Part shown: positions 1 through 64,000 of the stretch, piece by piece | How the letters are laid out: each line of letters opens with the position of its first letter | How positions within the stretch are numbered: position 1 is the first letter of the stretch | Origin: Parvularcula bermudensis HTCC2503 | Lineage (GTDB): Bacteria > Pseudomonadota > Alphaproteobacteria > Caulobacterales > Parvularculaceae | Reading direction: 5' to 3' | Length of the DNA: 64,000 bases | NCBI RefSeq assembly: GCF_000152825.2 | Contig: NC_014414.1 | Location: 1,178,001 to 1,242,000 of the forward strand | The notes under the pieces: model-generated | The model's database searches: none | Seen by the model: only the letters and a program-made list of their open reading frames with translations | What the model was told of the DNA's origin: nothing | Program-made: the position numbers and the translations under genes

Positions 1-103
1 GGCGGATATACGCTCCAAGCGGCATGTCGCCAGCGAGTTCTTCAAGTCTAGCGCGCTCTTCAAAAGTCAGTCTGAGGGAGAAGGGAGGTGTCTTTGCCGT
101 CAT
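1..103 (-). CDS. MobC-like ribbon-helix-helix mobilization protein, N-terminal part
   Basis: The gene runs off the left edge, so only about 34 residues are visible. They begin MTAKTPPFSLRL and continue through FEERARLEELAG to GAYIR. The pattern of a basic N-terminus, a short SLRLT strand, a helix rich in Glu and Arg, and then AYIR is typical of the DNA-binding domain of MobC-type relaxosome accessory proteins. The same pattern occurs in the decayed mobC copy at 12288-12668, which supports the reading. The start ATG is at 103-101. A toxin-antitoxin or other RHH repressor is the main alternative. Confidence 0.5.
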   Translation of the reverse strand, partial: MTAKTPPFSLRLTFEERARLEELAGDMPLGAYIR

Positions 104-406
104 CGCGCCACCCCGCAAATGTCCCGTTCGGGGGCATTTGCAGGGATTTGGATTGCGCTAAGCACCTGATTCCATTGAGCGAGAATATCGAACAAGGTGT
201 TCGAACTTTCTCCTCCTAGGTGCGCCATTTTCCAAATATAAATAAGTAATTTGAGTTGGGACGACCTTCAGTAGCACCTTGCTCAATAGTGGTGATCAGT
301 TGGTCAGAAAACAGAGACCGCCGCATAGGATTGTGTTGGGCTCGGTACGACGTTCCAGACAGGCGCATACGATTTAGCTCGGATCGCGCGCGACTGCTAA
401 CCAATT
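104..406. other. Intergenic region without a supported gene
   Basis: Apart from the palindrome at 115-141, I see no coding pattern with a credible start or family signature. Short open frames on both strands have unlike composition and no ribosome site. Confidence 0.5.
115..141. promoter_or_regulatory. Palindrome upstream of the MobC-like gene (candidate operator or oriT stem)
   Basis: The arms GCAAATG and CATTTGC pair perfectly, and CCC/GGG pairs extend the stem toward a TTCG-type loop, with one unpaired T in the left arm. It lies just upstream of the MobC-like start. RHH proteins often bind such repeats, and oriT regions next to mobC carry them. The function is inferred. Confidence 0.4.
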
Positions 407-1270
407 TCACGCGTCGATATCAGCCAAGAAACCGAGAAGGTCGTCGTGAAAACGTTCCGGAACCTCAAGGTGAGGCCAATGTCCGACACCATCGTAAGTG
501 ACGACGCGTTGATCTGGCTGGGCGTCACCTAGAAAGGTATCGAACATTCGCTTGCGGCTGGATGGTTCGTCATCACCCAGGATCGCGAGTGAAGGGACTC
601 GCACCTTGCTCCCGCATTCTGGTGGCAGCGGACGCCCAAGGCGGGCATGCCGATAATGGGCAACTGCCGCCGCGGCCCGATTTGTAGGGCTAAGGGCAGA
701 CTTAACGCGCTCCATATGTGCTTCTGGCACATGCCAGTTCGGGCTCCACTTCCGGTAGCATGACTCTACAAAGGCAAGGTTCCGGCGGCGCAGCCACCAG
801 CGGGCAATCGGCCCCCACGCAAGATACAGATTGTGCGGGCGCGCCAGCAGCTCACGAAGACTTGCGTGCACATAACGTGAAGGAGCAATCGCCAGCGCAA
901 CAACGAATGCAACTCGTTCCGACCAGAGCGCCGCTGCCGCCCACGCTACAGATGCTCCCCAATCATGACCGATGATGCCGAAGCGCCCCAAACCAAGTGC
1001 ATCAGCGAGCGCTGCGACGTCCTCCGCAATCGTCGCGACAGAATAGTCGCCATCGGCGGCAAGGCTGCTCGGTCGATAGCCACGCAAATGAAGGGCGATG
1101 GCGCGAAAGCCGGCATCGGCCAATACAGGCAAAGTATCGTCCCAGGTTTCAGCGGTATCGGGAAATCCATGTAGAAGCAGCACTGGCAGCCCGTCGCCGC
1201 ATTCCCTAACAGCCAGGGATTGGTTGCCCACGGTGAATGTTCGCGTCGTGATGAAGTAAGGTTCTTCCAC
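407..1270 (-). CDS. Alpha/beta hydrolase, epoxide hydrolase-like
   Basis: 287 residues, the full length of the epoxide hydrolase/haloalkane dehalogenase group. The oxyanion motif HGFP is at about 34-37. The nucleophile elbow GHDWGAS is at 101-107 with Asp103 as predicted nucleophile. A late Asp lies in GDDEPS (about 225) and the catalytic His in GHWPH (about 264). Asp in the elbow favours epoxide or haloalkane hydrolysis over esterase activity. No signal peptide is seen, so it is probably cytoplasmic. It follows a second hydrolase (1296-2123) after 25 bases on the same strand, and the two are probably one transcript. The substrate cannot be read from the sequence. Confidence 0.85.
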   Translation of the reverse strand: MEEPYFITTRTFTVGNQSLAVRECGDGLPVLLLHGFPDTAETWDDTLPVLADAGFRAIALHLRGYRPSSLAADGDYSVATIAEDVAALADALGLGRFGIIGHDWGASVAWAAAALWSERVAFVVALAIAPSRYVHASLRELLARPHNLYLAWGPIARWWLRRRNLAFVESCYRKWSPNWHVPEAHMERVKSALSPTNRAAAAVAHYRHARLGRPLPPECGSKVRVPSLAILGDDEPSSRKRMFDTFLGDAQPDQRVVTYDGVGHWPHLEVPERFHDDLLGFLADIDA

Positions 1271-1295
1271 TGAGTCTCGCCTCTATAGAATTTGT

Positions 1296-2123
1296 TCAAC
1301 TCGCAGCATCGACATGCGCCGCGATTCGAGTGGCGATGGTGCCAGGGATGTCTTCCATGGAAAAATGGCCGGCGTCAGGAAGAAGCTCGAAGGTCGCGTC
1401 CGGAATCATGTCGGCAAGTCGGGTTCCTACGTCCGGGGCTACCCATCGGTCGTGTTCACCCCACAAGCATTGCGTTGGTATCCTGATTGTGGGGTAGAGG
1501 GTCTCTAGACGCTCAGTGAACGCGAAATCGAAATCCCTAAACGTCTTCACGTAGTGCTCTTGGCCTTCGGTACCGGCCCATTGTTGCAGATAGACGTTGT
1601 ATGCGTCCGGCGCGAGTTTGTGGAAAGTTGCCGTATCGAGATGCGCGCCTACCATGGCCAAATGCACGTATTCAGGCAGTTCCTGAAAGACATCAGGGTT
1701 GTCACGCACCAAATGGGCATAGGGTGTGCCCCACGGGTTAAGAGACACGGCGTCCAGAATCGTGAGGCTCTTGGCGGCAACTCCTTCGATGAGATGCGCA
1801 CCCAGCACTGTGGCGCCGCCGAAGTCGTGTCCAACGAGATGGGGGTGCCTTATGTCGCAATGCTGGCAAAGTGCCGATAGCGTGGCCGCATGACTCCGCA
1901 GCCTCTTATCCTGCTCAGGATTACCCTGTGATTGCCCGTAGCCGACAAGGTCATAGACGAGGACATTGAAACGCTCGGCGAGACGGTGCGCCACGTGCCG
2001 CCAGATGTAAGACGTACTGGGAGTCCCGTGCACGAGAACCACAGGCTCCCCTTTGCCAGCGGACCCGTAGGAGATTGTTCCCTGCTCAGTTTCATACCGC
2101 TTGTCGAGAATTATCCCGCTCAT
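1296..2123 (-). CDS. Alpha/beta hydrolase, haloalkane dehalogenase/epoxide hydrolase-like
   Basis: 275 residues. Visible motifs are HGTPS (32-36, oxyanion hole), GHDFGG (98-103, nucleophile Asp100), GEHDRW (acidic residue) and GHFSMED (catalytic His). Trp near the acid and Asp as nucleophile fit dehalogenase-like or epoxide hydrolase-like enzymes. It is the first gene of a two-hydrolase minus-strand unit and is divergent from a LysR regulator that starts at 2231, a layout in which the regulator commonly controls the divergent enzyme gene. The exact substrate is unknown. Confidence 0.85.
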   Translation of the reverse strand: MSGIILDKRYETEQGTISYGSAGKGEPVVLVHGTPSTSYIWRHVAHRLAERFNVLVYDLVGYGQSQGNPEQDKRLRSHAATLSALCQHCDIRHPHLVGHDFGGATVLGAHLIEGVAAKSLTILDAVSLNPWGTPYAHLVRDNPDVFQELPEYVHLAMVGAHLDTATFHKLAPDAYNVYLQQWAGTEGQEHYVKTFRDFDFAFTERLETLYPTIRIPTQCLWGEHDRWVAPDVGTRLADMIPDATFELLPDAGHFSMEDIPGTIATRIAAHVDAAS

Positions 2124-2187
2124 TTCGTCCTCCAGCGTCTTCGGTTATCGCCGAAGAGAGTAGATTGAAGTAGAGACGAGAACGATA

Positions 2188-2206
2188 AGTAATAGTTTTC
2201 TATACT
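2188..2206. promoter_or_regulatory. Near-palindrome between LysR gene and hydrolase (candidate LysR site)
   Basis: AGTAATAG and CTATACT flank a TTTT centre. The core ATAG-N4-CTAT is symmetric. It lies in the 107-base divergent promoter region, where a LysR-type regulator would bind. TATACT at 2201-2206 could also serve as a -10 element for the LysR gene. Confidence 0.35.
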
Positions 2207-2230
2207 GTTTGCATTTGCTAAAGTGTCTGC

Positions 2231-3133
2231 GTGCTTGAAAATATCCCATCGCTTCAGGCTTTGCGGGCCTTCGTTTCCGTCGCCGAACTGGGCGGCGTTC
2301 GTTCAGCGGCGCGGGAGTTGCATGTCAGCGAGGCCGCGCTGAGTCAGCATCTGCGACGGCTTGAAGAGCGGTTGGGCAAACGCTTGTTCGAGAAAACCGG
2401 TCGTGGATTACGCTTGACGGAACTCGGTAGGCGATATCTTCAAATGCTGTCTGAACCGCTTGCCGAAATCAGTCGAGCGACTGAGCTGGTCTCAGATTCC
2501 CGGAGCGTGAAACCCATTTCCGTCACGCTGGCACCGACATTGGCGACTTTGTGGCTGATCCCACAGCTTGCCCAACTCGAAGCCGATCTCCCCGGTGTTG
2601 ACATCAAGATAATCTCGTCGACAGCATTACTTGATCTTGGGCGACACGACATTGACATCGCCATCCGTCAACTTCCCAACCATGCGCTCACACCAGATAC
2701 GGAGGTTCTCTTTCCGGAAGCGGCCTTCCCTGTTTGTACGCCGGCGCTTTTGGACCGGGTAGAATGCTCGGATGGATCTGCCGAGTTGGTTCAAAAAGCG
2801 CGACTTTTGCACAACGCCAGCCACCCGAAAGAGTGGGCAGATTGGTCTGCGGCCATTGGCGGGATAGATAAGCTGTCCAGCAACCATCACTGGATGGAGG
2901 ATTCGGCGATGGTACTTGAAGCTGCTGCACATTCTTACGGAGTTGCAATCGGACGCCGCCCCCTTGTCGACAACTATCTTGCAACTAAGCGTCTGATCGC
3001 GCCGTTTGGAACTGACTACCCGACTAATTGGTCCTATGTACTCATTCGGGGGCAAGCCGGCGCGAAACCGGACAGGACCGATAGATTGATTGTCTGGTTT
3101 CGACGACAAGTAAAAACTAGAAATAGCCAATAG
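2231..3133 (+). CDS. LysR-family transcriptional regulator
   Basis: 300 residues with the LysR layout: an N-terminal winged helix-turn-helix (LQALRAFVSVAELGGVRSAA, then ELHVSEAALSQHLRRLEERL) and a C-terminal effector-binding domain. The wording of the HTH and of the GRRPLV stretch near the end resembles GcvA-like members. The start is GTG at 2231. It is divergent from the two alpha/beta hydrolase genes and is likely their regulator. The ligand is unknown. Confidence 0.9.
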   Translation: MLENIPSLQALRAFVSVAELGGVRSAARELHVSEAALSQHLRRLEERLGKRLFEKTGRGLRLTELGRRYLQMLSEPLAEISRATELVSDSRSVKPISVTLAPTLATLWLIPQLAQLEADLPGVDIKIISSTALLDLGRHDIDIAIRQLPNHALTPDTEVLFPEAAFPVCTPALLDRVECSDGSAELVQKARLLHNASHPKEWADWSAAIGGIDKLSSNHHWMEDSAMVLEAAAHSYGVAIGRRPLVDNYLATKRLIAPFGTDYPTNWSYVLIRGQAGAKPDRTDRLIVWFRRQVKTRNSQ

Positions 3134-3323
3134 AATTATTAGCCCTTGTTTGGTATCTCTGCTGTACCGGATATTCGTATAATCACTGCGTAAAGCGTTG
3201 AGACTGAACTCTGCTTCGTTTTCGGTAGGGCTTCAGAGAAAGTCCTAAAAACCAATTTTAGGCGGTTATTTTCTCTGACACGCCTTGTCGTATACGGCGT
3301 TTAGTGTGTCTCATTAAGCGGAC

Positions 3324-3797
3324 TTAACAGCTCTCGGACATTTGCTCGCTTGAGGGATATTTGATGCTAGCCGCCTGCCTTGCGATCTCAGGGACGTCCA
3401 AACTTAGCGCAAGCTTTGCGTCGTTCAGCTCTTCCATGCCGAACCATCTGGCTTCGAGCGCGTCGTCGCCTGCAACCGGATCGCCCGAAACCCACCGGCA
3501 TAGCACTGCTATCAGGACGAAATGCTGGCGCAGTCTGCCATCCTCGTCATAATCGAAGGCATCGACGGCGGTGAAAGCCTGCAATGCTTCACCTTCAATA
3601 GCGGTCTCCTCGTGGAGTTCGCGGACGGTTGCCTGTGTCAGTGTTTCGCCTGACTCGATCTTACCACCTGGGAAGCCCCAGCGCCCGGCATCAGGTGGAT
3701 TAGCTCTGCGGACTAGAAGGATGCAGCCTTCACGAATTACGACAGCAATGGTGGCTGCGACGGGGCGCTCAGGTCGTGTGTTCATTGGGCCGTCCAT
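3324..3797 (-). CDS. NUDIX hydrolase
   Basis: 157 residues. The Nudix box is clear: G-x5-E-x7-R-E-L-x-E-E, within GGKIESGETLTQATVREL. The Gly usually found after EEx is Ala here (EETAI), a conservative change seen in some active members. The N-terminal AATIAVVIREGCILLVRR and WGFPGG fit the MutT/ADP-ribose pyrophosphatase-like fold. It would hydrolyse a nucleoside diphosphate linked to another group, but the substrate is not readable. A second ATG four codons downstream (3785) could also be the start. It has no operon partner. Confidence 0.85.
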   Translation of the reverse strand: MDGPMNTRPERPVAATIAVVIREGCILLVRRANPPDAGRWGFPGGKIESGETLTQATVRELHEETAIEGEALQAFTAVDAFDYDEDGRLRQHFVLIAVLCRWVSGDPVAGDDALEARWFGMEELNDAKLALSLDVPEIARQAASIKYPSSEQMSESC

Positions 3798-3954
3798 TTC
3801 GCCAAGTACTGATCAAATATGAGCATTGTTAGTCCTGCACGATGGGCCGGACAGTCCACGCCGCAGAGCTGCGCAGAGATATACTCCCACAGTTGAGGCA
3901 GTCTGCGAATTAGTTCGGCTCATCTTTCCAGGCTAAGACACCTCATAGATCTTG

Positions 3955-4743
3955 CTAACTCAGCGTGCCGGTGCTTCGGCAGGTTATCCAGGCATCTAGT
4001 TCCTTACACGTGTCATTACTTCCGGCGATACGAGCGAACTGCTGGACTTCGATCTCGAGCGCTTCAGCGATCGGTAAATTGATGCCTCTGGTCACGGCAT
4101 GCAGTATCGCAGAGATCACCGTCGATGAATGGCGCAGTATGTGTTCCGCCATCTCGAAAGCGCTCTCGAGGACGGCCTCAGGTGGAACGACCCGGTTTAT
4201 CAGGCCGATTTCGCAGGCCCGTTCGGCCGTGAACGGATCTCCAGTAAGTAGAAATTCGAGCGCGCGTTTCCGGCCCGCTAACCGCGACAATCTCTGGGTG
4301 CCTCCAAATGTTGGCGTGATGCCTATGCTAATTTCCGGCTTTGCAAACAGAGCGTCTTCTGAAGCGACAGCTAGGTGGACGGACTCCGTAATCTCGCACC
4401 CGCCGCCGAACGCCAACCCATTGACGGCGGCGATCACCGGCTTCGGAAAATTTTCAAACCGGGACGTCATCGCCTGTCCCCGCCGGACGAAATCCTTGAT
4501 GGCGACATTCGTCCCGGCACGAATGCTGTCCGAGAATTCGTGTATATCCGCGCCAGCTGAGAAAGCGCGATCACCCGCACCAGTTACAATAACAGCACGA
4601 ATCTCTGGGTCATCTTCAATTTCGTTCAAGAGCTCGAGTAGGCGATCGTTGGTTTCGTAGTTTAAGGCATTGAGTTTCTCGGGCCGATTTAGAGTCAATA
4701 GCGCAATGCCGTGTCGATCCTTCCTGATTACGCAATCGGTCAT
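3955..4743 (-). CDS. Enoyl-CoA hydratase/isomerase family (crotonase) protein
   Basis: 262 residues, standard crotonase length. The oxyanion-hole segments are SAGADIHEF (62-70) and AFGGGCE (111-117). Both acidic residues used by hydratases are present: Glu117 in GGGCE and Glu137 in AKPEISIG. The conserved GGTQRL follows. This predicts hydration of a 2-enoyl-CoA, perhaps in fatty acid or aromatic degradation. It stands alone, without beta-oxidation partners nearby. The C-terminal end is Cys- and Ser-rich and less conserved than usual. Confidence 0.88.
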   Translation of the reverse strand: MTDCVIRKDRHGIALLTLNRPEKLNALNYETNDRLLELLNEIEDDPEIRAVIVTGAGDRAFSAGADIHEFSDSIRAGTNVAIKDFVRRGQAMTSRFENFPKPVIAAVNGLAFGGGCEITESVHLAVASEDALFAKPEISIGITPTFGGTQRLSRLAGRKRALEFLLTGDPFTAERACEIGLINRVVPPEAVLESAFEMAEHILRHSSTVISAILHAVTRGINLPIAEALEIEVQQFARIAGSNDTCKELDAWITCRSTGTLS

Positions 4744-5113
4744 GGCACCACCTTGTTTGTTTTGAATTTACCGACTCTTTTTTTGCCAGGCGTACTACGA
4801 TTGAAATCAATACAAGCGGACTCAACGCGGCAAGTCTGGCGATATAGCCCTTTGCGAGCGTTGTTGAGACTCAATGAATACAACCTCAACCTCTCGAAAC
4901 GAATTCATACTTTTTGATGGAGGCGGCCAAAGTTATTGCATGGATTGTTGGGGGGGCGACGACTAAAAACCCTCTCAAATTATGGACTTGCTGCTTCATC
5001 CGACCGTCGGCGGTTTTCGCCATCGGCTATTGTCCGGGTTTTTATTGAGAAGGCTGCAAACAGCAATCTGTCTGTAGCTTGGGCAGCACAGCGCAAACCC
5101 TTTGGGCCGAGAA
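4744..5113. other. Intergenic region without a supported gene
   Basis: About 370 bases between the crotonase start and the GFA-family relic. It is AT-rich in its first half with several T runs. No family-like coding sequence or clear structured element was recognised. Confidence 0.45.
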
Positions 5114-5527
5114 ATGGAAAATACGCCGACCATAGATCAAATAATAGGTTCCTGCCTCTGCGGTGCCTCTCGGTACATAACCTTCGCGGCGCCGATCAAT
5201 ATTCGAGCCTGTCACTGTCATATCTGTCAGAAAGCAACTGGCGCGCCGTACTACGCCCGTATCCTTGTGCCATAGTCTTCAGTTGAGATATCGGGGCCGG
5301 TCACCTGGTATCCGTCATCCGAAGATCTGCGCCGCGGCTTTTGTGCTCTATGTGGGACAACGATGTTCAGTGAGCGCCGCAGTCAAAATGTAATAGGACT
5401 GACGCACGGAAGCTTAGACAAGCCGGACAAATATCCCCCTGCAGAACATATTTGGACGTCGAGCAAGCAGGCGTGGGTTCCGATCGACGATAAACTGACA
5501 CAATACTCGGAAGGAGCGCCTTCGTGA
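5114..5527 (+). pseudogene. GFA/CENP-V family (glutathione-dependent formaldehyde-activating-like) gene with an in-frame amber stop
   Basis: From ATG 5114 the frame reads 137 codons in the style of the GFA/CENP-V family: GSCLCGA, then ACHCHICQKATGAPYYA, WYPSSEDLRRGFCALCGTTMF and a C-terminal HIWTSSKQAWVP. The paired Cys motifs (CxC, CxCxxC, CxxC) are the expected zinc ligands. The frame is interrupted by TAG at 5273-5275 (codon 54), just after the first zinc cluster. One base change (CAG to TAG) would explain it. The frame ends at TGA 5525-5527, overlapping the GTG start of the next gene, so the pair was once an operon. Recent nonsense mutation is more likely than readthrough. Confidence 0.75.
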
Positions 5528-6444
5528 AATTGAATAGCGCCAAGGCAATTTTGGCAGGCGGTCTCGCGATGGGGCTGGCGTCAGGGTGCGCCGCCTCGTC
5601 GCACGAGAACGCCTCAGGATATGACGCCGTCAGCCAGGACATTGTGTCAGTGGACCAACTCTATCCGCCTTCGATTGTTGAGTTGAGTTTCGACAGTCAT
5701 GGATCTCGCTTGAACGGGCATATCTACCTTGCGAATGGTCCGGGGCCACATCCAACAGCCATACTGCTTCACGGGTATCCTGGCACCGAGAGAAATCTCG
5801 ATATCGCTCAGGCTTTGCGTCGCGCTGGGATCAATGTTCTGTTTTTCCATTATCGTGGCACATGGGGCAGTGAGGGTGAGTTCTCAGTTATCCAGGTGGT
5901 CGAGGACGTGGCGACCGCGCTCGATGTGCTACGTACGCGCACTCAGGAGTATCGTGTTGACCCAGAACGCTTGGCACTGATCGGCCATTCCATGGGCGGC
6001 TTCGCCGCGCTTCAAGGCGCGGCGCAAGATAACGCCGTCCGTTGTGTAGTAGGTATCGCAGCCGCTGACTTTGGCTCGGATGAGGGTGTTTTCAACGCAG
6101 AAAGCGAAGCCGGACGTGCCCTTGATACTTATTCGGATAACCTTCAAATGTTGCAAGGCTGGTCCAGTGACAAATTTCGCGCCGAAATAAGTAAAAATCG
6201 TGAGTCGTTCAGTCTACCCGGATTAGCACCAAGGCTTGCGGGGAAATCCGTCCTGTTGATTGCCGGTAAGAATGATCAAGCCGTTCCGCCGCCCTTGTTT
6301 CATGATCGTTTGGTCGCAGCCTATAGCGAGCAGAAGCATATCGATATGACGGAAATAACTATTCCTGGCGATCATGCATTTTCGTGGTCACGGGTACTTC
6401 TCACGCAGACTGTCGTCGACTGGACTAAGCAATGCGTCGATTGA
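5524..6444 (+). CDS. Alpha/beta hydrolase lipoprotein, dienelactone hydrolase/peptidase-like
   Basis: 306 residues. The N-terminus is a lipoprotein signal: basic start, hydrophobic run and lipobox LASGC with Cys22, so it should be attached to a membrane facing the periplasm. The hydrolase core shows HGYPGT, FFHYRGTWGSEGEF, GHSMGG (nucleophile Ser near 155), AGKNDQAVPP (Asp) and GDHAFSW (His). The GTG start at 5524 is preceded by GGAAGGAG at good spacing. It overlaps the stop of the GFA relic, so the two genes were co-transcribed. The substrate is unknown. Confidence 0.85.
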   Translation: MKLNSAKAILAGGLAMGLASGCAASSHENASGYDAVSQDIVSVDQLYPPSIVELSFDSHGSRLNGHIYLANGPGPHPTAILLHGYPGTERNLDIAQALRRAGINVLFFHYRGTWGSEGEFSVIQVVEDVATALDVLRTRTQEYRVDPERLALIGHSMGGFAALQGAAQDNAVRCVVGIAAADFGSDEGVFNAESEAGRALDTYSDNLQMLQGWSSDKFRAEISKNRESFSLPGLAPRLAGKSVLLIAGKNDQAVPPPLFHDRLVAAYSEQKHIDMTEITIPGDHAFSWSRVLLTQTVVDWTKQCVD

Positions 6445-6804
6445 CGGAAAACAAACCTCACTGCACTGAAACCCACGACGCCCTTAAAATCTGCTATCGA
6501 CCGGCACGCTAAATTGCAGAATTGCGTACGTCTAGAATGTGTTTCGGGGACAGATATTACTCCGTCATACGGTCACTCTCGTCTCGGTTTATTTCAGCCA
6601 CACCATTCAGAGCTAGCTCTGAGGTGACACAGGCCGAAGCGACTTTGCGTAATCCTAATCGTGAGTGGGTTCACGGACTCTCTTCAAAAAGTCTGATCAC
6701 GTTCATCACAAAGGTTGAAGGAGAGCTGGCGCTTCGGCGCTTTTGCTTTTTGGACTGGCAGAGTATCAATGACGTTGAATGTTACAGCGTCAGTGTCAAT
6801 AAAC
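6445..6804. other. Intergenic region without a supported gene
   Basis: 360 bases between a convergent-free hydrolase end and a LysR gene on the same strand. No coding pattern with a good start and no strong hairpin was seen. It probably holds the LysR promoter. Confidence 0.4.
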
Positions 6805-7728
6805 ATGAACAGAAATGCTCCCATCCGGGATCTCGATCCCTCGCTTCTTCGGGCGTTTGTGTCGATTGTCGACGCCGGTACGTTTGCGCGGGCGGCCGCC
6901 CGTCTAAATCGAACTCAGTCGGCTCTCAGCATGCAGGTGAAACGGCTTGAAGACGTTGTTGATGCGACGCTCTTTGATCGAAACAACCGTCCGCCGACGC
7001 TGACAATCGCCGGCGAGAAGCTGCTTGCCTACGCTAGGGAGATCGTTGCCGTCAACGACGCCGCACTGGAAAGTCTGCGTTCGGACAAGCTGTCAGGGCG
7101 GGTGAGGCTGGGTTTGATGGAGGACTTCGCCACCTTTCACCTGCCCCCCATGCTTTCCAAGTTCAGAAGGCTGTTTCCCGATGTTCTGATTGAAGTCGAA
7201 ACCGGGCTGACGTCGGAGCTCAAGGAGATGGTCGGTGCGCGGTTCGACGCCGTGATCGTCATGACGCCCGAAAACGGCACAGAGGGCGAATTCCTCTATC
7301 GGGGAAAACCGCTTTGGGGCGGCGCACCCGGTGTCGATCCGGTCACGCATGAAGTCCTGCCTCTCGCCCTCTACTGGCCCGGCTGCTTCTTTCGCAAATG
7401 GGCGACCGAGGCGCTCGATAGAGCAGAAAGGCGCTGGCATGCTCAACTCATCGCGAACAGCATCGGCGCCGTCGCCGCCGAGGTGCGCGAAGGCGGGTGT
7501 GTTTCTGTTTTCAAAGACCTGACCTGGCCGGAAGGGCTTTGCAGGCTTGGGTGCGCTGATGGATTGCCGGATCTTCCAAATTATGAGCTAAGGCTCCTCC
7601 GCGCGCCTTCCGCAGACAGAGGTGCCGCGAAAGCGTTCGCAGATTTCCTTGGCGAGGAAGTTCGGAGCCTGCATTCCGATCTGGATCAGCGACCGGCGTT
7701 AACGGTTGTCAAATCCGAAAGGTGCTGA
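6805..7728 (+). CDS. LysR-family transcriptional regulator
   Basis: 307 residues from ATG 6805. The N-terminal HTH reads LLRAFVSIVDAGTFARAAARL, then RTQSALSMQVKRLED, followed by the linker helix and a substrate-binding domain of the usual length. In-frame ATGs upstream (6715 and 6769) are possible, but the chosen one places the HTH about ten residues from the start as is normal. A LysE-type exporter gene lies 293 bases downstream on the same strand, and regulation of it is possible but not shown. Confidence 0.88.
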   Translation: MNRNAPIRDLDPSLLRAFVSIVDAGTFARAAARLNRTQSALSMQVKRLEDVVDATLFDRNNRPPTLTIAGEKLLAYAREIVAVNDAALESLRSDKLSGRVRLGLMEDFATFHLPPMLSKFRRLFPDVLIEVETGLTSELKEMVGARFDAVIVMTPENGTEGEFLYRGKPLWGGAPGVDPVTHEVLPLALYWPGCFFRKWATEALDRAERRWHAQLIANSIGAVAAEVREGGCVSVFKDLTWPEGLCRLGCADGLPDLPNYELRLLRAPSADRGAAKAFADFLGEEVRSLHSDLDQRPALTVVKSERC

Positions 7729-8021
7729 GTGCATATGCACGAATACCTGAAATCATAAATCTTCTATGCCAGCCCCTTCGAAATACGGGGGCTATATCAC
7801 ATATTGATGAATCCGGATTCTTGATGCGAAGTGCTGAGGTGGTCAGCCAGAAGTATTGAACGAACACTTCGGTATTATTGATTTTAATCTGAATTCTATC
7901 GTATGGACTAGTATTGTTAGAACCTGCACAACATTCACATCTTAAGAGTTGGTGTGGATGATCACTGGCGCGCAGTTCTGCTGCCTCATCCGCCGACAGC
8001 TTGTCACAAGGTCGATGTGTT

Positions 8022-8566
8022 ATGACGGCGGCGCTGACGGGGTTTTCCCTATTTTTGAGCTTGATTTTCGCAGTCGGCCCGCAAAACGCATTTGTCTTAC
8101 AGCAAGGTATACGCCGCGAACATGTTTTAGCAACGGTTCTCGCCTGCGCTGTGTCGGACACTATTTTGATTTTCGCTGGAATCGCCAGCTTTGGCGTTAT
8201 CGTAACTCAGGCGCCTTTGGTTGAGCCTTTGCTACGCTATGGCGGTGCAACTTTTCTTATTTACTACGGCTGGACGAAGGCATGGTCTGCGTTGTTTCGA
8301 CGTGAGGTATTGTCATTGTCCGAGACGGCGCCTCAACCGCTGGGTCAGACATTGCTCACCTGCCTTACCATCACGTGGCTCAATCCTTCTGCTTATTTGG
8401 AGACTGTGGTCTTGCTCGGTGCCGCCGCCCCACAAACGGACAGCAGTCTGATGTTCGGTGTCGGCGCAACTGCCGCGTCGTTCATATTCTTTTTCTTCTT
8501 GGGCTTCGGCGCTCGATTGCTGACGCAGTTGTTTCGAAACCCCAATACGTGGCGATTTCTCGATGC
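8022..8566 (+). pseudogene. LysE-family amino acid exporter gene, 5' part, interrupted by an insertion sequence
   Basis: The frame from ATG 8022 gives the LysE/ArgO pattern: ALTGFSLFLSLIFAVGPQNA with the diagnostic GPQNAFVLQQG, four to five hydrophobic helices, and TWLNPSAYLETV with the conserved NP. It runs to RFLDA and stops at the edge of the IS at 8567. The last coding bases, ATGC at 8563-8566, are repeated at 9833-9836 after the IS, and the frame continues there as AVIAVVMWVIAAKLIL. Without the IS the protein would be about 203 residues, the normal LysE length. The truncated product ends in about 17 IS-encoded residues and lacks the last transmembrane helix. Confidence 0.9.
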
Positions 8567-8624
8567 TGGCCTGACCCCACGAGGTGGTCCAACGGTAGCG
8601 TTAGACCTGGCAGGTTAGCGGGGC

Positions 8625-9491
8625 TCATGCCGCCGCACCTTCATAGTAAGGCGGCGGGAGCCCCGCGGGCAAGATGGTCTTCGGTGCGGGCGGGTTGTAC
8701 CCCAGCGATGAGTGTGGCCGCAGCTGATTGTAGTGGCGCCTCCACCACTCGATGAGGGCCTTCGCTTCCTTCAGTGTATAGACGATTTCCCGGTCCAGGA
8801 ACTCGTCCCTGAGTTTCGAGTTGAAGCTCTCGCAATAGCCGTTCTCCCATGGTGAGCCAGGCTCGATATACAGTGTCGTCACGCCCAGCCTGCCGAGCCA
8901 TCCCCGGACAGCCGTAGCGATGAACTCTGGTCCGTTGTCGGAGCGAATGTTCTCCGGTGGCCCGTGGATGAGGAACAGCTGAGAGAGCTCTTCGAGCACG
9001 TTTTGCGAGTTGAGCCTTCGCTCGACGCGAATCGAGAGGCACTCTCTCGTGAACTCGTCGATGATGCAGAGCATCCGATAGACCCTTCCATCATGGGTCC
9101 GGTCCTGGACGAAGTCGTAGCTCCAGACGTGGTTCGGGCGCTCCGGCCGAAGCCGCACGCACGACCCATCGTTCAGCCATAGGCGCCCGCGTTTCGGTTG
9201 TTTCTGCGGTACTTTAAGCCCCTCCCGCCGCCAGATGCGATAGACCCGCTTCTGGTTCACGTGCCATCCGTCGCGCCGGAGCAATGCAGTCACCCGGCGA
9301 TAGCCATAGCGGCCATACTGCTCAGCTAGCTGAATGATGGCACCGGTCAGCGCCTTCTCGCCAGGACGGCCCGAAGGACGCTTCCTCTGGGTCGAACGGT
9401 GCTGACCCACCACCTCGCAGGCACGGCGCTCTGAGACGCCATGCTCCTTCGTGACGTGATCGACGCATTTCCGACGGCGGTCGGGGCTCAG
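8625..9491 (-). CDS. IS3-family transposase OrfB (rve integrase domain), copy 1
   Basis: The frame begins at the -1 position over the orfA stop (LSPDRRRKCVDHVTKEHG) and runs 288 residues. It has the HTH_21-like region GRYGYRRVTALLRRDGW and a complete DDE core: Asp in WSYDFVQDRT, Asp in IRSDNGPEF, and Glu in GYCESFNSKLRDEF, followed by the RPHSSLGYNPPAP tail. It is expected to be made as an OrfAB fusion by -1 frameshifting. A start inside the frame at 9413 is possible. Confidence 0.9.
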   Translation of the reverse strand: MSPDRRRKCVDHVTKEHGVSERRACEVVGQHRSTQRKRPSGRPGEKALTGAIIQLAEQYGRYGYRRVTALLRRDGWHVNQKRVYRIWRREGLKVPQKQPKRGRLWLNDGSCVRLRPERPNHVWSYDFVQDRTHDGRVYRMLCIIDEFTRECLSIRVERRLNSQNVLEELSQLFLIHGPPENIRSDNGPEFIATAVRGWLGRLGVTTLYIEPGSPWENGYCESFNSKLRDEFLDREIVYTLKEAKALIEWWRRHYNQLRPHSSLGYNPPAPKTILPAGLPPPYYEGAAA

Positions 9492-9766
9492 AAGTTTCCC
9501 TTTGCGGCCTCAGAAAGAATGAGCTTGTCCAGCGTGAGATCCGACACAGCCTTCCGTAGGCGTTGGTTCTCTTTCTCAAGCTCTTTAAGCCGCTTCGCCT
9601 GATCGACCTTCAGACCGCCATACTCCCGTCGCCACCTATAGTACGTCTGCTCGGTCACACCGATCGCCCGGCAGGCAATCCCGATGGTCTCGCCCTTCGC
9701 CAGGCGCACCTCGACCTCTCGCAAATGACCGATGATCTCCTCGGCCGTTCGTCTCTTCCGTCCCAT
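9488..9766 (-). CDS. IS3-family transposase OrfA, copy 1
   Basis: 92 residues. It has an N-terminal helix-turn-helix (EEIIGHLREVEVRLAKGETI, then CRAIGVTEQTYYRWRREYGG) and a leucine-zipper helix (KRLKELEKENQRLRKAVSDL) that mediates oligomerization. The end KLILSEAAKGNF is typical of the IS407 group. It starts 66 bases inside the IS end and is identical in sequence to the copy at 12735-13013. Confidence 0.93.
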   Translation of the reverse strand: MGRKRRTAEEIIGHLREVEVRLAKGETIGIACRAIGVTEQTYYRWRREYGGLKVDQAKRLKELEKENQRLRKAVSDLTLDKLILSEAAKGNF

Positions 9767-9832
9767 TCCTCAGCTCCTTCCATGGAGCCAAGTCTAACAC
9801 ATCAACCGGACCACTTTTCGGGAGGCAGACCA

Positions 9833-9885
9833 ATGCCGTTATCGCCGTCGTCATGTGGGTTATTGCGGCTAAATTGATCCTCTAG
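9833..9885 (+). pseudogene. LysE-family exporter gene, 3' part beyond the insertion sequence
   Basis: After the duplicated ATGC the frame of the 5' part resumes: GCC GTT ATC GCC reads AVIAVVMWVIAAKLIL and ends at TAG 9883-9885. This hydrophobic stretch is the missing last transmembrane helix of the exporter. Excision of the IS with one copy of ATGC would restore the gene exactly. Confidence 0.88.
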
Positions 9886-10060
9886 CGCACTGATCATGAG
9901 CGTTACGGACGATCTGGCAGATATGAGCGTGGAAGGGCGATGCTTTGTTTTGGGTTGAGAGCATGGAGGCATTTTGTGCGGAGAATTTTTTATCAATGGA
10001 GAGTTGCTGACTTTCTCCCCGTAATCCGGGCCAGTTGGAGCTGGAATCTCTTCCCGTTAG

Positions 10061-10592
10061 GCTGAAAAGGCGGCGATTCAGGAGCGATTGCAAAAATTGA
10101 AAGACCGAGAAACCGCCTTGACCATTTCAGCAGGAAAACGCCGTCGAGTTGCATTGACCGCAGTTTCAGATGAAGGTGCAAAAATACTAAGGGATGATTT
10201 TGAGCGCCAAGAAGAGTTCAGAAATGCAGAGAACCTCAAAGTAGATTTTGTAGACGATGCCATTATTGTTGATGGAAAAAATGAATTTTGCGGAGAGCAG
10301 TAATGTTTTCCTAAAGAATTCTGCGGTCCTAGCAATTCTATTGGCGGCCTTGAAAGACGACAAGTTCTTCCATACGAGATTTGTGTTATTTGACAATGTA
10401 GAAGACAAGGGAACGGAATCGAAAAGAAGCCATTTGTTCCAAAAACTTATTGTTGAAAAAACTACTGAAGTGGAAAAGCCATTTCAGGTTATTTTTACGA
10501 CATCAATGATGAACCCCGAGCTGGATATGGAAGACTACGTGATAGGTCCGCATTATACGCATTCCAAGCGAACACTTGACTTCGATGCTTAG
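10061..10592 (+). pseudogene. C-terminal remnant of a large ATPase-like protein, frameshifted
   Basis: Two overlapping frames form one protein-like sequence. The first (from 10061, no start, stop codon just upstream) reads through a basic, coiled region to DDAIIVDGKNEF. The second continues as AESSNVFLKNSAVLAILLAA, then RFVLFDNVEDKG and FQVIFTTSMMN, ending at 10592. The shift lies at the TTTT run near 10284, where one T less would join the frames. The FVLFDNVED and VIFTTS segments look like a Walker B strand and following strand of an SMC-like or AAA ATPase. The N-terminal Walker A part is missing. The family is uncertain. Confidence 0.55.
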
Positions 10593-10615
10593 TGCTTAGG
10601 GGCGTCGCCCCTCGC

Positions 10616-10682
10616 GCGGGCAAGGCATCCAAACGTATCCACCCCTTGCGGGCGGAGCCTCGTTTGGAGCCTCCTTGCCCGC
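10616..10682. repeat. Large imperfect inverted repeat
   Basis: The left arm GCGGGCAAGG-CA-TCCAAACG (10616-10635) pairs with CGTTTGGA-GCCT-CCTTGCCCGC (10661-10682). This makes an 18-bp stem with one internal bulge and a 25-base loop. It lacks a T run on either side, so it is not a simple terminator. It sits in the decayed mobilization region and may be a relic of an origin of transfer, an element end or a folded RNA. Confidence 0.5.
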
Positions 10683-10729
10683 GGCTCACCCTATTCTTCG
10701 CCAGAAAGGCAGAGGGTTGCAGGGCAACC

Positions 10730-10984
10730 TCATCGACGAGAAAGGGACGGGCCGCGCGGCCTGTGCCTCGTCGGGCCATCGCGCTTAGCCTCTGTACGGC
10801 GGGCAAGGAACTCTGCCCGGCGATCTAGCTTCTCGCCGATCATGTCCCTCGGTGAGAGCGTTTCCCGTTGCCGGGTCTGCTCAGGCGATGGCGGTTCGCG
10901 GCCTTCTTTCCGATAGCGCACTAACTCGCGGTGAATATCCATCTTCTCTCTGTTGTGCCGCTTGGGGATCCAATCACACATCAA
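10730..10984 (-). pseudogene. Possible C-terminal remnant of the relaxase
   Basis: An 84-codon frame with no credible start. It is very rich in Arg, Lys and Glu and contains MDIHRELVRYRKEGREPPSP and DMIGEKLDRRAEFLARR, the kind of charged tail found in plasmid mobilization proteins. It has the same strand as the relaxase N-terminal remnant at 12055-12291 and lies downstream of it in transcription order. The idea that the two are halves of one gene split by the 1.1-kb segment between them is inference. Confidence 0.3.
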
Positions 10985-11106
10985 ACACGAGGTTCCAGAG
11001 GCGCTGCCATTTGTGGCTACTTGGAATTCGGTGGAGTAACTGGTGGCTTTTACTGTTCTCGATACTCTGAGAAGATATCACTCACTGCAAAGGGATTCGT
11101 AATTTT

Positions 11107-12049
11107 ATGGAAGTCGAAAACAATGCGCTTGCCAACGTGCCTCGAAAAAGATCGCAAGAATACGAGCTAGACCTTATTTTTGCAGAAGAATTCTGCGTGT
11201 GATTCGCGCTTTTTGCACGAGGTGTGTTGTAGAGTATTCGGAAATTTGAATGGACTTAAATTTGACGATGTTATCATCCACCCTAAGCTAAAAAGCGGCG
11301 GATATGCCGACCTTCTCGTTCATGCCAGCGGAGATGGCCTCAAGTACGCTTTGCTGATCGAGCATAAAATCGGCGCTGGTCCCGCGACGCGTCAGGCAAA
11401 ACGGTACGCTGATCACGCAGAGTATCTTCGATCAAAGGGCGTCAAAGCTGCAACACTTCTAATCGCTCCACAGAATTATGTAGGCGAAAAAGATGATTAC
11501 GATAAAAGTTTTTCGCTTGAAGAAATGATCGAGATTATGTCTTCGAAAGACAATCTGCGTTTGAAATATCGGCGAAAGCGTATCAAGGCTGCGATCAAGA
11601 AACAAGCATCGTCAGGCGTCCAGATTCCTGATATTGCAGTGAAAGAACTTCACATTCGTTACAAGGAGGTCGCAGAAGAATGGTGCCGTAGAGAAAGTGT
11701 CAGCTTCCAATTCCCTCCGATAAAGGAAGAATACTATGACGAAGATAGCTGGATAGAACGCATCAAACATCCGCGTTTGCCAAGCCACATCACATTGCGT
11801 CATAGGCTCTGGATGTCGGTTGGTCACGAATTGGGATCGGTCGACCTTTTTTTGAAAACGCCGAACGAGGCGGAAATATCGCGAATCATGAACGACCGGC
11901 CGGTGGGCAGCAAACCCTATAATCCGAAGGAAAACCCGCAGGTCAGCTTCGAGGTATCTGCCTTGAAGCCGCATAAAAAATTCTCACAGGAAACCGTAGA
12001 ACACGCCTGCGAGAGAATGGTTGAACTCGTTGATTGGTACACGAAATGA
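11107..12049 (+). pseudogene. PD-(D/E)XK nuclease superfamily-like protein, frameshifted near its start
   Basis: From ATG 11107 the frame reads MEVENNALANVPRKRSQEYE, then LDLIFAEEF, and stops at about 11196. The next frame carries on as CDSRFLHEVCCRVFGNLNGL to 12049. Joined, they give about 313 residues, so one extra base near 11188-11195 is likely. The core GGYADLLVHA-x-YALLIEHKIGAG contains the D...ExK signature of PD-(D/E)XK nucleases, followed by QAKRYADHAEYL. The C-terminal half is charged and unrecognised. It has lower GC than the neighbouring IS and lies between the two relaxase pieces, suggesting later insertion. It may be a restriction-like or anti-mobile-element gene. A downstream start at 11180 would still leave the catalytic core. 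Confidence 0.6.
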
Positions 12050-12054
12050 TCTGG

Positions 12055-12291
12055 CAACGCGCTCACCGCTCTGCCTACGGGCGGGTTCAGCGAGAGAGAA
12101 TAGAGGAATTGCTGGCAGCGCGTGCCGCGTGAGATCGCGTGCGCTTCATTGAACGCCCCGTGCATATCATCCGCCGCAAAGCCGGAAATCTCATGCACAT
12201 GCACATGCACATGCACGTGCTCATTCTCAGGCGAGAGAAGATGGCGGGCGAGATTGCTCGCGCCGCCGCGTTGATTGCCGACTAAGATCAT
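12055..12291 (-). pseudogene. MobA-type relaxase, N-terminal remnant
   Basis: The start ATG at 12291 overlaps the mobC stop (12288-12290). The sequence MILVGNQRGGASNLARHLLS, then GFAADDMHGAFNEAHAISRG and TRCQQFLYSLSLNPP is the characteristic beginning of a relaxase/mobilization nuclease, including the catalytic-domain start. Homology fades after NPP at about 12065, next to the stop of the nuclease-like gene, so the catalytic domain is truncated. An expanded HVHVHVHVHE tract lies in the normally conserved NE-x-V-x-VHE segment. Confidence 0.75.
12193..12216. repeat. Hexanucleotide tandem repeat (ATGCAC x4) in the relaxase remnant
   Basis: Four perfect ATGCAC units in a row, followed by a related GTGCTC. 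On the relaxase strand they encode alternating Val/Met-His steps (HVHVHVH) that lengthen a conserved segment. Slipped-strand expansion in an unselected gene is a likely origin. Confidence 0.8.
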
Positions 12292-12668
12292 GGGGATTGG
12301 TCTTTAAGCCCCAACGCCTCCACCAAGGCCGAGCGCATGGCTCGAATGTCCGCGCAGGCCGAGGCCAGCTCCTCGCTCAGTTCCGGCGTGACCGAGAGCG
12401 TGCCGAGGTTTGCGGCCTTGGCGATCTGGTTCATGTTCGACGACAGCCGAGACTGACCAAGCGCCGCGAGCGCTTTGCCAATGGCGGCATCATGAGGCCG
12501 GGGCTTGCGATAGGTTCGCCGGGGCGAAGCTGCATCGCAGAACACCCTCTCGCGGATATAGGCGTTGATCTAGCGGGAGCTCGCCGCACGCTTCAGGAAG
12601 TCTCGCTCTTCTTCGGTGACGCGCAGGGACAGCGGTGCGGCGCGTCTCTTCGTTGGTTTTGCGGCGAC
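12288..12668 (-). pseudogene. mobC-like relaxosome gene, cut by an insertion sequence and carrying an amber codon
   Basis: Reading from the IS edge at 12668 the frame gives KPTKRRAAPLSLRVTEEERD, then FLKRAASSR, a TAG stop at 12572-12570, then INAYIRERVF and a C-terminal part LGQSRLSSNMNQIAKAANLG, the signature region of MobC. The N-terminus is lost at the IS junction, and the amber codon falls between the RHH domain and the conserved region. Its stop overlaps the relaxase start, the normal mobC-mobA coupling. Two independent lesions show that the module is dead. Confidence 0.75.
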
Positions 12669-12734
12669 TGGTCTGCCTCCCGAAAAGTGGTCCGGTTGAT
12701 GTGTTAGACTTGGCTCCATGGAAGGAGCTGAGGA

Positions 12735-13013
12735 ATGGGACGGAAGAGACGAACGGCCGAGGAGATCATCGGTCATTTGCGAGAGGTCGAGGTGCGCCTG
12801 GCGAAGGGCGAGACCATCGGGATTGCCTGCCGGGCGATCGGTGTGACCGAGCAGACGTACTATAGGTGGCGACGGGAGTATGGCGGTCTGAAGGTCGATC
12901 AGGCGAAGCGGCTTAAAGAGCTTGAGAAAGAGAACCAACGCCTACGGAAGGCTGTGTCGGATCTCACGCTGGACAAGCTCATTCTTTCTGAGGCCGCAAA
13001 GGGAAACTTCTGA
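12735..13013 (+). CDS. IS3-family transposase OrfA, copy 2
   Basis: 92 residues, identical in translation to the copy on the other strand at 9488-9766. It has an HTH followed by the leucine-zipper-like KRLKELEKENQRLRKAVSDL. It starts 66 bases inside the element end. Confidence 0.93.
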   Translation: MGRKRRTAEEIIGHLREVEVRLAKGETIGIACRAIGVTEQTYYRWRREYGGLKVDQAKRLKELEKENQRLRKAVSDLTLDKLILSEAAKGNF

Positions 13014-13875
13014 GCCCCGACCGCCGTCGGAAATGCGTCGATCACGTCACGAAGAGCATGGCGTCTCAGAGCGCCGTGCCTGCGAGGTGGTGGGTCAGCA
13101 CCGTTCGACCCAGAGGAAGCGTCCTTCGGGCCGTCCTGGCGAGAAGGCGCTGACCGGTGCCATCATTCAGCTAGCTGAGCAGTATGGCCGCTATGGCTAT
13201 CGCCGGGTGACTGCATTGCTCCGGCGCGACGGATGGCACGTGAACCAGAAGCGGGTCTATCGCATCTGGCGGCGGGAGGGGCTTAAAGTACCGCAGAAAC
13301 AACCGAAACGCGGGCGCCTATGGCTGAACGATGGGTCGTGCGTGCGGCTTCGGCCGGAGCGCCCGAACCACGTCTGGAGCTACGACTTCGTCCAGGACCG
13401 GACCCATGATGGAAGGGTCTATCGGATGCTCTGCATCATCGACGAGTTCACGAGAGAGTGCCTCTCGATTCGCGTCGAGCGAAGGCTCAACTCGCAAAAC
13501 GTGCTCGAAGAGCTCTCTCAGCTGTTCCTCATCCACGGGCCACCGGAGAACATTCGCTCCGACAACGGACCAGAGTTCATCGCTACGGCTGTCCGGGGAT
13601 GGCTCGGCAGGCTGGGCGTGACGACACTGTATATCGAGCCTGGCTCACCATGGGAGAACGGCTATTGCGAGAGCTTCAACTCGAAACTCAGGGACGAGTT
13701 CCTGGACCGGGAAATCGTCTATACACTGAAGGAAGCGAAGGCCCTCATCGAGTGGTGGAGGCGCCACTACAATCAGCTGCGGCCACACTCATCGCTGGGG
13801 TACAACCCGCCCGCACCGAAGACCATCTTGCCCGCGGGGCTCCCGCCGCCTTACTATGAAGGTGCGGCGGCATGA
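13010..13875 (+). pseudogene. IS3-family transposase OrfB, copy 2, frameshifted
   Basis: The sequence matches copy 1 except for one missing G near 13051. The normal -1 frame (LSPDRRRKCVDHVTK) therefore breaks after about 15 codons, and the DDE core (VWSYDFVQDR, RSDNGPEF, YCESFNSKLRDEF) sits in the next frame. A long open frame from 12922 that reaches this core begins in a shadow frame of orfA and does not have the natural N-terminus. -1 frameshifting from orfA can no longer give a proper OrfAB. It could be moved only by copy 1 in trans, unless the deletion is a sequencing error. Confidence 0.8.
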
Positions 13876-13996
13876 GCCCCGCTAACCTGCCAGGTCTAAC
13901 GCTACCGTTGGACCACCTCGTGGGGTCAGGCCATGGGCACTGACGGACTGACGGGCGTCGCGATGACCGCGGCAGTGAGCAGGAGGGAGTGCAGGA

Positions 13997-14842
13997 TCAG
14001 GGGTCAGTTTTTTCGGGATGCGCGAAGCGGTTGAGCGCGGAAAGTCGGAAGCCGTCAAAATGACTGGGAAAGACGCGGGTTCCGTGCGGAAACGCACCGA
14101 GCAGCGCGGCCATGTCGGCGTCGTTGTCATCAAGGTCGCACATGAAGAAGTGGCGGACCGGGCCATGGCCGAGCATCCGTCCCCGCACCAGATCGCCAAC
14201 GAAAAGCGCGTCGCCGACGGAGATGACAATCGACCCTTTCGTGTGTCCCGGCAGGGTCAAAATGCGTCCTGGAATGTCAGACATTTCACTCAGATCGACA
14301 GCGCTCGCCACCACTCGGTCGGGCGCGACGGACCAGTCTTCCTTCGTGGTGACCGTTACGCGAACGAGGTGTGCGAAAGGGCTCGTCGGACACAGATCGT
14401 CCGGCTTGGCGGTCATGAGAAGATCCTCGTCGCCAGCACCCAAGACGATCGGCGCGCCGGTCAGTTTGTGGAGGCGCTTTGCCCCGCCGGCGTGGTCGAT
14501 ATGGGCATGGGTGAGGATGATCGCGTCGAGATCCTCAAGTGCCACACCCGCCGCGCGAATGTCCGCCGCAAGACGATCGGCGCGCTGCGGAAGGCCGGCA
14601 TCAATGAGAAGCGCAGTGGCCGGATCGTCGCGGCGGTAGAGTAGGAACGCGCTCGCATAGCGGTGCCGGAGTTCAAACAGCGCAATGCCGGGCGCAGGAT
14701 CCGCATGGGCGATCGTGCGCGAGGCGGCGAGGCCGAAGGCCAAGGCGGCCCAGGTGGAGAGCCCTGCGAGGATCAGCACAACGGCGGCGGCGATGCCCCG
14801 CCCCATGCGCTGTCCCACTCTTCTGTTCGATTCGTTTTTCAT
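13997..14842 (-). CDS. MBL-fold metallohydrolase with N-terminal membrane segment
   Basis: 281 residues. A hydrophobic segment at about 17-40 followed by Ala/His suggests a signal anchor or cleavable signal, placing the enzyme outside the cytoplasmic membrane. The metal-binding motif THAHIDHAGG is at 111-120, followed by LPGHTKGS (His), FVGDLVRG (Asp) and FPSHFDGF (His), a full binuclear zinc set. It lies 33 bases downstream of a MarR gene on the same strand, with a strong palindrome between them. Lactonase or beta-lactamase-like activity is possible. The substrate is unknown. Confidence 0.88.
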   Translation of the reverse strand: MKNESNRRVGQRMGRGIAAAVVLILAGLSTWAALAFGLAASRTIAHADPAPGIALFELRHRYASAFLLYRRDDPATALLIDAGLPQRADRLAADIRAAGVALEDLDAIILTHAHIDHAGGAKRLHKLTGAPIVLGAGDEDLLMTAKPDDLCPTSPFAHLVRVTVTTKEDWSVAPDRVVASAVDLSEMSDIPGRILTLPGHTKGSIVISVGDALFVGDLVRGRMLGHGPVRHFFMCDLDDNDADMAALLGAFPHGTRVFPSHFDGFRLSALNRFAHPEKTDP

Positions 14843-14852
14843 TACGACCAGA

Positions 14853-14877
14853 GAATAATACGCCGATCGTATTATTC
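14853..14877. promoter_or_regulatory. Perfect palindrome between marR-type gene and MBL gene (candidate MarR operator)
   Basis: The arms GAATAATACG and CGTATTATTC match perfectly over 10 bases with a 5-base spacer. The site overlaps the MarR stop codon and lies just upstream of the MBL start. The length and symmetry suit a MarR dimer, so the MBL gene may have its own MarR-controlled promoter. Confidence 0.55.
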
Positions 14878-15322
14878 AAGCGGTTTCGTCAGTCTTGAGA
14901 CCCTTGGCGATGAGTTCAAGGGCCTCGACGAAGGCCTCGCGTCGGTCCCGCGGCAAAGCGGCGAGCATGCGTTTGGCGGTCTCCTGCTCCTCCTGGACGA
15001 TCGCGGCGCGGGCCGCCGTCCCCTCATCGGTCAGGAAAAGCGCCACGGAACGGCGATTCTCCACGGGTCGCTCCCGACGGACGAGCCCTGCCGTCTCCAG
15101 CCGGTCGAGAAGGCTCGACACAGTGGTCGGCGCGACGCCCAGAAACTGCACCAGTGCCTTGCCCTGCGCGCCGGGATTCTCACCAATGAAATGCAGCGCG
15201 GCGATATCGCTGGGGTGCGTCTTGAAGCGGTCATGGGCCGTGGGCACCGACGGCTCCATGATCTTGAGAATGCGTAGGACCGTCGCCGCCGCCCGGCGTG
15301 CCCGTTCATATTGAGAAGACAT
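14876..15322 (-). CDS. MarR-family transcriptional regulator
   Basis: 148 residues from ATG 15322 (an upstream ATG at 15358 is possible). The winged HTH is visible: HPSDIAALHFIGENPGAQGK, then ALVQFLGVAPTTVSSLLDRL, and the wing LVRRERPVENRRSVALFLTD with the DxR-like basic tip. It heads a two-gene unit with the MBL hydrolase and probably controls it through the palindrome at 14853-14877. Confidence 0.88.
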   Translation of the reverse strand: MSSQYERARRAAATVLRILKIMEPSVPTAHDRFKTHPSDIAALHFIGENPGAQGKALVQFLGVAPTTVSSLLDRLETAGLVRRERPVENRRSVALFLTDEGTAARAAIVQEEQETAKRMLAALPRDRREAFVEALELIAKGLKTDETA

Positions 15323-15420
15323 CGCGGGAGAATAGAAGGACACGCCGCGCAAGGCCAAGGGCTCTTCGTCCTTCCATCTCGCATCTTACGCCTACCGCAC
15401 ACGATGGCGCCGAGTGAGAT

Positions 15421-15759
15421 TTAGGAAGCTTCGAATTCGCCCATGGGGCCTAAACGCACAGTCAAAAGCTCGACGGCATCCAAAGCAACATGGGGGCCCT
15501 GTCGAACACCGGCGGGGACTCTCCAGAAGGTACCAGCCTGACAGGGGCGACCACCCGTTTCCAATTTACCCGACAGCACGAGGACAAACTCATCAGCAGG
15601 ATGGGTATGGGCGGGAATGGTCGTGCCTGCCGCCAGTCGAGCACGATGGATAGAGCCGCCTCCGACCGGCTCGGCGAGTGGTAGAAGCGAGACCCCCGGC
15701 AGCGCATCCAGTACGGCCCAGTCGACGGTGCCTGGGTCTATGAAGCTCTGTTCGCTCAT
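15421..15759 (-). CDS. Cupin-domain protein
   Basis: 112 residues from ATG 15759, preceded by AGGTGG. Cupin motif 1 is clear in AGTTIPAHTHPADEFVLVLS (H-x-H-x4-E-x6), motif 2 in GTFWRVPAGVRQGPH. The size and wording resemble the small ChrR-like or quercetinase-like single cupins that bind one metal ion. It is divergent from a MarR gene at 15823, which is its likely regulator. The enzymatic role is unknown. Confidence 0.85.
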   Translation of the reverse strand: MSEQSFIDPGTVDWAVLDALPGVSLLPLAEPVGGGSIHRARLAAGTTIPAHTHPADEFVLVLSGKLETGGRPCQAGTFWRVPAGVRQGPHVALDAVELLTVRLGPMGEFEAS

Positions 15760-15778
15760 TGTGCTCTTCCACCTAATA

Positions 15779-15790
15779 TTGGTAAACCAA
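15779..15790. promoter_or_regulatory. Short palindrome in cupin/marR divergent promoter
   Basis: TTGGTAAACCAA is a perfect inverted repeat between the divergent cupin and MarR starts. The position fits an operator for the MarR protein. Confidence 0.35.
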
Positions 15791-15822
15791 GGTTCCAATT
15801 AAAAGAAACCATAGGTTACTAA

Positions 15823-16299
15823 ATGATGCAAGGCAACGAAGGCGCCGTCGATCTCGTGGCGCTCGAAACCGAGCGAGGCCGCAACCTGCGCCAATTGCTG
15901 CTCGCCGCCGCCCGGCATGTTGGCCGCGACGTTGTCGATGGTCTGCATGCGCGCGGACACGATGCGCTCGGATCAACCCACACGACTCTCCTGTCGAATA
16001 TGGATCTCGCGGGCGGCACGATCACGGAGACGGCCGAACGCGCGGGCATTACCAAACAAGCAATGGGCCGACTCGCTTCCGACTTGCATGCCGCCGGCTA
16101 TCTCGAAATTTCTGTCGGCGAGCATGACGCCCGTGCACGGACGCTAACACTTACGGCAGAGGGCCAGCGACTGATGCTTGACAGTCTCGAAGTGATGAAC
16201 ACCCTAGAACGTCAATATACGAACATGATTGGCAAGGAGCGGTTCGCCGCGCTGGTCGAGGCGCTCCAGGCGCTGGTGTCTGATTTACAAGAACGCTGA
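15823..16299 (+). CDS. MarR-family transcriptional regulator
   Basis: 158 residues. The winged HTH region reads ITETAERAGITKQAMGRLAS, then DLHAAGYLEISVGEHDARAR, with the wing and basic tip of MarR proteins. It is divergent from the cupin gene. In-frame ATG 15826 is an alternative start. Confidence 0.85.
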   Translation: MMQGNEGAVDLVALETERGRNLRQLLLAAARHVGRDVVDGLHARGHDALGSTHTTLLSNMDLAGGTITETAERAGITKQAMGRLASDLHAAGYLEISVGEHDARARTLTLTAEGQRLMLDSLEVMNTLERQYTNMIGKERFAALVEALQALVSDLQER

Positions 16300-16474
16300 T
16301 TATGCGACGCGGAAACTATCGCCGGATGCGCTGCGCGCCCATAGTCACCCCGCGCGTTCCAGCAGCGCCTTGTTGCGCGTCTCCATTTCGAGTCGGGCGT
16401 TCTGCTGCGGCATCGACCGTCCGCGTGCGGCTGCGCGCGGCGCGACATGTGTCGATGACGGACCATCGGCTCGC

Positions 16475-16894
16475 CTAAGCAGCTTTGGGCAGATCAACGA
16501 TGTTGGTCACGTTCTCGCGAAAATAGTCCAGCTGACCGTCTGCCTCATGCGACACGATGTAGGTGAGACTTGTGACATCCTCCTGCCGCACACCGTAAAA
16601 GAAACGCTGGTTGAAACACGTCAGATGCCAGCCGCCGCCAAGCGCAAGACAGTCGATCGCAAGTACTTCGGTCCCTTTCGGAAACACCTCTTGCCCCAGG
16701 CGGCCGATCACCTGGGCCAGACTGTTCCGATTGTCCGCTATCTGCCAGCTTGTGTTGGTTTCATCGCGGAAATGATCGATGCGAAAATCGATGTCGTCGG
16801 CAATCAGCTCAAAGAGCGACGGATCTCCGGCCGCGAATTTTATCAGCACTTGTCCGATTACGGTGTTTTCGGTTTTTACAGGTTTCAGATTCAT
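16475..16894 (-). CDS. SnoaL/NTF2-like protein, probable
   Basis: 139 residues from ATG 16894 (the frame is open further up to 17008, but that extension overlaps the divergent LysR start). The alternation of a helical N-terminus (FELIADDIDFRIDHF) and strands (TEVLAIDCLALGGGWHLTCF) resembles the SnoaL-like/NTF2-like fold often annotated as ester cyclase-like or unknown. No catalytic set is certain. It is divergent from the LysR gene at 16992, its likely regulator. Confidence 0.6.
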   Translation of the reverse strand: MNLKPVKTENTVIGQVLIKFAAGDPSLFELIADDIDFRIDHFRDETNTSWQIADNRNSLAQVIGRLGQEVFPKGTEVLAIDCLALGGGWHLTCFNQRFFYGVRQEDVTSLTYIVSHEADGQLDYFRENVTNIVDLPKAA

Positions 16895-16978
16895 TAGCTT
16901 GGGTCTCCATGTGGTTGATCCATGAATCTTTGACAGCACGAGCGGATGAAGGAAATTGCGCCATGAACTATTTTTGAT

Positions 16979-16993
16979 ATAGTAATTAGCTAT
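16979..16993. promoter_or_regulatory. LysR-type operator overlapping the regulator's start codon
   Basis: ATAG-N7-CTAT with T-N11-A spacing covers the ATG of the LysR gene at 16992. This is the usual LysR box form, and its position suggests autorepression as well as control of the divergent gene. Confidence 0.5.
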
Positions 16994-17822
16994 GATAGAT
17001 CTGAACACGCTGCGCTATTTCACCAGCGCTTTCGAGACCGGTACATTCAGCCAGGCCGCTCAAGTGAACGGTGTCAGCCAGCCGACCGTTTCGGCTGCAA
17101 TTCAGAAACTGGAAGATCGGCTTGGGACACTCTTGTTCAAACGGTCAAAGACAGGCCTGAAACCCTATCCGTTTGCCGCGCGGCTCTATCACGACGTGAT
17201 TGATTCCGTGACCCACCTTGCCGCGTTGGAAGCGCGCCTGCTTGAGGAACCGTCGCAAACGGTTCGGATATATTGCGCGCCGGATATGCTGATGAGCCAT
17301 ATTGCGCCGGACCTGAAGAGCTTGCGCCGCCGGTTCCAAGGCCTGCAGTTCGCTTTTGCCGATGAGGCGCGGGCGAGTGACCTGGCTTATGTTTCAGACG
17401 CCTGCATACCTGAGACGCATGCCTTCATCCCCTTGGCTGACGACCCATTCAAAATCGCTGTCGCCCGGCACCATCCGCTGGCGGCTTCCCGGGAGATACG
17501 GATCGAGGACCTGCGCGCAGAGCCGTTCATCCACCGCCCCTATTGCCCACAGGCAGACCGGATGGAGCTTGCACCATCTATGGTCGCTTCGGTGGCTCAG
17601 GCTGTAAATGATCAGCAATTGCTTGATTTGATCGCGGCAGGCTTGGGCGTCGCCTTTGTGCCCGCATCACATGGCGAGGCACGAGAAGATATCGTCGTCT
17701 TGACTCTGACCGGGGCCGATGCAGGAGCACGTAGAACCGGAATATCGCATCGCAAAACCGCCAACGCGACAGAACTTGCGAAGCTGCTGACGAAGCAGAA
17801 GCGCCTTACGTACCCATCGTGA
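16992..17822 (+). CDS. LysR-family transcriptional regulator
   Basis: 276 residues, slightly short for the family. The HTH reads TLRYFTSAFETGTFSQAAQV, then NGVSQPTVSAAIQKLEDRLG. The effector domain follows with a typical GLGVAFVP motif. It is divergent from the SnoaL-like gene, with an operator-like repeat overlapping its own start. Confidence 0.88.
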   Translation: MIDLNTLRYFTSAFETGTFSQAAQVNGVSQPTVSAAIQKLEDRLGTLLFKRSKTGLKPYPFAARLYHDVIDSVTHLAALEARLLEEPSQTVRIYCAPDMLMSHIAPDLKSLRRRFQGLQFAFADEARASDLAYVSDACIPETHAFIPLADDPFKIAVARHHPLAASREIRIEDLRAEPFIHRPYCPQADRMELAPSMVASVAQAVNDQQLLDLIAAGLGVAFVPASHGEAREDIVVLTLTGADAGARRTGISHRKTANATELAKLLTKQKRLTYPS

Positions 17823-18069
17823 CACGGAACATCTTGCCGCGTTCCAGAACATTTCCCGGGTGAGTTCGCACGACGGTCCAGTGCAAGCAGACATACGGAG
17901 CTTTCGCAGAACATGACGTGTTGGGCGCAGGAGCGGAAATACGCAAACGGCTGAAATTATCCGTTTTGCGACATTATCTCAGATATCGACGCATATCGGG
18001 AACCTGGAAGTGTTGGCCATACCCTTTAGCCAGTGTCAAACTGAATTTTGATCAACGAAATATAAAAAT

Positions 18070-19065
18070 TCAATCATTTCCTATATTGACCTCGGAAATA
18101 AACCTGGAAAGAGTTTCTACGATTTCATCATTCGGAGATTTAGGCTTTACTATACTAACGTGATCAACATTTTGAATGGGCACGGCTTCTGGATCGTCTC
18201 CTACGGCAGAAGCCGTATCAACTATTGTATCGTTTTGTGAGTATAAGGAGCGCACACGGACCACTGAGCCTCCTTTTTTTCGCCACGCATTCCATTGATT
18301 GATGACATGAGTCAAATAAGGAGAATTAGGATCTAGATCAGCTACTTGCGATTGCACACCGCTTGGTAGCTTTTTACCAAGCTTCGCAAGCCAAGCTCCG
18401 TTTAATGGTGAAGCAATGAAACATGCTAATCCAATATCTGAATCTAAAGGCACCTGTCTTTGAAGCTGCTGCCCAAGAAGATCTCGCAGTATAACACCGC
18501 CCATGCTGTGTCCGATTAATATAATCTTAGAGTATCCGCCTTTATTATTTCGTATAAAATTATCAAGATTTCGCGAAACATAAAAAATTGGCTCTGATTT
18601 TCTCAGGCGTTTCGATGGGTACTCATATAGCATAGTTTCGCAATCGACTTTCTGAGCAATGTAAGTAGGCATATTGCCAAAAGAACCAGAGCTTCCTGTA
18701 AGCCCATGAACGAATATAGCAAGATTACCTTTACTTACTTTTCGCCCTCCTTGATCCTTCTTTTTAGAAGTGCAGTATTTAAAATCATATTTACTGAAGA
18801 ATTCTGCGAACTCAGCAACCTCTCGCGCATCAAATTGTTCGTTCTTAAATTTATTTACTAACTCTATTAAGCGAGCCGCAGCCGCATCATCAATATCAGC
18901 TTCAATTAGTACGCAACCATAGCTTACTTTTATATTGGTTATTGTATCGGGCTCTGCCCCTAATATTTCAGCGAGCTCATCAATAAAAGTATCTAACAAA
19001 TTATACTTGAAGTGCTCGAAATAATTGCGGTCACCATGCAATGTTATCGAAATGCGCCTTGTCAT
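18070..19065 (-). CDS. Alpha/beta hydrolase (PGAP1/lipase-like) with effector-associated-like N-terminal domain
   Basis: 331 residues, visibly AT-rich beside its neighbours. The C-terminal two thirds are a lipase-like hydrolase: VHGLTGSSGSFG (oxyanion loop, 119-130), LIGHSMGG with Ser187, Asp near 279 in SQNDTIVD and His302 in NVDHVSI. The N-terminal about 80 residues (SITLHGDRNYFEHF, then a helix to EILGAEPDTITNIKVSYGCV, then EADIDDAAAARLIELV) resemble the small effector-associated domains joined to TIR, CHAT or hydrolase effectors in bacterial conflict systems. That link is my pattern reading. It stands alone beside a small integrase. It may act on lipids or proteins as a defence effector, but a plain lipase is the alternative. 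Confidence 0.75.
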   Translation of the reverse strand: MTRRISITLHGDRNYFEHFKYNLLDTFIDELAEILGAEPDTITNIKVSYGCVLIEADIDDAAAARLIELVNKFKNEQFDAREVAEFAEFFSKYDFKYCTSKKKDQGGRKVSKGNLAIFVHGLTGSSGSFGNMPTYIAQKVDCETMLYEYPSKRLRKSEPIFYVSRNLDNFIRNNKGGYSKIILIGHSMGGVILRDLLGQQLQRQVPLDSDIGLACFIASPLNGAWLAKLGKKLPSGVQSQVADLDPNSPYLTHVINQWNAWRKKGGSVVRVRSLYSQNDTIVDTASAVGDDPEAVPIQNVDHVSIVKPKSPNDEIVETLSRFISEVNIGND

Positions 19066-19278
19066 TTATTTTCCATATTCTCTATGCATTCAGCATGGAC
19101 TATTTATATGATCTATGAACCAGCGCTCTGGTGACCGTGACGTCTCTCTGTGAGTCTGTTAAGGCTGAAGGGCAGAATTAGCGCCCGAAGTTTTATATCA
19201 AGCAAAGATAGGCCGTACAACGGTCGTTCACAAAAGTAAGCTGAATATCCGCTTCTGGCGAATTTCGACCGTTCGTTA

Positions 19279-19310
19279 GCCCATAGCTCAGATGGCGCAG
19301 TAGCTGACTT
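19279..19310 (+). other. tRNA 5'-half-like fragment
   Basis: GCCCATAGCTCAGATGGC, then GCAGTAGCTGACTT closely resembles the acceptor, D-arm and anticodon 5' strand of a bacterial tRNA. The 3' half is not recognisable and no complete cloverleaf forms. It may be an attachment-site relic or chance. Confidence 0.3.
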
Positions 19311-19402
19311 GGGCCATTAGTTTAAGCCATTTTGATGCAGAGTCTCGGGTACAGGTGGGCGCATGCCGAAGGCCGGATGCAATTTTGAGATGAACTGAAG
19401 TT

Positions 19403-19417
19403 CGATCTTTAAGATCG
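19403..19417. promoter_or_regulatory. Perfect palindrome upstream of the integrase
   Basis: CGATCTT and AAGATCG flank a single central T. It is a candidate core site or operator about 120 bases upstream of the integrase start. Confidence 0.35.
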
Positions 19418-19534
19418 ATGATGAATTCATTGGTCGAACGTCCGCTTTTGGATAGCTGTGGTCGAGCAGAGATCGTGCGCCCGGCTGCTGCGACGGTGGC
19501 CTGCATTTTGCTCTCCGGTTCATGGGAGAGGTCG

Positions 19535-20161
19535 ATGGAACGAGTAGAGAAAGCGGCACGGGCTGCCGAACCTTGGAACAAGGGCAGGCTCGTCGGCCAA
19601 AAGTCCCCGCTGAAGGCGCAAGAGGTCTGGGAAATCCGCGTCCGCCTGACTATGGCGGAAAAGGTGCGAGATCTTGCGCTCTTCAATCTCGCTCTCGATA
19701 GTAAGCTCCGAGGATGCGACCTAGTGAGCCTGAGGGTTTCCGACGTCTGCAGAGGCGTCGAGCCTCTTGCACGGGCGAAAGTCGTCCAATCGAAGACGGC
19801 GAGCCCGGTGCAATTCGAGCTGACAGAACCGACCCGAAAAGCGATCTCGAACTGGATCGAGCGCAAGAATCTCGGGACGCAGGACTGGTTGTTTCCAAGT
19901 CGCAAGACCGTCGGCACACACCTGACCACGCGTCAGTACGCAAGGCTCGTTCAAGAATGGACCCAAGCGATCGGCCTTCCGTCATCCGCGTACGCAACTC
20001 ATTCCTTGCGACGGACGAAGGCAACCCTCCTTTACCGGAAGACCGGAAACCTGAGAGCGATCCAGCTCCTACTCGGTCATGCAAAGATCGACAGTACGGT
20101 CAGATACCTCGGCGTTGAAGTCGAGGACGCCCTCGCTCTGTCCGAAGGGCTCGAACTGTAG
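19535..20161 (+). CDS. Small tyrosine recombinase (phage integrase family)
   Basis: 208 residues from ATG 19535, which follows GGGAGAGG at good spacing. It is essentially a catalytic domain. Arg59 lies in SKLRGCDLVSLRV, the HxxR box is HSLRR (156-160), His182 in LLGHAKI and the tyrosine is Tyr191 in VRYLG. The N-terminal arm found in long integrases is missing, as in other short members of this group. A decayed relative follows at 20293. Together with the neighbouring AT-rich gene and IS6 element it marks a site of repeated integration. Confidence 0.85.
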   Translation: MERVEKAARAAEPWNKGRLVGQKSPLKAQEVWEIRVRLTMAEKVRDLALFNLALDSKLRGCDLVSLRVSDVCRGVEPLARAKVVQSKTASPVQFELTEPTRKAISNWIERKNLGTQDWLFPSRKTVGTHLTTRQYARLVQEWTQAIGLPSSAYATHSLRRTKATLLYRKTGNLRAIQLLLGHAKIDSTVRYLGVEVEDALALSEGLEL

Positions 20162-20292
20162 CTGCCTGGGCGCATAAGTGGATGTAACGGTGTCTAAGGT
20201 TATCGCATCGTGCCTCGCCATGGCCACAGCGCTGCTGGATACGTCGAACGCTCCCAGATTCCTTCTTGTAAAGTGGTCTCCAGGAGAGATCA

Positions 20293-20480
20293 TTGGAGCA
20301 GTCACGTACCATCGTTGATGAGCGACAGCCTTGGAACAAGGGCAAACTCATCGATCGGAAGTAGCCATTGAAGGCGTAGGAGGTCTGGGAAATCCGCGTT
20401 GGATCACTCGGATGGGTCAGGCCAAGGTCGCACGCACACGATACGCCGTCCTGACGGATAGAAAAGATACCCCGCTGCAA
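20293..20480 (+). pseudogene. Decayed duplicate of the small integrase
   Basis: The frame from TTG 20293 reads RQPWNKGKLIDRK, stop, PLKA, stop, EVWEIRV, which matches EPWNKGRLVGQKSPLKAQEV and onward in the intact integrase. The stops are TAG at 20362 and 20377. The upstream GGAGAGATCATTGG also matches the ribosome site and start of the intact gene (GGAGAGGTCGATGG). Similarity fades after about 60 codons. It is a second, dead integrase of the same family. Confidence 0.7.
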
Positions 20481-20530
20481 CACTGAGGAAAAAATGCAGT
20501 GCTCTGCTTGGCCATCCCGCCGCCGGTGAA

Positions 20531-20560
20531 AAACCCCCGGCGCGGTTGCGCCGGGGGTTT
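20531..20560. terminator. Strong bidirectional hairpin terminator
   Basis: AAACCCCCGGCGC and GCGCCGGGGGTTT form a perfect 13-bp stem around GGTT. The A and T ends give a short U tract in both directions, serving the lipoprotein gene on the minus strand and anything read from the left. Confidence 0.8.
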
Positions 20561-20583
20561 GAGGATGCGTCAGGCCGGGCCAT

Positions 20584-21228
20584 TCAATTCAAAAGTCCGG
20601 GAATATCAAAACTCCGGGAATACCTTTTATATGTACCCCGGATGAAACTGAGGTCAGGAATACGCTCGCCATTGGCGGGTTGGATCGCCTCGCCAAGGCG
20701 CAGGGTGCACGATTTGAGGCCTGAGAACCGATCGAGGTGGATGTTCGCCATCACGATATCGCCCTTTTTCGTCGTGTACGGCCTGTCGGCAGAAACCTCC
20801 ACCTTACGCATCGGTGGGTCGCCACCTTCGTAGACCTGGACGTTGCGATCCGTGACGACCACCGCCGTGCTGCCCTCACCGAGCGGCAGCGAGCACGGCT
20901 CGACCAATTGGACCTGGCTCAGGTCAAGCCGGGTCCCCCCGACCTGGTCGGTGATCGAGAGCACCAGGCCAGGACCGGGGGCGAAGCGATCTGGTGGGTC
21001 GATATCCCCCGCCAGAACCCCGACACCTAAGTCGCCGGATCCCCAGTCCGCGTCGGTAAGCGCCGCTTGTTGAGGCCTTCCCGACATGTCCCAGCCCGGT
21101 GACTTTTGGGGCAGATACGAGTCGACAATGTAGCCAAAAATGTAGCCACCACACCCGGGGAGGATAGCTGCGATCATAGCGGCCACCCCGACCCATATAG
21201 CTTGTTTCGATCCAGTGATCCTCGTCAT
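20584..21228 (-). CDS. Hypothetical lipoprotein
   Basis: 214 residues. The N-terminus MTRITGSKQAIWVGVAAMIA ends in a lipobox-like ILPGCG, so a lipid-anchored protein is predicted. The mature part has no family I recognise. It is rich in Gly, Asp and Pro at first and ends in beta-strand-like segments with two further Cys (VEPCSLPL and LKSCTLRL) that could form a disulfide. A strong terminator follows at 20531-20560. It may be cargo of a mobile element because an IS6 element lies directly upstream. Confidence 0.65.
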   Translation of the reverse strand: MTRITGSKQAIWVGVAAMIAAILPGCGGYIFGYIVDSYLPQKSPGWDMSGRPQQAALTDADWGSGDLGVGVLAGDIDPPDRFAPGPGLVLSITDQVGGTRLDLSQVQLVEPCSLPLGEGSTAVVVTDRNVQVYEGGDPPMRKVEVSADRPYTTKKGDIVMANIHLDRFSGLKSCTLRLGEAIQPANGERIPDLSFIRGTYKRYSRSFDIPGLLN

Positions 21229-21230
21229 CG

Positions 21231-21311
21231 TCAGTTTCCTCCGCAGGGCACGCCTGCTTGCTGGGTGCTGCAGTCACTCGGTTTCGTCTTAGGCTTGCGG
21301 TAATAGGCCAT
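21231..21311 (-). CDS. Short ORF or 3' remnant before the lipoprotein gene
   Basis: Twenty-six codons, MAYYRKPKTKPSDCSTQQAG and onward to CGGN, ending in TGA three bases before the lipoprotein ATG. The frame begins five bases from the IS6 end, so it may be the tail of a gene cut by that IS rather than a real small gene. The two Cys and basic start are notable but match nothing I know. Confidence 0.3.
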   Translation of the reverse strand: MAYYRKPKTKPSDCSTQQAGVPCGGN

Positions 21312-21315
21312 CGCT

Positions 21316-22151
21316 GGGGCCTGTTGCGTTGATTGCTGATCGCCGTAGGCCTTCCGTGAGTCATGTCATATCGAGCGTGCTTGTTATGCAGCTTTTGGCA
21401 AAATCTCTTCGATGAAGCGGATTTCGCCTATGGGGCCGGGCGATTTTCTCACGACATGGCCTTTCTTGATCATTCTCACGGCTTCAATCCCAGCCAATGC
21501 CGCTTTCGCTGATGAAAGGGTTTTGAAACCCCGCATAGGATTGAGCCTCTGCTTCAGCGCTGCATGATCACTCTCAATGCGGTTATTCTGCCATTTTTGA
21601 TCGATATGCATGATAGCTTCATTGGGAAGCATCTGAGCGTTGATATTTTTCATCACCTTGGCATAGGTAGGCGCCTTGTTCGTCACGATGCTGAGAGGCG
21701 GATAGAGCCGTGCCTTGTCTCGGGCTTGCCGGATGAACGCCTTCGCCGCCGCCGTATTTCGTCTAGCGGTGACCCTGAAGTCGATGAGTCGGCCTCGCTG
21801 ATCAACCGCACGCCAGACATAACACCATCGCCCACCGACCCGCAGATACGTCTCATCAACATGCCAACCTAAACCGCGCCAGCCGCGATGTTTTTGACTG
21901 CGTTTGGCAATCTCAGGGCCGAACTTGCGGACCCAGCGATATACTGTCGACGCGTCAACGGTGATCCCTCGTTCTGCCAATAGATCTCGGACATCACGAT
22001 AGGAGAGCCCATATCGACAATACCAGCGAACGGCACAGAGAATGACGTCCTGCGGAAATCGAGGCCCACGAAAAGGGTTTCTCGCCATCCCACACTCCGT
22101 TGAAAAGTCATCGCATCCTCACGCGGCGAGATCCCCAACGCAAAAGACCCC
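21316..22151 (-). mobile_element. IS6-family insertion sequence
   Basis: 836 bp. The ends are GGGGCCTGTTGCGTTG (21316) and, on the other strand, GGGGTCTTTTGCGTTG (22151), matching at 14 of 16 bases. This is the length and form expected of IS6/IS26-like elements. It carries one transposase gene. The adjacent 8-mers CCATCGCT and AATGCGAT are not identical, so no 8-bp duplication is seen. A deletion or cointegrate-derived rearrangement is likely. Confidence 0.85.
21384..22088 (-). CDS. IS6-family transposase with altered catalytic triad
   Basis: 234 residues, normal for the family. FRGPRFPQDVILCAVRWYCR and the HTH DASTVYRWVRKFGPE precede the DDE domain. The first Asp is in WHVDETYLRVGG and the Glu in NNRIESDHAALK, but the middle motif reads TNKAPTY where the family has TDKAP. 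The AAC codon is at 21680-21678. Asp-to-Asn at this metal ligand should inactivate catalysis, so this IS6 copy is probably dead unless helped in trans. Confidence 0.9.
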   Translation of the reverse strand: MARNPFRGPRFPQDVILCAVRWYCRYGLSYRDVRDLLAERGITVDASTVYRWVRKFGPEIAKRSQKHRGWRGLGWHVDETYLRVGGRWCYVWRAVDQRGRLIDFRVTARRNTAAAKAFIRQARDKARLYPPLSIVTNKAPTYAKVMKNINAQMLPNEAIMHIDQKWQNNRIESDHAALKQRLNPMRGFKTLSSAKAALAGIEAVRMIKKGHVVRKSPGPIGEIRFIEEILPKAA

Positions 22152-22353
22152 AATGCGATGCGTCTCGAGATTAACCGACAAATCTAGATGCGTGCATCCG
22201 CACGAGAAAACTTGTGCCTGAATGGTGATGAGGAAGCAGTAGCGTTATTCAATATCGATACCTCCTCCTGGCCTGACCCATCGAGGTGCGGCGACTGTAG
22301 AGTTAGATCGCGCTTGCATGAAGCGCTTGGGGCAGAGGCAACGGAATGAGTAT

Positions 22354-23628
22354 ATGAAACCCAAACTCCTGACGACACTGCCGACGACAACCCGTGCCTC
22401 GCTGACCGCTGACATTCTTGCGGGGATCACAGTTGCGCTCGTGGCGCTGCCTCTTTCTATCGCTATCGCCATCGCGTCGGGAGCGGCGCCTGAAACCGGC
22501 CTGGTCACGGCGATTGTCGCGGGTTTTTTGATCTCGGCGCTGGGCGGCAGCCGCGTGCAGATCGGCGGGCCAACAGGGGCGTTTATCGTGGTCGTGGCCG
22601 GTGTCATCGCCGTGCATGGCTATGACGGCCTCGTCCTCGCAACCTTCATGGCGGGGGGCATTCTGCTGATCGCAAGCGTCCTTCGTATTGGAAGTCTCGT
22701 AGAATGGGTGCCCGAGCCCGTCGTCGACGGATTTACGGTCGGGATCGCTATTATCATCGCCACCAGTCAGCTTGTGGACGCGCTGGGGCTCACAATCCAG
22801 CATGTGCCGGCAGAGTTTCTTGCCAAGCTGCCGGTCATTTGGGCGGCGCGTGAGACACTCTCTCTGCCGGCTTTGAGCATCACTTTGTTGACGAGTGTCC
22901 TCATCATCTCGTTGCGTCGCCTCGCCCCGCGCCTGCCAGGGCTGATCATCGCCGTCGCCCTCGCGAGCATCGTCGCGGGGGGGATGAACGGGATTGTGCA
23001 AACGCCGGTGGAGACAATTGTCTCTCGTTTCGGGGCATTGGCCTCTGGCCTGCCTGCCCCTCACTTGCCCTCCTTCTCGATGGAGCGCGTACGGGAAATG
23101 CTGCCCTCGGCGCTGGTCATCGCCTTTCTTGCAGGCATTGAATCGCTATTGTCGGCCGTGGTGGCCGACCGGATGATTGGCGGCAAGCATCGCCCGAATG
23201 CCGAAATTCTCGCGCAAGGCGCGGCCAATCTTGGGTCGGCCCTTTTTGGGGGCTTGCCCGCAACCGGTGCTATTGCACGCACGGCGACGAATGTGCGCTC
23301 AGGTGGACGCACGCCGATCGCCGGCATAACCCATGCCGTAATATTGCTCTTGATCGCCCTGTTCGCGGCCCCGATTGTCGGCCGTCTAGCCATGCCAGCG
23401 CTTGCCGCTCTGCTCATCCTGACGGCATGGAATATGAGTGAACCGCATCGCTGGCCGGCGCGCTTGTCAAAATCGCGGTCGGATTTTGCGCTATTTGCCC
23501 TCACGCTTGCGCTTACTGTTCTCACGGATCTGACGGTCGCGATTGCCGTGGGAACCGGTGTCGGGCTTGCGTTACGACTTCGACGGCGCAACGTCTCTCC
23601 GACGGATTGGCCGACGCCTAAGCGATGA
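22354..23628 (+). CDS. SulP-family anion transporter without a STAS domain
   Basis: 424 residues from ATG 22354 (an upstream in-frame ATG exists at 22318). The SulP signature is seen in LTADILAGITVALVALPLSI and in GGSRVQIGGPTGAFIVVVAG, followed by about ten hydrophobic segments and the conserved GGLPATGAIARTATNVRSGG. Most SulP proteins carry a cytoplasmic STAS domain after the last helix. This one ends about 15 residues after it. It probably moves sulfate, bicarbonate or another anion. It is the first gene of the high-GC core. Confidence 0.88.
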   Translation: MKPKLLTTLPTTTRASLTADILAGITVALVALPLSIAIAIASGAAPETGLVTAIVAGFLISALGGSRVQIGGPTGAFIVVVAGVIAVHGYDGLVLATFMAGGILLIASVLRIGSLVEWVPEPVVDGFTVGIAIIIATSQLVDALGLTIQHVPAEFLAKLPVIWAARETLSLPALSITLLTSVLIISLRRLAPRLPGLIIAVALASIVAGGMNGIVQTPVETIVSRFGALASGLPAPHLPSFSMERVREMLPSALVIAFLAGIESLLSAVVADRMIGGKHRPNAEILAQGAANLGSALFGGLPATGAIARTATNVRSGGRTPIAGITHAVILLLIALFAAPIVGRLAMPALAALLILTAWNMSEPHRWPARLSKSRSDFALFALTLALTVLTDLTVAIAVGTGVGLALRLRRRNVSPTDWPTPKR

Positions 23629-23724
23629 GGCGCGGCACAGAACGACCGTGCAAAGGCAATGGATATCCGCCGTGTTGGGACCACCGGGGCGCAGGCCAAA
23701 GACGTCATGACACTGACGATGGTA

Positions 23725-23748
23725 CACCCCTCCTCATAAAGGGGGGTG
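23725..23748 (+). terminator. Hairpin, possible terminator downstream of the SulP gene
   Basis: CACCCC pairs with GGGGTG around a loop that can be closed further by CC/GG pairs. The T tract after it is weak (GGTTAAA), so termination is uncertain. Confidence 0.4.
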
Positions 23749-23766
23749 GTTAAACCTGAATAGTCA

Positions 23767-23786
23767 GGGGGGGAGGGGGGAGGGGG
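23767..23786 (+). other. Guanine-run tract, possible G-quadruplex
   Basis: Runs of seven, six and five G separated by single A. With the long first run split, four G-tracts of at least three are available, which meets the usual quadruplex rule on the plus strand. Confidence 0.45.
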
Positions 23787-24026
23787 CGCTCCCTCCTCGC
23801 GCAGAATAGCCAAGACGTGATCTACCCTCCGATGGATCCCGCCTAGACGAAGGCGTCGTCGAGAATTGGTCCTGGACTACACTTTCCCTTAACCACTGAT
23901 CTCCTCGCGCATTTTAGCGGAGCTTTAAGTCTGATAAGCATAAGGTGACGGGGTGATGTTCGACACAGCAGTGATGTTGGACAAAATGGTGGTCGGCGCC
24001 TCACGGCGCCCTCGGGGGGTAGTAGG

Positions 24027-25034
24027 GTGGTAGTGCTCGTCACCGGTGGGGCCGGCTTTATCGGCTCGCATATGGTCCTCGCTCTTTTGGATCGAGGAGA
24101 AAAGGTCGTCGTTGTGGACGATCTGAGCACCGGTTCGCGTCAATTAGTGCCCATCGCCGCGCCGCTCGTCAGGGCGACGATCGCCGATATCGGGGCTATG
24201 CGACAGGTGATCCGCGATTACGGTGTCACCGATGTTATCCACTTTGCCGGGTCGATTTCCGTTCCTGAGAGTATTCGGGACCCCTTGGATTATTACGCCA
24301 ACAATACGGTAGGGACGCAGCGCCTGGCCGGCATTTGCCGGGAAATGGGGGTGGCGCGCCTTATCTTTTCTTCCACCGCGGCCGTCTATGCGGCGGCGGC
24401 CTGTGATCGGGGCGCGCCCGTCGCGGAAACCGCCGCAACCGATCCGGCCTCGCCCTATGGCCGCTCGAAACTCATGGCGGAGGATATTTTGCGAGACAGC
24501 GCCAGCGCCTATGGCCTGTCTGTGGCGGTGTTGCGCTATTTCAATGTGGCGGGGGCTGACCCCCATGCGCGTGCCGGACAAATCAATCCGAACGGAACCC
24601 ATTTGCTGAAAGTTGCACTCGATGCCGCCTTGGGGCGTCGTGGTAGTGTGTCAATTTATGGCACTGATTATCCGACAGCGGATGGAACGGGGGTCAGGGA
24701 CTATATCCATGTCAGTGATCTGATCGAGGCGCATTTGCTGATGCTCGACCACCTCCGTCGCCATGACGGGGTCCATCTTTATAATTGTGGCTATGGCCAG
24801 GGCGTGACAGTGCGTCAGTTGATCGAGGCGGTGGAGATGGTGGTCGGTCGCCCCGTGCCCAAGATCGATGCCCCGCGACGGGAGGGGGACCTTGCGCAGG
24901 TGGTCGCCGATGCCAGTCGTCTCGTCGCCGACCTTGGGTGGCGTCCCCGCTATGATCGGGTGGAGCACATCGTCGCCCATGCTCTACAGTGGGAGATGGC
25001 GCAAGAGCGCGCCCACCGCACCGGCTGGTCCTAA
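24027..25034 (+). CDS. galE: UDP-glucose 4-epimerase
   Basis: 335 residues from GTG 24027. The NAD-binding GxxGxxG is GGAGFIGS at the N-terminus. The catalytic SSTAAVY and YGRSK (Tyr-x3-Lys) follow, then the substrate region NPNGTHLLKVALDAA and GTGVRDYIHVSDL, all diagnostic of GalE. It interconverts UDP-glucose and UDP-galactose (or the N-acetyl forms) in the cytoplasm and supplies sugars for surface polysaccharide. The nearest polysaccharide genes here are the ligase at 35164 and the export genes near 61500. Confidence 0.9.
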   Translation: MVVLVTGGAGFIGSHMVLALLDRGEKVVVVDDLSTGSRQLVPIAAPLVRATIADIGAMRQVIRDYGVTDVIHFAGSISVPESIRDPLDYYANNTVGTQRLAGICREMGVARLIFSSTAAVYAAAACDRGAPVAETAATDPASPYGRSKLMAEDILRDSASAYGLSVAVLRYFNVAGADPHARAGQINPNGTHLLKVALDAALGRRGSVSIYGTDYPTADGTGVRDYIHVSDLIEAHLLMLDHLRRHDGVHLYNCGYGQGVTVRQLIEAVEMVVGRPVPKIDAPRREGDLAQVVADASRLVADLGWRPRYDRVEHIVAHALQWEMAQERAHRTGWS

Positions 25035-25058
25035 TAAGGGGCCATCCTTCGCTTTTTT

Positions 25059-25116
25059 GGCCTCAGCTTTCTTTGGCCTCAGCTTTCTTTGGCCTCAGCT
25101 TTCTTTGGCCTCAGCT
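25059..25116. repeat. 16-bp tandem repeat, 3.6 copies, at the 3' end of fliG
   Basis: The unit GGCCTCAGCTTTCTTT occurs at 25059, 25075 and 25091, with a partial copy from 25107. It covers the fliG stop codon. Because 16 is not a multiple of three, a change in copy number would alter where the frame ends. Confidence 0.92.
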
Positions 25117-26177
25117 GGAGAAATGAGGGTGATGGTCCCGAGGGTGACCCGATCGAGGATCCCGCACACGACCTTGGTCTGCGCCGCCTCCCCGTCCTCG
25201 GGATTGATCGAAGGAAGCGCTGTCACTTTTTCTCGGATCTGGTCGGCCAGACGCTGCGAGATGTTCGATAACAACCACTCGGCCGCACCGCTGCCTTGAT
25301 CCTGGGCAAAGCGGAGAGCCGTGAGGACGGTCTTTTCGTCGAATTCGCGGAAGACCACCGGCACGGCGCTGCGGGGCAGGCGGTCCGGGAGCGCATCGAA
25401 GGAGAGCAATTGTTCCTTCATCAGATCGACGCTGGGGGCTGGAAGCTCGGCCTCAAGCGCTTTGATGATTTCCTCCCGTCGATTCCCCGCCAAGCGGTTG
25501 AGGATCTCCGTCACAGGCAGGATCGCCTCGGCGTCCGGCCCCCCGGCGAGCCCCGCCTTTTCGAGCTCTTCTCTCAGATAGTCCTCCACGGCCTGTTCGG
25601 CGGCGGCGGCGGAGATCGTCGTTTTGGCGAGATGCAGCATCGTCTCATTGGCCCGCTTCTCTTCAAGACGGCGCAGGACTTCGCTGCCGAACTCGGGCTG
25701 CACATGCTGTAGGATGACACTGACGATGGCGGGGGAAGCCTCGGCCAGCATCCCGGCGAGGCGATCAGGTTTCTCGTCCGCCAACTCGTCCCAAATGGTC
25801 GGATCGCTGTCCCCAAAGGGGTCGAAGGCGAGCTGCATCGTCGGGAAGTCGTCCATCGGGTCGCCATCCTCGAACAGGATGGAGGCGAGCCTGTCCGCCA
25901 CCCTTGTTCCGCCGCGAAGCGGACCTTCGCCCCGGACTTCGGCGGTAAACTCGCGTAAGACGGCTTCCTGCTCGGACGGGCCGACCCGCCGCAATGTCTC
26001 CGCCACCTCGATCAACCGCTCCCGATGGATATCGGGGAACCGGCCTTTGAGCTTTTCGAGGCTTTTTTCCGTCACCAACGCCAGAACGATGGCCGCCTTT
26101 TCAGCCGGCCTGAGAGATGGCGGGTGGCGATCCGGCATTGAGGTCGTGTCTGACGAGGAAGGGGCGGGGTCGGCCAC
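25095..26177 (-). CDS. fliG: Flagellar motor switch protein FliG-like
   Basis: 360 residues from GTG 26177, chosen because AAGGAG lies seven bases upstream. The order of domains is FliG-like: N-terminal RPAEKAAIVLALVTEKSLEK, a middle domain IVSVILQHVQPEFGSEVLRR with the EH..P..-type helix, and a C-terminal charged-ridge domain AVPVVFREFDEKTVLTALRF, then LLSNISQRLADQIREKV. In flagella FliG carries torque between stator and rotor. No other flagellar gene lies nearby, so this is an orphan. The C-terminus ends inside a 16-bp tandem repeat. Confidence 0.75.
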   Translation of the reverse strand: MADPAPSSSDTTSMPDRHPPSLRPAEKAAIVLALVTEKSLEKLKGRFPDIHRERLIEVAETLRRVGPSEQEAVLREFTAEVRGEGPLRGGTRVADRLASILFEDGDPMDDFPTMQLAFDPFGDSDPTIWDELADEKPDRLAGMLAEASPAIVSVILQHVQPEFGSEVLRRLEEKRANETMLHLAKTTISAAAAEQAVEDYLREELEKAGLAGGPDAEAILPVTEILNRLAGNRREEIIKALEAELPAPSVDLMKEQLLSFDALPDRLPRSAVPVVFREFDEKTVLTALRFAQDQGSGAAEWLLSNISQRLADQIREKVTALPSINPEDGEAAQTKVVCGILDRVTLGTITLISPAEAKES

Positions 26178-26311
26178 GCGATTGCTCCTTGGGCGTAGTG
26201 TCGACGAACTTAGCGTGATCCGGTCGCCGGGCAAAGAACTTGTACCGAAAGGGCGAGCGACCGGAACGGTGGGGCGCGGGGGCGCCAGCCTTCTCGTTTC
26301 CCGAGCAACCG

Positions 26312-27970
26312 TTAATTTCGCGTATGCGGATGCCGCCGAAGGAAGGAGGCCTGTACGACCGCCAGGAACAAGCCGAGGACAGCGTAGCCGGCGAGGGCAT
26401 TGGCGGATACGAGCAGGGTGCCAAGAGTGGTCTTGGGTTCAACCAGATCGACGATACCAAGGGTCGCAAAGCCGATTGTTGCGACATACCACGGATAAAT
26501 CTGCAACCCGCTCGCGTCAGCGCTCCCGATCGTTATGGGCGCGCAGCGCCCGCCATTGGGGACGATGTCCGAGGATTGGACGTAGCAAAGGTCGTCCGGC
26601 GCCCTCCAGGCATAAAGAACGCCAATAACCCCGATGACCACCATGGCAAGGACCAGCACACGATCCCAGTCTCGCCCGTAATCGAGCAGACGCCAGATTC
26701 GAAAGCCGACGGTCCGCCCGCGGCGAGAGGAGGCGAGGGCGAGGAAAAGAGCGGTCAGGAAGATGGGGATCAGAGACCCCCAGGAAAAGACGGCGCGGGG
26801 AGAAAAATCCGCCAAAAATATGGCCAGCAAAGCGCCCCACAGGGCCCCCCAGGCAATTCCGTTGAGGCTGAGATAATTGCCTACCGGGCGCCATTCCTTT
26901 TTGACGAAGCGTGAAATGCGTCGGGGCAGGGGAACGCGCCCCTGCCGCGTTGGGGCCGCCCCCTCATGGTCTTCATTTCGTCGCTTCCGCAGAAAGGCCT
27001 CCCGCCGCTCATCCCGGTCGTCGAATTCCCGATCGTCGAAATAGACCTGATTGATGATATCTTCGCGGCAATCGGGGTCACCTTCGATCTTTTCGACGTT
27101 CTCGACGTCGCGAAAATGGCCGTGGAGTTCCCGGCGCACATAGATCGTCTTGAAGAAGCTTGAGCCCCCCAGATCGCTCCCTGTAAAATCCGTGCGCCGC
27201 ATAAAAGCGTCGTTAAAGGAGGCATTGAGCCGACATCTCGTGAATGCCGTTCGATCGAGATTGCAGAAGTCGAATTGCGGTCGACGTTCCGGCTCGTCCT
27301 GGGGGGGCAGGATCTTGGACTCGTCCCAAACCGTGTCTTCCATATTCGCGTTAAAGAAAGTGACAGCGCGGATTTCAGTTCCTTGGATCTTCATGTCCAC
27401 CATATCGGCGCCGATGAAATCGCACTTTTCGAGCACACAGCTTGTAAAAGCGGCCCCGGCAAACCATCCGTTGTCAAACCAACAATTTTCAGCCGTCACC
27501 TCAAGCCAGCGCGTATTGCGGAAATTGCACCGCATCCGCCATACAAATCCGCTGAAGTTCGTTCTTCTGAAGGCGAGGCCGGCAAAGTTCGCGCCATCGA
27601 GATCGATATTGGTGAAGTCATAGGCGCCGACAATGGGACGTTTGCCGAAGAACGAGCCTTTATCTGTCCCCCGTGGAAAGGGAAACTTTGTGAAGTCGAC
27701 ATTTGATAAATTGATGACCTCGAAGTCGGTTTCTTTTCGAAACGCGTCCCATCTTTCGACGGCGTCGGGTTTATCTGCCGCGTCAAAGAGCGCGATCGCG
27801 CGGGCCTTGAGATCGAGATCTGATGGCGGGGGCCCTGGCTCCGGTTCGGCGGAGCTATAGAGGTGCCGAGCCTCCAAAGGATCTCCGGCAAGCGCGATCT
27901 CATTGATCCGCTGGCGCGTCTGTTCGGAAAGCTGAAGGCCCGCAGCCTTGCGCCTTTTCCAGATCCCCAT
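26312..27970 (-). CDS. Pentapeptide-repeat membrane protein with ion-channel-like C-terminus
   Basis: 552 residues. The N-terminal part is soluble. Residues about 85-290 carry A(D/N)LxX-type pentapeptide repeats (YDFTNIDLDGANFAGLAF, CDFIGADMVDMKI, RTDFTGSDLGGSSF), which form a right-handed beta helix. After a charged stretch come four hydrophobic segments. Between the last two is YPWYVATIGFATLG, which resembles a two-helix K+ channel pore loop (T-x-G-F/Y-G) with Ala in place of the last Gly. A gated channel or sensor is suggested. Ion conduction is unproved. It lies upstream of fliG on the same strand with 134 bases between. Confidence 0.75.
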   Translation of the reverse strand: MGIWKRRKAAGLQLSEQTRQRINEIALAGDPLEARHLYSSAEPEPGPPPSDLDLKARAIALFDAADKPDAVERWDAFRKETDFEVINLSNVDFTKFPFPRGTDKGSFFGKRPIVGAYDFTNIDLDGANFAGLAFRRTNFSGFVWRMRCNFRNTRWLEVTAENCWFDNGWFAGAAFTSCVLEKCDFIGADMVDMKIQGTEIRAVTFFNANMEDTVWDESKILPPQDEPERRPQFDFCNLDRTAFTRCRLNASFNDAFMRRTDFTGSDLGGSSFFKTIYVRRELHGHFRDVENVEKIEGDPDCREDIINQVYFDDREFDDRDERREAFLRKRRNEDHEGAAPTRQGRVPLPRRISRFVKKEWRPVGNYLSLNGIAWGALWGALLAIFLADFSPRAVFSWGSLIPIFLTALFLALASSRRGRTVGFRIWRLLDYGRDWDRVLVLAMVVIGVIGVLYAWRAPDDLCYVQSSDIVPNGGRCAPITIGSADASGLQIYPWYVATIGFATLGIVDLVEPKTTLGTLLVSANALAGYAVLGLFLAVVQASFLRRHPHTRN

Positions 27971-28033
27971 CCGTTGTCCCTCACCCCAAGACGTTTACCG
28001 GTTCTTAAGGTTTAAGGCAGGGGAGGCACCACC

Positions 28034-28702
28034 TCAAGAAGAAAGCTTTTCTGACGTGCCCTCGCTTGTTGAGGGGGTGACGCGACGCAAGGTGAGGCTC
28101 AAGCGATGAGGGTCTTCTGCGAAGAGAGGGGATGGCAGGAGAATGCGATCGATCCCGTGATAGAAATGGCGGGAGGGGCCCGCCAGGATCAAGACGTCTC
28201 CATGGCCCAGGACAATACTCCGGGTCGATCCCTTTCGTGTCGCGCCGCCCAGCCGGAACCGGCCCGGTGCACCGAAGGAGACGGAAAGAATGGGGACGTC
28301 TTTGGCGGCTTCGTCCGCATCGCGGTGGAGGCCCATTTTCGCGGTCGGACCGTAAAGATTGACGAGCCCGGCCTCCGGCGACGGCGCCTCCGGCAGAAGA
28401 TCATTCCAGATCCTGATAAGGGCGGGCGGCATTTCCGGCCAAGCCGCGCCGTCCACGGGATGTCGCGGCTCATAGCGATAGCCGCGCCGATCGGTGACCC
28501 ACCCCAAGGGGCCAAGGTTCATCTGTCTGGCCGACATGGTCTGCCCTCCAGGGGTCACCGGTACAATCCAACGATCCTGACACAGATGGATAAGGTGTTG
28601 CTGAAGATCCGAGGCTGCTTTTGCGGGCAAATAGCCGGGCAAATGACACGCGCCCTCGCCAAGGTCGACGACCTCCCTCACCGGTTGGGGGGCACTGGGC
28701 AT
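28034..28702 (-). CDS. alkB: AlkB-type 2-oxoglutarate/Fe(II) dioxygenase
   Basis: 222 residues. The Fe ligands are His and Asp in GLHRDADE and His in RHFYHGIDR. The 2-oxoglutarate-binding Arg pair is in RLSLTLRR. NLYGPTAKM and the region LGHGDVLILAGPS fit AlkB. It should repair alkylated bases (1-methyladenine, 3-methylcytosine) by oxidative demethylation. The start lies three bases after the stop of the acetolactate synthase-like gene, so the two are co-transcribed although no functional link is obvious. Confidence 0.9.
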   Translation of the reverse strand: MPSAPQPVREVVDLGEGACHLPGYLPAKAASDLQQHLIHLCQDRWIVPVTPGGQTMSARQMNLGPLGWVTDRRGYRYEPRHPVDGAAWPEMPPALIRIWNDLLPEAPSPEAGLVNLYGPTAKMGLHRDADEAAKDVPILSVSFGAPGRFRLGGATRKGSTRSIVLGHGDVLILAGPSRHFYHGIDRILLPSPLFAEDPHRLSLTLRRVTPSTSEGTSEKLSS

Positions 28703-28705
28703 GAT

Positions 28706-30358
28706 CTAGAGCTGGACTTCGATTTCGCCGAGGCGCTCGGTCAATTTTCGATTCTCCCGATAGTCGATCGGAAGCGCTACAAAGGACGGCCCCTGATGAT
28801 TGAGAGCGGCCATTAGCGCAGCCTTCAGGTCCTCGGGGCGTTCGACCCATTGGCCGTGCCAGTCGAACGCTTCGGCGAGTTTCATCCAGTCGGGGTTGCC
28901 GAAGCTAAGGTCTGTGTGCTTGTGAAACTCATTTTCCTGTTTCCAAGCGATCAGTCCGTACCCGTCATCCACCCAGACCATCAGATTGATGTCCGCATTC
29001 AGGCGTCGCGCGGTTTCGAGTTCCTGGACATTCATCATGAAATCCCCGTCGCCGACGACGCCGAAGATCTTCCGCTCAGGGGGCAGGCTTAACCGCGCGC
29101 CCACCGCCCCGGGCAGGGGTTGGCCCATGGAACAAAAGCCATTGGGGATGAGGCAAGTATTGGGCTCATCGCATTGATAATACCGCGCCGTCCACATTTT
29201 ATGGGCCCCGACCCCGGACAGCACAACATCCTCCGGCCCCATCACTTCTCGTAAGTCCCAAAGGGCCTTTTGCGGCCTTATCGGCCCTTCGCCTACATCG
29301 TCTTTATGGGCCTCGAAGTCGGCAATCATGCGCTGTCTGACATTTGCCTGATAGCCAAGATCGTAGGTCGGTAGCCCGCGGGTTTTTATTCTTTCGTTGA
29401 GGGCCCAGAGAGTATGGGCAATGTCGCCGACGCATTCGAGACACGGGGCATAGAAACGGTCGACTTCCGCCGGGATGAAATCGATATGGACGACTTTTTT
29501 ATCCGCCCACGGATTCCATAGTTTAGGGTGATACTCAACCATGTCATAGCCGATGACGAGGACCAAGTCTGCCCCGTCGATTGCATCCGCAACGAAGTCT
29601 CGGCTCCCTAAGCCGAGGGTGAAGAGGGAATAGGGGGCATGGCGGTCCACGGCCCCTTTCGCCATAAAGGTGGAAAGGCAGCCAATGCCGGTCGCTTCGC
29701 AAAATTGCCGTAACTGTTTGGAGGCTCGCCGTCTGATGGCCCCATTACCGGCCAGAATGACCGGCCGCTTCGCTTTGATGAGCTCATCATACAGATAATC
29801 TGCGGTCTTGTCGTCGATCGAGGGGCGACGAACGCGGATGACGTTGAGGGGGGCGGTGGTCGCGTCCCGCTTGGCGACATCCTCGGGTAATTCGATCAGG
29901 ACGGCGCCGGGTTTTTCTTCTTTGGCGAGACGAAAGGCCTTGCGAACGATTTCTGGAATGGTGTCGGCATCGACAATCTGGTGGGCCCATTTCGTCACCG
30001 GATCGAACATCCGCACGACGTCCATCACCTGGTGGCTTTCCTTATGTTGCCGCCCGGTCGCGCCTTGTCCCGTCAGAACGATCATCGGGGCACGATCCAT
30101 ATTGCTGTCGGCCACACCGGTGATGAGGTTGGTAGCCCCTGGCCCGAGGGTCGAGAGGCAGCCTGCCGGTTCGCCGGTCAATCGACCATAGGCTTCGGCC
30201 ATAAAGGCCGCGCCCTGCTCATGCCGGGTCATCACAAAGGTGATCGACGACCCCTCCAGGGAAATCATAAAATCGGCATTTTCCTCCCCCGGAACGCCGA
30301 AAATATATTTCAGTCCCTCATTCTCGAGGCATTTGACCAAAAGGTCCGAGGCTTTCAT
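28706..30358 (-). CDS. Acetolactate synthase-like thiamine diphosphate enzyme
   Basis: 550 residues with the three-domain ThDP-enzyme plan. The activating Glu47 is in TRHEQGAAFMAEAYGRLTGE, the FAD/central domain carries VILAGNGAIRR, and the ThDP motif is GDGDFMMNVQELETA-x-WVDDGYG. The wording agrees better with the catabolic AlsS-type or uncharacterised large-subunit-like enzymes than with IlvB. It lies far from the ilv cluster and has no small subunit beside it. It would condense two pyruvate to acetolactate or act on a related 2-oxoacid. Confidence 0.82.
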   Translation of the reverse strand: MKASDLLVKCLENEGLKYIFGVPGEENADFMISLEGSSITFVMTRHEQGAAFMAEAYGRLTGEPAGCLSTLGPGATNLITGVADSNMDRAPMIVLTGQGATGRQHKESHQVMDVVRMFDPVTKWAHQIVDADTIPEIVRKAFRLAKEEKPGAVLIELPEDVAKRDATTAPLNVIRVRRPSIDDKTADYLYDELIKAKRPVILAGNGAIRRRASKQLRQFCEATGIGCLSTFMAKGAVDRHAPYSLFTLGLGSRDFVADAIDGADLVLVIGYDMVEYHPKLWNPWADKKVVHIDFIPAEVDRFYAPCLECVGDIAHTLWALNERIKTRGLPTYDLGYQANVRQRMIADFEAHKDDVGEGPIRPQKALWDLREVMGPEDVVLSGVGAHKMWTARYYQCDEPNTCLIPNGFCSMGQPLPGAVGARLSLPPERKIFGVVGDGDFMMNVQELETARRLNADINLMVWVDDGYGLIAWKQENEFHKHTDLSFGNPDWMKLAEAFDWHGQWVERPEDLKAALMAALNHQGPSFVALPIDYRENRKLTERLGEIEVQL

Positions 30359-30439
30359 GGCGCAACCCGCTTAACTAGTGACCTCTACCATGTTGGCGGA
30401 TTTCGGCCCTTGCCAAGGGCGGCCGTGCCGGGAAGGGCA

Positions 30440-31243
30440 TCATGCTTGGCGCTCGCCGAGCAGGGTCTTTCGCAGGTCGCGGTGCAAATGGTGGTTACTT
30501 GCAAGGATCGACCCCGACAGGTGCGCCCGCTCGCCCTTATCCTCGATGGTCGAGACCTCTCCCCCGGCTTCGCGGCAGATGACGATGCCGGCGGCAACGT
30601 CCCACGGGGCAAGGCCGCGCTCCCAATAGCCATCGAGCTTGCCGGCGGCCGTCATGCATAAATCGTAAGAGGCGGCGCCGAACCGCCTGATCCCGGCGGT
30701 TTCGCTCAGCACGCGATCGGTCTCGATGAGCGCTTGCTCCCGCCCTGGTTTGCCCTTGAAGGGGAGGCCAGTTCCAACCAAGGCTTCGGTCAGGTCATCC
30801 CTGCCCGACACCCGCAAACGACGATCGTTCAGATAAGCGCCAAAGCCCCGTTCCGCATAATAGAGCTCATCGAGAATGGGGCAGAACACGACCCCGGCAA
30901 AGGGCTCTCGATCCCGCTCCAGGGCAATAGAAATGGCGAATTGCGGGAGGCCATGGAGGAAATTCGTGGTCCCATCGAGGGGATCGATAATGAAGCGGTT
31001 GGAATTATCTTCCCCCTCGCGATCCTCCCCTTCTTCGCGCACGATGCCGTATTTCGGTCGGGCCTTCTCCAGCGCGTCGACGATGATTTCCTCAGCGGCG
31101 ATATCGGCCTTGGTGACGAAGTCCGAGGCCCCCTTCCGGCGTACTTGCAGGGCCTCGACCTCGTAATAGTCGCGCCTCAGGCTCCGGGCTGCCGCGCGGG
31201 CAGCACCGATCATAATGGTCAGAAGAGGAGAAATATTCGGCAT
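30440..31243 (-). CDS. suhB: Inositol monophosphatase family protein (SuhB-like)
   Basis: 267 residues from ATG 31243; two further in-frame starts lie within 18 bases upstream. The metal-binding motifs are REEGE, IIDPLDGTTNF (D-P-L-D-G-T) and WDVAAG near the C-terminus, all diagnostic. It hydrolyses inositol-1-phosphate or related sugar phosphates with Mg2+, and SuhB homologs also help rRNA transcription. It is followed by the thiamine diphosphate enzyme gene 81 bases downstream on the same strand. Confidence 0.9.
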   Translation of the reverse strand: MPNISPLLTIMIGAARAAARSLRRDYYEVEALQVRRKGASDFVTKADIAAEEIIVDALEKARPKYGIVREEGEDREGEDNSNRFIIDPLDGTTNFLHGLPQFAISIALERDREPFAGVVFCPILDELYYAERGFGAYLNDRRLRVSGRDDLTEALVGTGLPFKGKPGREQALIETDRVLSETAGIRRFGAASYDLCMTAAGKLDGYWERGLAPWDVAAGIVICREAGGEVSTIEDKGERAHLSGSILASNHHLHRDLRKTLLGERQA

Positions 31244-31302
31244 AGCGGTCAAATTCATCAAAGGATCAAGCGCCGGGCGTTACCTCTCCCGTCGCCCATT
31301 GG

Positions 31303-31566
31303 CTAGGTCTGTTTCGGATCCGTTCGCTCTTCGACAGGGTCGCTGACCTCATCGGGCATGATTTGTTCGGCGTCCTTGAGTCTTTCATCGAATTCTGGGT
31401 GATGCTCGCGGCGTCGCCTGACGAAGCGCGCCACCCGATCGCTTGCAATCACGAGAAGAGCAAGCCCGGGGAGAATAAGGGCAAACCCCATCGGGAGAGG
31501 GGACACGAACAAGACGAGCCCCCCTCCGGTGATCAGCAGGCCAAGGGCGATCAATAACCAATCCAT
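31303..31566 (-). CDS. Small membrane protein of the PGPGW type
   Basis: 87 residues. Two hydrophobic segments (DWLLIALGLLITGGGLVLFV and GFALILPGLALLVIASDRVA) are joined by SPLPM, followed by an Arg-rich stretch and an acidic tail. This fits the small two-helix transmembrane proteins in alphaproteobacteria with a P-G-P-like turn. The function is unknown. It lies upstream of suhB with a 59-base gap. Confidence 0.7.
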   Translation of the reverse strand: MDWLLIALGLLITGGGLVLFVSPLPMGFALILPGLALLVIASDRVARFVRRRREHHPEFDERLKDAEQIMPDEVSDPVEERTDPKQT

Positions 31567-31703
31567 CGACGGGACATTGCCCTATTCTTCTTTGTGACAA
31601 GATGGTGCCTGCGGTGTGACAAGAGGACACCCGCTGCGCCCGGCCCCGCCTGGTCGGTTATCTGCGCGGCAGGAGGATATTGGCGAACCCGAAGGGACCG
31701 TCC

Positions 31704-33449
31704 ATGATCACGCAAAAAGGGAAGTCGTCCATGGCGTATCCTCAGCCCCTCAGCCAAGATGAGATCGACAGCATGTCGGCGACACTGTTTGCCGAAGGCG
31801 GGATATTCGCCGTGCGGCCAATGACGGTGGGCGGCGTGGCCTATGAGCGTGTTTTCGAAAAATCGGCCGCCTCGATCCGTGATTTGCTGGCGGCGAAATC
31901 AGCCGAATTTTCGGACCGTCCCTTTTTGGTTTATGGCGATGAGCGGACCAGCTTTGGCGAGGTGTGGGCCCGCAGCATGCGGTTCGCCCACCATCTGCAA
32001 ACGCGCTATGGGATCGGGCCCGGCCAACGCGTGGCCATCGCCATGCGTAACTATCCCGAATGGGCGATGGCCTATTTCGGCATCGTCGCCAGCGGGGCGA
32101 CGGTGGTGCCCCTCAATGCCTGGTGGGGCGGCGATGAAATGCGCGATGGCCTTATTCGCTGCGGGGCGCGGCTTGTGGTGGCCGACGAGAAGCGGGCGGC
32201 GGCCCTGGCCCCCGCAAAGGCGGCCCTTGATCTCACCCTTATCGGGGTGAGGGGGGAGGTGCCCCAGGCGGAGGAGCGCCTCGAGGACATTCTCAACGAC
32301 CACACCCTCCCGGGCAGCCCGCCGCCGGTCGCCATCGCCCCCGATGACGATTTTTGCCTGCTCTTTACATCGGGGTCGACGGGCCAGCCCAAGGGCGTTC
32401 TCCTCACCCATCGTAGTGCGGCGAACGCGGTCTTGAGCTGGCACTTCATGGCCAATTTGGCGCAACGCCTGAGGCCCGATTTCACGTTCATGCCGGAGGA
32501 GCCCGCATCGCTGCTGGCCCTGCCCCTTTTCCACGTCACCGCCTCCCATTCGATCCTGATGTTATCCTTCCTCACGGGGCGGAAAATTGTCTTCATGCAC
32601 AAATGGGACGCGCGGGAGGCGGGGCGTCTCATTCGAGAGGAGCGCGTGACGAATTTCCTCGGTGTCCCGACAATGGCGCATGATTTGACGCGCAATGCGG
32701 CGCCCGGCGATCTTGAGACGCTGATCGATATGACGACAGGCGGCGCAAAGCGACCCGAGATCCAGATGAAAGAACAAGCGGCCCGCTTTCCCGAAAAGGC
32801 GATCGCGTCCGGCTATGGTTTGACCGAAACGAATGGGCTTGGCTGCCATATCACGATGCAGGACTTCCTCGATCGTCCGTCCTCGACCGGGCGAGCGATC
32901 CCGCCGGTAACGACGCTTGAGGCCTTTGACGAGGACGGGCGTCAGCTTCGCCGCGGCGAGGTGGGGGAAATCTGTGTGAAAAGTCCCGCGACCTTTCGGG
33001 CCTATCTCGATGACGAACAGGCAACGACCGCCGCCTATTTCGAGGGCGGATGGTTTCGGACCGGCGACCTTGGTTATGTCGATGAGGCGGGCTACCTCTT
33101 CATCGTCGATCGTAAAAAGGATCTGATCATCAGGGGGGGAGAGAACATCGCTTGCCTTGAGGTCGAGAACGCGCTGCTTAGCTTTCCCGATGTGTTCGAG
33201 GCGAGCGTCTTTGCGGTTCCCGATGCCACCTATGGAGAAACCGTCGGTGCACTGATTTACGGCGTGGATGGTGAGCTTGTGAGTTTGCGCCAGCTTGAGG
33301 CGTTCATGCGAGCCAAACTCGCGCCCTTCAAGGTCCCAAGCCATTATTGGCAATCCGCCGAGCCGCTGCCGCGGGGGACCACCGGCAAGATTGATAAGCG
33401 CGCTATTCGAGACTGGGCGCGGGGGCGGGAAGCGGATCTGTCTGTCTAA
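31704..33449 (+). CDS. AMP-dependent acyl-CoA synthetase
   Basis: 581 residues from ATG 31704, with AAGGGA upstream (ATG 31731 is an alternative). The adenylation motifs are in order: LLFTSGSTGQPKGVLLTH (P-loop), YGLTETNG, WFRTGDLGY, VDRKKDLIIRGGENI and the catalytic Lys in PRGTTGKIDKRA. It activates a fatty or other carboxylic acid to acyl-AMP and then acyl-CoA. Substrate not readable. It is monocistronic and convergent with murJ. Confidence 0.9.
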   Translation: MITQKGKSSMAYPQPLSQDEIDSMSATLFAEGGIFAVRPMTVGGVAYERVFEKSAASIRDLLAAKSAEFSDRPFLVYGDERTSFGEVWARSMRFAHHLQTRYGIGPGQRVAIAMRNYPEWAMAYFGIVASGATVVPLNAWWGGDEMRDGLIRCGARLVVADEKRAAALAPAKAALDLTLIGVRGEVPQAEERLEDILNDHTLPGSPPPVAIAPDDDFCLLFTSGSTGQPKGVLLTHRSAANAVLSWHFMANLAQRLRPDFTFMPEEPASLLALPLFHVTASHSILMLSFLTGRKIVFMHKWDAREAGRLIREERVTNFLGVPTMAHDLTRNAAPGDLETLIDMTTGGAKRPEIQMKEQAARFPEKAIASGYGLTETNGLGCHITMQDFLDRPSSTGRAIPPVTTLEAFDEDGRQLRRGEVGEICVKSPATFRAYLDDEQATTAAYFEGGWFRTGDLGYVDEAGYLFIVDRKKDLIIRGGENIACLEVENALLSFPDVFEASVFAVPDATYGETVGALIYGVDGELVSLRQLEAFMRAKLAPFKVPSHYWQSAEPLPRGTTGKIDKRAIRDWARGREADLSV

Positions 33450-33481
33450 GGTTTCTCCGCTTTCCTCAAGGGGCCGCTCGT

Positions 33482-35092
33482 TTATTTCGTACCGGACCGT
33501 CGGGAGCCGATCCAGTCGGCGGGCTTCACCGCCCCGATCACGATCGCTATCCCGCCATAGGCGAGCATGGCCGTTGCCACCAGCAGCGCCAGATAGAGCC
33601 ATAATTGCCCAAAGAGGAGAGCGACGAGATCGGCGCGTACCGCCTCGGCGGCGAGCAGGGTCGCCGCCAGCGCGCCAACCGCCACAAGGATTTTGATGAG
33701 TGTGGAGACAAAATGCTTATTCGGCTTGAGATAGCCGCGATGCCGAAGGCGGCTCGCCAAAAGGCTCACCTCGGTCCAGGAGGCGCAGATCGTCCCCAAG
33801 GGCACGGATAAAAAGCCAATCACAGGGAACAGGGAAATCGACAGCGCCGCATTGATGGCAATTGCCACCAGCGCAAATGTCATGGGCGTCCGCGTGTCTT
33901 CCCGGGCGAAGAAAGCGGCGGCGAAAATCTTCTGAAGGACAAAGGCGGGAAGGCCCCAGCCGAAGATCATCAGGGCGACACCCGTCCGGTCGACATCTGT
34001 ATCGCCAAAGGCCGATCCGCCGGCCCCGATCGCCCGCGTAGCGAGGCCCGCAAGGTCTTGAAAAAGAGCGGCACAGATCAAGTCCGGAATGACGATCAGG
34101 GCCGCGGCGGCGGGGAGAGAGAGGAAGAGCGCAATCTCCATCCCCCTATTCAAGGACCGCATGGCCCCTTTCTGGTCGTCCGCTTTGACGGCTCGACTGA
34201 TCGTCGGCATCAGGACGATCCCCAAGGCAATGCCAATCATCGATAGCGGTAATTGATAGAGTTGATCGGCAAAGGCGAGCCAGGAGTTCGCCCCATCTTG
34301 GCGAGAGGCGACATTGGTCCCCACAATGCCGTTGATTTGCAGGGCCCCCGCCCCAATAAAGCCTGGCGCCCCAAGGACCACCAGGCGGCGAACATGCTTG
34401 TTAAACCGCGGCAACCGCAAGCGCAAAAGTAAGGATGACCGTTGGGCGGCAAAGATGAGGGCGGCTAATTGCAATAGGCCGCCAACCAGAACGGCCCAGG
34501 CGGCGGCTTGCCCCGTGACCGCCACGGGTTGATCCGCGTAAAGAAGGATGCCGCCGATCAGGGCAAGGTTGAGGAGGAGAGGGGCCGCCGCGGCCGCGGC
34601 AAATCGCTGTAAGGCGTTGAGCATTCCGGCATAGATGCCGACGAGCGACATACACGCCAGGTAAGGGAACATGATCCGGGTATAAAGAACCGTGAGGTTC
34701 AGTCGTTCTGGGTCGTCGAGGAAGCCAGTGGCGATCACGCCCACGAAGATTGGGGTAAAGATCATCACCGCCGCCGTCAGGCCGGTGAGGATGATGATCT
34801 GCCACGCCAGGATGTCCTCCGCGAAACGCCGAGCTGCCTCGTGCCCTTCTTTCACTTCCTTGCCTTGGAACAGGGGCACGAAGGCGGCGTGGAACGCCCC
34901 CTCGGCCAGCAGACGGCGAAACATATTGGGCAAGCGGAACGCAACCCAGAAGGCATCAGCCACGGGATTCCCCGCGCCGATCACCGCCGCTAACAGCATT
35001 TGTCGCGCAAAGCCGAGGACCCGGCTGGCCATTGTGAGCCCCGAGACCGTTGCCAGTGATTTCAGAATGCTACGCGCCACAGGCCCTCTCAT
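33482..35092 (-). CDS. murJ: Lipid II flippase MurJ
   Basis: 536 residues with about fourteen hydrophobic segments. The family-specific opening SLATVSGLTMASRVLGFARQ and FRLPNMFRRLLAEGAFHAAF, with the essential Arg-rich loop, identify MurJ/MviN. It turns lipid II to the outer face of the inner membrane for peptidoglycan synthesis. It is divergent from the O-antigen ligase-like gene. Confidence 0.93.
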   Translation of the reverse strand: MRGPVARSILKSLATVSGLTMASRVLGFARQMLLAAVIGAGNPVADAFWVAFRLPNMFRRLLAEGAFHAAFVPLFQGKEVKEGHEAARRFAEDILAWQIIILTGLTAAVMIFTPIFVGVIATGFLDDPERLNLTVLYTRIMFPYLACMSLVGIYAGMLNALQRFAAAAAAPLLLNLALIGGILLYADQPVAVTGQAAAWAVLVGGLLQLAALIFAAQRSSLLLRLRLPRFNKHVRRLVVLGAPGFIGAGALQINGIVGTNVASRQDGANSWLAFADQLYQLPLSMIGIALGIVLMPTISRAVKADDQKGAMRSLNRGMEIALFLSLPAAAALIVIPDLICAALFQDLAGLATRAIGAGGSAFGDTDVDRTGVALMIFGWGLPAFVLQKIFAAAFFAREDTRTPMTFALVAIAINAALSISLFPVIGFLSVPLGTICASWTEVSLLASRLRHRGYLKPNKHFVSTLIKILVAVGALAATLLAAEAVRADLVALLFGQLWLYLALLVATAMLAYGGIAIVIGAVKPADWIGSRRSGTK

Positions 35093-35163
35093 TGGACGGA
35101 TAACGGTCGCTCTAGCCTGTTTGCGGCGAAAGAGGAGTCGTCTTCAGCGCCGGACGCCGCTTG

Positions 35164-36468
35164 ATGTTCACCAAGACGAAGGGCGGTTTGGGTAGGACAG
35201 CGGGTATGCTCCCCATCCGCGCTTCTTTATCGGCTCTTTTCTTTCTCGTCTTGATCGGGGCGAGCCTGCTGGTGGGGGCTGACGCCGCTGTGCCAAAGCT
35301 CGCTTTATCATCGGGGCTCCTGCTGATTGGCGGGGTCATTGTGGGGCGGGGGCCGTTTCAGATGTCACCGCGCCTTTTGGCGTTCGGGGGGGCTGGCGGC
35401 CTCGCCATCGTCCTCAGCCAGGGGGGTGGGGGGCATTTGGTCGGCGCCTTGCCGGATCTTTTCGCGCTCTGCGCCGCGGCGGCCCTCGTCTTGGGATTTG
35501 CCAGTCTTGGGGCCGAGACGCGTCGGCTCAGAAACCAGGCTCTTAATGGGATCGGGTGGTCGCTCCTCCTCGTGATCCTGATTGGAGTCTTTGGGTATTT
35601 GATCGATCCGGGGCGCGTCTTAGGTGCGGAGAAGAGCTTTCATCTGTCCCGCCTGACCGGCACCTATTTGTCCGCTAACAGTGCGGCCACTCTTTATGGG
35701 ATGGCGGCCTGTCTCGCGGTCGCGGGGCTTGGCCGCGCGCTATCCAGCGACCAGCCCTGGCCCGAACGGATGGCGCGCGCCGGGCCTCTCCCCTATCTGC
35801 TGCTGCTTGCGGCGGTGTCAGCCTTGATGATGACCGGCTCGCGGGCAGGCATTGTGGCGAGCACGGTTGGGGTCGTGGCGACGCTGGTGGGATTGCGCCG
35901 TCGGTTTCCCTGGCGTGCCACTTCGGGCGTGATGCTGGGCGCGCTTCTCTTTGGCTCTCTCATCGCCGCCCTGTTGGGCGGTGACAGCGCCCCGGACCGG
36001 GTCGTCGGCCTTGGTGCCACCGATTCCGGCCGCGGCCTCCTGTGGTCGGCCTGCCTTCAGGCCATCAGGGAGGCCCCGCTTTTCGGCCATGGCATGGGCG
36101 CCTTCCAAACCGCATTGTCGCCACATATCACCCTGGAAACAGCTCCCTTGTTGAGCCAACAGGGCGCGGCCCACCAATGGCTTCTTCAATGGCTCGTTCA
36201 AGCGGGTATCGTGGGGACCTTGGGCGGCGTTGCCGTTCTCCTCACCGGGATCGTGGCGGGCCTTGCGGGTCTGCGGGATCAACCGGCCCCCACGGCGAGT
36301 GCCGCTGCGCTCGGGGCCAGTACTGTGCTGCTCCTGCATGGGCTTGTGGATTACGGCGCGGAGATCCCGGCCAATCTCTGGTGGTGGGCCGCGATTCTCG
36401 GCCTTGGGGCCGGGGCGGCTCGCAGGCCGGCGACCCCAAAAGCGCCGCTGGGAGACAGCGGCGCCTGA
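35164..36468 (+). CDS. O-antigen ligase/polymerase-like membrane protein (Wzy_C family)
   Basis: 434 residues with ten or more hydrophobic segments. The Wzy_C signature lies in MMTGSRAGIVASTVGVVATL and ATDSGRGLLWSACLQAIREA, followed by LFGHGMGAF and AHQWLLQWLVQAGIVG. Such proteins join or polymerise surface glycans on the periplasmic face. The codon before the ATG is TTG (35161). ATG 35206 is a later alternative start. No partner is adjacent. Confidence 0.8.
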   Translation: MFTKTKGGLGRTAGMLPIRASLSALFFLVLIGASLLVGADAAVPKLALSSGLLLIGGVIVGRGPFQMSPRLLAFGGAGGLAIVLSQGGGGHLVGALPDLFALCAAAALVLGFASLGAETRRLRNQALNGIGWSLLLVILIGVFGYLIDPGRVLGAEKSFHLSRLTGTYLSANSAATLYGMAACLAVAGLGRALSSDQPWPERMARAGPLPYLLLLAAVSALMMTGSRAGIVASTVGVVATLVGLRRRFPWRATSGVMLGALLFGSLIAALLGGDSAPDRVVGLGATDSGRGLLWSACLQAIREAPLFGHGMGAFQTALSPHITLETAPLLSQQGAAHQWLLQWLVQAGIVGTLGGVAVLLTGIVAGLAGLRDQPAPTASAAALGASTVLLLHGLVDYGAEIPANLWWWAAILGLGAGAARRPATPKAPLGDSGA

Positions 36469-36508
36469 GGAGGGGGCTCCGGATAGCGGGGCGGCGGCAC
36501 AGGCGATG

Positions 36509-37039
36509 TCAGCTTAAGGCCGCTTCACCGTCGAGGGTTGCAGCGGCGGCATGCACGACGGACGCAATCCGCACGGCGGTTTGCACTTGTTCGGTCGTGA
36601 TCCCGCTTTTGCGGACAACGGCATCGTGGCTGTCGATGCACATGCCGCACCCATTGATGGCGGAGACGGCAAGGCACCAGAGCTCGAAATCGATCTTGTC
36701 GACACCGGGTTTGCCGATGACCGTCATCCGCAGATTGGCGGGCATGGTGCTGTAGGTCTTTTCGGAAACGAGGTGCACGAAGCGATAATAGACATTGTTC
36801 ATGCCCATGATCGTCGCCGCCGCCTTCGCGGCGGTCATCGCTTCTTCACTCAATTTCCCTTCCGCTTCGGCGACAATCGCTTTGATCGTGCCTTCGTGAC
36901 GGGAGGCGAGGGCCGAGGCGACGAAGGTTCCCCATTTTTGCTGGTCGTTTAACGGCCCATCAGCGGCGAGAGAGCCGAGATTGAGACGAATGTCCTTGGC
37001 GTAATCGGGTAACTGGTCGCGAAGAGCTTCAATCGACAT
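36509..37039 (-). CDS. ahpD: Alkyl hydroperoxide reductase AhpD
   Basis: 176 residues. The CxxC active site with nearby His is [11 protein letters not shown] (Cys131, Cys134, His138), diagnostic of AhpD-like carboxymuconolactone decarboxylase-fold reductases. It recycles AhpC by passing electrons from lipoyl proteins. It lies downstream of ahpC on the same strand, separated by a 174-base gap with a hairpin. Confidence 0.93.
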
Positions 37040-37105
37040 GACAAACTCCTATCGTAAAGCCGCCAAAAGGGGGCGATGGGGTCGGATAATGATGGAGGGG
37101 AGGAA

Positions 37106-37160
37106 GGAGAAGCGCCGCCGACCTCTAAGGGCAGGGGAGTGAGGCCAGCGGTGCTTCTCC
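37106..37160 (-). repeat. Intercistronic inverted repeat between ahpC and ahpD
   Basis: GGAGAAGCGCCGC (37106-37118) pairs with GCGGTGCTTCTCC (37148-37160) with one G-T mismatch. There is no T run, so it may stabilise the ahpC message or reduce ahpD expression rather than terminate fully. Confidence 0.55.
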
Positions 37161-37213
37161 GATGACAGGGGCCAAGTCGGGTAGGGAGGTTGGCGCCCCG
37201 CACTACAGATTTT

Positions 37214-37759
37214 TTAGAGCGTGTCGCCGCCGAGTGGGCGGTTGCAGGGACAGAGCTCGTCGGTCTGTAGAGCATCCAGAACACGCAATGTGTCCTGAGG
37301 GTTCCGCCCGACACTTAGATTGTTCACATAAACGTGCTGGATAACGTTATGTGGGTCGACGATGAATGTCGCACGCAGGGCGACGCCCTCGTCGGACCGA
37401 ATGCCAAGACCGTCGACAAGATGGCCCAGCGTATCGGCGAATTGCCAGGCGGGGTGCTTGTCGAGATCAGGGTGATCACGGCGCCATGCGAGTTTGCAGA
37501 ATTCGTTATCGGTGGAGCCGCCGAGCACCACGGCGTCGCGATCTTCGAATTCTTTCGCCAGACGACCGAATTCGGCGATCTCGGTCGGGCACACGAAGGT
37601 AAAGTCTTTCGGATAGAAATAGATGACTTTCCATTTCCCCGAGAAGCTATCTTGCGTGAGGTCTTCGAAGGCGCTCTCGCCGCCTTCTTCGATATTGTTG
37701 AAGCCTGGCTTGACGCCGACGACTTTGAACTCAGGAAGCTTATCGCCAATTCCGAGCAT
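37214..37759 (-). CDS. ahpC: Peroxiredoxin AhpC
   Basis: 181 residues. Peroxidatic Cys57 is in FTFVCPTE, and a C-terminal Cys pair (170 and 172, ELCPCNRPLGG) provides the resolving Cys. The length and ELCPCNRP tail fit the AhpE/AhpC1 group paired with AhpD. It reduces H2O2 and organic peroxides. It is divergent from oxyR at 37890, so peroxide-induced by OxyR. GGAG precedes the start. Confidence 0.93.
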   Translation of the reverse strand: MLGIGDKLPEFKVVGVKPGFNNIEEGGESAFEDLTQDSFSGKWKVIYFYPKDFTFVCPTEIAEFGRLAKEFEDRDAVVLGGSTDNEFCKLAWRRDHPDLDKHPAWQFADTLGHLVDGLGIRSDEGVALRATFIVDPHNVIQHVYVNNLSVGRNPQDTLRVLDALQTDELCPCNRPLGGDTL

Positions 37760-37833
37760 AAAAAATCTCCGTAGCAGCTTTTTCGTGCAGGGCGATGACT
37801 GCCATCGCCTGCACCATTAAATATGGGCTCTGG

Positions 37834-37849
37834 AATTTGCTAGCAAATT
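37834..37849. promoter_or_regulatory. 16-bp perfect palindrome in the ahpC/oxyR promoter region
   Basis: AATTTGCTAGCAAATT is perfectly symmetric and lies between the divergent ahpC and oxyR starts. It is a candidate OxyR or other regulator site. Confidence 0.5.
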
Positions 37850-37868
37850 GATTATGCGGTGAACATCA

Positions 37869-37883
37869 ATCGAGTGGATCGAT
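37869..37883. promoter_or_regulatory. Inverted repeat just upstream of oxyR
   Basis: ATCGA-N5-TCGAT with T-N11-A style symmetry ends six bases before the oxyR ATG. LysR-family regulators often bind such a site to repress themselves. Confidence 0.45.
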
Positions 37884-37889
37884 AAGGCT

Positions 37890-38798
37890 ATGTTACCAAC
37901 GCTGAGGCAACTGCAATTCTTTCAGAGCCTGGTGCGCAACCGGTCTTTCGGTCGTGCAGCGGTGGATTGCGCCGTGTCCCAATCCACGCTTTCCGCCGGG
38001 ATCAAGGAGCTTGAGACGATCCTCGGTGCTCAATTGGTCGACCGGTCGTCACGGCAATTCCAGCTCACCCCCCTGGGGGAGACCGTTGCCGATCGCGGGG
38101 AGGAGATCCTGAATCTCGCCCAAGACCTGATGCGGGTCGCCGAGGCACGACCGCTCTTGTCGGGGGATTTGCGGCTCGGCTTGATCCCGACGATCGGTCC
38201 CTATCTGCTGACCGATATGCTGCCGCCCTTAAAGCGGGACTATCCGGCACTGCGGCTCTTTCTGCGTGAGGATCTGACGGAAGGTCTGCTCTCCTCGCTG
38301 AAGGCGGGGGACATCGATATTGCGGTCCTCGCCATGCCCGTGGAGGTGGAGGGGTTCGATACGCTGATCTTTGCCGAAGACCCCTTTTTGTTCGCCTGTG
38401 CCCAGGATCACCCGCTTGCCGGGCGAAAGACCCTCAGTCCGCAAGAGTTGAGTGATCAGCGGCTTCTCCTGCTTGAGGACGGGCATTGTCTAAGGGACCA
38501 TGCCCTCGATGCCTGCGAACTGCGCTCGCGGGACACCGTCGATACCTTTGGGGCAACGAGCCTGTTCACGCTGACCCAGATGGTTGCAGGCGGTCTTGGC
38601 ACGACGCTTCTGCCGAAGATTGCCGTCGATCACGGCCTCGCCGCCTTCAGTGGCCTTGCCGCCGTTCCGATTGTCGAGGCGGCCGGGACGGTTCCCTCAC
38701 GGGATCTCGGCTTAGCCTGGCGCCGGAACTCAGGCCGCGAGGCCGATGCGCGGGCATTGGCCGATATGATGGCCGAGCTCTTGCCCATGCGCGGCTAA
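37890..38798 (+). CDS. oxyR: Hydrogen peroxide-inducible regulator OxyR
   Basis: 302 residues, LysR layout: HTH RQLQFFQSLVRNRSFGRAAV, then CAVSQSTLSAGIKELE. The redox pair Cys200 and Cys209 sits in LLEDGHCLRDHALDACEL, matching the positions of Cys199 and Cys208 in the E. coli protein, which decides for OxyR over other LysR types. Divergent from ahpC-ahpD, its expected targets. Its stop overlaps the convergent permease gene by four bases. Confidence 0.93.
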   Translation: MLPTLRQLQFFQSLVRNRSFGRAAVDCAVSQSTLSAGIKELETILGAQLVDRSSRQFQLTPLGETVADRGEEILNLAQDLMRVAEARPLLSGDLRLGLIPTIGPYLLTDMLPPLKRDYPALRLFLREDLTEGLLSSLKAGDIDIAVLAMPVEVEGFDTLIFAEDPFLFACAQDHPLAGRKTLSPQELSDQRLLLLEDGHCLRDHALDACELRSRDTVDTFGATSLFTLTQMVAGGLGTTLLPKIAVDHGLAAFSGLAAVPIVEAAGTVPSRDLGLAWRRNSGREADARALADMMAELLPMRG

Positions 38799-39982
38799 CG
38801 ATCGGTGCGGATCGGCGCCACCTCGCCATTGTCGGAGAGGAGGATCGCCAGCGGCCGGGTTGCCTGGAACTGGCTTGAGACGATCAGGGCGACGACCGTC
38901 AGGGGGACGGAGAGGAGCATGCCCACAAGCCCCCAGATCGATCCCCAAACCGCGAGGGAGATCAAAATGACCAGGGGCGAGAGGTTGAGATTGCGGCCCA
39001 TGACCCGCGGCTCGACAAAGCTACTGATCATCTGCTCCGTCCCGGTCAGCATGATAAGGGTCAAGACGGCCTTGCTGAGGGACCCGTCCGGCTGGATCAG
39101 CGCCAGAAGCGTCGGTGCCATCACGGCGATCACCGCCCCGATAATCGGAATGAACCCGAAGACGAAGATCAAGAGGGCCCAGAACCCGGCGAAATCAATG
39201 CCGATGATACTCATGATCACGAAAGAGATGGTGGCGACGGAGAGATTGATGACCGATTTCGTCGCGATATAGGTGCGCACCAACCGGCTGATATCGCTAA
39301 TCACGGCATCCAGTTCGTGCCGACGGGAGGGCGCCCCCGCCAGGGCCGTCAATTTGCGCGAAAACCGCCCTCGCTCGACCAGCAAAAAAGCGGTGTACAG
39401 AAAAACCGTGACAATCGAGCCTAAAAGATTGCTGGCGGTGCCGGTGGCGGTCCGCACGATGGACTGCGCCGCCCGAAAGGCACTTCGCCGCAGCGTGTCG
39501 CCGGTGGTTCCCGGTGTGGGGTCCGAAACGCTCGAGGGGACGATGCCGTTGCGGAACCCATCGATGATCTCTTCAATCATCCCCACGGCATCGCTGGGCA
39601 GATAGGGGACCTTTCCGGCCCAGGTCACAAAGTTGGTTAAAATCACTGTGAGCCGCGTTTGATATTCCGGGGCTTTGGAAATCACCGCTTGGACATTCTC
39701 ACGAATGATCAGGGCCATGATCAAGAGGATGATGGCAATGACGGCGAAGGCGAGGATGAAAGACGCTGTGTCGGGAAGCAGCCGGCCGATCGCCGGCAGC
39801 CTCTCGATGAAATTCTTTGTCGAGACGATCAAGAACGACAGGAGGATCGCCATGATAAAGGGCAGGATGACCCCCTTCGCCACCCAAAAGATGAAAAAGA
39901 TGATGACCCCAACCCCCAGGCCATAAAACGCCGTGGCCATCTCGTTCACGGGCGGCGTGCCGGGGGGGCGATGGTCTGTCAT
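38795..39982 (-). CDS. AI-2E family transporter (PerM-like)
   Basis: 395 residues from ATG 39982, preceded by AGAAGGAA. Seven to eight hydrophobic segments, with the family features YGLGVGVIIFFIFWVAKGVI and a C-terminal GFIPIIGAVIAVMAPTLLAL, then SSFVEPRVMGRNLNLSPLVI. Members export autoinducer or act as ion antiporters; the substrate is not known here. The last residues are Asp/Arg rich and cytoplasmic. Confidence 0.88.
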   Translation of the reverse strand: MTDHRPPGTPPVNEMATAFYGLGVGVIIFFIFWVAKGVILPFIMAILLSFLIVSTKNFIERLPAIGRLLPDTASFILAFAVIAIILLIMALIIRENVQAVISKAPEYQTRLTVILTNFVTWAGKVPYLPSDAVGMIEEIIDGFRNGIVPSSVSDPTPGTTGDTLRRSAFRAAQSIVRTATGTASNLLGSIVTVFLYTAFLLVERGRFSRKLTALAGAPSRRHELDAVISDISRLVRTYIATKSVINLSVATISFVIMSIIGIDFAGFWALLIFVFGFIPIIGAVIAVMAPTLLALIQPDGSLSKAVLTLIMLTGTEQMISSFVEPRVMGRNLNLSPLVILISLAVWGSIWGLVGMLLSVPLTVVALIVSSQFQATRPLAILLSDNGEVAPIRTDR

Positions 39983-40252
39983 GGCAATTCCTTCTGAAAA
40001 GCGGCGAGCCCTCGCTGTCGATAGGCGTCCCCTAGGCGCCTGCCAAGGAGAAGGGGCCAAGGAGAAGGGGACAAGGCGCAGGGAAGAGGCCGGGCGCGCC
40101 AGCCGCCGCGTCTACGCTGGGGAGATGGGCTGGGGATATGGGATGACATCGCCCAAGCCGCTTCGCCGTCTCGGTGGGAAGGCCTTTGGGCGGCTCATTC
40201 CCAAGCAATCATTTGACAGACCGGTTGCCGAAATCTAAGCGACCTCTCCGCT

Positions 40253-40339
40253 GCCCAGATGGCGGAATTGGTAGACGCGCCAGCTTCAGGTGCTGGTGCC
40301 CGTACGGGCGTGGAGGTTCGAGTCCTCTTCTGGGCACCA
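40253..40339 (+). tRNA. tRNA-Leu (anticodon CAG)
   Basis: The acceptor strands GCCCAGA and TCTGGGC pair. The D-arm GGCGGAATTGGTAGACGC is typical of tRNA-Leu. The anticodon stem-loop CCAGC-TTCAGGT-GCTGG gives CAG. The long variable arm TGCCCGTACGGGCGT is that of a class II tRNA, and the T-arm contains GGTTCGAGTCC. CCA is encoded at 40337-40339. Confidence 0.97.
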
Positions 40340-40399
40340 TTTTCCTTGCGCTACCGCCTTCGGCTGCTTGAGCGCCGGTGCGGTTCGGTCAGTCCTCTC
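40326..40399 (+). repeat. Direct repeat copy 1: tRNA 3' end plus downstream sequence
   Basis: Starts TCTTCTGGGCACCAT inside the tRNA-Leu acceptor and continues through CCGCCTTCGGCTGCTTGAGC to the end of GTCCTCTC. It is repeated at 40498-40572 with only a few differences. Confidence 0.88.
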
Positions 40400-40714
40400 A
40401 CCTGCACCATTCTTGATCTCACGGCGCAGGGCGCCTCCGAGGGGGCGGCCTCCGGCCGGAACGCGGTCGCGTCCTTAGGCGCTTCGTTCAAGGTTAATCT
40501 TCTGGGCACCATTTCCTTGCGCACCCGCCTTCGGCTGCTTGAGCGCCGGTGCGGTTCGGGATCAGTCCCCTCGGCCGCATGATTCCTGGGCTTGCACCCC
40601 GAAGCGCCGTCGCTTGAGCCTGCATCCGCCTTGCCGCCCCCGTGAAGACTTTCGCTCCCCTATGCTTTCTGCCAAAGGATCGTCTTTTCGCGATTAGAAA
40701 GGCCGGTACTTCCC
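40340..40714. other. Intergenic region between tRNA-Leu and the aminotransferase gene
   Basis: 375 bases without a supported gene, dominated by the duplicated tRNA-3'-end segment. The 98 bases between the two copies are GC-rich and show no coding pattern. Confidence 0.6.
40498..40572 (+). repeat. Direct repeat copy 2 (tRNA-Leu 3' end duplicate)
   Basis: TCTTCTGGGCACCAT and about 60 following bases repeat the segment at 40326-40399, with one T fewer in the T run and two short substitutions. A tRNA 3' end copied downstream is the typical trace of site-specific integration. Confidence 0.88.
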
Positions 40715-41887
40715 GTGCGTAAACGCTCCCTCGACGATTTCCATCAAACCCGTCGCCTGCCCCCATACGTCTTCGCGCAAGTCGCTGAGATGGTGAAGGC
40801 AGCCCGCGCCGCCGGGCGGGATATCATCGATTTGTCGATGGGAAGCCCGGACATGCAGGCCGCGCCGCAAGTCATCGAGACCCTACGGGAACGCGTCTAT
40901 GACGAGGACGCCTCACGCTATTCGGACAGCCGGGGAATCCTGCCCCTGCGCCAGGCCTGCGCCGATTATTACGACCAACGGTTCGGCGTGGCCTTGAACC
41001 CAGACACCCAGGTCGTGGCGACCCTTGGCTCGAAGAACGCGTTTGCCAACCTTGCCTTTGCGATCACGGCGCCGGGCGATTTGATCTGTTGTCCGAACCC
41101 ATCCTACCCTATCCACATGTTCGGCTTCGTCATGGCGGGCGGTTCGGTCCGCCACTTGCCCGCCGAGCCGAGCGAGGAAGTCTTCCGGGCGGCAGAGCGC
41201 ACCATCCGCTTCAGCGTGCCAAAGCCCATCGCCCTCATCCTCAACTATCCGTCCAACCCCACCACCATCACGGCGGAGATTGGCTTTTACGAAGAGGCCG
41301 TCCGCTTTGCGAAAAAGCATGACCTCTTCCTCCTCTCCGACCTTGCCTATGCCGAGGTCTATGAGGGGACCCCCCCGCCGTCCCTGTTACAGGTCGAGGG
41401 GGCGATGGACATTTCGGTGGAGTTCACCTCAGCGTCGAAGAGTTTCAACATGGCGGGCTGGCGGATGGGCTTTGCCGTGGGAAATGAGGATTTGATCGCG
41501 GCATTGACCCGGGTGAAGTCCTATCTCGATTATGGCTCCTTCGGGCCGATCCAGCAGGCATGCACCGTGGCGCTGCAGGATTGGCAATCGATCACCGACG
41601 ATGTGCGGGCGCATTATCGGTCGCGCCGTCGGGCGCTGCACAAGGCGGCGGAAGAAGCCGGGTGGCATATCCCGCGATCGGAAACGACCATGTTCGCCTG
41701 GACTCCCTTGCCCAAGGGGGAGACCGATAGCCTCGCCTTTTGCCGCCGCATGGTCGCCGAGGCGGGCGTCGCGTTGAGCCCGGGGGTTGGCTTTGGCGAA
41801 GGGGGCGAGGGGCATGTGCGGATTGCCCTTGTCGCCGATGAAGCGCGGCTGGCCGAAGCGGCCCAACGGGTGGGCCGAGCCCTTTAA
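40715..41887 (+). CDS. Class I/II aminotransferase (AlaC-like)
   Basis: 390 residues from GTG 40715. The PLP-binding Lys is in TSASKSFNMAGWRMGF. NYPSNPTT (Asn), DLAYAEVYEG (Asp, Tyr) and the C-terminal Arg in GHVRIALV complete the active site. The wording is closest to the alanine-synthesising AlaC or LL-diaminopimelate aminotransferase-like group. It would move an amino group between an amino acid and a 2-oxoacid, and alanine/pyruvate is the best guess. No partner gene. Confidence 0.9.
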   Translation: MRKRSLDDFHQTRRLPPYVFAQVAEMVKAARAAGRDIIDLSMGSPDMQAAPQVIETLRERVYDEDASRYSDSRGILPLRQACADYYDQRFGVALNPDTQVVATLGSKNAFANLAFAITAPGDLICCPNPSYPIHMFGFVMAGGSVRHLPAEPSEEVFRAAERTIRFSVPKPIALILNYPSNPTTITAEIGFYEEAVRFAKKHDLFLLSDLAYAEVYEGTPPPSLLQVEGAMDISVEFTSASKSFNMAGWRMGFAVGNEDLIAALTRVKSYLDYGSFGPIQQACTVALQDWQSITDDVRAHYRSRRRALHKAAEEAGWHIPRSETTMFAWTPLPKGETDSLAFCRRMVAEAGVALSPGVGFGEGGEGHVRIALVADEARLAEAAQRVGRAL

Positions 41888-42012
41888 GTAAGGCAAGGGG
41901 GCCTCCCCTGAGCAGACCGTCTCTCGCTTTTGCCCGGCTGATCTTTGCGGTTCTTCGCAGGGGCTGCTACCGCAGTGAAAAGGCGGTTTGAGCTGCTTTC
42001 GGGGAGGTCTCT

Positions 42013-42942
42013 ATGCCGACGCCAATGCCGCCAATCGAGCGTATTCCCCTCCCTTTGCCGGCCCCTGAAGATGTGGTGGTGGCCGAAGGGGGGCAGGTCT
42101 ATACCGCCCTTCGCGATGATGGCGTTCTGGTCGAGTTGCCCTCGGGGGGAAGCTCAGCCCGGGTTTGTGCCGAAATCGGCGGGCGGGGGCTCGGTGTTGA
42201 GCTCTATGGCGATGGGCGCCTCCTCGTCTGTAACGCGACAATGGGGCTTCAAGCCGTCGATCCGGTCACCGGCCGGGTCGAAAGTCTTCTCTCCCAGATC
42301 GATGGCCGCCCCATCGGCGTCTGCAACAATGCCAGCGTGGGTCGGGATGGGACGGTCTATTTCTCTGAATCCTCGCGGGTTCACCCTCTCGATCATTACC
42401 GCCGAGATTTGATCGAGAATACGCGATCGGGCCAATTGCTGCGGTGGCGTCCCGGCACTGCGCCGGAGCCCTTGCTGTCGGGTATCGCCTTTGCCAATGG
42501 CGTGGTGCTCAGTCCGGAGGAAGACTTTGTTCTCCTCGCCGAAACCGGTCTTTGTCAGATTCACCGCTATTGGCTCTCGGGGCCCAGGGCGGGGCAAGCC
42601 GACCTCTTTGCGGCGCTGCCGGGCTTTCCAGATAATTTGTCTTTGGGAACGGATGGATTGTTCTGGGCGGCCATCGCGGCGCCCCGGGTGGCGACCGCCG
42701 AGGCGATCCATAAACTTCCCCGCCCCTTACGAGCCCTGATCGCCCGCCTGCCAGAATCCCTCGGTCCGCAGGCGGAGAAAACCTGCGAGGTGATGGCCTT
42801 CGACGGCGAGGGGCAGGTTGTTCATCACCTGCGCGGGGATGCGTCCCGGTTCCATCAGGTCTCCGGGGTGAGGGAGCACAATGGCGTGCTTTGGCTCGGG
42901 AGCATCGAAGAAGAGGCGCTCGGGCGCGTTGTGCTTCGCTAG
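42013..42942 (+). CDS. Strictosidine synthase/SMP-30-like beta-propeller protein
   Basis: 309 residues. The family features are ASVGRDGTVYFSESSRVHPL, then IENTRSGQLLRWRPGT, FANGVVLSPEEDFVLLAETG and GFPDNLSLGTDGLFWAAI, as in the strictosidine-synthase-like six-bladed propellers. No signal peptide. Bacterial members are mostly lactonases or hydrolases of unknown substrate. It is convergent with leuB. Confidence 0.82.
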   Translation: MPTPMPPIERIPLPLPAPEDVVVAEGGQVYTALRDDGVLVELPSGGSSARVCAEIGGRGLGVELYGDGRLLVCNATMGLQAVDPVTGRVESLLSQIDGRPIGVCNNASVGRDGTVYFSESSRVHPLDHYRRDLIENTRSGQLLRWRPGTAPEPLLSGIAFANGVVLSPEEDFVLLAETGLCQIHRYWLSGPRAGQADLFAALPGFPDNLSLGTDGLFWAAIAAPRVATAEAIHKLPRPLRALIARLPESLGPQAEKTCEVMAFDGEGQVVHHLRGDASRFHQVSGVREHNGVLWLGSIEEEALGRVVLR

Positions 42943-43018
42943 AGCCTTTTCAAGCAAACCGGTTCCCAGCCAGGTCGCTTGAAATGGCTCGGAAGTCCTC
43001 AGTGGCAGGACGGAGGGA

Positions 43019-44080
43019 TCAAAGGGCCGCGAGAATCGCCGAGGTCGCCGCCGCCGTATCGGCATCGCCGCCGAGATCCTTCGTCCGTAGACCTTGCTTC
43101 AAGACGGTCGACACCGCCGTCTCGATACGCTCCGCCGCGGCATCCGCCTTCAGCCCATGGCGCAGCAACATGGCCGCAGACAGGATCGTTCCGATGGGAT
43201 TGGCGATCCCCTGACCGGCAATGTCGGGGGCCGACCCGTGAATGGGCTCGAACAGACCCGGCGTGTCAGGGGTCCCAAGACTGGCTGACGGCGCAAGGCC
43301 GATCGATCCGACGATGGCGGACAATTCATCGGACAGGATGTCCCCAAACAGATTTTCCGTCACCACCACGTCAAAGCTTGCCGGTTTGGTGACGAGGTGC
43401 ATGGCCATGGCGTCCACCAGTACATGGTCGACCGTGACGGTCGGATAGTCCTTGGCAACGTCGTCGACAACGGCTCGCCACAAACGTGAGGTGGCAAGGA
43501 CATTTGCTTTGTCCACAGAGGTCAGGCGCCCGTTACGGCCCTTGGCCGCCTCGAAGGCAACGCGGGCCACTCGGTCAACCTCTTCACGGCTATAGGGCAT
43601 GATATCGCTGGCGACATCGGTCCCTTCGCGGTGGTCGCCGAAATAGACCCCGCCGGTCAGCTCCCTGACGATAAGAATATCTGTGTCCGCAACGATATCC
43701 CTCCTCAATGGAGAGGCGGCCTCAAGACCTTCGAACAATTTCGAGGGCCGAAGATTGGCAAACAACTCCAGCTCCTTACGAAGGCCCAACAGGCCCTGTT
43801 CGGGCCGCGGGGCGCCTTGATGCCGCGCTGCCTCGTCGTATTTCGGGCCGCCCACGGCCCCCAGCAATATCGCGTCAGCCGACACGCAGGATTTGAGCGT
43901 TTGCTCAGGGAGCGGATTGCCCGTCGCATCGATTCCTGCGCCGCCAAAGGGGCATCGGTCGATGGCGAGCGAAAGACCCGCATCGGGGGCAACCGCCGTC
44001 AGGACACTGATTGCTGCGTCGGTCACTTCGGGCCCAATCCCGTCGCCGGGTAGGATTGTCAACCGCACGGTACGGCTCAT
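43019..44080 (-). CDS. leuB: 3-isopropylmalate dehydrogenase LeuB
   Basis: 353 residues from ATG 44080, with GGGAGAAG upstream. NAD-dependent decarboxylating dehydrogenase pattern: LTILPGDGIGPEV, GLLGLRKELELFANLRP, YSREEVDRVARVAFEAA, and the ATENLFGDILSDELSAIVGS-type motif with Asp metal ligands. It makes 2-oxoisocaproate in leucine synthesis. It is the last gene of the cluster. Its start overlaps the leuD stop by four bases. Confidence 0.95.
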   Translation of the reverse strand: MSRTVRLTILPGDGIGPEVTDAAISVLTAVAPDAGLSLAIDRCPFGGAGIDATGNPLPEQTLKSCVSADAILLGAVGGPKYDEAARHQGAPRPEQGLLGLRKELELFANLRPSKLFEGLEAASPLRRDIVADTDILIVRELTGGVYFGDHREGTDVASDIMPYSREEVDRVARVAFEAAKGRNGRLTSVDKANVLATSRLWRAVVDDVAKDYPTVTVDHVLVDAMAMHLVTKPASFDVVVTENLFGDILSDELSAIVGSIGLAPSASLGTPDTPGLFEPIHGSAPDIAGQGIANPIGTILSAAMLLRHGLKADAAAERIETAVSTVLKQGLRTKDLGGDADTAAATSAILAAL

Positions 44081-44655
44081 CGATGCTTCTCCCGTTCGAA
44101 CTCTTCGATCGCCGGCAGGGCCAGGAGGAGGGCGCCGAGCGGATCTGTTCCCTCTAACAAACATTGCCGGGCGAATGGCTCGGTCTCGAACGGAATGACG
44201 TGATTGCCGAACCGCAATTCGGCGGCTTCGAGGTCAATCGTCACCTCGCCGCCTTCATCCTCAAGGAGTCGGGCGAGAATGGCCTCGTCCACCTCAACGG
44301 GGAGAAGGCCGTTCTTCGTGGCATTTGACTTGAAAATATCGCCGAAGGACGTCGAGATGACAGCTCGGACGCCATAGGCGGTCAGAGCCCAGGCGGCATG
44401 CTCGCGGGAGCTTCCGCAACCGAAATTATCCCCGGCCACGATGATCTTGTGGGTTTCCCGGTCGACCGTATTCAGAACATGATCGGTCGGCTCATCCTTG
44501 TCGGTGAAGCGCCAATCGCGGAACGCGGCCTCGCCCAGCCCATCGCGATCCGTGGTGGTGAGGAACCGGGCGGGGATGATCTGGTCGGTGTCGATATTGG
44601 TCGTCGGCAAGCCAATGGTCCGGCTTGTGACGACACGAAAGGGGGCAAAACTCAT
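44077..44655 (-). CDS. leuD: 3-isopropylmalate dehydratase small subunit LeuD
   Basis: 192 residues. The opening [18 protein letters not shown] and the swivel-domain [20 protein letters not shown] are diagnostic of LeuD. With LeuC it forms the isomerase that converts 2- to 3-isopropylmalate. ATGA-type overlaps with leuC upstream and leuB downstream show translational coupling. Confidence 0.95.
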
Positions 44656-46051
44656 GCGGCGCGTCCTTCCAGCATGCTGGCATCGGCGATCATGCCTTTG
44701 ACCGCCGATGCGGCGGCGGTCGCGGGGCTGGCCAGAACCGTCCGTACCCCCTCGCCCTGACGCCCTCGGAAATTCCGATTCGAGGTGGAGACAACAATCT
44801 CGCCAGGGTTACCGCGATCACCGTTCATCGCAATACACATGGAGCACCCCGGCTCTCGCCATTCGGCCCCGGCGGTCATGAAGACCTGATCGAGCCCCTC
44901 GGCTTCGGCGGCGCGTTTGACGGCTTCGGACCCAGGCACCACCAACATCGTCACATGATCGGCAATCCGCCGTCCCTTGAGGATATTGGCCGCTGCGCGC
45001 AGATCCTCAAGGCGACCGTTCGTGCACGACCCCACGAAGACTCGATCCACCTTTCGCGCCGCGAGAGGGTCGCCTGGTTGGAAGCCCATATAGTCAAGCG
45101 CGGTCCGAGCGGCGTCATTGGCGGGTGCCGGCACGTCGCCCGTGGCGGGCAATGCTTCATGCGGACTGACGCCATAGGTCACCATGGGCCGGATGGCGGC
45201 GGCATCGACGACGATTTCCTTATCGAATTCCGCACCATCATCGGTGTGGAGGTCCCGCCACGCGGTCACGGCCCCCTCCCAATCGGTCGGGGCCCCGGGA
45301 CGCCCGGTCAAATAGGCAAAGGTGGTCTCGTCGGGGGCCACCATTCCCGCGCGCGCGCCCGCCTCAATCGACAGGTTACACAGGGTCATCCGCCCTTCCA
45401 TCGATAGGGCCCGCACGGCCTCGCCGGCATATTCGATGACATGTCCCGTGCCGCCATCCATGCCCAGATGGGCGATCACTGTCAGCGCCATATCCTTGGC
45501 CGTCACGCCCTCCGCACAGGTCCCTTCGAACATGACGCGCAGGGTTCGCGGCTTACGCTGCAACAGACACTGGGTCGCCAGAACATGACCAACCTCCGTG
45601 GTGCCGATGCCAAAGGCCAATGCCCCGAACGCGCCATGGGTGGAGGTGTGACTGTCACCACAGACGACGACTGCCCCCGGATGGGTCCGACCGAGTTCGG
45701 GACCCACCATATGAACGATGCCGCGGCGGTCATCGCCGAGGTCGAGGAGGGTGATGCCGTGGCGGGCACAATTCCGCCGCAAGGCGGCCACCTGTTTCTC
45801 GGCGGCCGCGGTGGCGTAGGGCAGGCGCCCCTCGGCGTCCGCCGGCAGGGTGGGGACGGAATGGTCGATGGTTGCCAAGGTGCGGTCGGGGCGCCGGACC
45901 TTCAGATCCCGCTGGTCGAGCACGGTAAAGGCCTGCGGGCTCGTCACCTCATGGACGAGGTGCAACCCGACATGCAGGATCGCCGGGCTGTCGACCGTCT
46001 CGGGGCGGACCAAATTCCGCTCCCACACCTTTTGGAACAGGGTCTTGGCGG

Positions 46052-46055
<4 letters not shown>
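44652..46055 (-). CDS. leuC: 3-isopropylmalate dehydratase large subunit LeuC
   Basis: 467 residues, aconitase family. Cluster-binding Cys are in [13 protein letters not shown] and in [11 protein letters not shown], together with [20 protein letters not shown]. It binds a 4Fe-4S cluster and works with LeuD. It overlaps leuA upstream and leuD downstream by four bases each. Confidence 0.96.
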
Positions 46056-47236
<1,181 letters not shown>

Positions 47237-47280
47237 GGGTCACTCTCTGGATCACGGTAAGACTTGGGAGATTTCGGCGC

Positions 47281-47330
47281 AAAAAGGGAGGGGCCGCGGA
47301 GAACACAAATTATTGCGGTCTCCGCCTCCT
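47281..47330 (-). terminator. Intrinsic terminator after ilvA, in front of leuA
   Basis: On the minus strand a stem of GCGGAGA and TCTCCGC, extended by outer GGAGG/CCTCC pairs, is followed by TTTTT. It lies between the ilvA stop and the leuA start. It would end or attenuate transcripts from ilv, giving leuACDB partly independent control. Confidence 0.65.
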
Positions 47331-47359
47331 AAGTCGCTGATCCAGAAAACGTCTAAACA

Positions 47360-48646
47360 TCAGTAATTTGCCACTTCCGGCTCCAGGCCTTCGGCCCGCA
47401 GCGCTTCGACGATACGATCCATATGCGCAGGGCCCGTCGCCTCGACCGAAATATCGAGATGGGTCTGCTTCGCTGGAAGATCGTTGAACACCTTATGATA
47501 GCTCACATCAATAACGTTTCCGCCCGCCGCGCCGATCGCCGCGGACACCCGGGTCAATTGGCCCGGGACATCCATCAGCGGCACCCGAAGGCGGGCAAGG
47601 CGTCGTTGCCTGGCCAGATCCCGCATGAGGATCGACGACAACAGCCGCGGGTCGATATTACCGCCACAGACAATCGTGCCGACCGCGTGACCTTCGAAGA
47701 GATGCGGATGGGCCAGCAGGGCTGCAAGACCCGCCGCCCCCGCGCCTTCGGCCAAGGTTTTTTGGGTCATCAATAAAAGCGATAGCGACCGCTCCAATGC
47801 CCGCTCATCGACGGTGACAATCTCGTCGACAAGGCGCGCGACGACCTCACGGGTAAACCGCCCCGGATCGCAGACGGCGATGCCCTCGGCCAAAGTCATG
47901 CCGCCGCAGGGCGCGCTTTCGTTGCGAACCGCATTGGCCATGCCGGGATAGAGCGCGGCTTGCACGCCGATGATGCGGATGTCTGGACGCATTTCCTTCG
48001 CGACGGCGGCCATGCCGGCAATCAGCCCCCCCCCGCCAATGGGGATCACCAAGGTATCGATCTCCGGGGCCTCGCACAGCATTTCCTTGGCGATGGTCCC
48101 TTGCCCGGCGGCGACATAGGGGTCATCGAACGGGTGGACGAGGGTTTTGCCCTCCTCCTCGACCTGTCGGATGGCCTCGGCATGGGCGGCTTCGAAATCC
48201 GTCCCGTGAAGAATCACTTCGGCCCCAAAGCGCTTGGTTTCCTCGACTTTCACGGAGGGCGTTTGCGCGGGCATCACAATGGTCGCGCGAATACCGAGCA
48301 GTTCGGCGTGACGGGCGAGGCCTTGGGCGTGATTGCCCGCTGACGCGGCCACGACCCCTGATTGGCGTTCGGCATCGCTCAATGACAGTAATTTCGCCAA
48401 AGCGCCCCGTTCCTTAAAGGCGCCGATATATTGCAGATTCTCGTATTTCAGCCAAAGACGGCAATTCGTCAGGGCCCCGAGCTTTCGGCTCGGCAAGCAG
48501 GGCGTTTCGCGGATTTCCTGCCACGCCGGATCGGTCTTATCGACGATGGCCCGCCATTCCTGGTCGCTGAGCGAGAAGGCCGCGCGAGGAGAGGGCGCGG
48601 CCGCCTCGCCGCGTACAGCGGGCTCAGGATCAGATGACAGTGGCAT
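47360..48646 (-). CDS. ilvA: Threonine ammonia-lyase (threonine deaminase) IlvA
   Basis: 428 residues from ATG 48646, preceded by GGCAGGAG; it overlaps the end of the ilvM-like gene by 17 bases. PLP Lys78 is in YIGAFKERGA, the phosphate loop in IPIGGGGLIAG, and the C-terminal about 75 residues form one ACT-like domain (LRVPLMDVPGQLTRVSAAIG). It makes 2-oxobutyrate for isoleucine. A single ACT-like domain is the short type of regulation. Confidence 0.93.
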   Translation of the reverse strand: MPLSSDPEPAVRGEAAAPSPRAAFSLSDQEWRAIVDKTDPAWQEIRETPCLPSRKLGALTNCRLWLKYENLQYIGAFKERGALAKLLSLSDAERQSGVVAASAGNHAQGLARHAELLGIRATIVMPAQTPSVKVEETKRFGAEVILHGTDFEAAHAEAIRQVEEEGKTLVHPFDDPYVAAGQGTIAKEMLCEAPEIDTLVIPIGGGGLIAGMAAVAKEMRPDIRIIGVQAALYPGMANAVRNESAPCGGMTLAEGIAVCDPGRFTREVVARLVDEIVTVDERALERSLSLLLMTQKTLAEGAGAAGLAALLAHPHLFEGHAVGTIVCGGNIDPRLLSSILMRDLARQRRLARLRVPLMDVPGQLTRVSAAIGAAGGNVIDVSYHKVFNDLPAKQTHLDISVEATGPAHMDRIVEALRAEGLEPEVANY

Positions 48647-48944
48647 GGGGGATCTCCTGCCACCGGCTGGGCTTCTCCCGACTACGCCGCTCAAGGCGCA
48701 CCGACCGGACATTGTAGAGCCGTTCGATCTGTAGGCGCAGCGTCTCAACCGACCGGTGCTTGCCGTATGGGCTCACTTGCACACGGGTTTCGACCCCACC
48801 CTCGACTTCTTCGACCAAGAGAGAGCGCACCGACCAGCCGCGCTGTTCGATGACCGTCCAAATCCGCCTCAGGGTTCCGTTCACATCGTCGCTCTCGATC
48901 GTCATGGTCTCGATCGTGCCGCGTTGGTTGAAGGTTTCCACCAT
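48630..48944 (-). CDS. ilvM: Acetolactate synthase small subunit, ACT-only (IlvM/IlvN-like)
   Basis: 104 residues. A single ACT-like fold (MTIESDDVNGTLRRIWTVIE, then GWSVRSLLVEEVEGGVETRV) directly follows the ilvB stop with no gap. Small size, without the C-terminal domain of IlvH, matches IlvM-type subunits. It would bind and tune the large subunit. The assignment rests on position and fold, as sequence motifs are weak. Confidence 0.75.
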   Translation of the reverse strand: MVETFNQRGTIETMTIESDDVNGTLRRIWTVIEQRGWSVRSLLVEEVEGGVETRVQVSPYGKHRSVETLRLQIERLYNVRSVRLERRSREKPSRWQEIPHATVI

Positions 48945-50648
<1,704 letters not shown>

Positions 50649-50666
50649 GGTGAGCAGTCCTTTGGT

Positions 50667-51689
50667 TCAGCCTTGGTCGGCATTATTGGCGCCGGCTTTC
50701 AGCCAGCTCATCTTGCTGCGCAGATCGCGCCCGACCTCTTCGATGGGGTGGTCGAGGTCCCGCTGCAGCATGGCATTGTAAGCGGGTTTCCCCGCCTTGT
50801 TTTCGAGGATCCAGTTACGGGCGAAGGTCCCGGTCTGAATGTCGCGGAGGACCGCCCGCATCCGTTCCCGCGCCGTGTCATCGATGACGCGCGGGCCCGA
50901 CACCAGATCGCCGTAAATCGCGGTCTCGGAGATGAATTCGTGCATTTTGGCCAGCCCGCCCTCATTCAGCAGATCCACGATCAGCTTCAGCTCGTGCAAG
51001 CACTCATAATAGGCCAATTCCGGCGGATATCCCGCCTCGACCAGCGTTTCAAAGCCCATCACGACCAGTTCCGTCGCGCCGCCGCAGAGCACGGCCTGCT
51101 CGCCGAACAGGTCGGTTTCGGTCTCGTCCTGGAAGGTGGTTTCGAACACCGCCGCGGCGGTCCCGCCGATCGCATCGGCATAATGGAGCGCTTTGGCGGT
51201 GGCGTCGCCGGTGGCGTCCTGGTGGACGGCAAACAGGCAGGGGACGCCGCGTCCGCGCTCATATTCGCGGCGCACCAGATCGCCGGGCCCCTTGGGCGCG
51301 ACCAGGATCACATCGACATCTTTGGGCGGGGTGACTTGGCCGTAAATCACCGAGAAGCCGTGGGCGAACATCAGGGTATCCCCCGCCTTCAGATTGGGGG
51401 CGATCGCCTCCTCGAAGATTTGGGCGTGGGCCATGTCAGGGGCGGTCAGGGCGATATAGCCGGCCTCGGCCGCGGCCTCCGCAGGGCTCATCACGCGGAA
51501 GCCATCCTCGCTTGCCTTTTTGTCCGACGGGCCCCCGGGGCGGGCGCCGATAATCACGTCGAGGCCTGAATCCTTCATGTTCAGCGCGTGGGCACGGCCC
51601 TGGCTGCCATAGCCGATGACCGCAACGGTCGTGCCCTTAAGGGCGGGGGTGACATCGTCTTTCGTAAAGGCGCGAAGATTGGTCGCCAT
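50667..51689 (-). CDS. ilvC: Ketol-acid reductoisomerase (class I)
   Basis: 340 residues, class I length. The NADPH-binding loop is [19 protein letters not shown], then [12 protein letters not shown]. Mg ligands are in [19 protein letters not shown] and [13 protein letters not shown]. It reduces and rearranges acetolactate. Six bases separate it from ilvD upstream. Confidence 0.96.
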
Positions 51690-51695
51690 GGTGTC

Positions 51696-53357
51696 TTATC
51701 CTTCCTGGAGAGTTGTGGCGCCGCGGCTCGCCGAGCCGACCAACGCGCGATATTTGTCGAAATAGCCGCCCTGGGGCGCCTTTGGGGTTGGGGTATAATT
51801 CTCTTTGCGGGCCTGCCAGTCGATGGCGGCATCGATACGCCGCCCTTCGGCGTCGATCGAAATCCGGTCGCCCTCCTGCAACAGGCCGATGGGGCCGCCC
51901 ACCGCCGCCTCGGGGGAGATGTGACCGATAACGAAGCCATGACTGGCGCCTGAAAATCGGCCGTCGGTCAACAAGGCGACCTTTCCTGCAAGGCCCTGTC
52001 CGGCGAGGGCCGCTGTGACGCCGAGCATCTCTCGCATCCCCGGGCCGCCTTTGGGGCCTTCATTGCGGATCACGACGACATCGCCCTCGGCAATGGTGCC
52101 GGCCTGAACCGCCGCGAAGCAATCCTCCTCACATTCGAAGATCCGCGCCGGCCCCTCAAAGGCGCCGTCGCCATAGCCGGCGGTTTTCAGCACGGCGCCG
52201 TCGGGCGCCACGTCGCCATAGAGGATGCGCAGCCCGCCGGTGGGCTTGAGCGGCGCGTCCACAGGGCGCAGCACGTCGGTGTCATCGCTCGGCGGCGCCT
52301 CGGCCAACTCGGCAAAGAGAGAGCGTCCGCTCGTCGTGGGAATATCTTTCAGCGCGCCCGCTTCCATCAGCATTTTGCCGAACCGGCGATTGCCCCCGAC
52401 GGCGAACAGATCCTGCGCCAGGTAACGCCCCCCCGGTTTGAGGTTCGCGATCACCGGCGTGGTCCTCGAAAGCTGGTCGAACAGATCGATCGAGAAGGGG
52501 ACCTTCGCCTCCGCGGCGATAGCGGCGAGGTGCAGCACCGCATTGGTGGAGCCGCCGGAGGCGACAACGGCACAGACGGCATTGTGGAGGCTCTCGGGCG
52601 AGACATAGGTGCGGGCGGTGGTGCCAAGGGCATTCTCGGCCACCAATTGGCCACAGCGCCGAGCCTCGATCGTTTTGTCCGGATGGAGGGCCGGGGGGTC
52701 GCCGGCGCCCATGGGGGCAAGGCCGAGAAACGCCATGGCCATCGCCATAGTGTTCGCCGTGAACTGGCCACCGCACGCCCCGGCACCAGGGCAAGCCGCG
52801 CGTTCCACCGCCGACAATTCGTCGCCATCGATCCGGCCAAGGCCATAGGCGCCGACAGCTTCGAAGGCATCCTGAATGCTGATATCCTGGCCTTTGTGAC
52901 AGCCGGGGGCGATCGTGCCGCCGTAGAAAACGATCCCGGGGATATCGAGTCGTGCCAGGGCCATCGCTGCGGCCGGAATGGTCTTGTCGCATCCCACCAG
53001 CACGATGGCCGCATCGAGCGCGTGGCCGCGCACGGCTAGTTCGATGGAGTCGGCGATCACCTCCCTCGACATCAGGCTGGCCCGCATCCCTTCGTGGCCC
53101 ATCGTAATGCCGTCGGAGACGACGATGGTCCCGAACTCGACCGGCCAGCCGCCCCCCTCAACGACACCGGCGCGGACGTCTTCGCCCAGGGCGCGCAAAT
53201 GCATATTGCAGGGAGTGACCGAGGCGTAGGTGTTGATGATCCCCACCATCGGCTTGTCGAAATCGGCGTCCGACATGCCCGTCGCGCGGAGCATGGCGCG
53301 GGCAGCGGCCCGGGCCGGTCCCTTGGTGATGGCGTCGCTTCGTTTGTTTTGGGTCAT
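51696..53357 (-). CDS. ilvD: Dihydroxy-acid dehydratase IlvD
   Basis: 553 residues. Cluster Cys residues are in [13 protein letters not shown] and in [20 protein letters not shown], and the [20 protein letters not shown] motif is diagnostic. It is the first enzyme gene of the cluster and follows the leader with attenuator-like structure at 53393-53554. Confidence 0.95.
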
Positions 53358-53392
53358 GATCGCTGATTTTCAGATAACGGAGATTTTGCTTG

Positions 53393-53423
53393 AGATAATA
53401 AAAAAGCTCCCTTTCGGGAGCTC
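53393..53423 (-). terminator. Attenuator terminator of the ilv leader
   Basis: On the minus strand AGCTCCC-GAAA-GGGAGCT is followed by TTTTTATTA, a textbook intrinsic terminator 35 to 60 bases before ilvD. A GGGGAGC copy just after the leader stop (near 53453-53459) can pair instead with its GCTCCC arm, providing an antiterminator. Confidence 0.85.
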
Positions 53424-53458
53424 GCCGGGGCCGCGTTTGGCCGTCCGAAGTCGCTCCC

Positions 53459-53554
53459 CTACGGGCTTTCGCTAATAACGAGTACGAGGACGACAGGAAG
53501 GACCGCCGCATTGTGCGTTCCCTTGGATCCATCAATGAACAACGTGTCGGTCAT
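53459..53554 (-). CDS. ilvL: ilv leader peptide (attenuation)
   Basis: A 31-codon frame from ATG 53554 to TAG 53459. Its C-terminal part is AVLPVVLVLVISESP, packed with Val, Leu and Ile codons (GTC, CTT, GTC, GTC, CTC, GTA, CTC, GTT, ATT). It ends shortly before the terminator hairpin and the ilvD start. This is the organisation of ilvGMEDA and leu leaders in other bacteria. Stalling of the ribosome at these codons when charged tRNAs are scarce would free the antiterminator. The composition makes chance unlikely, but translation has not been shown. Confidence 0.8.
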   Translation of the reverse strand: MTDTLFIDGSKGTHNAAVLPVVLVLVISESP

Positions 53555-53564
53555 CGCTCACAGC

Positions 53565-53594
53565 TCTTAAGTTGTCGGTTCTTAAGTCGTCGGT
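53565..53594. repeat. Tandem 15-bp repeat in the ilv promoter/leader region
   Basis: TCTTAAGTTGTCGGT is followed directly by TCTTAAGTCGTCGGT, one mismatch. It lies upstream of the leader peptide and could be a regulator site or part of the promoter. Confidence 0.6.
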
Positions 53595-53817
53595 CCATTA
53601 CCGCAACGCCCCTTCGGGCGATGCTGCGTGATGGGCGTATCACTCTCGGCGCGCTCAAGGCAACAGAAATTGCGGCTCCCGCCGTGCCATTGCCTTTATA
53701 TGGTCTCAGAGGCGCGGTAGGGATGGCCGAAGTGACTGATGAAAAGCACTTATTTTGCGCCCTAGGGAACTACCGTCGGGATCCTCCTGTTCGGCAGGTT
53801 CGTAGACAGGAACTCCC

Positions 53818-54276
53818 ATGACGTTTGAGCCGAAAAAGTCGTCCATCGACCGGTCAATGGGCCCCGCCGTTGGCCGAAGGGCGGAGGGGGGAGGCGGCGT
53901 GCCCACCTCCAATTCGGCGGCGGACTACACTGTCTTGATTGCTGAGGACGAAGCCGTCGTGGCCATGGATCTCGATCTGTTGGCCCAGGAATCGGGGGCA
54001 ACAACCGTCATCGTGGCCCCAACCGTCGCCGAAGCGGGCATCGCGGTGCGGGCCAATGCGATCGATTTTGCGATCCTGGATATTTCCCTGACCGATGGGG
54101 ATATTTATGAGGTCGCCGATGAGTTGAGGGACCGGGGCGTCCCCATGGCCTTCCATTCGGCCCATGCGAACCCCGATGAGCTGTCCAGCCGATATCCCTC
54201 GGCGCATATCTGCGGCAAACCGTCCAGTCCGCATATTCTCCAGGATCTTTTACGTCTCGCGATCCACCGCGTTTGA
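53818..54276 (+). CDS. Single-domain response regulator (REC)
   Basis: 152 residues. After about 35 low-complexity Gly/Ser residues comes a REC domain: acidic pair in VLIAEDEAVVAMD, phosphorylated Asp88 in FAILDISLTDG, Ser/Thr in AFHSAHAN and Lys near 134 in CGKPSS. There is no output domain. It may act by protein binding, like the general stress-response receivers of alphaproteobacteria. No histidine kinase is next to it. Confidence 0.85.
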   Translation: MTFEPKKSSIDRSMGPAVGRRAEGGGGVPTSNSAADYTVLIAEDEAVVAMDLDLLAQESGATTVIVAPTVAEAGIAVRANAIDFAILDISLTDGDIYEVADELRDRGVPMAFHSAHANPDELSSRYPSAHICGKPSSPHILQDLLRLAIHRV

Positions 54277-54383
54277 GACCGCCGGGGTCTGAGGGGCTGG
54301 GGGCCTTGGGGCCGCGCGCCTTCTCCCTTTGCGCGGGATGACCGGTCCTGCTAGCCCACGGGCTTTGCTTGAGACGAGGACTT

Positions 54384-54998
54384 ATGGCCATCCATCTCCA
54401 TCGCAATGACCTGCCGGCGGATATTCGCTTCGATGGCGCCGTGGCGGTCGATAGCGAGACCTTGGGGTTAAATCCGTTACGGGATCGATTGTGCGTGGTG
54501 CAATTGTCCGCTGGGGACGGCGATGCGCATCTCGTCACCTTTGACGCGGGCGCCTATGATGCCCCCCATCTCAAGGCCGTTCTGTCCGATCCTCAGCTGT
54601 TGAAGATTTTTCACTTCGCGCGCTTCGACGTTGCCGTCTTCAAGCACTGGCTTGGGGTGGATACGACCCCGATCTATTGCACCAAGATCGCCTCGAAGCT
54701 GGCGCGGACCTATACTGATCGCCATGGGCTGAAGGATGTCGTTCGAGAGATGACAGGCGTTGAACTGTCGAAACAGCAGCAATCATCCGACTGGGCCGCC
54801 GCCGAATTGACCGAGGCCCAGCGGGCTTACGCCGCAAGCGATGTGCTGCACCTTCACGCCGTTCGGGAAGGGCTCGATCGGATGATCGACCGCGAAGGGC
54901 GTCGCGCGCTTCTTACCGCGGCTTTTGCGTTCCTGCCGACCCGGGCCGCGCTTGATCTCGCCGGATGGTCGGAGACCGATATTTTTGCCCATAGCTAA
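54384..54998 (+). CDS. rnd: Ribonuclease D-like 3'-5' exonuclease
   Basis: 204 residues from ATG 54384. DEDDy pattern: VAVDSETLGLN (D, E), FHFARFDVAVF (D) and YAASDVLHLHAV (Y, D). It lacks the HRDC domains of long RNase D, which is normal in alphaproteobacteria. Probable role in 3' trimming of stable RNA. It is followed by lptC. Confidence 0.88.
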   Translation: MAIHLHRNDLPADIRFDGAVAVDSETLGLNPLRDRLCVVQLSAGDGDAHLVTFDAGAYDAPHLKAVLSDPQLLKIFHFARFDVAVFKHWLGVDTTPIYCTKIASKLARTYTDRHGLKDVVREMTGVELSKQQQSSDWAAAELTEAQRAYAASDVLHLHAVREGLDRMIDREGRRALLTAAFAFLPTRAALDLAGWSETDIFAHS

Positions 54999-55095
54999 GG
55001 CATGGGAGGAGGATGTCCCCTCTTAAGAAGTTGAGAGATAATCGGGCTTCCGTCACGGCTCGCCGCAGAACATATACGAAAGAGGAGGAGACAGG

Positions 55096-55815
55096 ATGGA
55101 GGTCGACGCAATGTCGCGTGACGTTCCGAATGGGGGGGCAAGCAATAGCGATCCCCTGTCCTCTGTGGGGCGGAAAAGCCGCCGGCGGATTTCTCCCCGG
55201 GCGGCGGCGCGCCATAGCTTGTGGGTTCGTCGCCTGCGCCTCATCGTGCCGGCGCTCGGCGTGGGCGTCCTGATCGCCTATGCCGTCAGCGCCACCCCGC
55301 CGACCATCGACCGCGCCTTCGTTGAAGAATTCCGTAATATCGATCCGCAATCCCCCAATCTTCGCCTCAATCGCCCGCGCCATGTCGGCTATGACCTTGA
55401 GGGCAATCAGGTCGAAATCGGTGCTGAGGCGGCTGAACGTCTCGGCCCAGACAGCAATTTGATCACTTTCGATCGCCCCGAAGCGCTGCGGCGGGCAGGG
55501 GAAGGGGAGGACCGGGTGCGGGCCCGTACCGGGCTCTTTGACTCAGAACGCAATGTCCTCGACCTCAGTGACCAGGTGGAGGTCGATTATCGATGGGGAC
55601 GGGACACGATCGTTCTGTCCACCCCCGCCGCGTCAGTGGATCTCAATGCGCAAACCGTGACATCCTCCAATGGCGTATCCGGGGGCGGTGAGCGTGGCCA
55701 GATTGCCGCGGATCGGGTCACCGCCTATCAGGATGAGGGGCGTCTTCTTCTCGAAGGAAATGTCCGCTTGCGCCTCGATGGCGACGCCGACGACGTGGGA
55801 GAGCCCCACCCTTGA
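55096..55815 (+). CDS. lptC: LPS export protein LptC
   Basis: 239 residues from ATG 55096 with AGGAGG upstream. One N-terminal membrane anchor (LRLIVPALGVGVLIAYAVSA) is followed by a periplasmic beta-jellyroll rich in Asp and Gly, as in LptC. The neighbours lptA and lptB make the assignment firm. It passes LPS from LptBFG to LptA. Confidence 0.85.
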   Translation: MEVDAMSRDVPNGGASNSDPLSSVGRKSRRRISPRAAARHSLWVRRLRLIVPALGVGVLIAYAVSATPPTIDRAFVEEFRNIDPQSPNLRLNRPRHVGYDLEGNQVEIGAEAAERLGPDSNLITFDRPEALRRAGEGEDRVRARTGLFDSERNVLDLSDQVEVDYRWGRDTIVLSTPAASVDLNAQTVTSSNGVSGGGERGQIAADRVTAYQDEGRLLLEGNVRLRLDGDADDVGEPHP

Positions 55816-55858
55816 CCGTAGGCTCACATGACGGGGCCGATCGAAACGAGACCAGAGT

Positions 55859-56338
55859 ATGATCGCATTTTATGTCTCTCTTCTTGCCCTCGGCGCCGCA
55901 ATATCCGCTGCCCAACCTGTGGCGGTGGCGCCCGCCGCCGACGCGCCGATCGACCTGTCCGCGGATGGCGCCTGCGAAGTGATCGACAATGGCGCGATCG
56001 TTCGCTGTAGCGGCGGGGTGCGGATTGTTCAGGGCGCGGCGATCCTCGCCAGCGATCGGATGACGGTTTACGGCATTGATCCTGACGGCGGCTTTGACCG
56101 GATCGAAGCCGTCGGAGACGTCCGCTATTCCAATGGCGAGAATGCGATTTCCGGCGCCCGGGGAACCTATAGCGCCCTCAGTACCGAACTGACGGTTACC
56201 GGTGACGTCGTCGTGATCCAGGGCGATCAGGTGCTGACCGGCGGTGAGCTGGTTTACAATACCGAGACCGGCGCGAGCCGCTTTAGCCCGCCGCCGGGCG
56301 GGCGGGTGCGGGGCCTGTTCTATCGGCGGCCAGGCTGA
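55859..56338 (+). CDS. lptA: LPS transport periplasmic protein LptA
   Basis: 159 residues. A short signal peptide (MIAFYVSLLALGAAISAAQP) precedes a repeated-strand domain with VRIVQGAAILASDRMTVYGI and ISGARGTYSALSTELTVTGD, the OstA/LptA form. Its TGA overlaps the lptB ATG, so the two are translationally coupled. Confidence 0.88.
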   Translation: MIAFYVSLLALGAAISAAQPVAVAPAADAPIDLSADGACEVIDNGAIVRCSGGVRIVQGAAILASDRMTVYGIDPDGGFDRIEAVGDVRYSNGENAISGARGTYSALSTELTVTGDVVVIQGDQVLTGGELVYNTETGASRFSPPPGGRVRGLFYRRPG

Positions 56339-57123
56339 TGGACGGGGCGACGCTTTCCTCCGATCCCAAGGCCGCAGGGCGCCCGGGGGATACCCACGCC
56401 GCCGGCGGCCTTGTGGTTGAAAATCTGCAAAAGCGGTTTCGCCGTCGCCAGGTGGTCAACCATGTCAGCTTTCATGTCTCCCGTGGTGAGGCGGTCGGCC
56501 TTTTAGGGCCCAATGGCGCGGGCAAGACGACATGCTTCTATATGGTCACCGGGCTTTTGCCCGCAGACGGGGGGACGATTACCCTCGATGGCCACGATGT
56601 CACCCATCTGCCGATGTATCAGCGGGCAAAGCTCGGTATCGGCTATTTGCCGCAAGAGGCGTCTATTTTCCGGGGGCTGACGGTTGAGCAAAATCTCCTG
56701 GCCGTTGTCGAACTGGCCCATAAGGGGCGGGCAACCCAGAGAGAAGTGACCCACTCCCTGTTGGAGGAATTCGGGATCGCCCATGTCCGTGATTCCGCAG
56801 CAACGGCCTTGTCGGGGGGCGAGCGTCGGCGCCTCGAAATTGCCCGAGCGGTCGCCACCGGCCCCGATTACATGCTGCTCGACGAGCCTTTTGCGGGGAT
56901 CGATCCCCTGGCTATCGCCGATATTCGCGAACTGGTGGCGCATCTGACGGCCCGGGGTCTTGGGGTGCTGATCACCGATCACAATGTCCGTGAGACCCTC
57001 GATATCATCGACCGCGCCTATATCATCCATCGCGGTGAGGTGTTGAGCGAAGGGACGCCCCAAGACCTTGTGGTTAACGAGGATGTGCGGCGCGTTTATC
57101 TGGGGGAAACCTTCAGAATGTAG
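56338..57123 (+). CDS. lptB: LPS export ABC ATPase LptB
   Basis: 261 residues. Walker A GPNGAGKTT, signature LSGGERRRLEIARAVA, Walker B YMLLDEPFAGIDP and the H-loop ITDHNVRETL are complete. It powers LPS extraction from the inner membrane. It is coupled to lptA and followed by rpoN, the standard alphaproteobacterial order. Confidence 0.95.
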   Translation: MDGATLSSDPKAAGRPGDTHAAGGLVVENLQKRFRRRQVVNHVSFHVSRGEAVGLLGPNGAGKTTCFYMVTGLLPADGGTITLDGHDVTHLPMYQRAKLGIGYLPQEASIFRGLTVEQNLLAVVELAHKGRATQREVTHSLLEEFGIAHVRDSAATALSGGERRRLEIARAVATGPDYMLLDEPFAGIDPLAIADIRELVAHLTARGLGVLITDHNVRETLDIIDRAYIIHRGEVLSEGTPQDLVVNEDVRRVYLGETFRM

Positions 57124-57180
57124 AAGATCCTTCCAAGTGCTCTCCGGTTTGGGGGAGGGAGCACAGTCTGGGAGGTTCAG

Positions 57181-58626
57181 GTGAAGCAGAGCCCGAAACT
57201 GGAGATCCGTCAGGGCCAGCAACTCATCATGACGCCGCAATTGCAGCAGGCGATCAAGCTTCTGCAATTGACCAATCTCGAACTCGCCGAATTTGTTGAA
57301 GAACAATTGGAGGAAAACCCGTTCCTTGAACGGGACGAGCGGGCCGATATCGGCGATGCCGACCGCGAACCCTCAGCCTCGCGCGATGAAGAAATGGCGC
57401 GGGCTACGGATCATTTCGAGGCCCCGACACAGGCCGACGACACCCCGGGTGAGGCGGGCGCGGGGGACTGGTCGGGGGTTTCCGGCCGAAGCGGAATCGC
57501 TGATGGTGAATTCGATGCGGTGCAGAACGCCGAGGTTCAGATCGGTCTGCATGACCACCTCACCCATCAGCTTCACTTATCGACGACCGACGAAGTCACT
57601 CTTTTGGTGGGGGCCCATCTGATCGATTTAATCGACGATGGGGGCTATCTCCGCGAAGAGACCGAGGTCATCGCCCTGCGCCTCGGCATCGACCGCCCTT
57701 TCGTCGAGAAAACGCTGTCCCTCATCCAGACCTTCGATCCATCCGGGGTCGGCGCCCGTTCCCTGCAGGAATGCTTGCGGCTGCAATTGCGCGACCTTGG
57801 GGAATTGGATGAGCGCATTTCGTTGTTCATTGACAATCTCGACCTCCTTGCTGCGCACAAACTGCCCGCTTTGCGCCGTGCCGTGAGGATCAACGAAGAA
57901 GAACTGAAGGCGTTGATCGCCACGATCCGGAAACTCGATCCAAAGCCGGGTCTGGCTTTTGGCGGGGAAGCCGTTCAACTGGTCATCCCCGATGTGCATG
58001 TGACCGAGGCCAGCGATGGGGGCTGGAAAGTCGAGCTCAACGCAGAGACTCTGCCCAAGGTGATTGCCAATGAGCGGTATTTCTCGCGTCTGTCCTCGGC
58101 GGATAATGGCGCGGAGACCCGGAGCTTTCTGAACGAGCATATGGCGACCGCCAATTGGTTGGTGAAGAGCCTCGATCAGCGGGCACGGACGATTTTGCGG
58201 GTCGCGACGGAAATCGTTAAATATCAGGACGAGTTTCTTGTGCGGGGGATACGCTATCTTCGTCCGCTCAATCTCAAGACGATCGCCGAGAAAATAGAAA
58301 TGCACGAATCAACGGTATCTCGGGTGACCTCGAATAAATATATATCGACGCCGCGCGGCACGTTCGAGATGAAATACTTCTTTACGCCGAGTATTTCCTC
58401 GAAAGACGGTGATGTCGCCTATTCCGCTGAAAGCGTTCGTCATCGAATAAGGGAGTTGATCGAGGCGGAGGATCCGACCAATCCGCTTTCTGATGATCGT
58501 CTCGTGACCTTGCTCGCAGGCGAAGATTTCGACATCGCAAGGCGCACGGTCGCGAAATATCGGGAGGCGCTGGGCCTGCCCTCATCCGTCAAGCGACGAC
58601 GCCTTGCCCAATCGGTCCTCCGCTGA
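57181..58626 (+). CDS. rpoN: RNA polymerase sigma-54 factor RpoN
   Basis: 481 residues from GTG 57181 with GGGAGG upstream. The N-terminal Gln-rich region (RQGQQLIMTPQLQQAIKLLQ), an acidic region II, the core-binding part and the RpoN box ARRTVAKYRE near the C-terminus are all present. It directs activator-dependent transcription. Confidence 0.96.
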   Translation: MKQSPKLEIRQGQQLIMTPQLQQAIKLLQLTNLELAEFVEEQLEENPFLERDERADIGDADREPSASRDEEMARATDHFEAPTQADDTPGEAGAGDWSGVSGRSGIADGEFDAVQNAEVQIGLHDHLTHQLHLSTTDEVTLLVGAHLIDLIDDGGYLREETEVIALRLGIDRPFVEKTLSLIQTFDPSGVGARSLQECLRLQLRDLGELDERISLFIDNLDLLAAHKLPALRRAVRINEEELKALIATIRKLDPKPGLAFGGEAVQLVIPDVHVTEASDGGWKVELNAETLPKVIANERYFSRLSSADNGAETRSFLNEHMATANWLVKSLDQRARTILRVATEIVKYQDEFLVRGIRYLRPLNLKTIAEKIEMHESTVSRVTSNKYISTPRGTFEMKYFFTPSISSKDGDVAYSAESVRHRIRELIEAEDPTNPLSDDRLVTLLAGEDFDIARRTVAKYREALGLPSSVKRRRLAQSVLR

Positions 58627-58734
58627 GGAGTTGGGAACAGGCGATCGGCGGACGGACTTGCCCTTTCTCAGCAGCCTCGCTCTTGGCAGAAGCGGGCACA
58701 AAGCGTCATAAAAACATTATCAAAGGAGCGCTTC

Positions 58735-59328
58735 ATGGATGTTCAAATCACCGGCCAAGGCATCGATCTTGGGAGGGCGTTGCAAGACCATGTGACCGAA
58801 ACGCTGTCGGCGGGGGTGGAGAAGTATTTCGACCGCTCGGCCGAGGGGCAGGTGACGTTTCAAAAAGAGGGATCGGGCAACGCCGTCGAGATTACGTTGC
58901 ACCTGGCCTCGGGGGTCTTCCTCGCCTCGCACGGCAAAGGTCAGGATGCCTATGGGGCCTTCGACACGGCCCTGCAAAAGCTCGAAAAACGGCTGCGGCG
59001 GTATAAGCGTCGGTTGAAGGATCATCATACCTCCAATCGCTCTCCGCTCCCGGCGGAGGAGGCTTCCTCCTACATTCTCCAGGGATCGATAGAGGCCGTT
59101 GACGAAAGTGACGAGGCGGAGGCCCCCGAGGGCGAGGATGGCCCCCTTGTGATCGCGGAGCGCGCCACGATATTGCGTGAGATGACGGTATCGGATGCTG
59201 TTTTGCAGCTTGAGGTGGCCGACGATCCCGTTGTCATCTTCCGCAACGCGAAACATGGCGATCTCAACGTCGTCTATCGTCGCGATGACGGCAATGTCGG
59301 TTGGATCGACGGGGGCCGCAGAGGCTGA
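58735..59328 (+). CDS. hpf: Long-form ribosome hibernation promoting factor
   Basis: 197 residues. The N-terminal HPF/YfiA domain starts VQITGQGIDLGRALQDHVTE and includes the basic FDTALQKLEKRLRRYKRRLK. A separate C-terminal domain (ILREMTVSDAVLQLEVADDP, then VIFRNAKHGDLNVVYRRDDG) marks the long form that can pair 70S into 100S ribosomes. It is between rpoN and ptsN as usual. Confidence 0.93.
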   Translation: MDVQITGQGIDLGRALQDHVTETLSAGVEKYFDRSAEGQVTFQKEGSGNAVEITLHLASGVFLASHGKGQDAYGAFDTALQKLEKRLRRYKRRLKDHHTSNRSPLPAEEASSYILQGSIEAVDESDEAEAPEGEDGPLVIAERATILREMTVSDAVLQLEVADDPVVIFRNAKHGDLNVVYRRDDGNVGWIDGGRRG

Positions 59329-59459
59329 TCGTCGCCGATTGGGGAAACGCCGCTCAACCATGACTAAAATTTTGATTTGCTTTGGTTTTGTCTGTGGCTA
59401 CCAGTCCGTGATAGAACAACGATGCCAATGGTTGTTTCCCCATTGGCGAGGGGTTGATT

Positions 59460-59927
59460 ATGGCAAACGATCTCAGCGCTTTTTTGGCGAAAGAGGACAT
59501 CATTCTTGGGCTGAACGCCCGGTGCAAGCGCGGGGCGCTTAAGGCGCTTGCCGACCATGCGGCCCGCCGCCTCGACCTTGATGCCGATAAGGTGTTTGAG
59601 GCGTTGATGTCCCGTGAGCAATTGGGCTCCACCGGGATTGGGCGAGGGATTGCGATTCCCCATGCGAAAATCGCCCTTGATCGGTTGCATATGACCTTTG
59701 CGCGGGTCGCCAAGCCCATCGATTTCGACGCCGTCGACGATGAGCCGGTGGATTTGCTCTTTCTCCTCCTGGCCCCTGAAGAGGCCACGACGGATCACCT
59801 GAAGGCCTTGGCCCGGGTCGCCCGCTTGGTGCGGCCGGTGGAGGCGCAGAAATCCCTGCGCGGAGCTGGCTCCGAGGAGGGGGTTTACGGCCTGCTCACA
59901 GGTTTTTTGAACGTTAGGGCGGCCTGA
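59460..59927 (+). CDS. ptsN: Nitrogen PTS protein EIIA-Ntr (PtsN)
   Basis: 155 residues from ATG 59460. The phosphorylatable His68 is in GIGRGIAIPHAKI, as in fructose-type EIIA domains. It is a regulatory phosphocarrier in nitrogen and potassium control rather than sugar transport. Confidence 0.93.
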   Translation: MANDLSAFLAKEDIILGLNARCKRGALKALADHAARRLDLDADKVFEALMSREQLGSTGIGRGIAIPHAKIALDRLHMTFARVAKPIDFDAVDDEPVDLLFLLLAPEEATTDHLKALARVARLVRPVEAQKSLRGAGSEEGVYGLLTGFLNVRAA

Positions 59928-60036
59928 TTGACGCCCTGACACCCTTCGATTGAGGGGCAATGGGAGTTGAGGGCGCGCGAGTGCGGCCCCACCGATCACA
60001 GATGCCGCCGATTGGGCACTAAGAGCGCTGTGCGCG

Positions 60037-60282
60037 TTAGTGCACGCTGAGCGGTGTCATCTCATGTTGGCGAGCGGCGGCGAAGGCGATGTCTCGATCG
60101 CTCATCAGCGCAATGCGGACCCCATCTTCGCCGTGGAGGGCGTAAAGGATACTGTCATCCGGAAAGGCGCTGCTGGCTTCGCTCGCTTCACGTTCGATTT
60201 CGTCCCGCACATCCCGCGCCATAACCGGACGAATATAGCAGAGCCGTTTATTGGCCAGGGGGGTATTCGACAAATTTGACAT
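60037..60282 (-). CDS. DUF1150 family protein
   Basis: 81 residues from ATG 60282, with AGAAGGGG upstream. The pattern RLCYIRPVMARDVRDEIERE, then LYALHGEDGVRIALMSDRDI and the end PLSVH matches DUF1150, small proteins of alphaproteobacteria often beside small heat-shock genes. No hsp20 gene is seen here. Function unknown. Confidence 0.82.
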   Translation of the reverse strand: MSNLSNTPLANKRLCYIRPVMARDVRDEIEREASEASSAFPDDSILYALHGEDGVRIALMSDRDIAFAAARQHEMTPLSVH

Positions 60283-60494
60283 ATGACCGAAGCCCCTTCT
60301 GCTAAGGACAGACCCCCAGTGAGCAGCGCGTTCGCCCACTCCCCATGGTGTTCACCCAACGGCTATTCGGCTTAGCTCGATCCTCTTGAAGAAGAGTGAA
60401 GCGCTTGACCGCGAACACTTATCTCCGACCAAGACACAGCCGAAACCATGCTGATACAGGATAATGTAACGCCTTGGACCAATCTGCCAAGGAC

Positions 60495-61289
60495 TCAGCT
60501 GAAGATGATTAAAAGAACTACCCCAAGAGCAATTCGGTAAAGAACGAAGACTGTGAAGTCGACGCGCTTGAGCATGGCCAAAAATGCGCCAATCGCGAGA
60601 TAGGCTGCCCCAAAACTGAACAGGGCGACGGTAAGAACAGGCATGATCGCCGCCGAACTTTCTTCCTTGAGAAGGTCAAGAGTTTCGTAGGCGCCCGAGG
60701 CTAAAATCGCCGGGATCGCCAGCAACATCGAAAACCGCGCGGCGCTGTCGCGGTCAAAGCCTAAAAACCGCGCCGCTGTGATCGTAATGCCCGAGCGACT
60801 GGTGCCGGGGATGGCGGCCAGCGCTTGGGCCGCGCCGATGGTCAGCACTTTCCCCCACCCCGTCGGCAGCTCGTGACGGGTCGTTGCGGCCCGGTCGGCG
60901 AAATAGAGGACGACACCGAAGATAATACTCGACCAGGCAATGACGATGGGGTTGCGCATCTGATCGGCTAGGCCCGACGCCGCGAGCCCCACCCCAACGA
61001 TGAGCAGGGGGATCGTCGCCATGGCGAGGCTGAGAAAGAGGTGACGGTCGGGGGTGGCTTTCCACCGCAGCACATCGGTACCGCCGCGCACCAGCATGCC
61101 GGTTTCGTGGCGGAAATAAAGAAGCACCGCCGCCAGACTGCCGACATGGGCGGCCACATCGATGGCGCGGCCCTGATCTTCCCATCCAAGGACGAAGGGG
61201 GCGAGGATGAGGTGAGCCGAGGAGCTGACAGGGATAAACTCGGTCAAACCTTGGACCACGGCCAGGATGATCAGGTGAAATATCGGCAC
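60495..61289 (-). CDS. uppP: Undecaprenyl-diphosphatase UppP (BacA)
   Basis: 264 residues from GTG 61289, chosen because GGAGG lies eight bases upstream and the sequence then begins VPIFHLIILAVVQGLTEFIP. The catalytic QGLTEFIPVSSSAHL and IPGTSRSGITI motifs are complete, with eight hydrophobic segments. It regenerates the lipid carrier used for peptidoglycan and polysaccharide. Confidence 0.95.
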   Translation of the reverse strand: MPIFHLIILAVVQGLTEFIPVSSSAHLILAPFVLGWEDQGRAIDVAAHVGSLAAVLLYFRHETGMLVRGGTDVLRWKATPDRHLFLSLAMATIPLLIVGVGLAASGLADQMRNPIVIAWSSIIFGVVLYFADRAATTRHELPTGWGKVLTIGAAQALAAIPGTSRSGITITAARFLGFDRDSAARFSMLLAIPAILASGAYETLDLLKEESSAAIMPVLTVALFSFGAAYLAIGAFLAMLKRVDFTVFVLYRIALGVVLLIIFS

Positions 61290-61479
61290 GTTCAGTCCTC
61301 CGCGAGCCCCAAGACCCCTTCGCAATAAGTGTGCTGGCGGTGGACGCAAGCGGAATGTCGTCATTGTCACCGAGGCGTCTCTTGTGACCCTCCGGCGAGG
61401 TGCCCATAAGGAAGGAGAAAAGTTAGGGAATTTACCCTACGCTTTCCCCGATCCGTTCATCTGATGTGAAGGACCGTCT

Positions 61480-62052
61480 ATGCGCCTCGCCGTCCTCCTC
61501 ATAAGTTTGCTGATGGTTGGCCTTTCAGGCTGCGGCACCATGCCCGCCCCAACGGAGACAGCGTCGCTGGAGGCGCGGGAGCCGTTTGAGGCGGCGGACT
61601 ATCAATTGGCGTCGGGGGACCGTTTGCGGCTCGTCATTTATGACGAAAACGATCTCTCGGGGGATTATGTGGTCGACGGTGAGGGACATGTCTCCCTGCC
61701 CTTGGTGGGGGAGATTCGGGCGGGCGGTCTGACGGTGTCCGATTTCCGGCAGTCGGTGCGCGATCGCTTGATGGCGGGGTATCTCAAGGACCCCCGGGTG
61801 TCGATTGAGGTCCTACAATATCGGCCGTTCTTTATCCTGGGGGAGGTGAGCCGACCGGGGACCTATCCCTATCAGGCGGGGCTCACGGTCCTCAACGCGG
61901 TGGCAACGGCGGAAGGGTTTACCTACCGGGCCAATGAGCGGGTGGTCTATATCCGCCGCGAAGGGGAAGAGGCCGAGAAACGCTACCCGCTGACCTCCAC
62001 CACTCCTGTCCGGCCGGGGGACACAATCCGCATTGGCGAGCGATTCTTCTAA
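61480..62052 (+). CDS. Polysaccharide export lipoprotein (Wza-like)
   Basis: 190 residues. The lipoprotein signal ends LSGC. The Poly_export domain (YQLASGDRLRLVIYDENDLS, DGEGHVSLPLVGEIRAGGLT) and one SLBB region (FFILGEVSRPGTYPYQAGLT) are clear. Short form without the C-terminal helix. It should form part of an outer membrane export channel together with the genes that follow. Confidence 0.9.
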   Translation: MRLAVLLISLLMVGLSGCGTMPAPTETASLEAREPFEAADYQLASGDRLRLVIYDENDLSGDYVVDGEGHVSLPLVGEIRAGGLTVSDFRQSVRDRLMAGYLKDPRVSIEVLQYRPFFILGEVSRPGTYPYQAGLTVLNAVATAEGFTYRANERVVYIRREGEEAEKRYPLTSTTPVRPGDTIRIGERFF

Positions 62053-62202
62053 GTTAGTCGCCTTTCCGCCCAATATTCGCTTTCCTTGTCAAGCGTTAAG
62101 GCTGTGGAAAAGCTGGTCAGCTATAAAGGGTGTCTGTATCCTCTCCACAGACGGGGGGGGGGCAGCACCGGGGCAGTGGGTGATCGCTCCAGGAGAAGCG
62201 GC

Positions 62203-63585
62203 GTGAAGAAGTTGAGTATATCCAAGGTAGCCACGGCGGGTGCTTGCGTCTCGCTGGCGGGGGCGTTGGCCCTTCAGCAGGCGGCCGCCCAATCTCTTTT
62301 CGTAAGGGATCGAAATGTCAGTGTCGCTGAACGGGACCGTCCCGGCTACGAAGCCCCCGGCGTGCCTGTGGGCGCGTATGTGCTGAAGCCGCGCCTCGAT
62401 CTCGGTGTCGGCTATTCGTCGAATGTTTTCGCCCTCTCCGATGTCGACGACGAAGACGCGCAAAGCTTCGAGGATGAAGGCGATGCCTTTACCTTCGTCA
62501 GGGCCAGCGCCGAAGCGGAAAGCATCTGGAGTCGCCACTATGTCGCCCTGGGCGGCTATGTCGAAGCCTCGCAATTCTTCGAATTCGACGATCGCAGCAC
62601 TGTCGATGCTGGGGTGTATTCCCGCGGCCAGCTCGATATCGCCGAGACGTTGGCGCTTTATGCTGGGTTGTCCTTCGACAAGCTGAATGAAAGCCGTCGG
62701 AACAATACCGGCTCGGCTTTATTCGAAGAGCCGGTGGAATATACGCAGTCCGAGGGCGTTGTCGGCGCGCGTTGGGAGACGGGGCGGCTGGCCTCCCGTT
62801 TGCGGTTCAGTGCCGTTGAGTACGATTTTGACGATGCCCAACTGATTATTGCCGAGCTGCCCGCCAGTAGTACCGACTTCGATCAGGATTTCCGGGACCG
62901 CCTGCGGACCGCCGTCCTGGGGGAAGCGGCCTACGCCCTTAGCCCCGATTTGGCGGCTTATGTCTCCATTGAGGCCAATCAGGTCGATTTTGATCGGACC
63001 GTGGACGGCGTCACCCGCGATTCTGCGGGGATTGAGGTCAATGCCGGGGTCGATTTCGACCTCACCGACCTGTTACGCGGCCGTATCGGTGCCGGCTATT
63101 TCGAGCAGGATTTTGACAGCGAGCGCTTTGCCGATTTGAGCGGGGCGAGTGTCAATGCGGCGCTTGAATGGTTCCCCAGTCAATTGACCACCGTGACCTT
63201 GGCGGCCAGCCGGGGGGCGGATGAGTCGGCCGTTTCCACGGCCGGCGGGTTTGTCCGTACCGAAGCGGTTCTGCGTGTCGATCATGAACTGCGACGGAAT
63301 GTGCTTCTCAACGCTTTCGTCGGGGTCGGTGAAGATACCTATGAGGACAATCTCGTCGACTTCAGCGGCGATCCGGTCCTCGACGAGAACGGCCAGCCGA
63401 TCGAGCAAAGCTTTGACAGGCTGGCTGCGGGGTTTGGGGCGGAGGTGTTCTTCACCCGCTACGTCTCTTCGGCCCTCGACTATTCCTATGAGAGCCAGTC
63501 GGTCGATGTTGACGTGTTTTCCGGTGGCTTCGACACCGACTACGATATTCACCAGGTGCTGTGGACGGTCTCGTTACAACGTTGA
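62203..63585 (+). CDS. Outer membrane beta-barrel protein of the exopolysaccharide locus
   Basis: 460 residues from GTG 62203, preceded by AGGAGAAG. Signal peptide ends ALQQAAAQS. The mature protein is acidic and shows many alternating strands (LDLGVGYSSNVFAL, YVALGGYVEASQFFEF) with a terminal strand ending in SLQR, typical of the DUF560/VpsM-like outer membrane proteins found beside Wza. Probably an export pore or anchor. Confidence 0.75.
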   Translation: MKKLSISKVATAGACVSLAGALALQQAAAQSLFVRDRNVSVAERDRPGYEAPGVPVGAYVLKPRLDLGVGYSSNVFALSDVDDEDAQSFEDEGDAFTFVRASAEAESIWSRHYVALGGYVEASQFFEFDDRSTVDAGVYSRGQLDIAETLALYAGLSFDKLNESRRNNTGSALFEEPVEYTQSEGVVGARWETGRLASRLRFSAVEYDFDDAQLIIAELPASSTDFDQDFRDRLRTAVLGEAAYALSPDLAAYVSIEANQVDFDRTVDGVTRDSAGIEVNAGVDFDLTDLLRGRIGAGYFEQDFDSERFADLSGASVNAALEWFPSQLTTVTLAASRGADESAVSTAGGFVRTEAVLRVDHELRRNVLLNAFVGVGEDTYEDNLVDFSGDPVLDENGQPIEQSFDRLAAGFGAEVFFTRYVSSALDYSYESQSVDVDVFSGGFDTDYDIHQVLWTVSLQR

Positions 63586-63679
63586 ACCGGAATCTTAACC
63601 TTGTCTGGTCGCGAGATGGTGACGGTTTGTCCGGTAAGCGGGGGCCGGCAAAGCGCAGCATGACAGGAAAGAGGGCCCC

Positions 63680-64000
63680 ATGACCGCCTATTCGTCAATT
63701 CCCCTTTCCCTGCGGGTGAACGAGAATGACCCAAGGGCCGGGATCGATGTGCCCGGCCTCTGGCGGATTTTGCGCCGTCGCCTGCGGCTCTTTGCGGCCG
63801 CGGCGGTTCTCACCCTCGCTGTGGTCATGGCGATTACCTTTCAGTTGACCCCGATCTATGCCAGCGAGGCCCGGGTCGTCCTCAATGCGCGGGAGACCCA
63901 AGCCCTCGATGTGTCCGCCATTATTGCCGGCATCTCTCCCGATGCGGCGACGGTGGATACAGAGGTGCAGTTGATCGCCAGCCGATCCTTGGCCCGGAAG
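63680..64000 (+). CDS. Polysaccharide chain-length/tyrosine kinase (Wzz/Wzc-like), 5' part
   Basis: The frame runs off the right edge after 107 codons. It begins MTAYSSIPLSLRVNEN, has a membrane segment LFAAAAVLTLAVVMAITF and the Wzz-type sequence TPIYASEARVVLNARETQAL, then VDTEVQLIASRSLARK. The start is preceded by AGGAAAGAGG. It is the third gene of the export locus. Whether it carries the kinase domain cannot be seen. Confidence 0.85.
   Translation, partial: MTAYSSIPLSLRVNENDPRAGIDVPGLWRILRRRLRLFAAAAVLTLAVVMAITFQLTPIYASEARVVLNARETQALDVSAIIAGISPDAATVDTEVQLIASRSLARK

Follow-up and report, generated by a model that had tools for sequence, protein, structure and literature searches.

Does the short reading frame in front of ilvD in Parvularcula bermudensis HTCC2503 belong to a transcription attenuator, and which genes would such an element control? 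The locus lies in the window, the whole 64,000-nucleotide stretch of DNA analysed here, with the frame, ilvD and the genes behind it on the minus strand. We conclude, with a probability of about 0.93, that branched-chain amino acid synthesis is controlled here by ribosome-mediated transcription attenuation of the classical kind. The element would very probably switch the operon on when isoleucine, valine and leucine run short.

Anatomy of the leader

The leader consists of a reading frame rich in branched-chain codons, an intrinsic terminator and a segment that can pair with one arm of that terminator. The features are as follows.

53459–53554, minus strand: leader peptide open reading frame, ATG start, 31 codons encoding 31 amino acids, MTDTLFIDGSKGTHNAAVLPVVLVLVISESP
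53474–53503, minus strand: control codons GTC CTT CCT GTC GTC CTC GTA CTC GTT ATT, read from the sequence
53438–53459, minus strand: segment 2, 5′ arm of the antiterminator, GGGGAGCGACTTCGGACGGCCA, placed by its duplex with segment 3
53416–53433, minus strand: segment 3, 3′ arm of the antiterminator and 5′ arm of the terminator, CGGCCCCGGCGAGCTCCC, placed by duplex energy
53404–53423, minus strand: intrinsic terminator hairpin (segments 3:4), GAGCTCCC-GAAA-GGGAGCTT followed by TTTTATTA

The C-terminal end of the 31-codon frame reads ...AVLPVVLVLVISESP. The control codons specify five valines, three leucines, one isoleucine and one proline, with Val, Leu or Ile at nine of ten consecutive positions; segment 1 is located inside this stretch. 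A frame ending with at least eight V/I/L in ten residues and followed by a terminator occurs only once in the 64-kb window, at the leader. The terminator hairpin has a calculated energy of −14.1 kcal/mol, its U-run reaches to about 53400, and 46 nt separate it from the start of ilvD (53357). The motif GGGGAGC (53459–53453), which shares the G of the leader's TAG stop, is complementary to GCTCCC (53421–53416), and the 2:3 duplex has an energy of −24.1 kcal/mol. The 2:3 and 3:4 pairings are mutually exclusive. The original prediction had described both a 31-codon Val/Leu/Ile frame followed by a terminator hairpin and a GGGGAGC segment able to pair with the GCTCCC arm, and both were found, with the terminator running from 53423 to 53404.

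In an alignment of the genus, the ATGA(A/C)C start context of the leader frame aligns with the relatives L006, L009 and L022; in L021 the context at the aligned ATG is ATGAGC. The leader ATG has no clear Shine-Dalgarno sequence before it, and a sigma-70 consensus was not found either. Upstream of the frame, at 53596–53623 (minus strand), relatives in the genus share a conserved block of the form TGTTGCG, about 16 nt, and TGTTAG/TGATA. The block is degenerate in the window's own sequence and is possibly a promoter candidate. Further upstream, the product of the divergent gene at 53818–54276 (plus strand) is a response regulator that has a receiver domain and PhyR-like matches, and not an IlvR-type LysR regulator.

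The operon behind the leader

Nine genes follow the leader in tandem, in the order ilvD-C-B-M-A-leuA-C-D-B.

51696–53357, minus strand: ilvD, dihydroxy-acid dehydratase, the first structural gene (NF002068, 715.9 bits, cut-off 644)
50667–51689, minus strand: ilvC, ketol-acid reductoisomerase (family profile)
48945–50648, minus strand: ilvB/ilvG, acetolactate synthase large subunit, AHAS-II type (NF006524, 860.5 bits, cut-off 738)
48630–48944, minus strand: ilvM/ilvN-like small ACT subunit (weak matches below cut-offs, E = 4.5e-7)
47360–48748, minus strand: ilvA, threonine ammonia-lyase (NF005600, 548 bits, cut-off 496)
46052–47236, minus strand: leuA, 2-isopropylmalate synthase (family profile)
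44652–46055, minus strand: leuC, 3-isopropylmalate dehydratase large subunit (family profile)
44077–44655, minus strand: leuD, 3-isopropylmalate dehydratase small subunit (position and recognised sequence)
43019–44164, minus strand: leuB, 3-isopropylmalate dehydrogenase (position and recognised sequence)

The true start of ilvA is probably near 48628. The leuD gene matches the genes at the leuD position of relatives. The ilvDCBMA order of the original prediction is present, but it gave only part of the operon, which also includes leuACDB. Judged by their annotation, the downstream genes make the very amino acids that the leader would sense.

The acetolactate synthase gene differs within the family. 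The genus of the window and G029 carry an AHAS-II type ilvB (65–78% identity; comparison with relatives L127–L135). In most other Parvularculaceae genera ilvB is about 46% identical, with the same ilvD and leader in front. These identities point to an apparent replacement of ilvB inside the family, within a conserved operon.

Conservation among relatives

The ilvD loci related to that of the window (L001–L027 and L031–L091, some of them duplicates) span Parvularculaceae, Maricaulis, Robiginitomaculum and Brevundimonas and hold 80 distinct leaders. A V/L/I-rich frame, defined as at least seven V/I/L in ten residues, is located upstream of ilvD in 87 of the 88 related loci, as compared to none of 22 unrelated ilvD loci, among which the top V/I/L score is 5. 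Representative leader ends are as follows.

Genus example: ...SVLLVLLITESP
Family example: ...VVVVLLISPFRGAAMEPAR
Maricaulis: ...LLLLVLVLLITSSITGVA
Robiginitomaculum: ...VSLIIVVVLTGAGSTV
Brevundimonas: ...LILSVLLGLLAGAAWTLTT

Behind the leader, the loci tested in Maricaulis, Robiginitomaculum and Brevundimonas again carry ilvD, ilvC and ilvB, and also leuA and leuC where the contig extends far enough. The sole exception in the related group, L027 (G059), carries a terminator upstream of ilvD and no Val/Leu/Ile run; the leader may have been lost or replaced there.

Folding detected a terminator in 79 of the 80 distinct leaders; the remaining one, L016, has a terminator that the script's criteria missed. 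The antiterminator was assessed as the pairing of the segment after the control codons with the 5′ arm of the terminator, and in 70 of 79 leaders no more than 5 of 100 shuffles equalled it; the window's leader is outside these 70. The cognate 2:3 pairing has a mean energy of −24.2 kcal/mol versus −17.8 kcal/mol when the arms are swapped between clades, and the arms have therefore changed together. Within clades (Brevundimonas-type leaders; other Parvularculaceae) compensatory changes were few and not significant. There are mutual constraints among the peptide and arms 2, 3 and 4, and only the swaps between clades are informative.

A covariance model, R1, was trained on 11 family members outside the window's genus. 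It matches the window at 53399–53504 on the minus strand (G000:C1:1231399-1231504, E = 4.5e-4), the sole match at E ≤ 1 in its own genome (one contig, 2,902,643 bases). In the class-wide sample it located one further case, in another family (L187), where inspection showed a leader ending ...DLLSLVVLVLIIIPSKGAEPEPAS, then a terminator and ilvD. The model is narrow, and its matches in 2 of 289 genomes do not estimate prevalence.

A leader was also observed on the Pirellulaceae MAG contig JANQLU010000060.1 (L091, 5806–5932). It ends ...ILSLLVILVLVIIPEVRLL, has a strong antiterminator and a terminator, and precedes a 53%-identical ilvD on this planctomycete-labelled contig. Horizontal transfer or misbinning would account for it.

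Ribosome position and the choice of structure

The probability of the terminator, P(terminator), was calculated for the window's leader with the ribosome at successive positions. These values are equilibrium calculations with an assumed ribosome footprint and ignore kinetics. With the ribosome far upstream of the control codons, P(terminator) is 0.9–1.0. On the Pro-Val-Val-Leu-Val-Leu codons it falls from 0.2 to 0.0, and on the last Val and then the Ile it is 0.5 and 0.9. One and two codons past the Ile the values are 0.7 and 0.2, and from there to the stop P(terminator) is 1.0. A stall at the single Ile codon is thus ambiguous in silico. Without a ribosome P(terminator) is 0.74.

The same dependence is seen at the stage when segment 4 has not yet been made. 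In the window, segment 3 is then sequestered with a probability of 0.82 for the stalled ribosome versus 0.19 for the ribosome at the stop, a difference reached by 1 of 60 shuffles. Over 79 leaders the mean sequestration is 0.74 stalled versus 0.30 at the stop, and the mean difference is 0.45 versus 0.09 in shuffles. In these models, the choice of structure depends on whether the ribosome is located on the control codons or at the stop.

The classical ilv attenuator organisation that had been proposed for this locus agrees with both the conserved leaders and the alternative pairing that depends on ribosome position. The two checks suggested with it gave the same answer: prediction of the leader RNA fold returned a 2:3 versus 3:4 switch in silico, and comparison of homologous leaders showed the codon run and hairpins to be conserved in close and distant relatives.

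Codon choice

The control stretch shows a marked choice among synonymous codons. The expectation was taken from the codon use of ilvD at the same locus; the loci are related, and the counts are not independent. In four clades the control codons are enriched in GTA, CTC/CTT and ATT and depleted in CTG, TTG and ATC. The skew is most extreme in Brevundimonas and relatives (observed versus expected: GTA 51 versus 0.7, CTT 76 versus 2.0, ATT 47 versus 2.8, CTG 23 versus 173). Robiginitomaculum shows only a weak rise in GTA, and a rise in CTA is confined to Parvularculaceae and Robiginitomaculum.

Similar codons are seen in the ilvB leaders of other alphaproteobacteria, namely ATT CTC GTA CTC GTA in L137, CTT CTT ATT GTA in L193, ATT CTT GTA in L195 and CTG GTA CTT ATT in L188. 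These are a handful of cases picked by eye, with much shorter frames. An automated scan of 30 class-wide loci returned no ilvB leader at the thresholds used; such leaders were missed because they are shorter, and a few are visible by eye.

A genome-wide search found single tRNA genes for Val (anticodons UAC, GAC and CAC) and for Leu (GAG, UAG, CAG, CAA and UAA). With this set, GTA would presumably be decoded by the UAC isoacceptor and CTC/CTT by the GAG isoacceptor. Among the 41 tRNA matches in the genome, none reads as tRNA-Ile(GAU) or tRNA-Ala(UGC); these genes are probably located in the rRNA operons and were masked or missed.

According to the selective-charging theory (Elf et al. 2003, as discussed in PMC1183508), control codons are chosen for charging-sensitive isoacceptors. 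The codon pattern fits such isoacceptor-selective sensing, and causes at the RNA level may also contribute. A wider proposal, to which we give somewhat less than even odds, is that the branched-chain attenuators of alphaproteobacteria form a set in which selection has fitted the control codons to particular isoacceptors (GTA, CTC/CTT, ATT) while architectures and first genes vary. In this proposal the ilvD-first sensor would govern the whole ilv-leu operon, and some lineages would lack a protector hairpin.

Proposed mechanism and alternatives

We infer a promoter just upstream of the leader, translation of the frame, ribosome stalling within it and a response of the operon to starvation. Transcription of the leader by RNA polymerase and translation of its 31-codon peptide would proceed together. 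If charged tRNA-Val, -Leu and -Ile are plentiful, translation would run on to the stop, where the ribosome would cover segment 2; segments 3 and 4 would pair, and transcription would stop before ilvD. A shortage of charged tRNA-Val or -Leu (perhaps also -Ile) would stall the ribosome in the Val/Leu run and leave segment 2 free to pair with segment 3. The terminator would then not form, and ilvD-C-B-M-A, probably with leuA-C-D-B, would be transcribed. If the leader is not translated, a 1:2 structure would tend to form in the window's RNA, and the terminator would again be possible.

Taken by itself, the window's leader gives weak statistics. Its energy as a whole does not separate it from shuffles (minimum free energy z-score −1.24, uninformative), and its 2:3 duplex energy is equalled by 32 of 100 shuffles. 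This would suit a terminator that acts partially and constitutively, or one that ends a small upstream transcript, with a short reading frame there by coincidence. The comparative evidence is decisive, and it makes such a coincidence very improbable: the V/L/I frame, segment 2 and the terminator recur before ilvD in several families, the arms co-vary, and the arrangement is absent upstream of unrelated ilvD genes. A riboswitch, a ppGpp riboswitch or a T-box, that is, an RNA sensing a metabolite or a tRNA with the frame incidental, would look alike at first, as a terminator-coupled leader before a biosynthetic operon. However, an Rfam scan of the leader, permissive thresholds included, gave no riboswitch or T-box match and no family at the gathering score, only matches at chance level. 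Moreover, the constraint is on the V/I/L codons, with their marked synonymous choice, and on arms 2, 3 and 4, rather than on an aptamer. We regard a sensing RNA as more improbable still.

Closer to the preferred reading is attenuation without a protector hairpin, in which the ribosome alone is the switch and an untranslated leader reads through. A selected 1:2 protector was considered and is unsupported across the relatives: their 1:2 pairing does not exceed that obtained with random synonymous codons (p ≤ 0.05 in 2 of 80 leaders, median p 0.80). Several relatives also have a ribosome-free P(terminator) near 0 (for example 0.01 in L002, 0.00 in L017 and 0.02 in L059). The window's leader, however, favours the terminator both without a ribosome and with one far upstream (0.74 and 0.9–1.0, as above), and 1:2 can form in it, as the textbook scheme has it; equilibrium folding also takes no account of kinetics. 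We consider the variant unlikely, though clearly less so than the two preceding explanations, and some lineages may work in this way.

Comparison with known systems

The element has no Rfam match, its reading frame is below the usual gene-calling length, and it stands before nearly the whole branched-chain pathway. It occurs in several alphaproteobacterial families and offers about 80 distinct natural leaders for testing the selective-charging theory outside E. coli; the codon pattern most deserves further study. No description of an ilvD-first whole-pathway attenuator or of its codon choice was found in the literature searched, which included few subscription papers.

The original prediction had set the classical ilv organisation against an ilvDCBMA order in an apparent alphaproteobacterium. 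An attenuated ilv operon is no surprise in this class, as the ilvBN (ilvIH) attenuator of Caulobacter crescentus is already published (Tarleton et al. 1994, summarised in PMC4117421). As described there, the Caulobacter leader likewise combines a coding sequence with Ile/Val codons and a rho-independent terminator in front of branched-chain genes, but it precedes ilvB, whereas the window's leader precedes an ilv-leu operon with ilvD first. Leader peptides upstream of alphaproteobacterial ilvB/ilvIH were also predicted comparatively by Vitreschak et al. 2004, as far as citations in PMC1273637 and PMC2573895 describe that work. It concerns the same leader-peptide attenuation of proteobacterial branched-chain operons, and those citations place the leaders upstream of ilvB/ilvI. 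The ilvB leaders of other alphaproteobacteria (e.g. L137 and L195) have frames much shorter than the ilvD leaders. In Corynebacterium, a uORF attenuator gives leader-peptide control of ilvBNC (PMC10272879, PMC11857589); phylum and gene order differ, and the likeness drawn here is one of description.

The E. coli ilvL leader of ilvXGMEDA resembles the window's in its V/I/L-rich peptide, its U-run terminator and its alternative pairing, and that operon is also of the AHAS-II type with ilvD and ilvA downstream. It contains neither ilvC nor leu genes, whereas the window's operon has both. Common descent with the ilvL leader was considered and rejected: a collinear alignment scores 58 versus a shuffle maximum of 37, yet leuL (54), ivbL (54) and thrL (51) score about equally, and the likeness is therefore generic. 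The mechanism is an ordinary one, as in E. coli ilv and Caulobacter ilvBN, and the ilvD-first version in front of the whole pathway is a new case of it.
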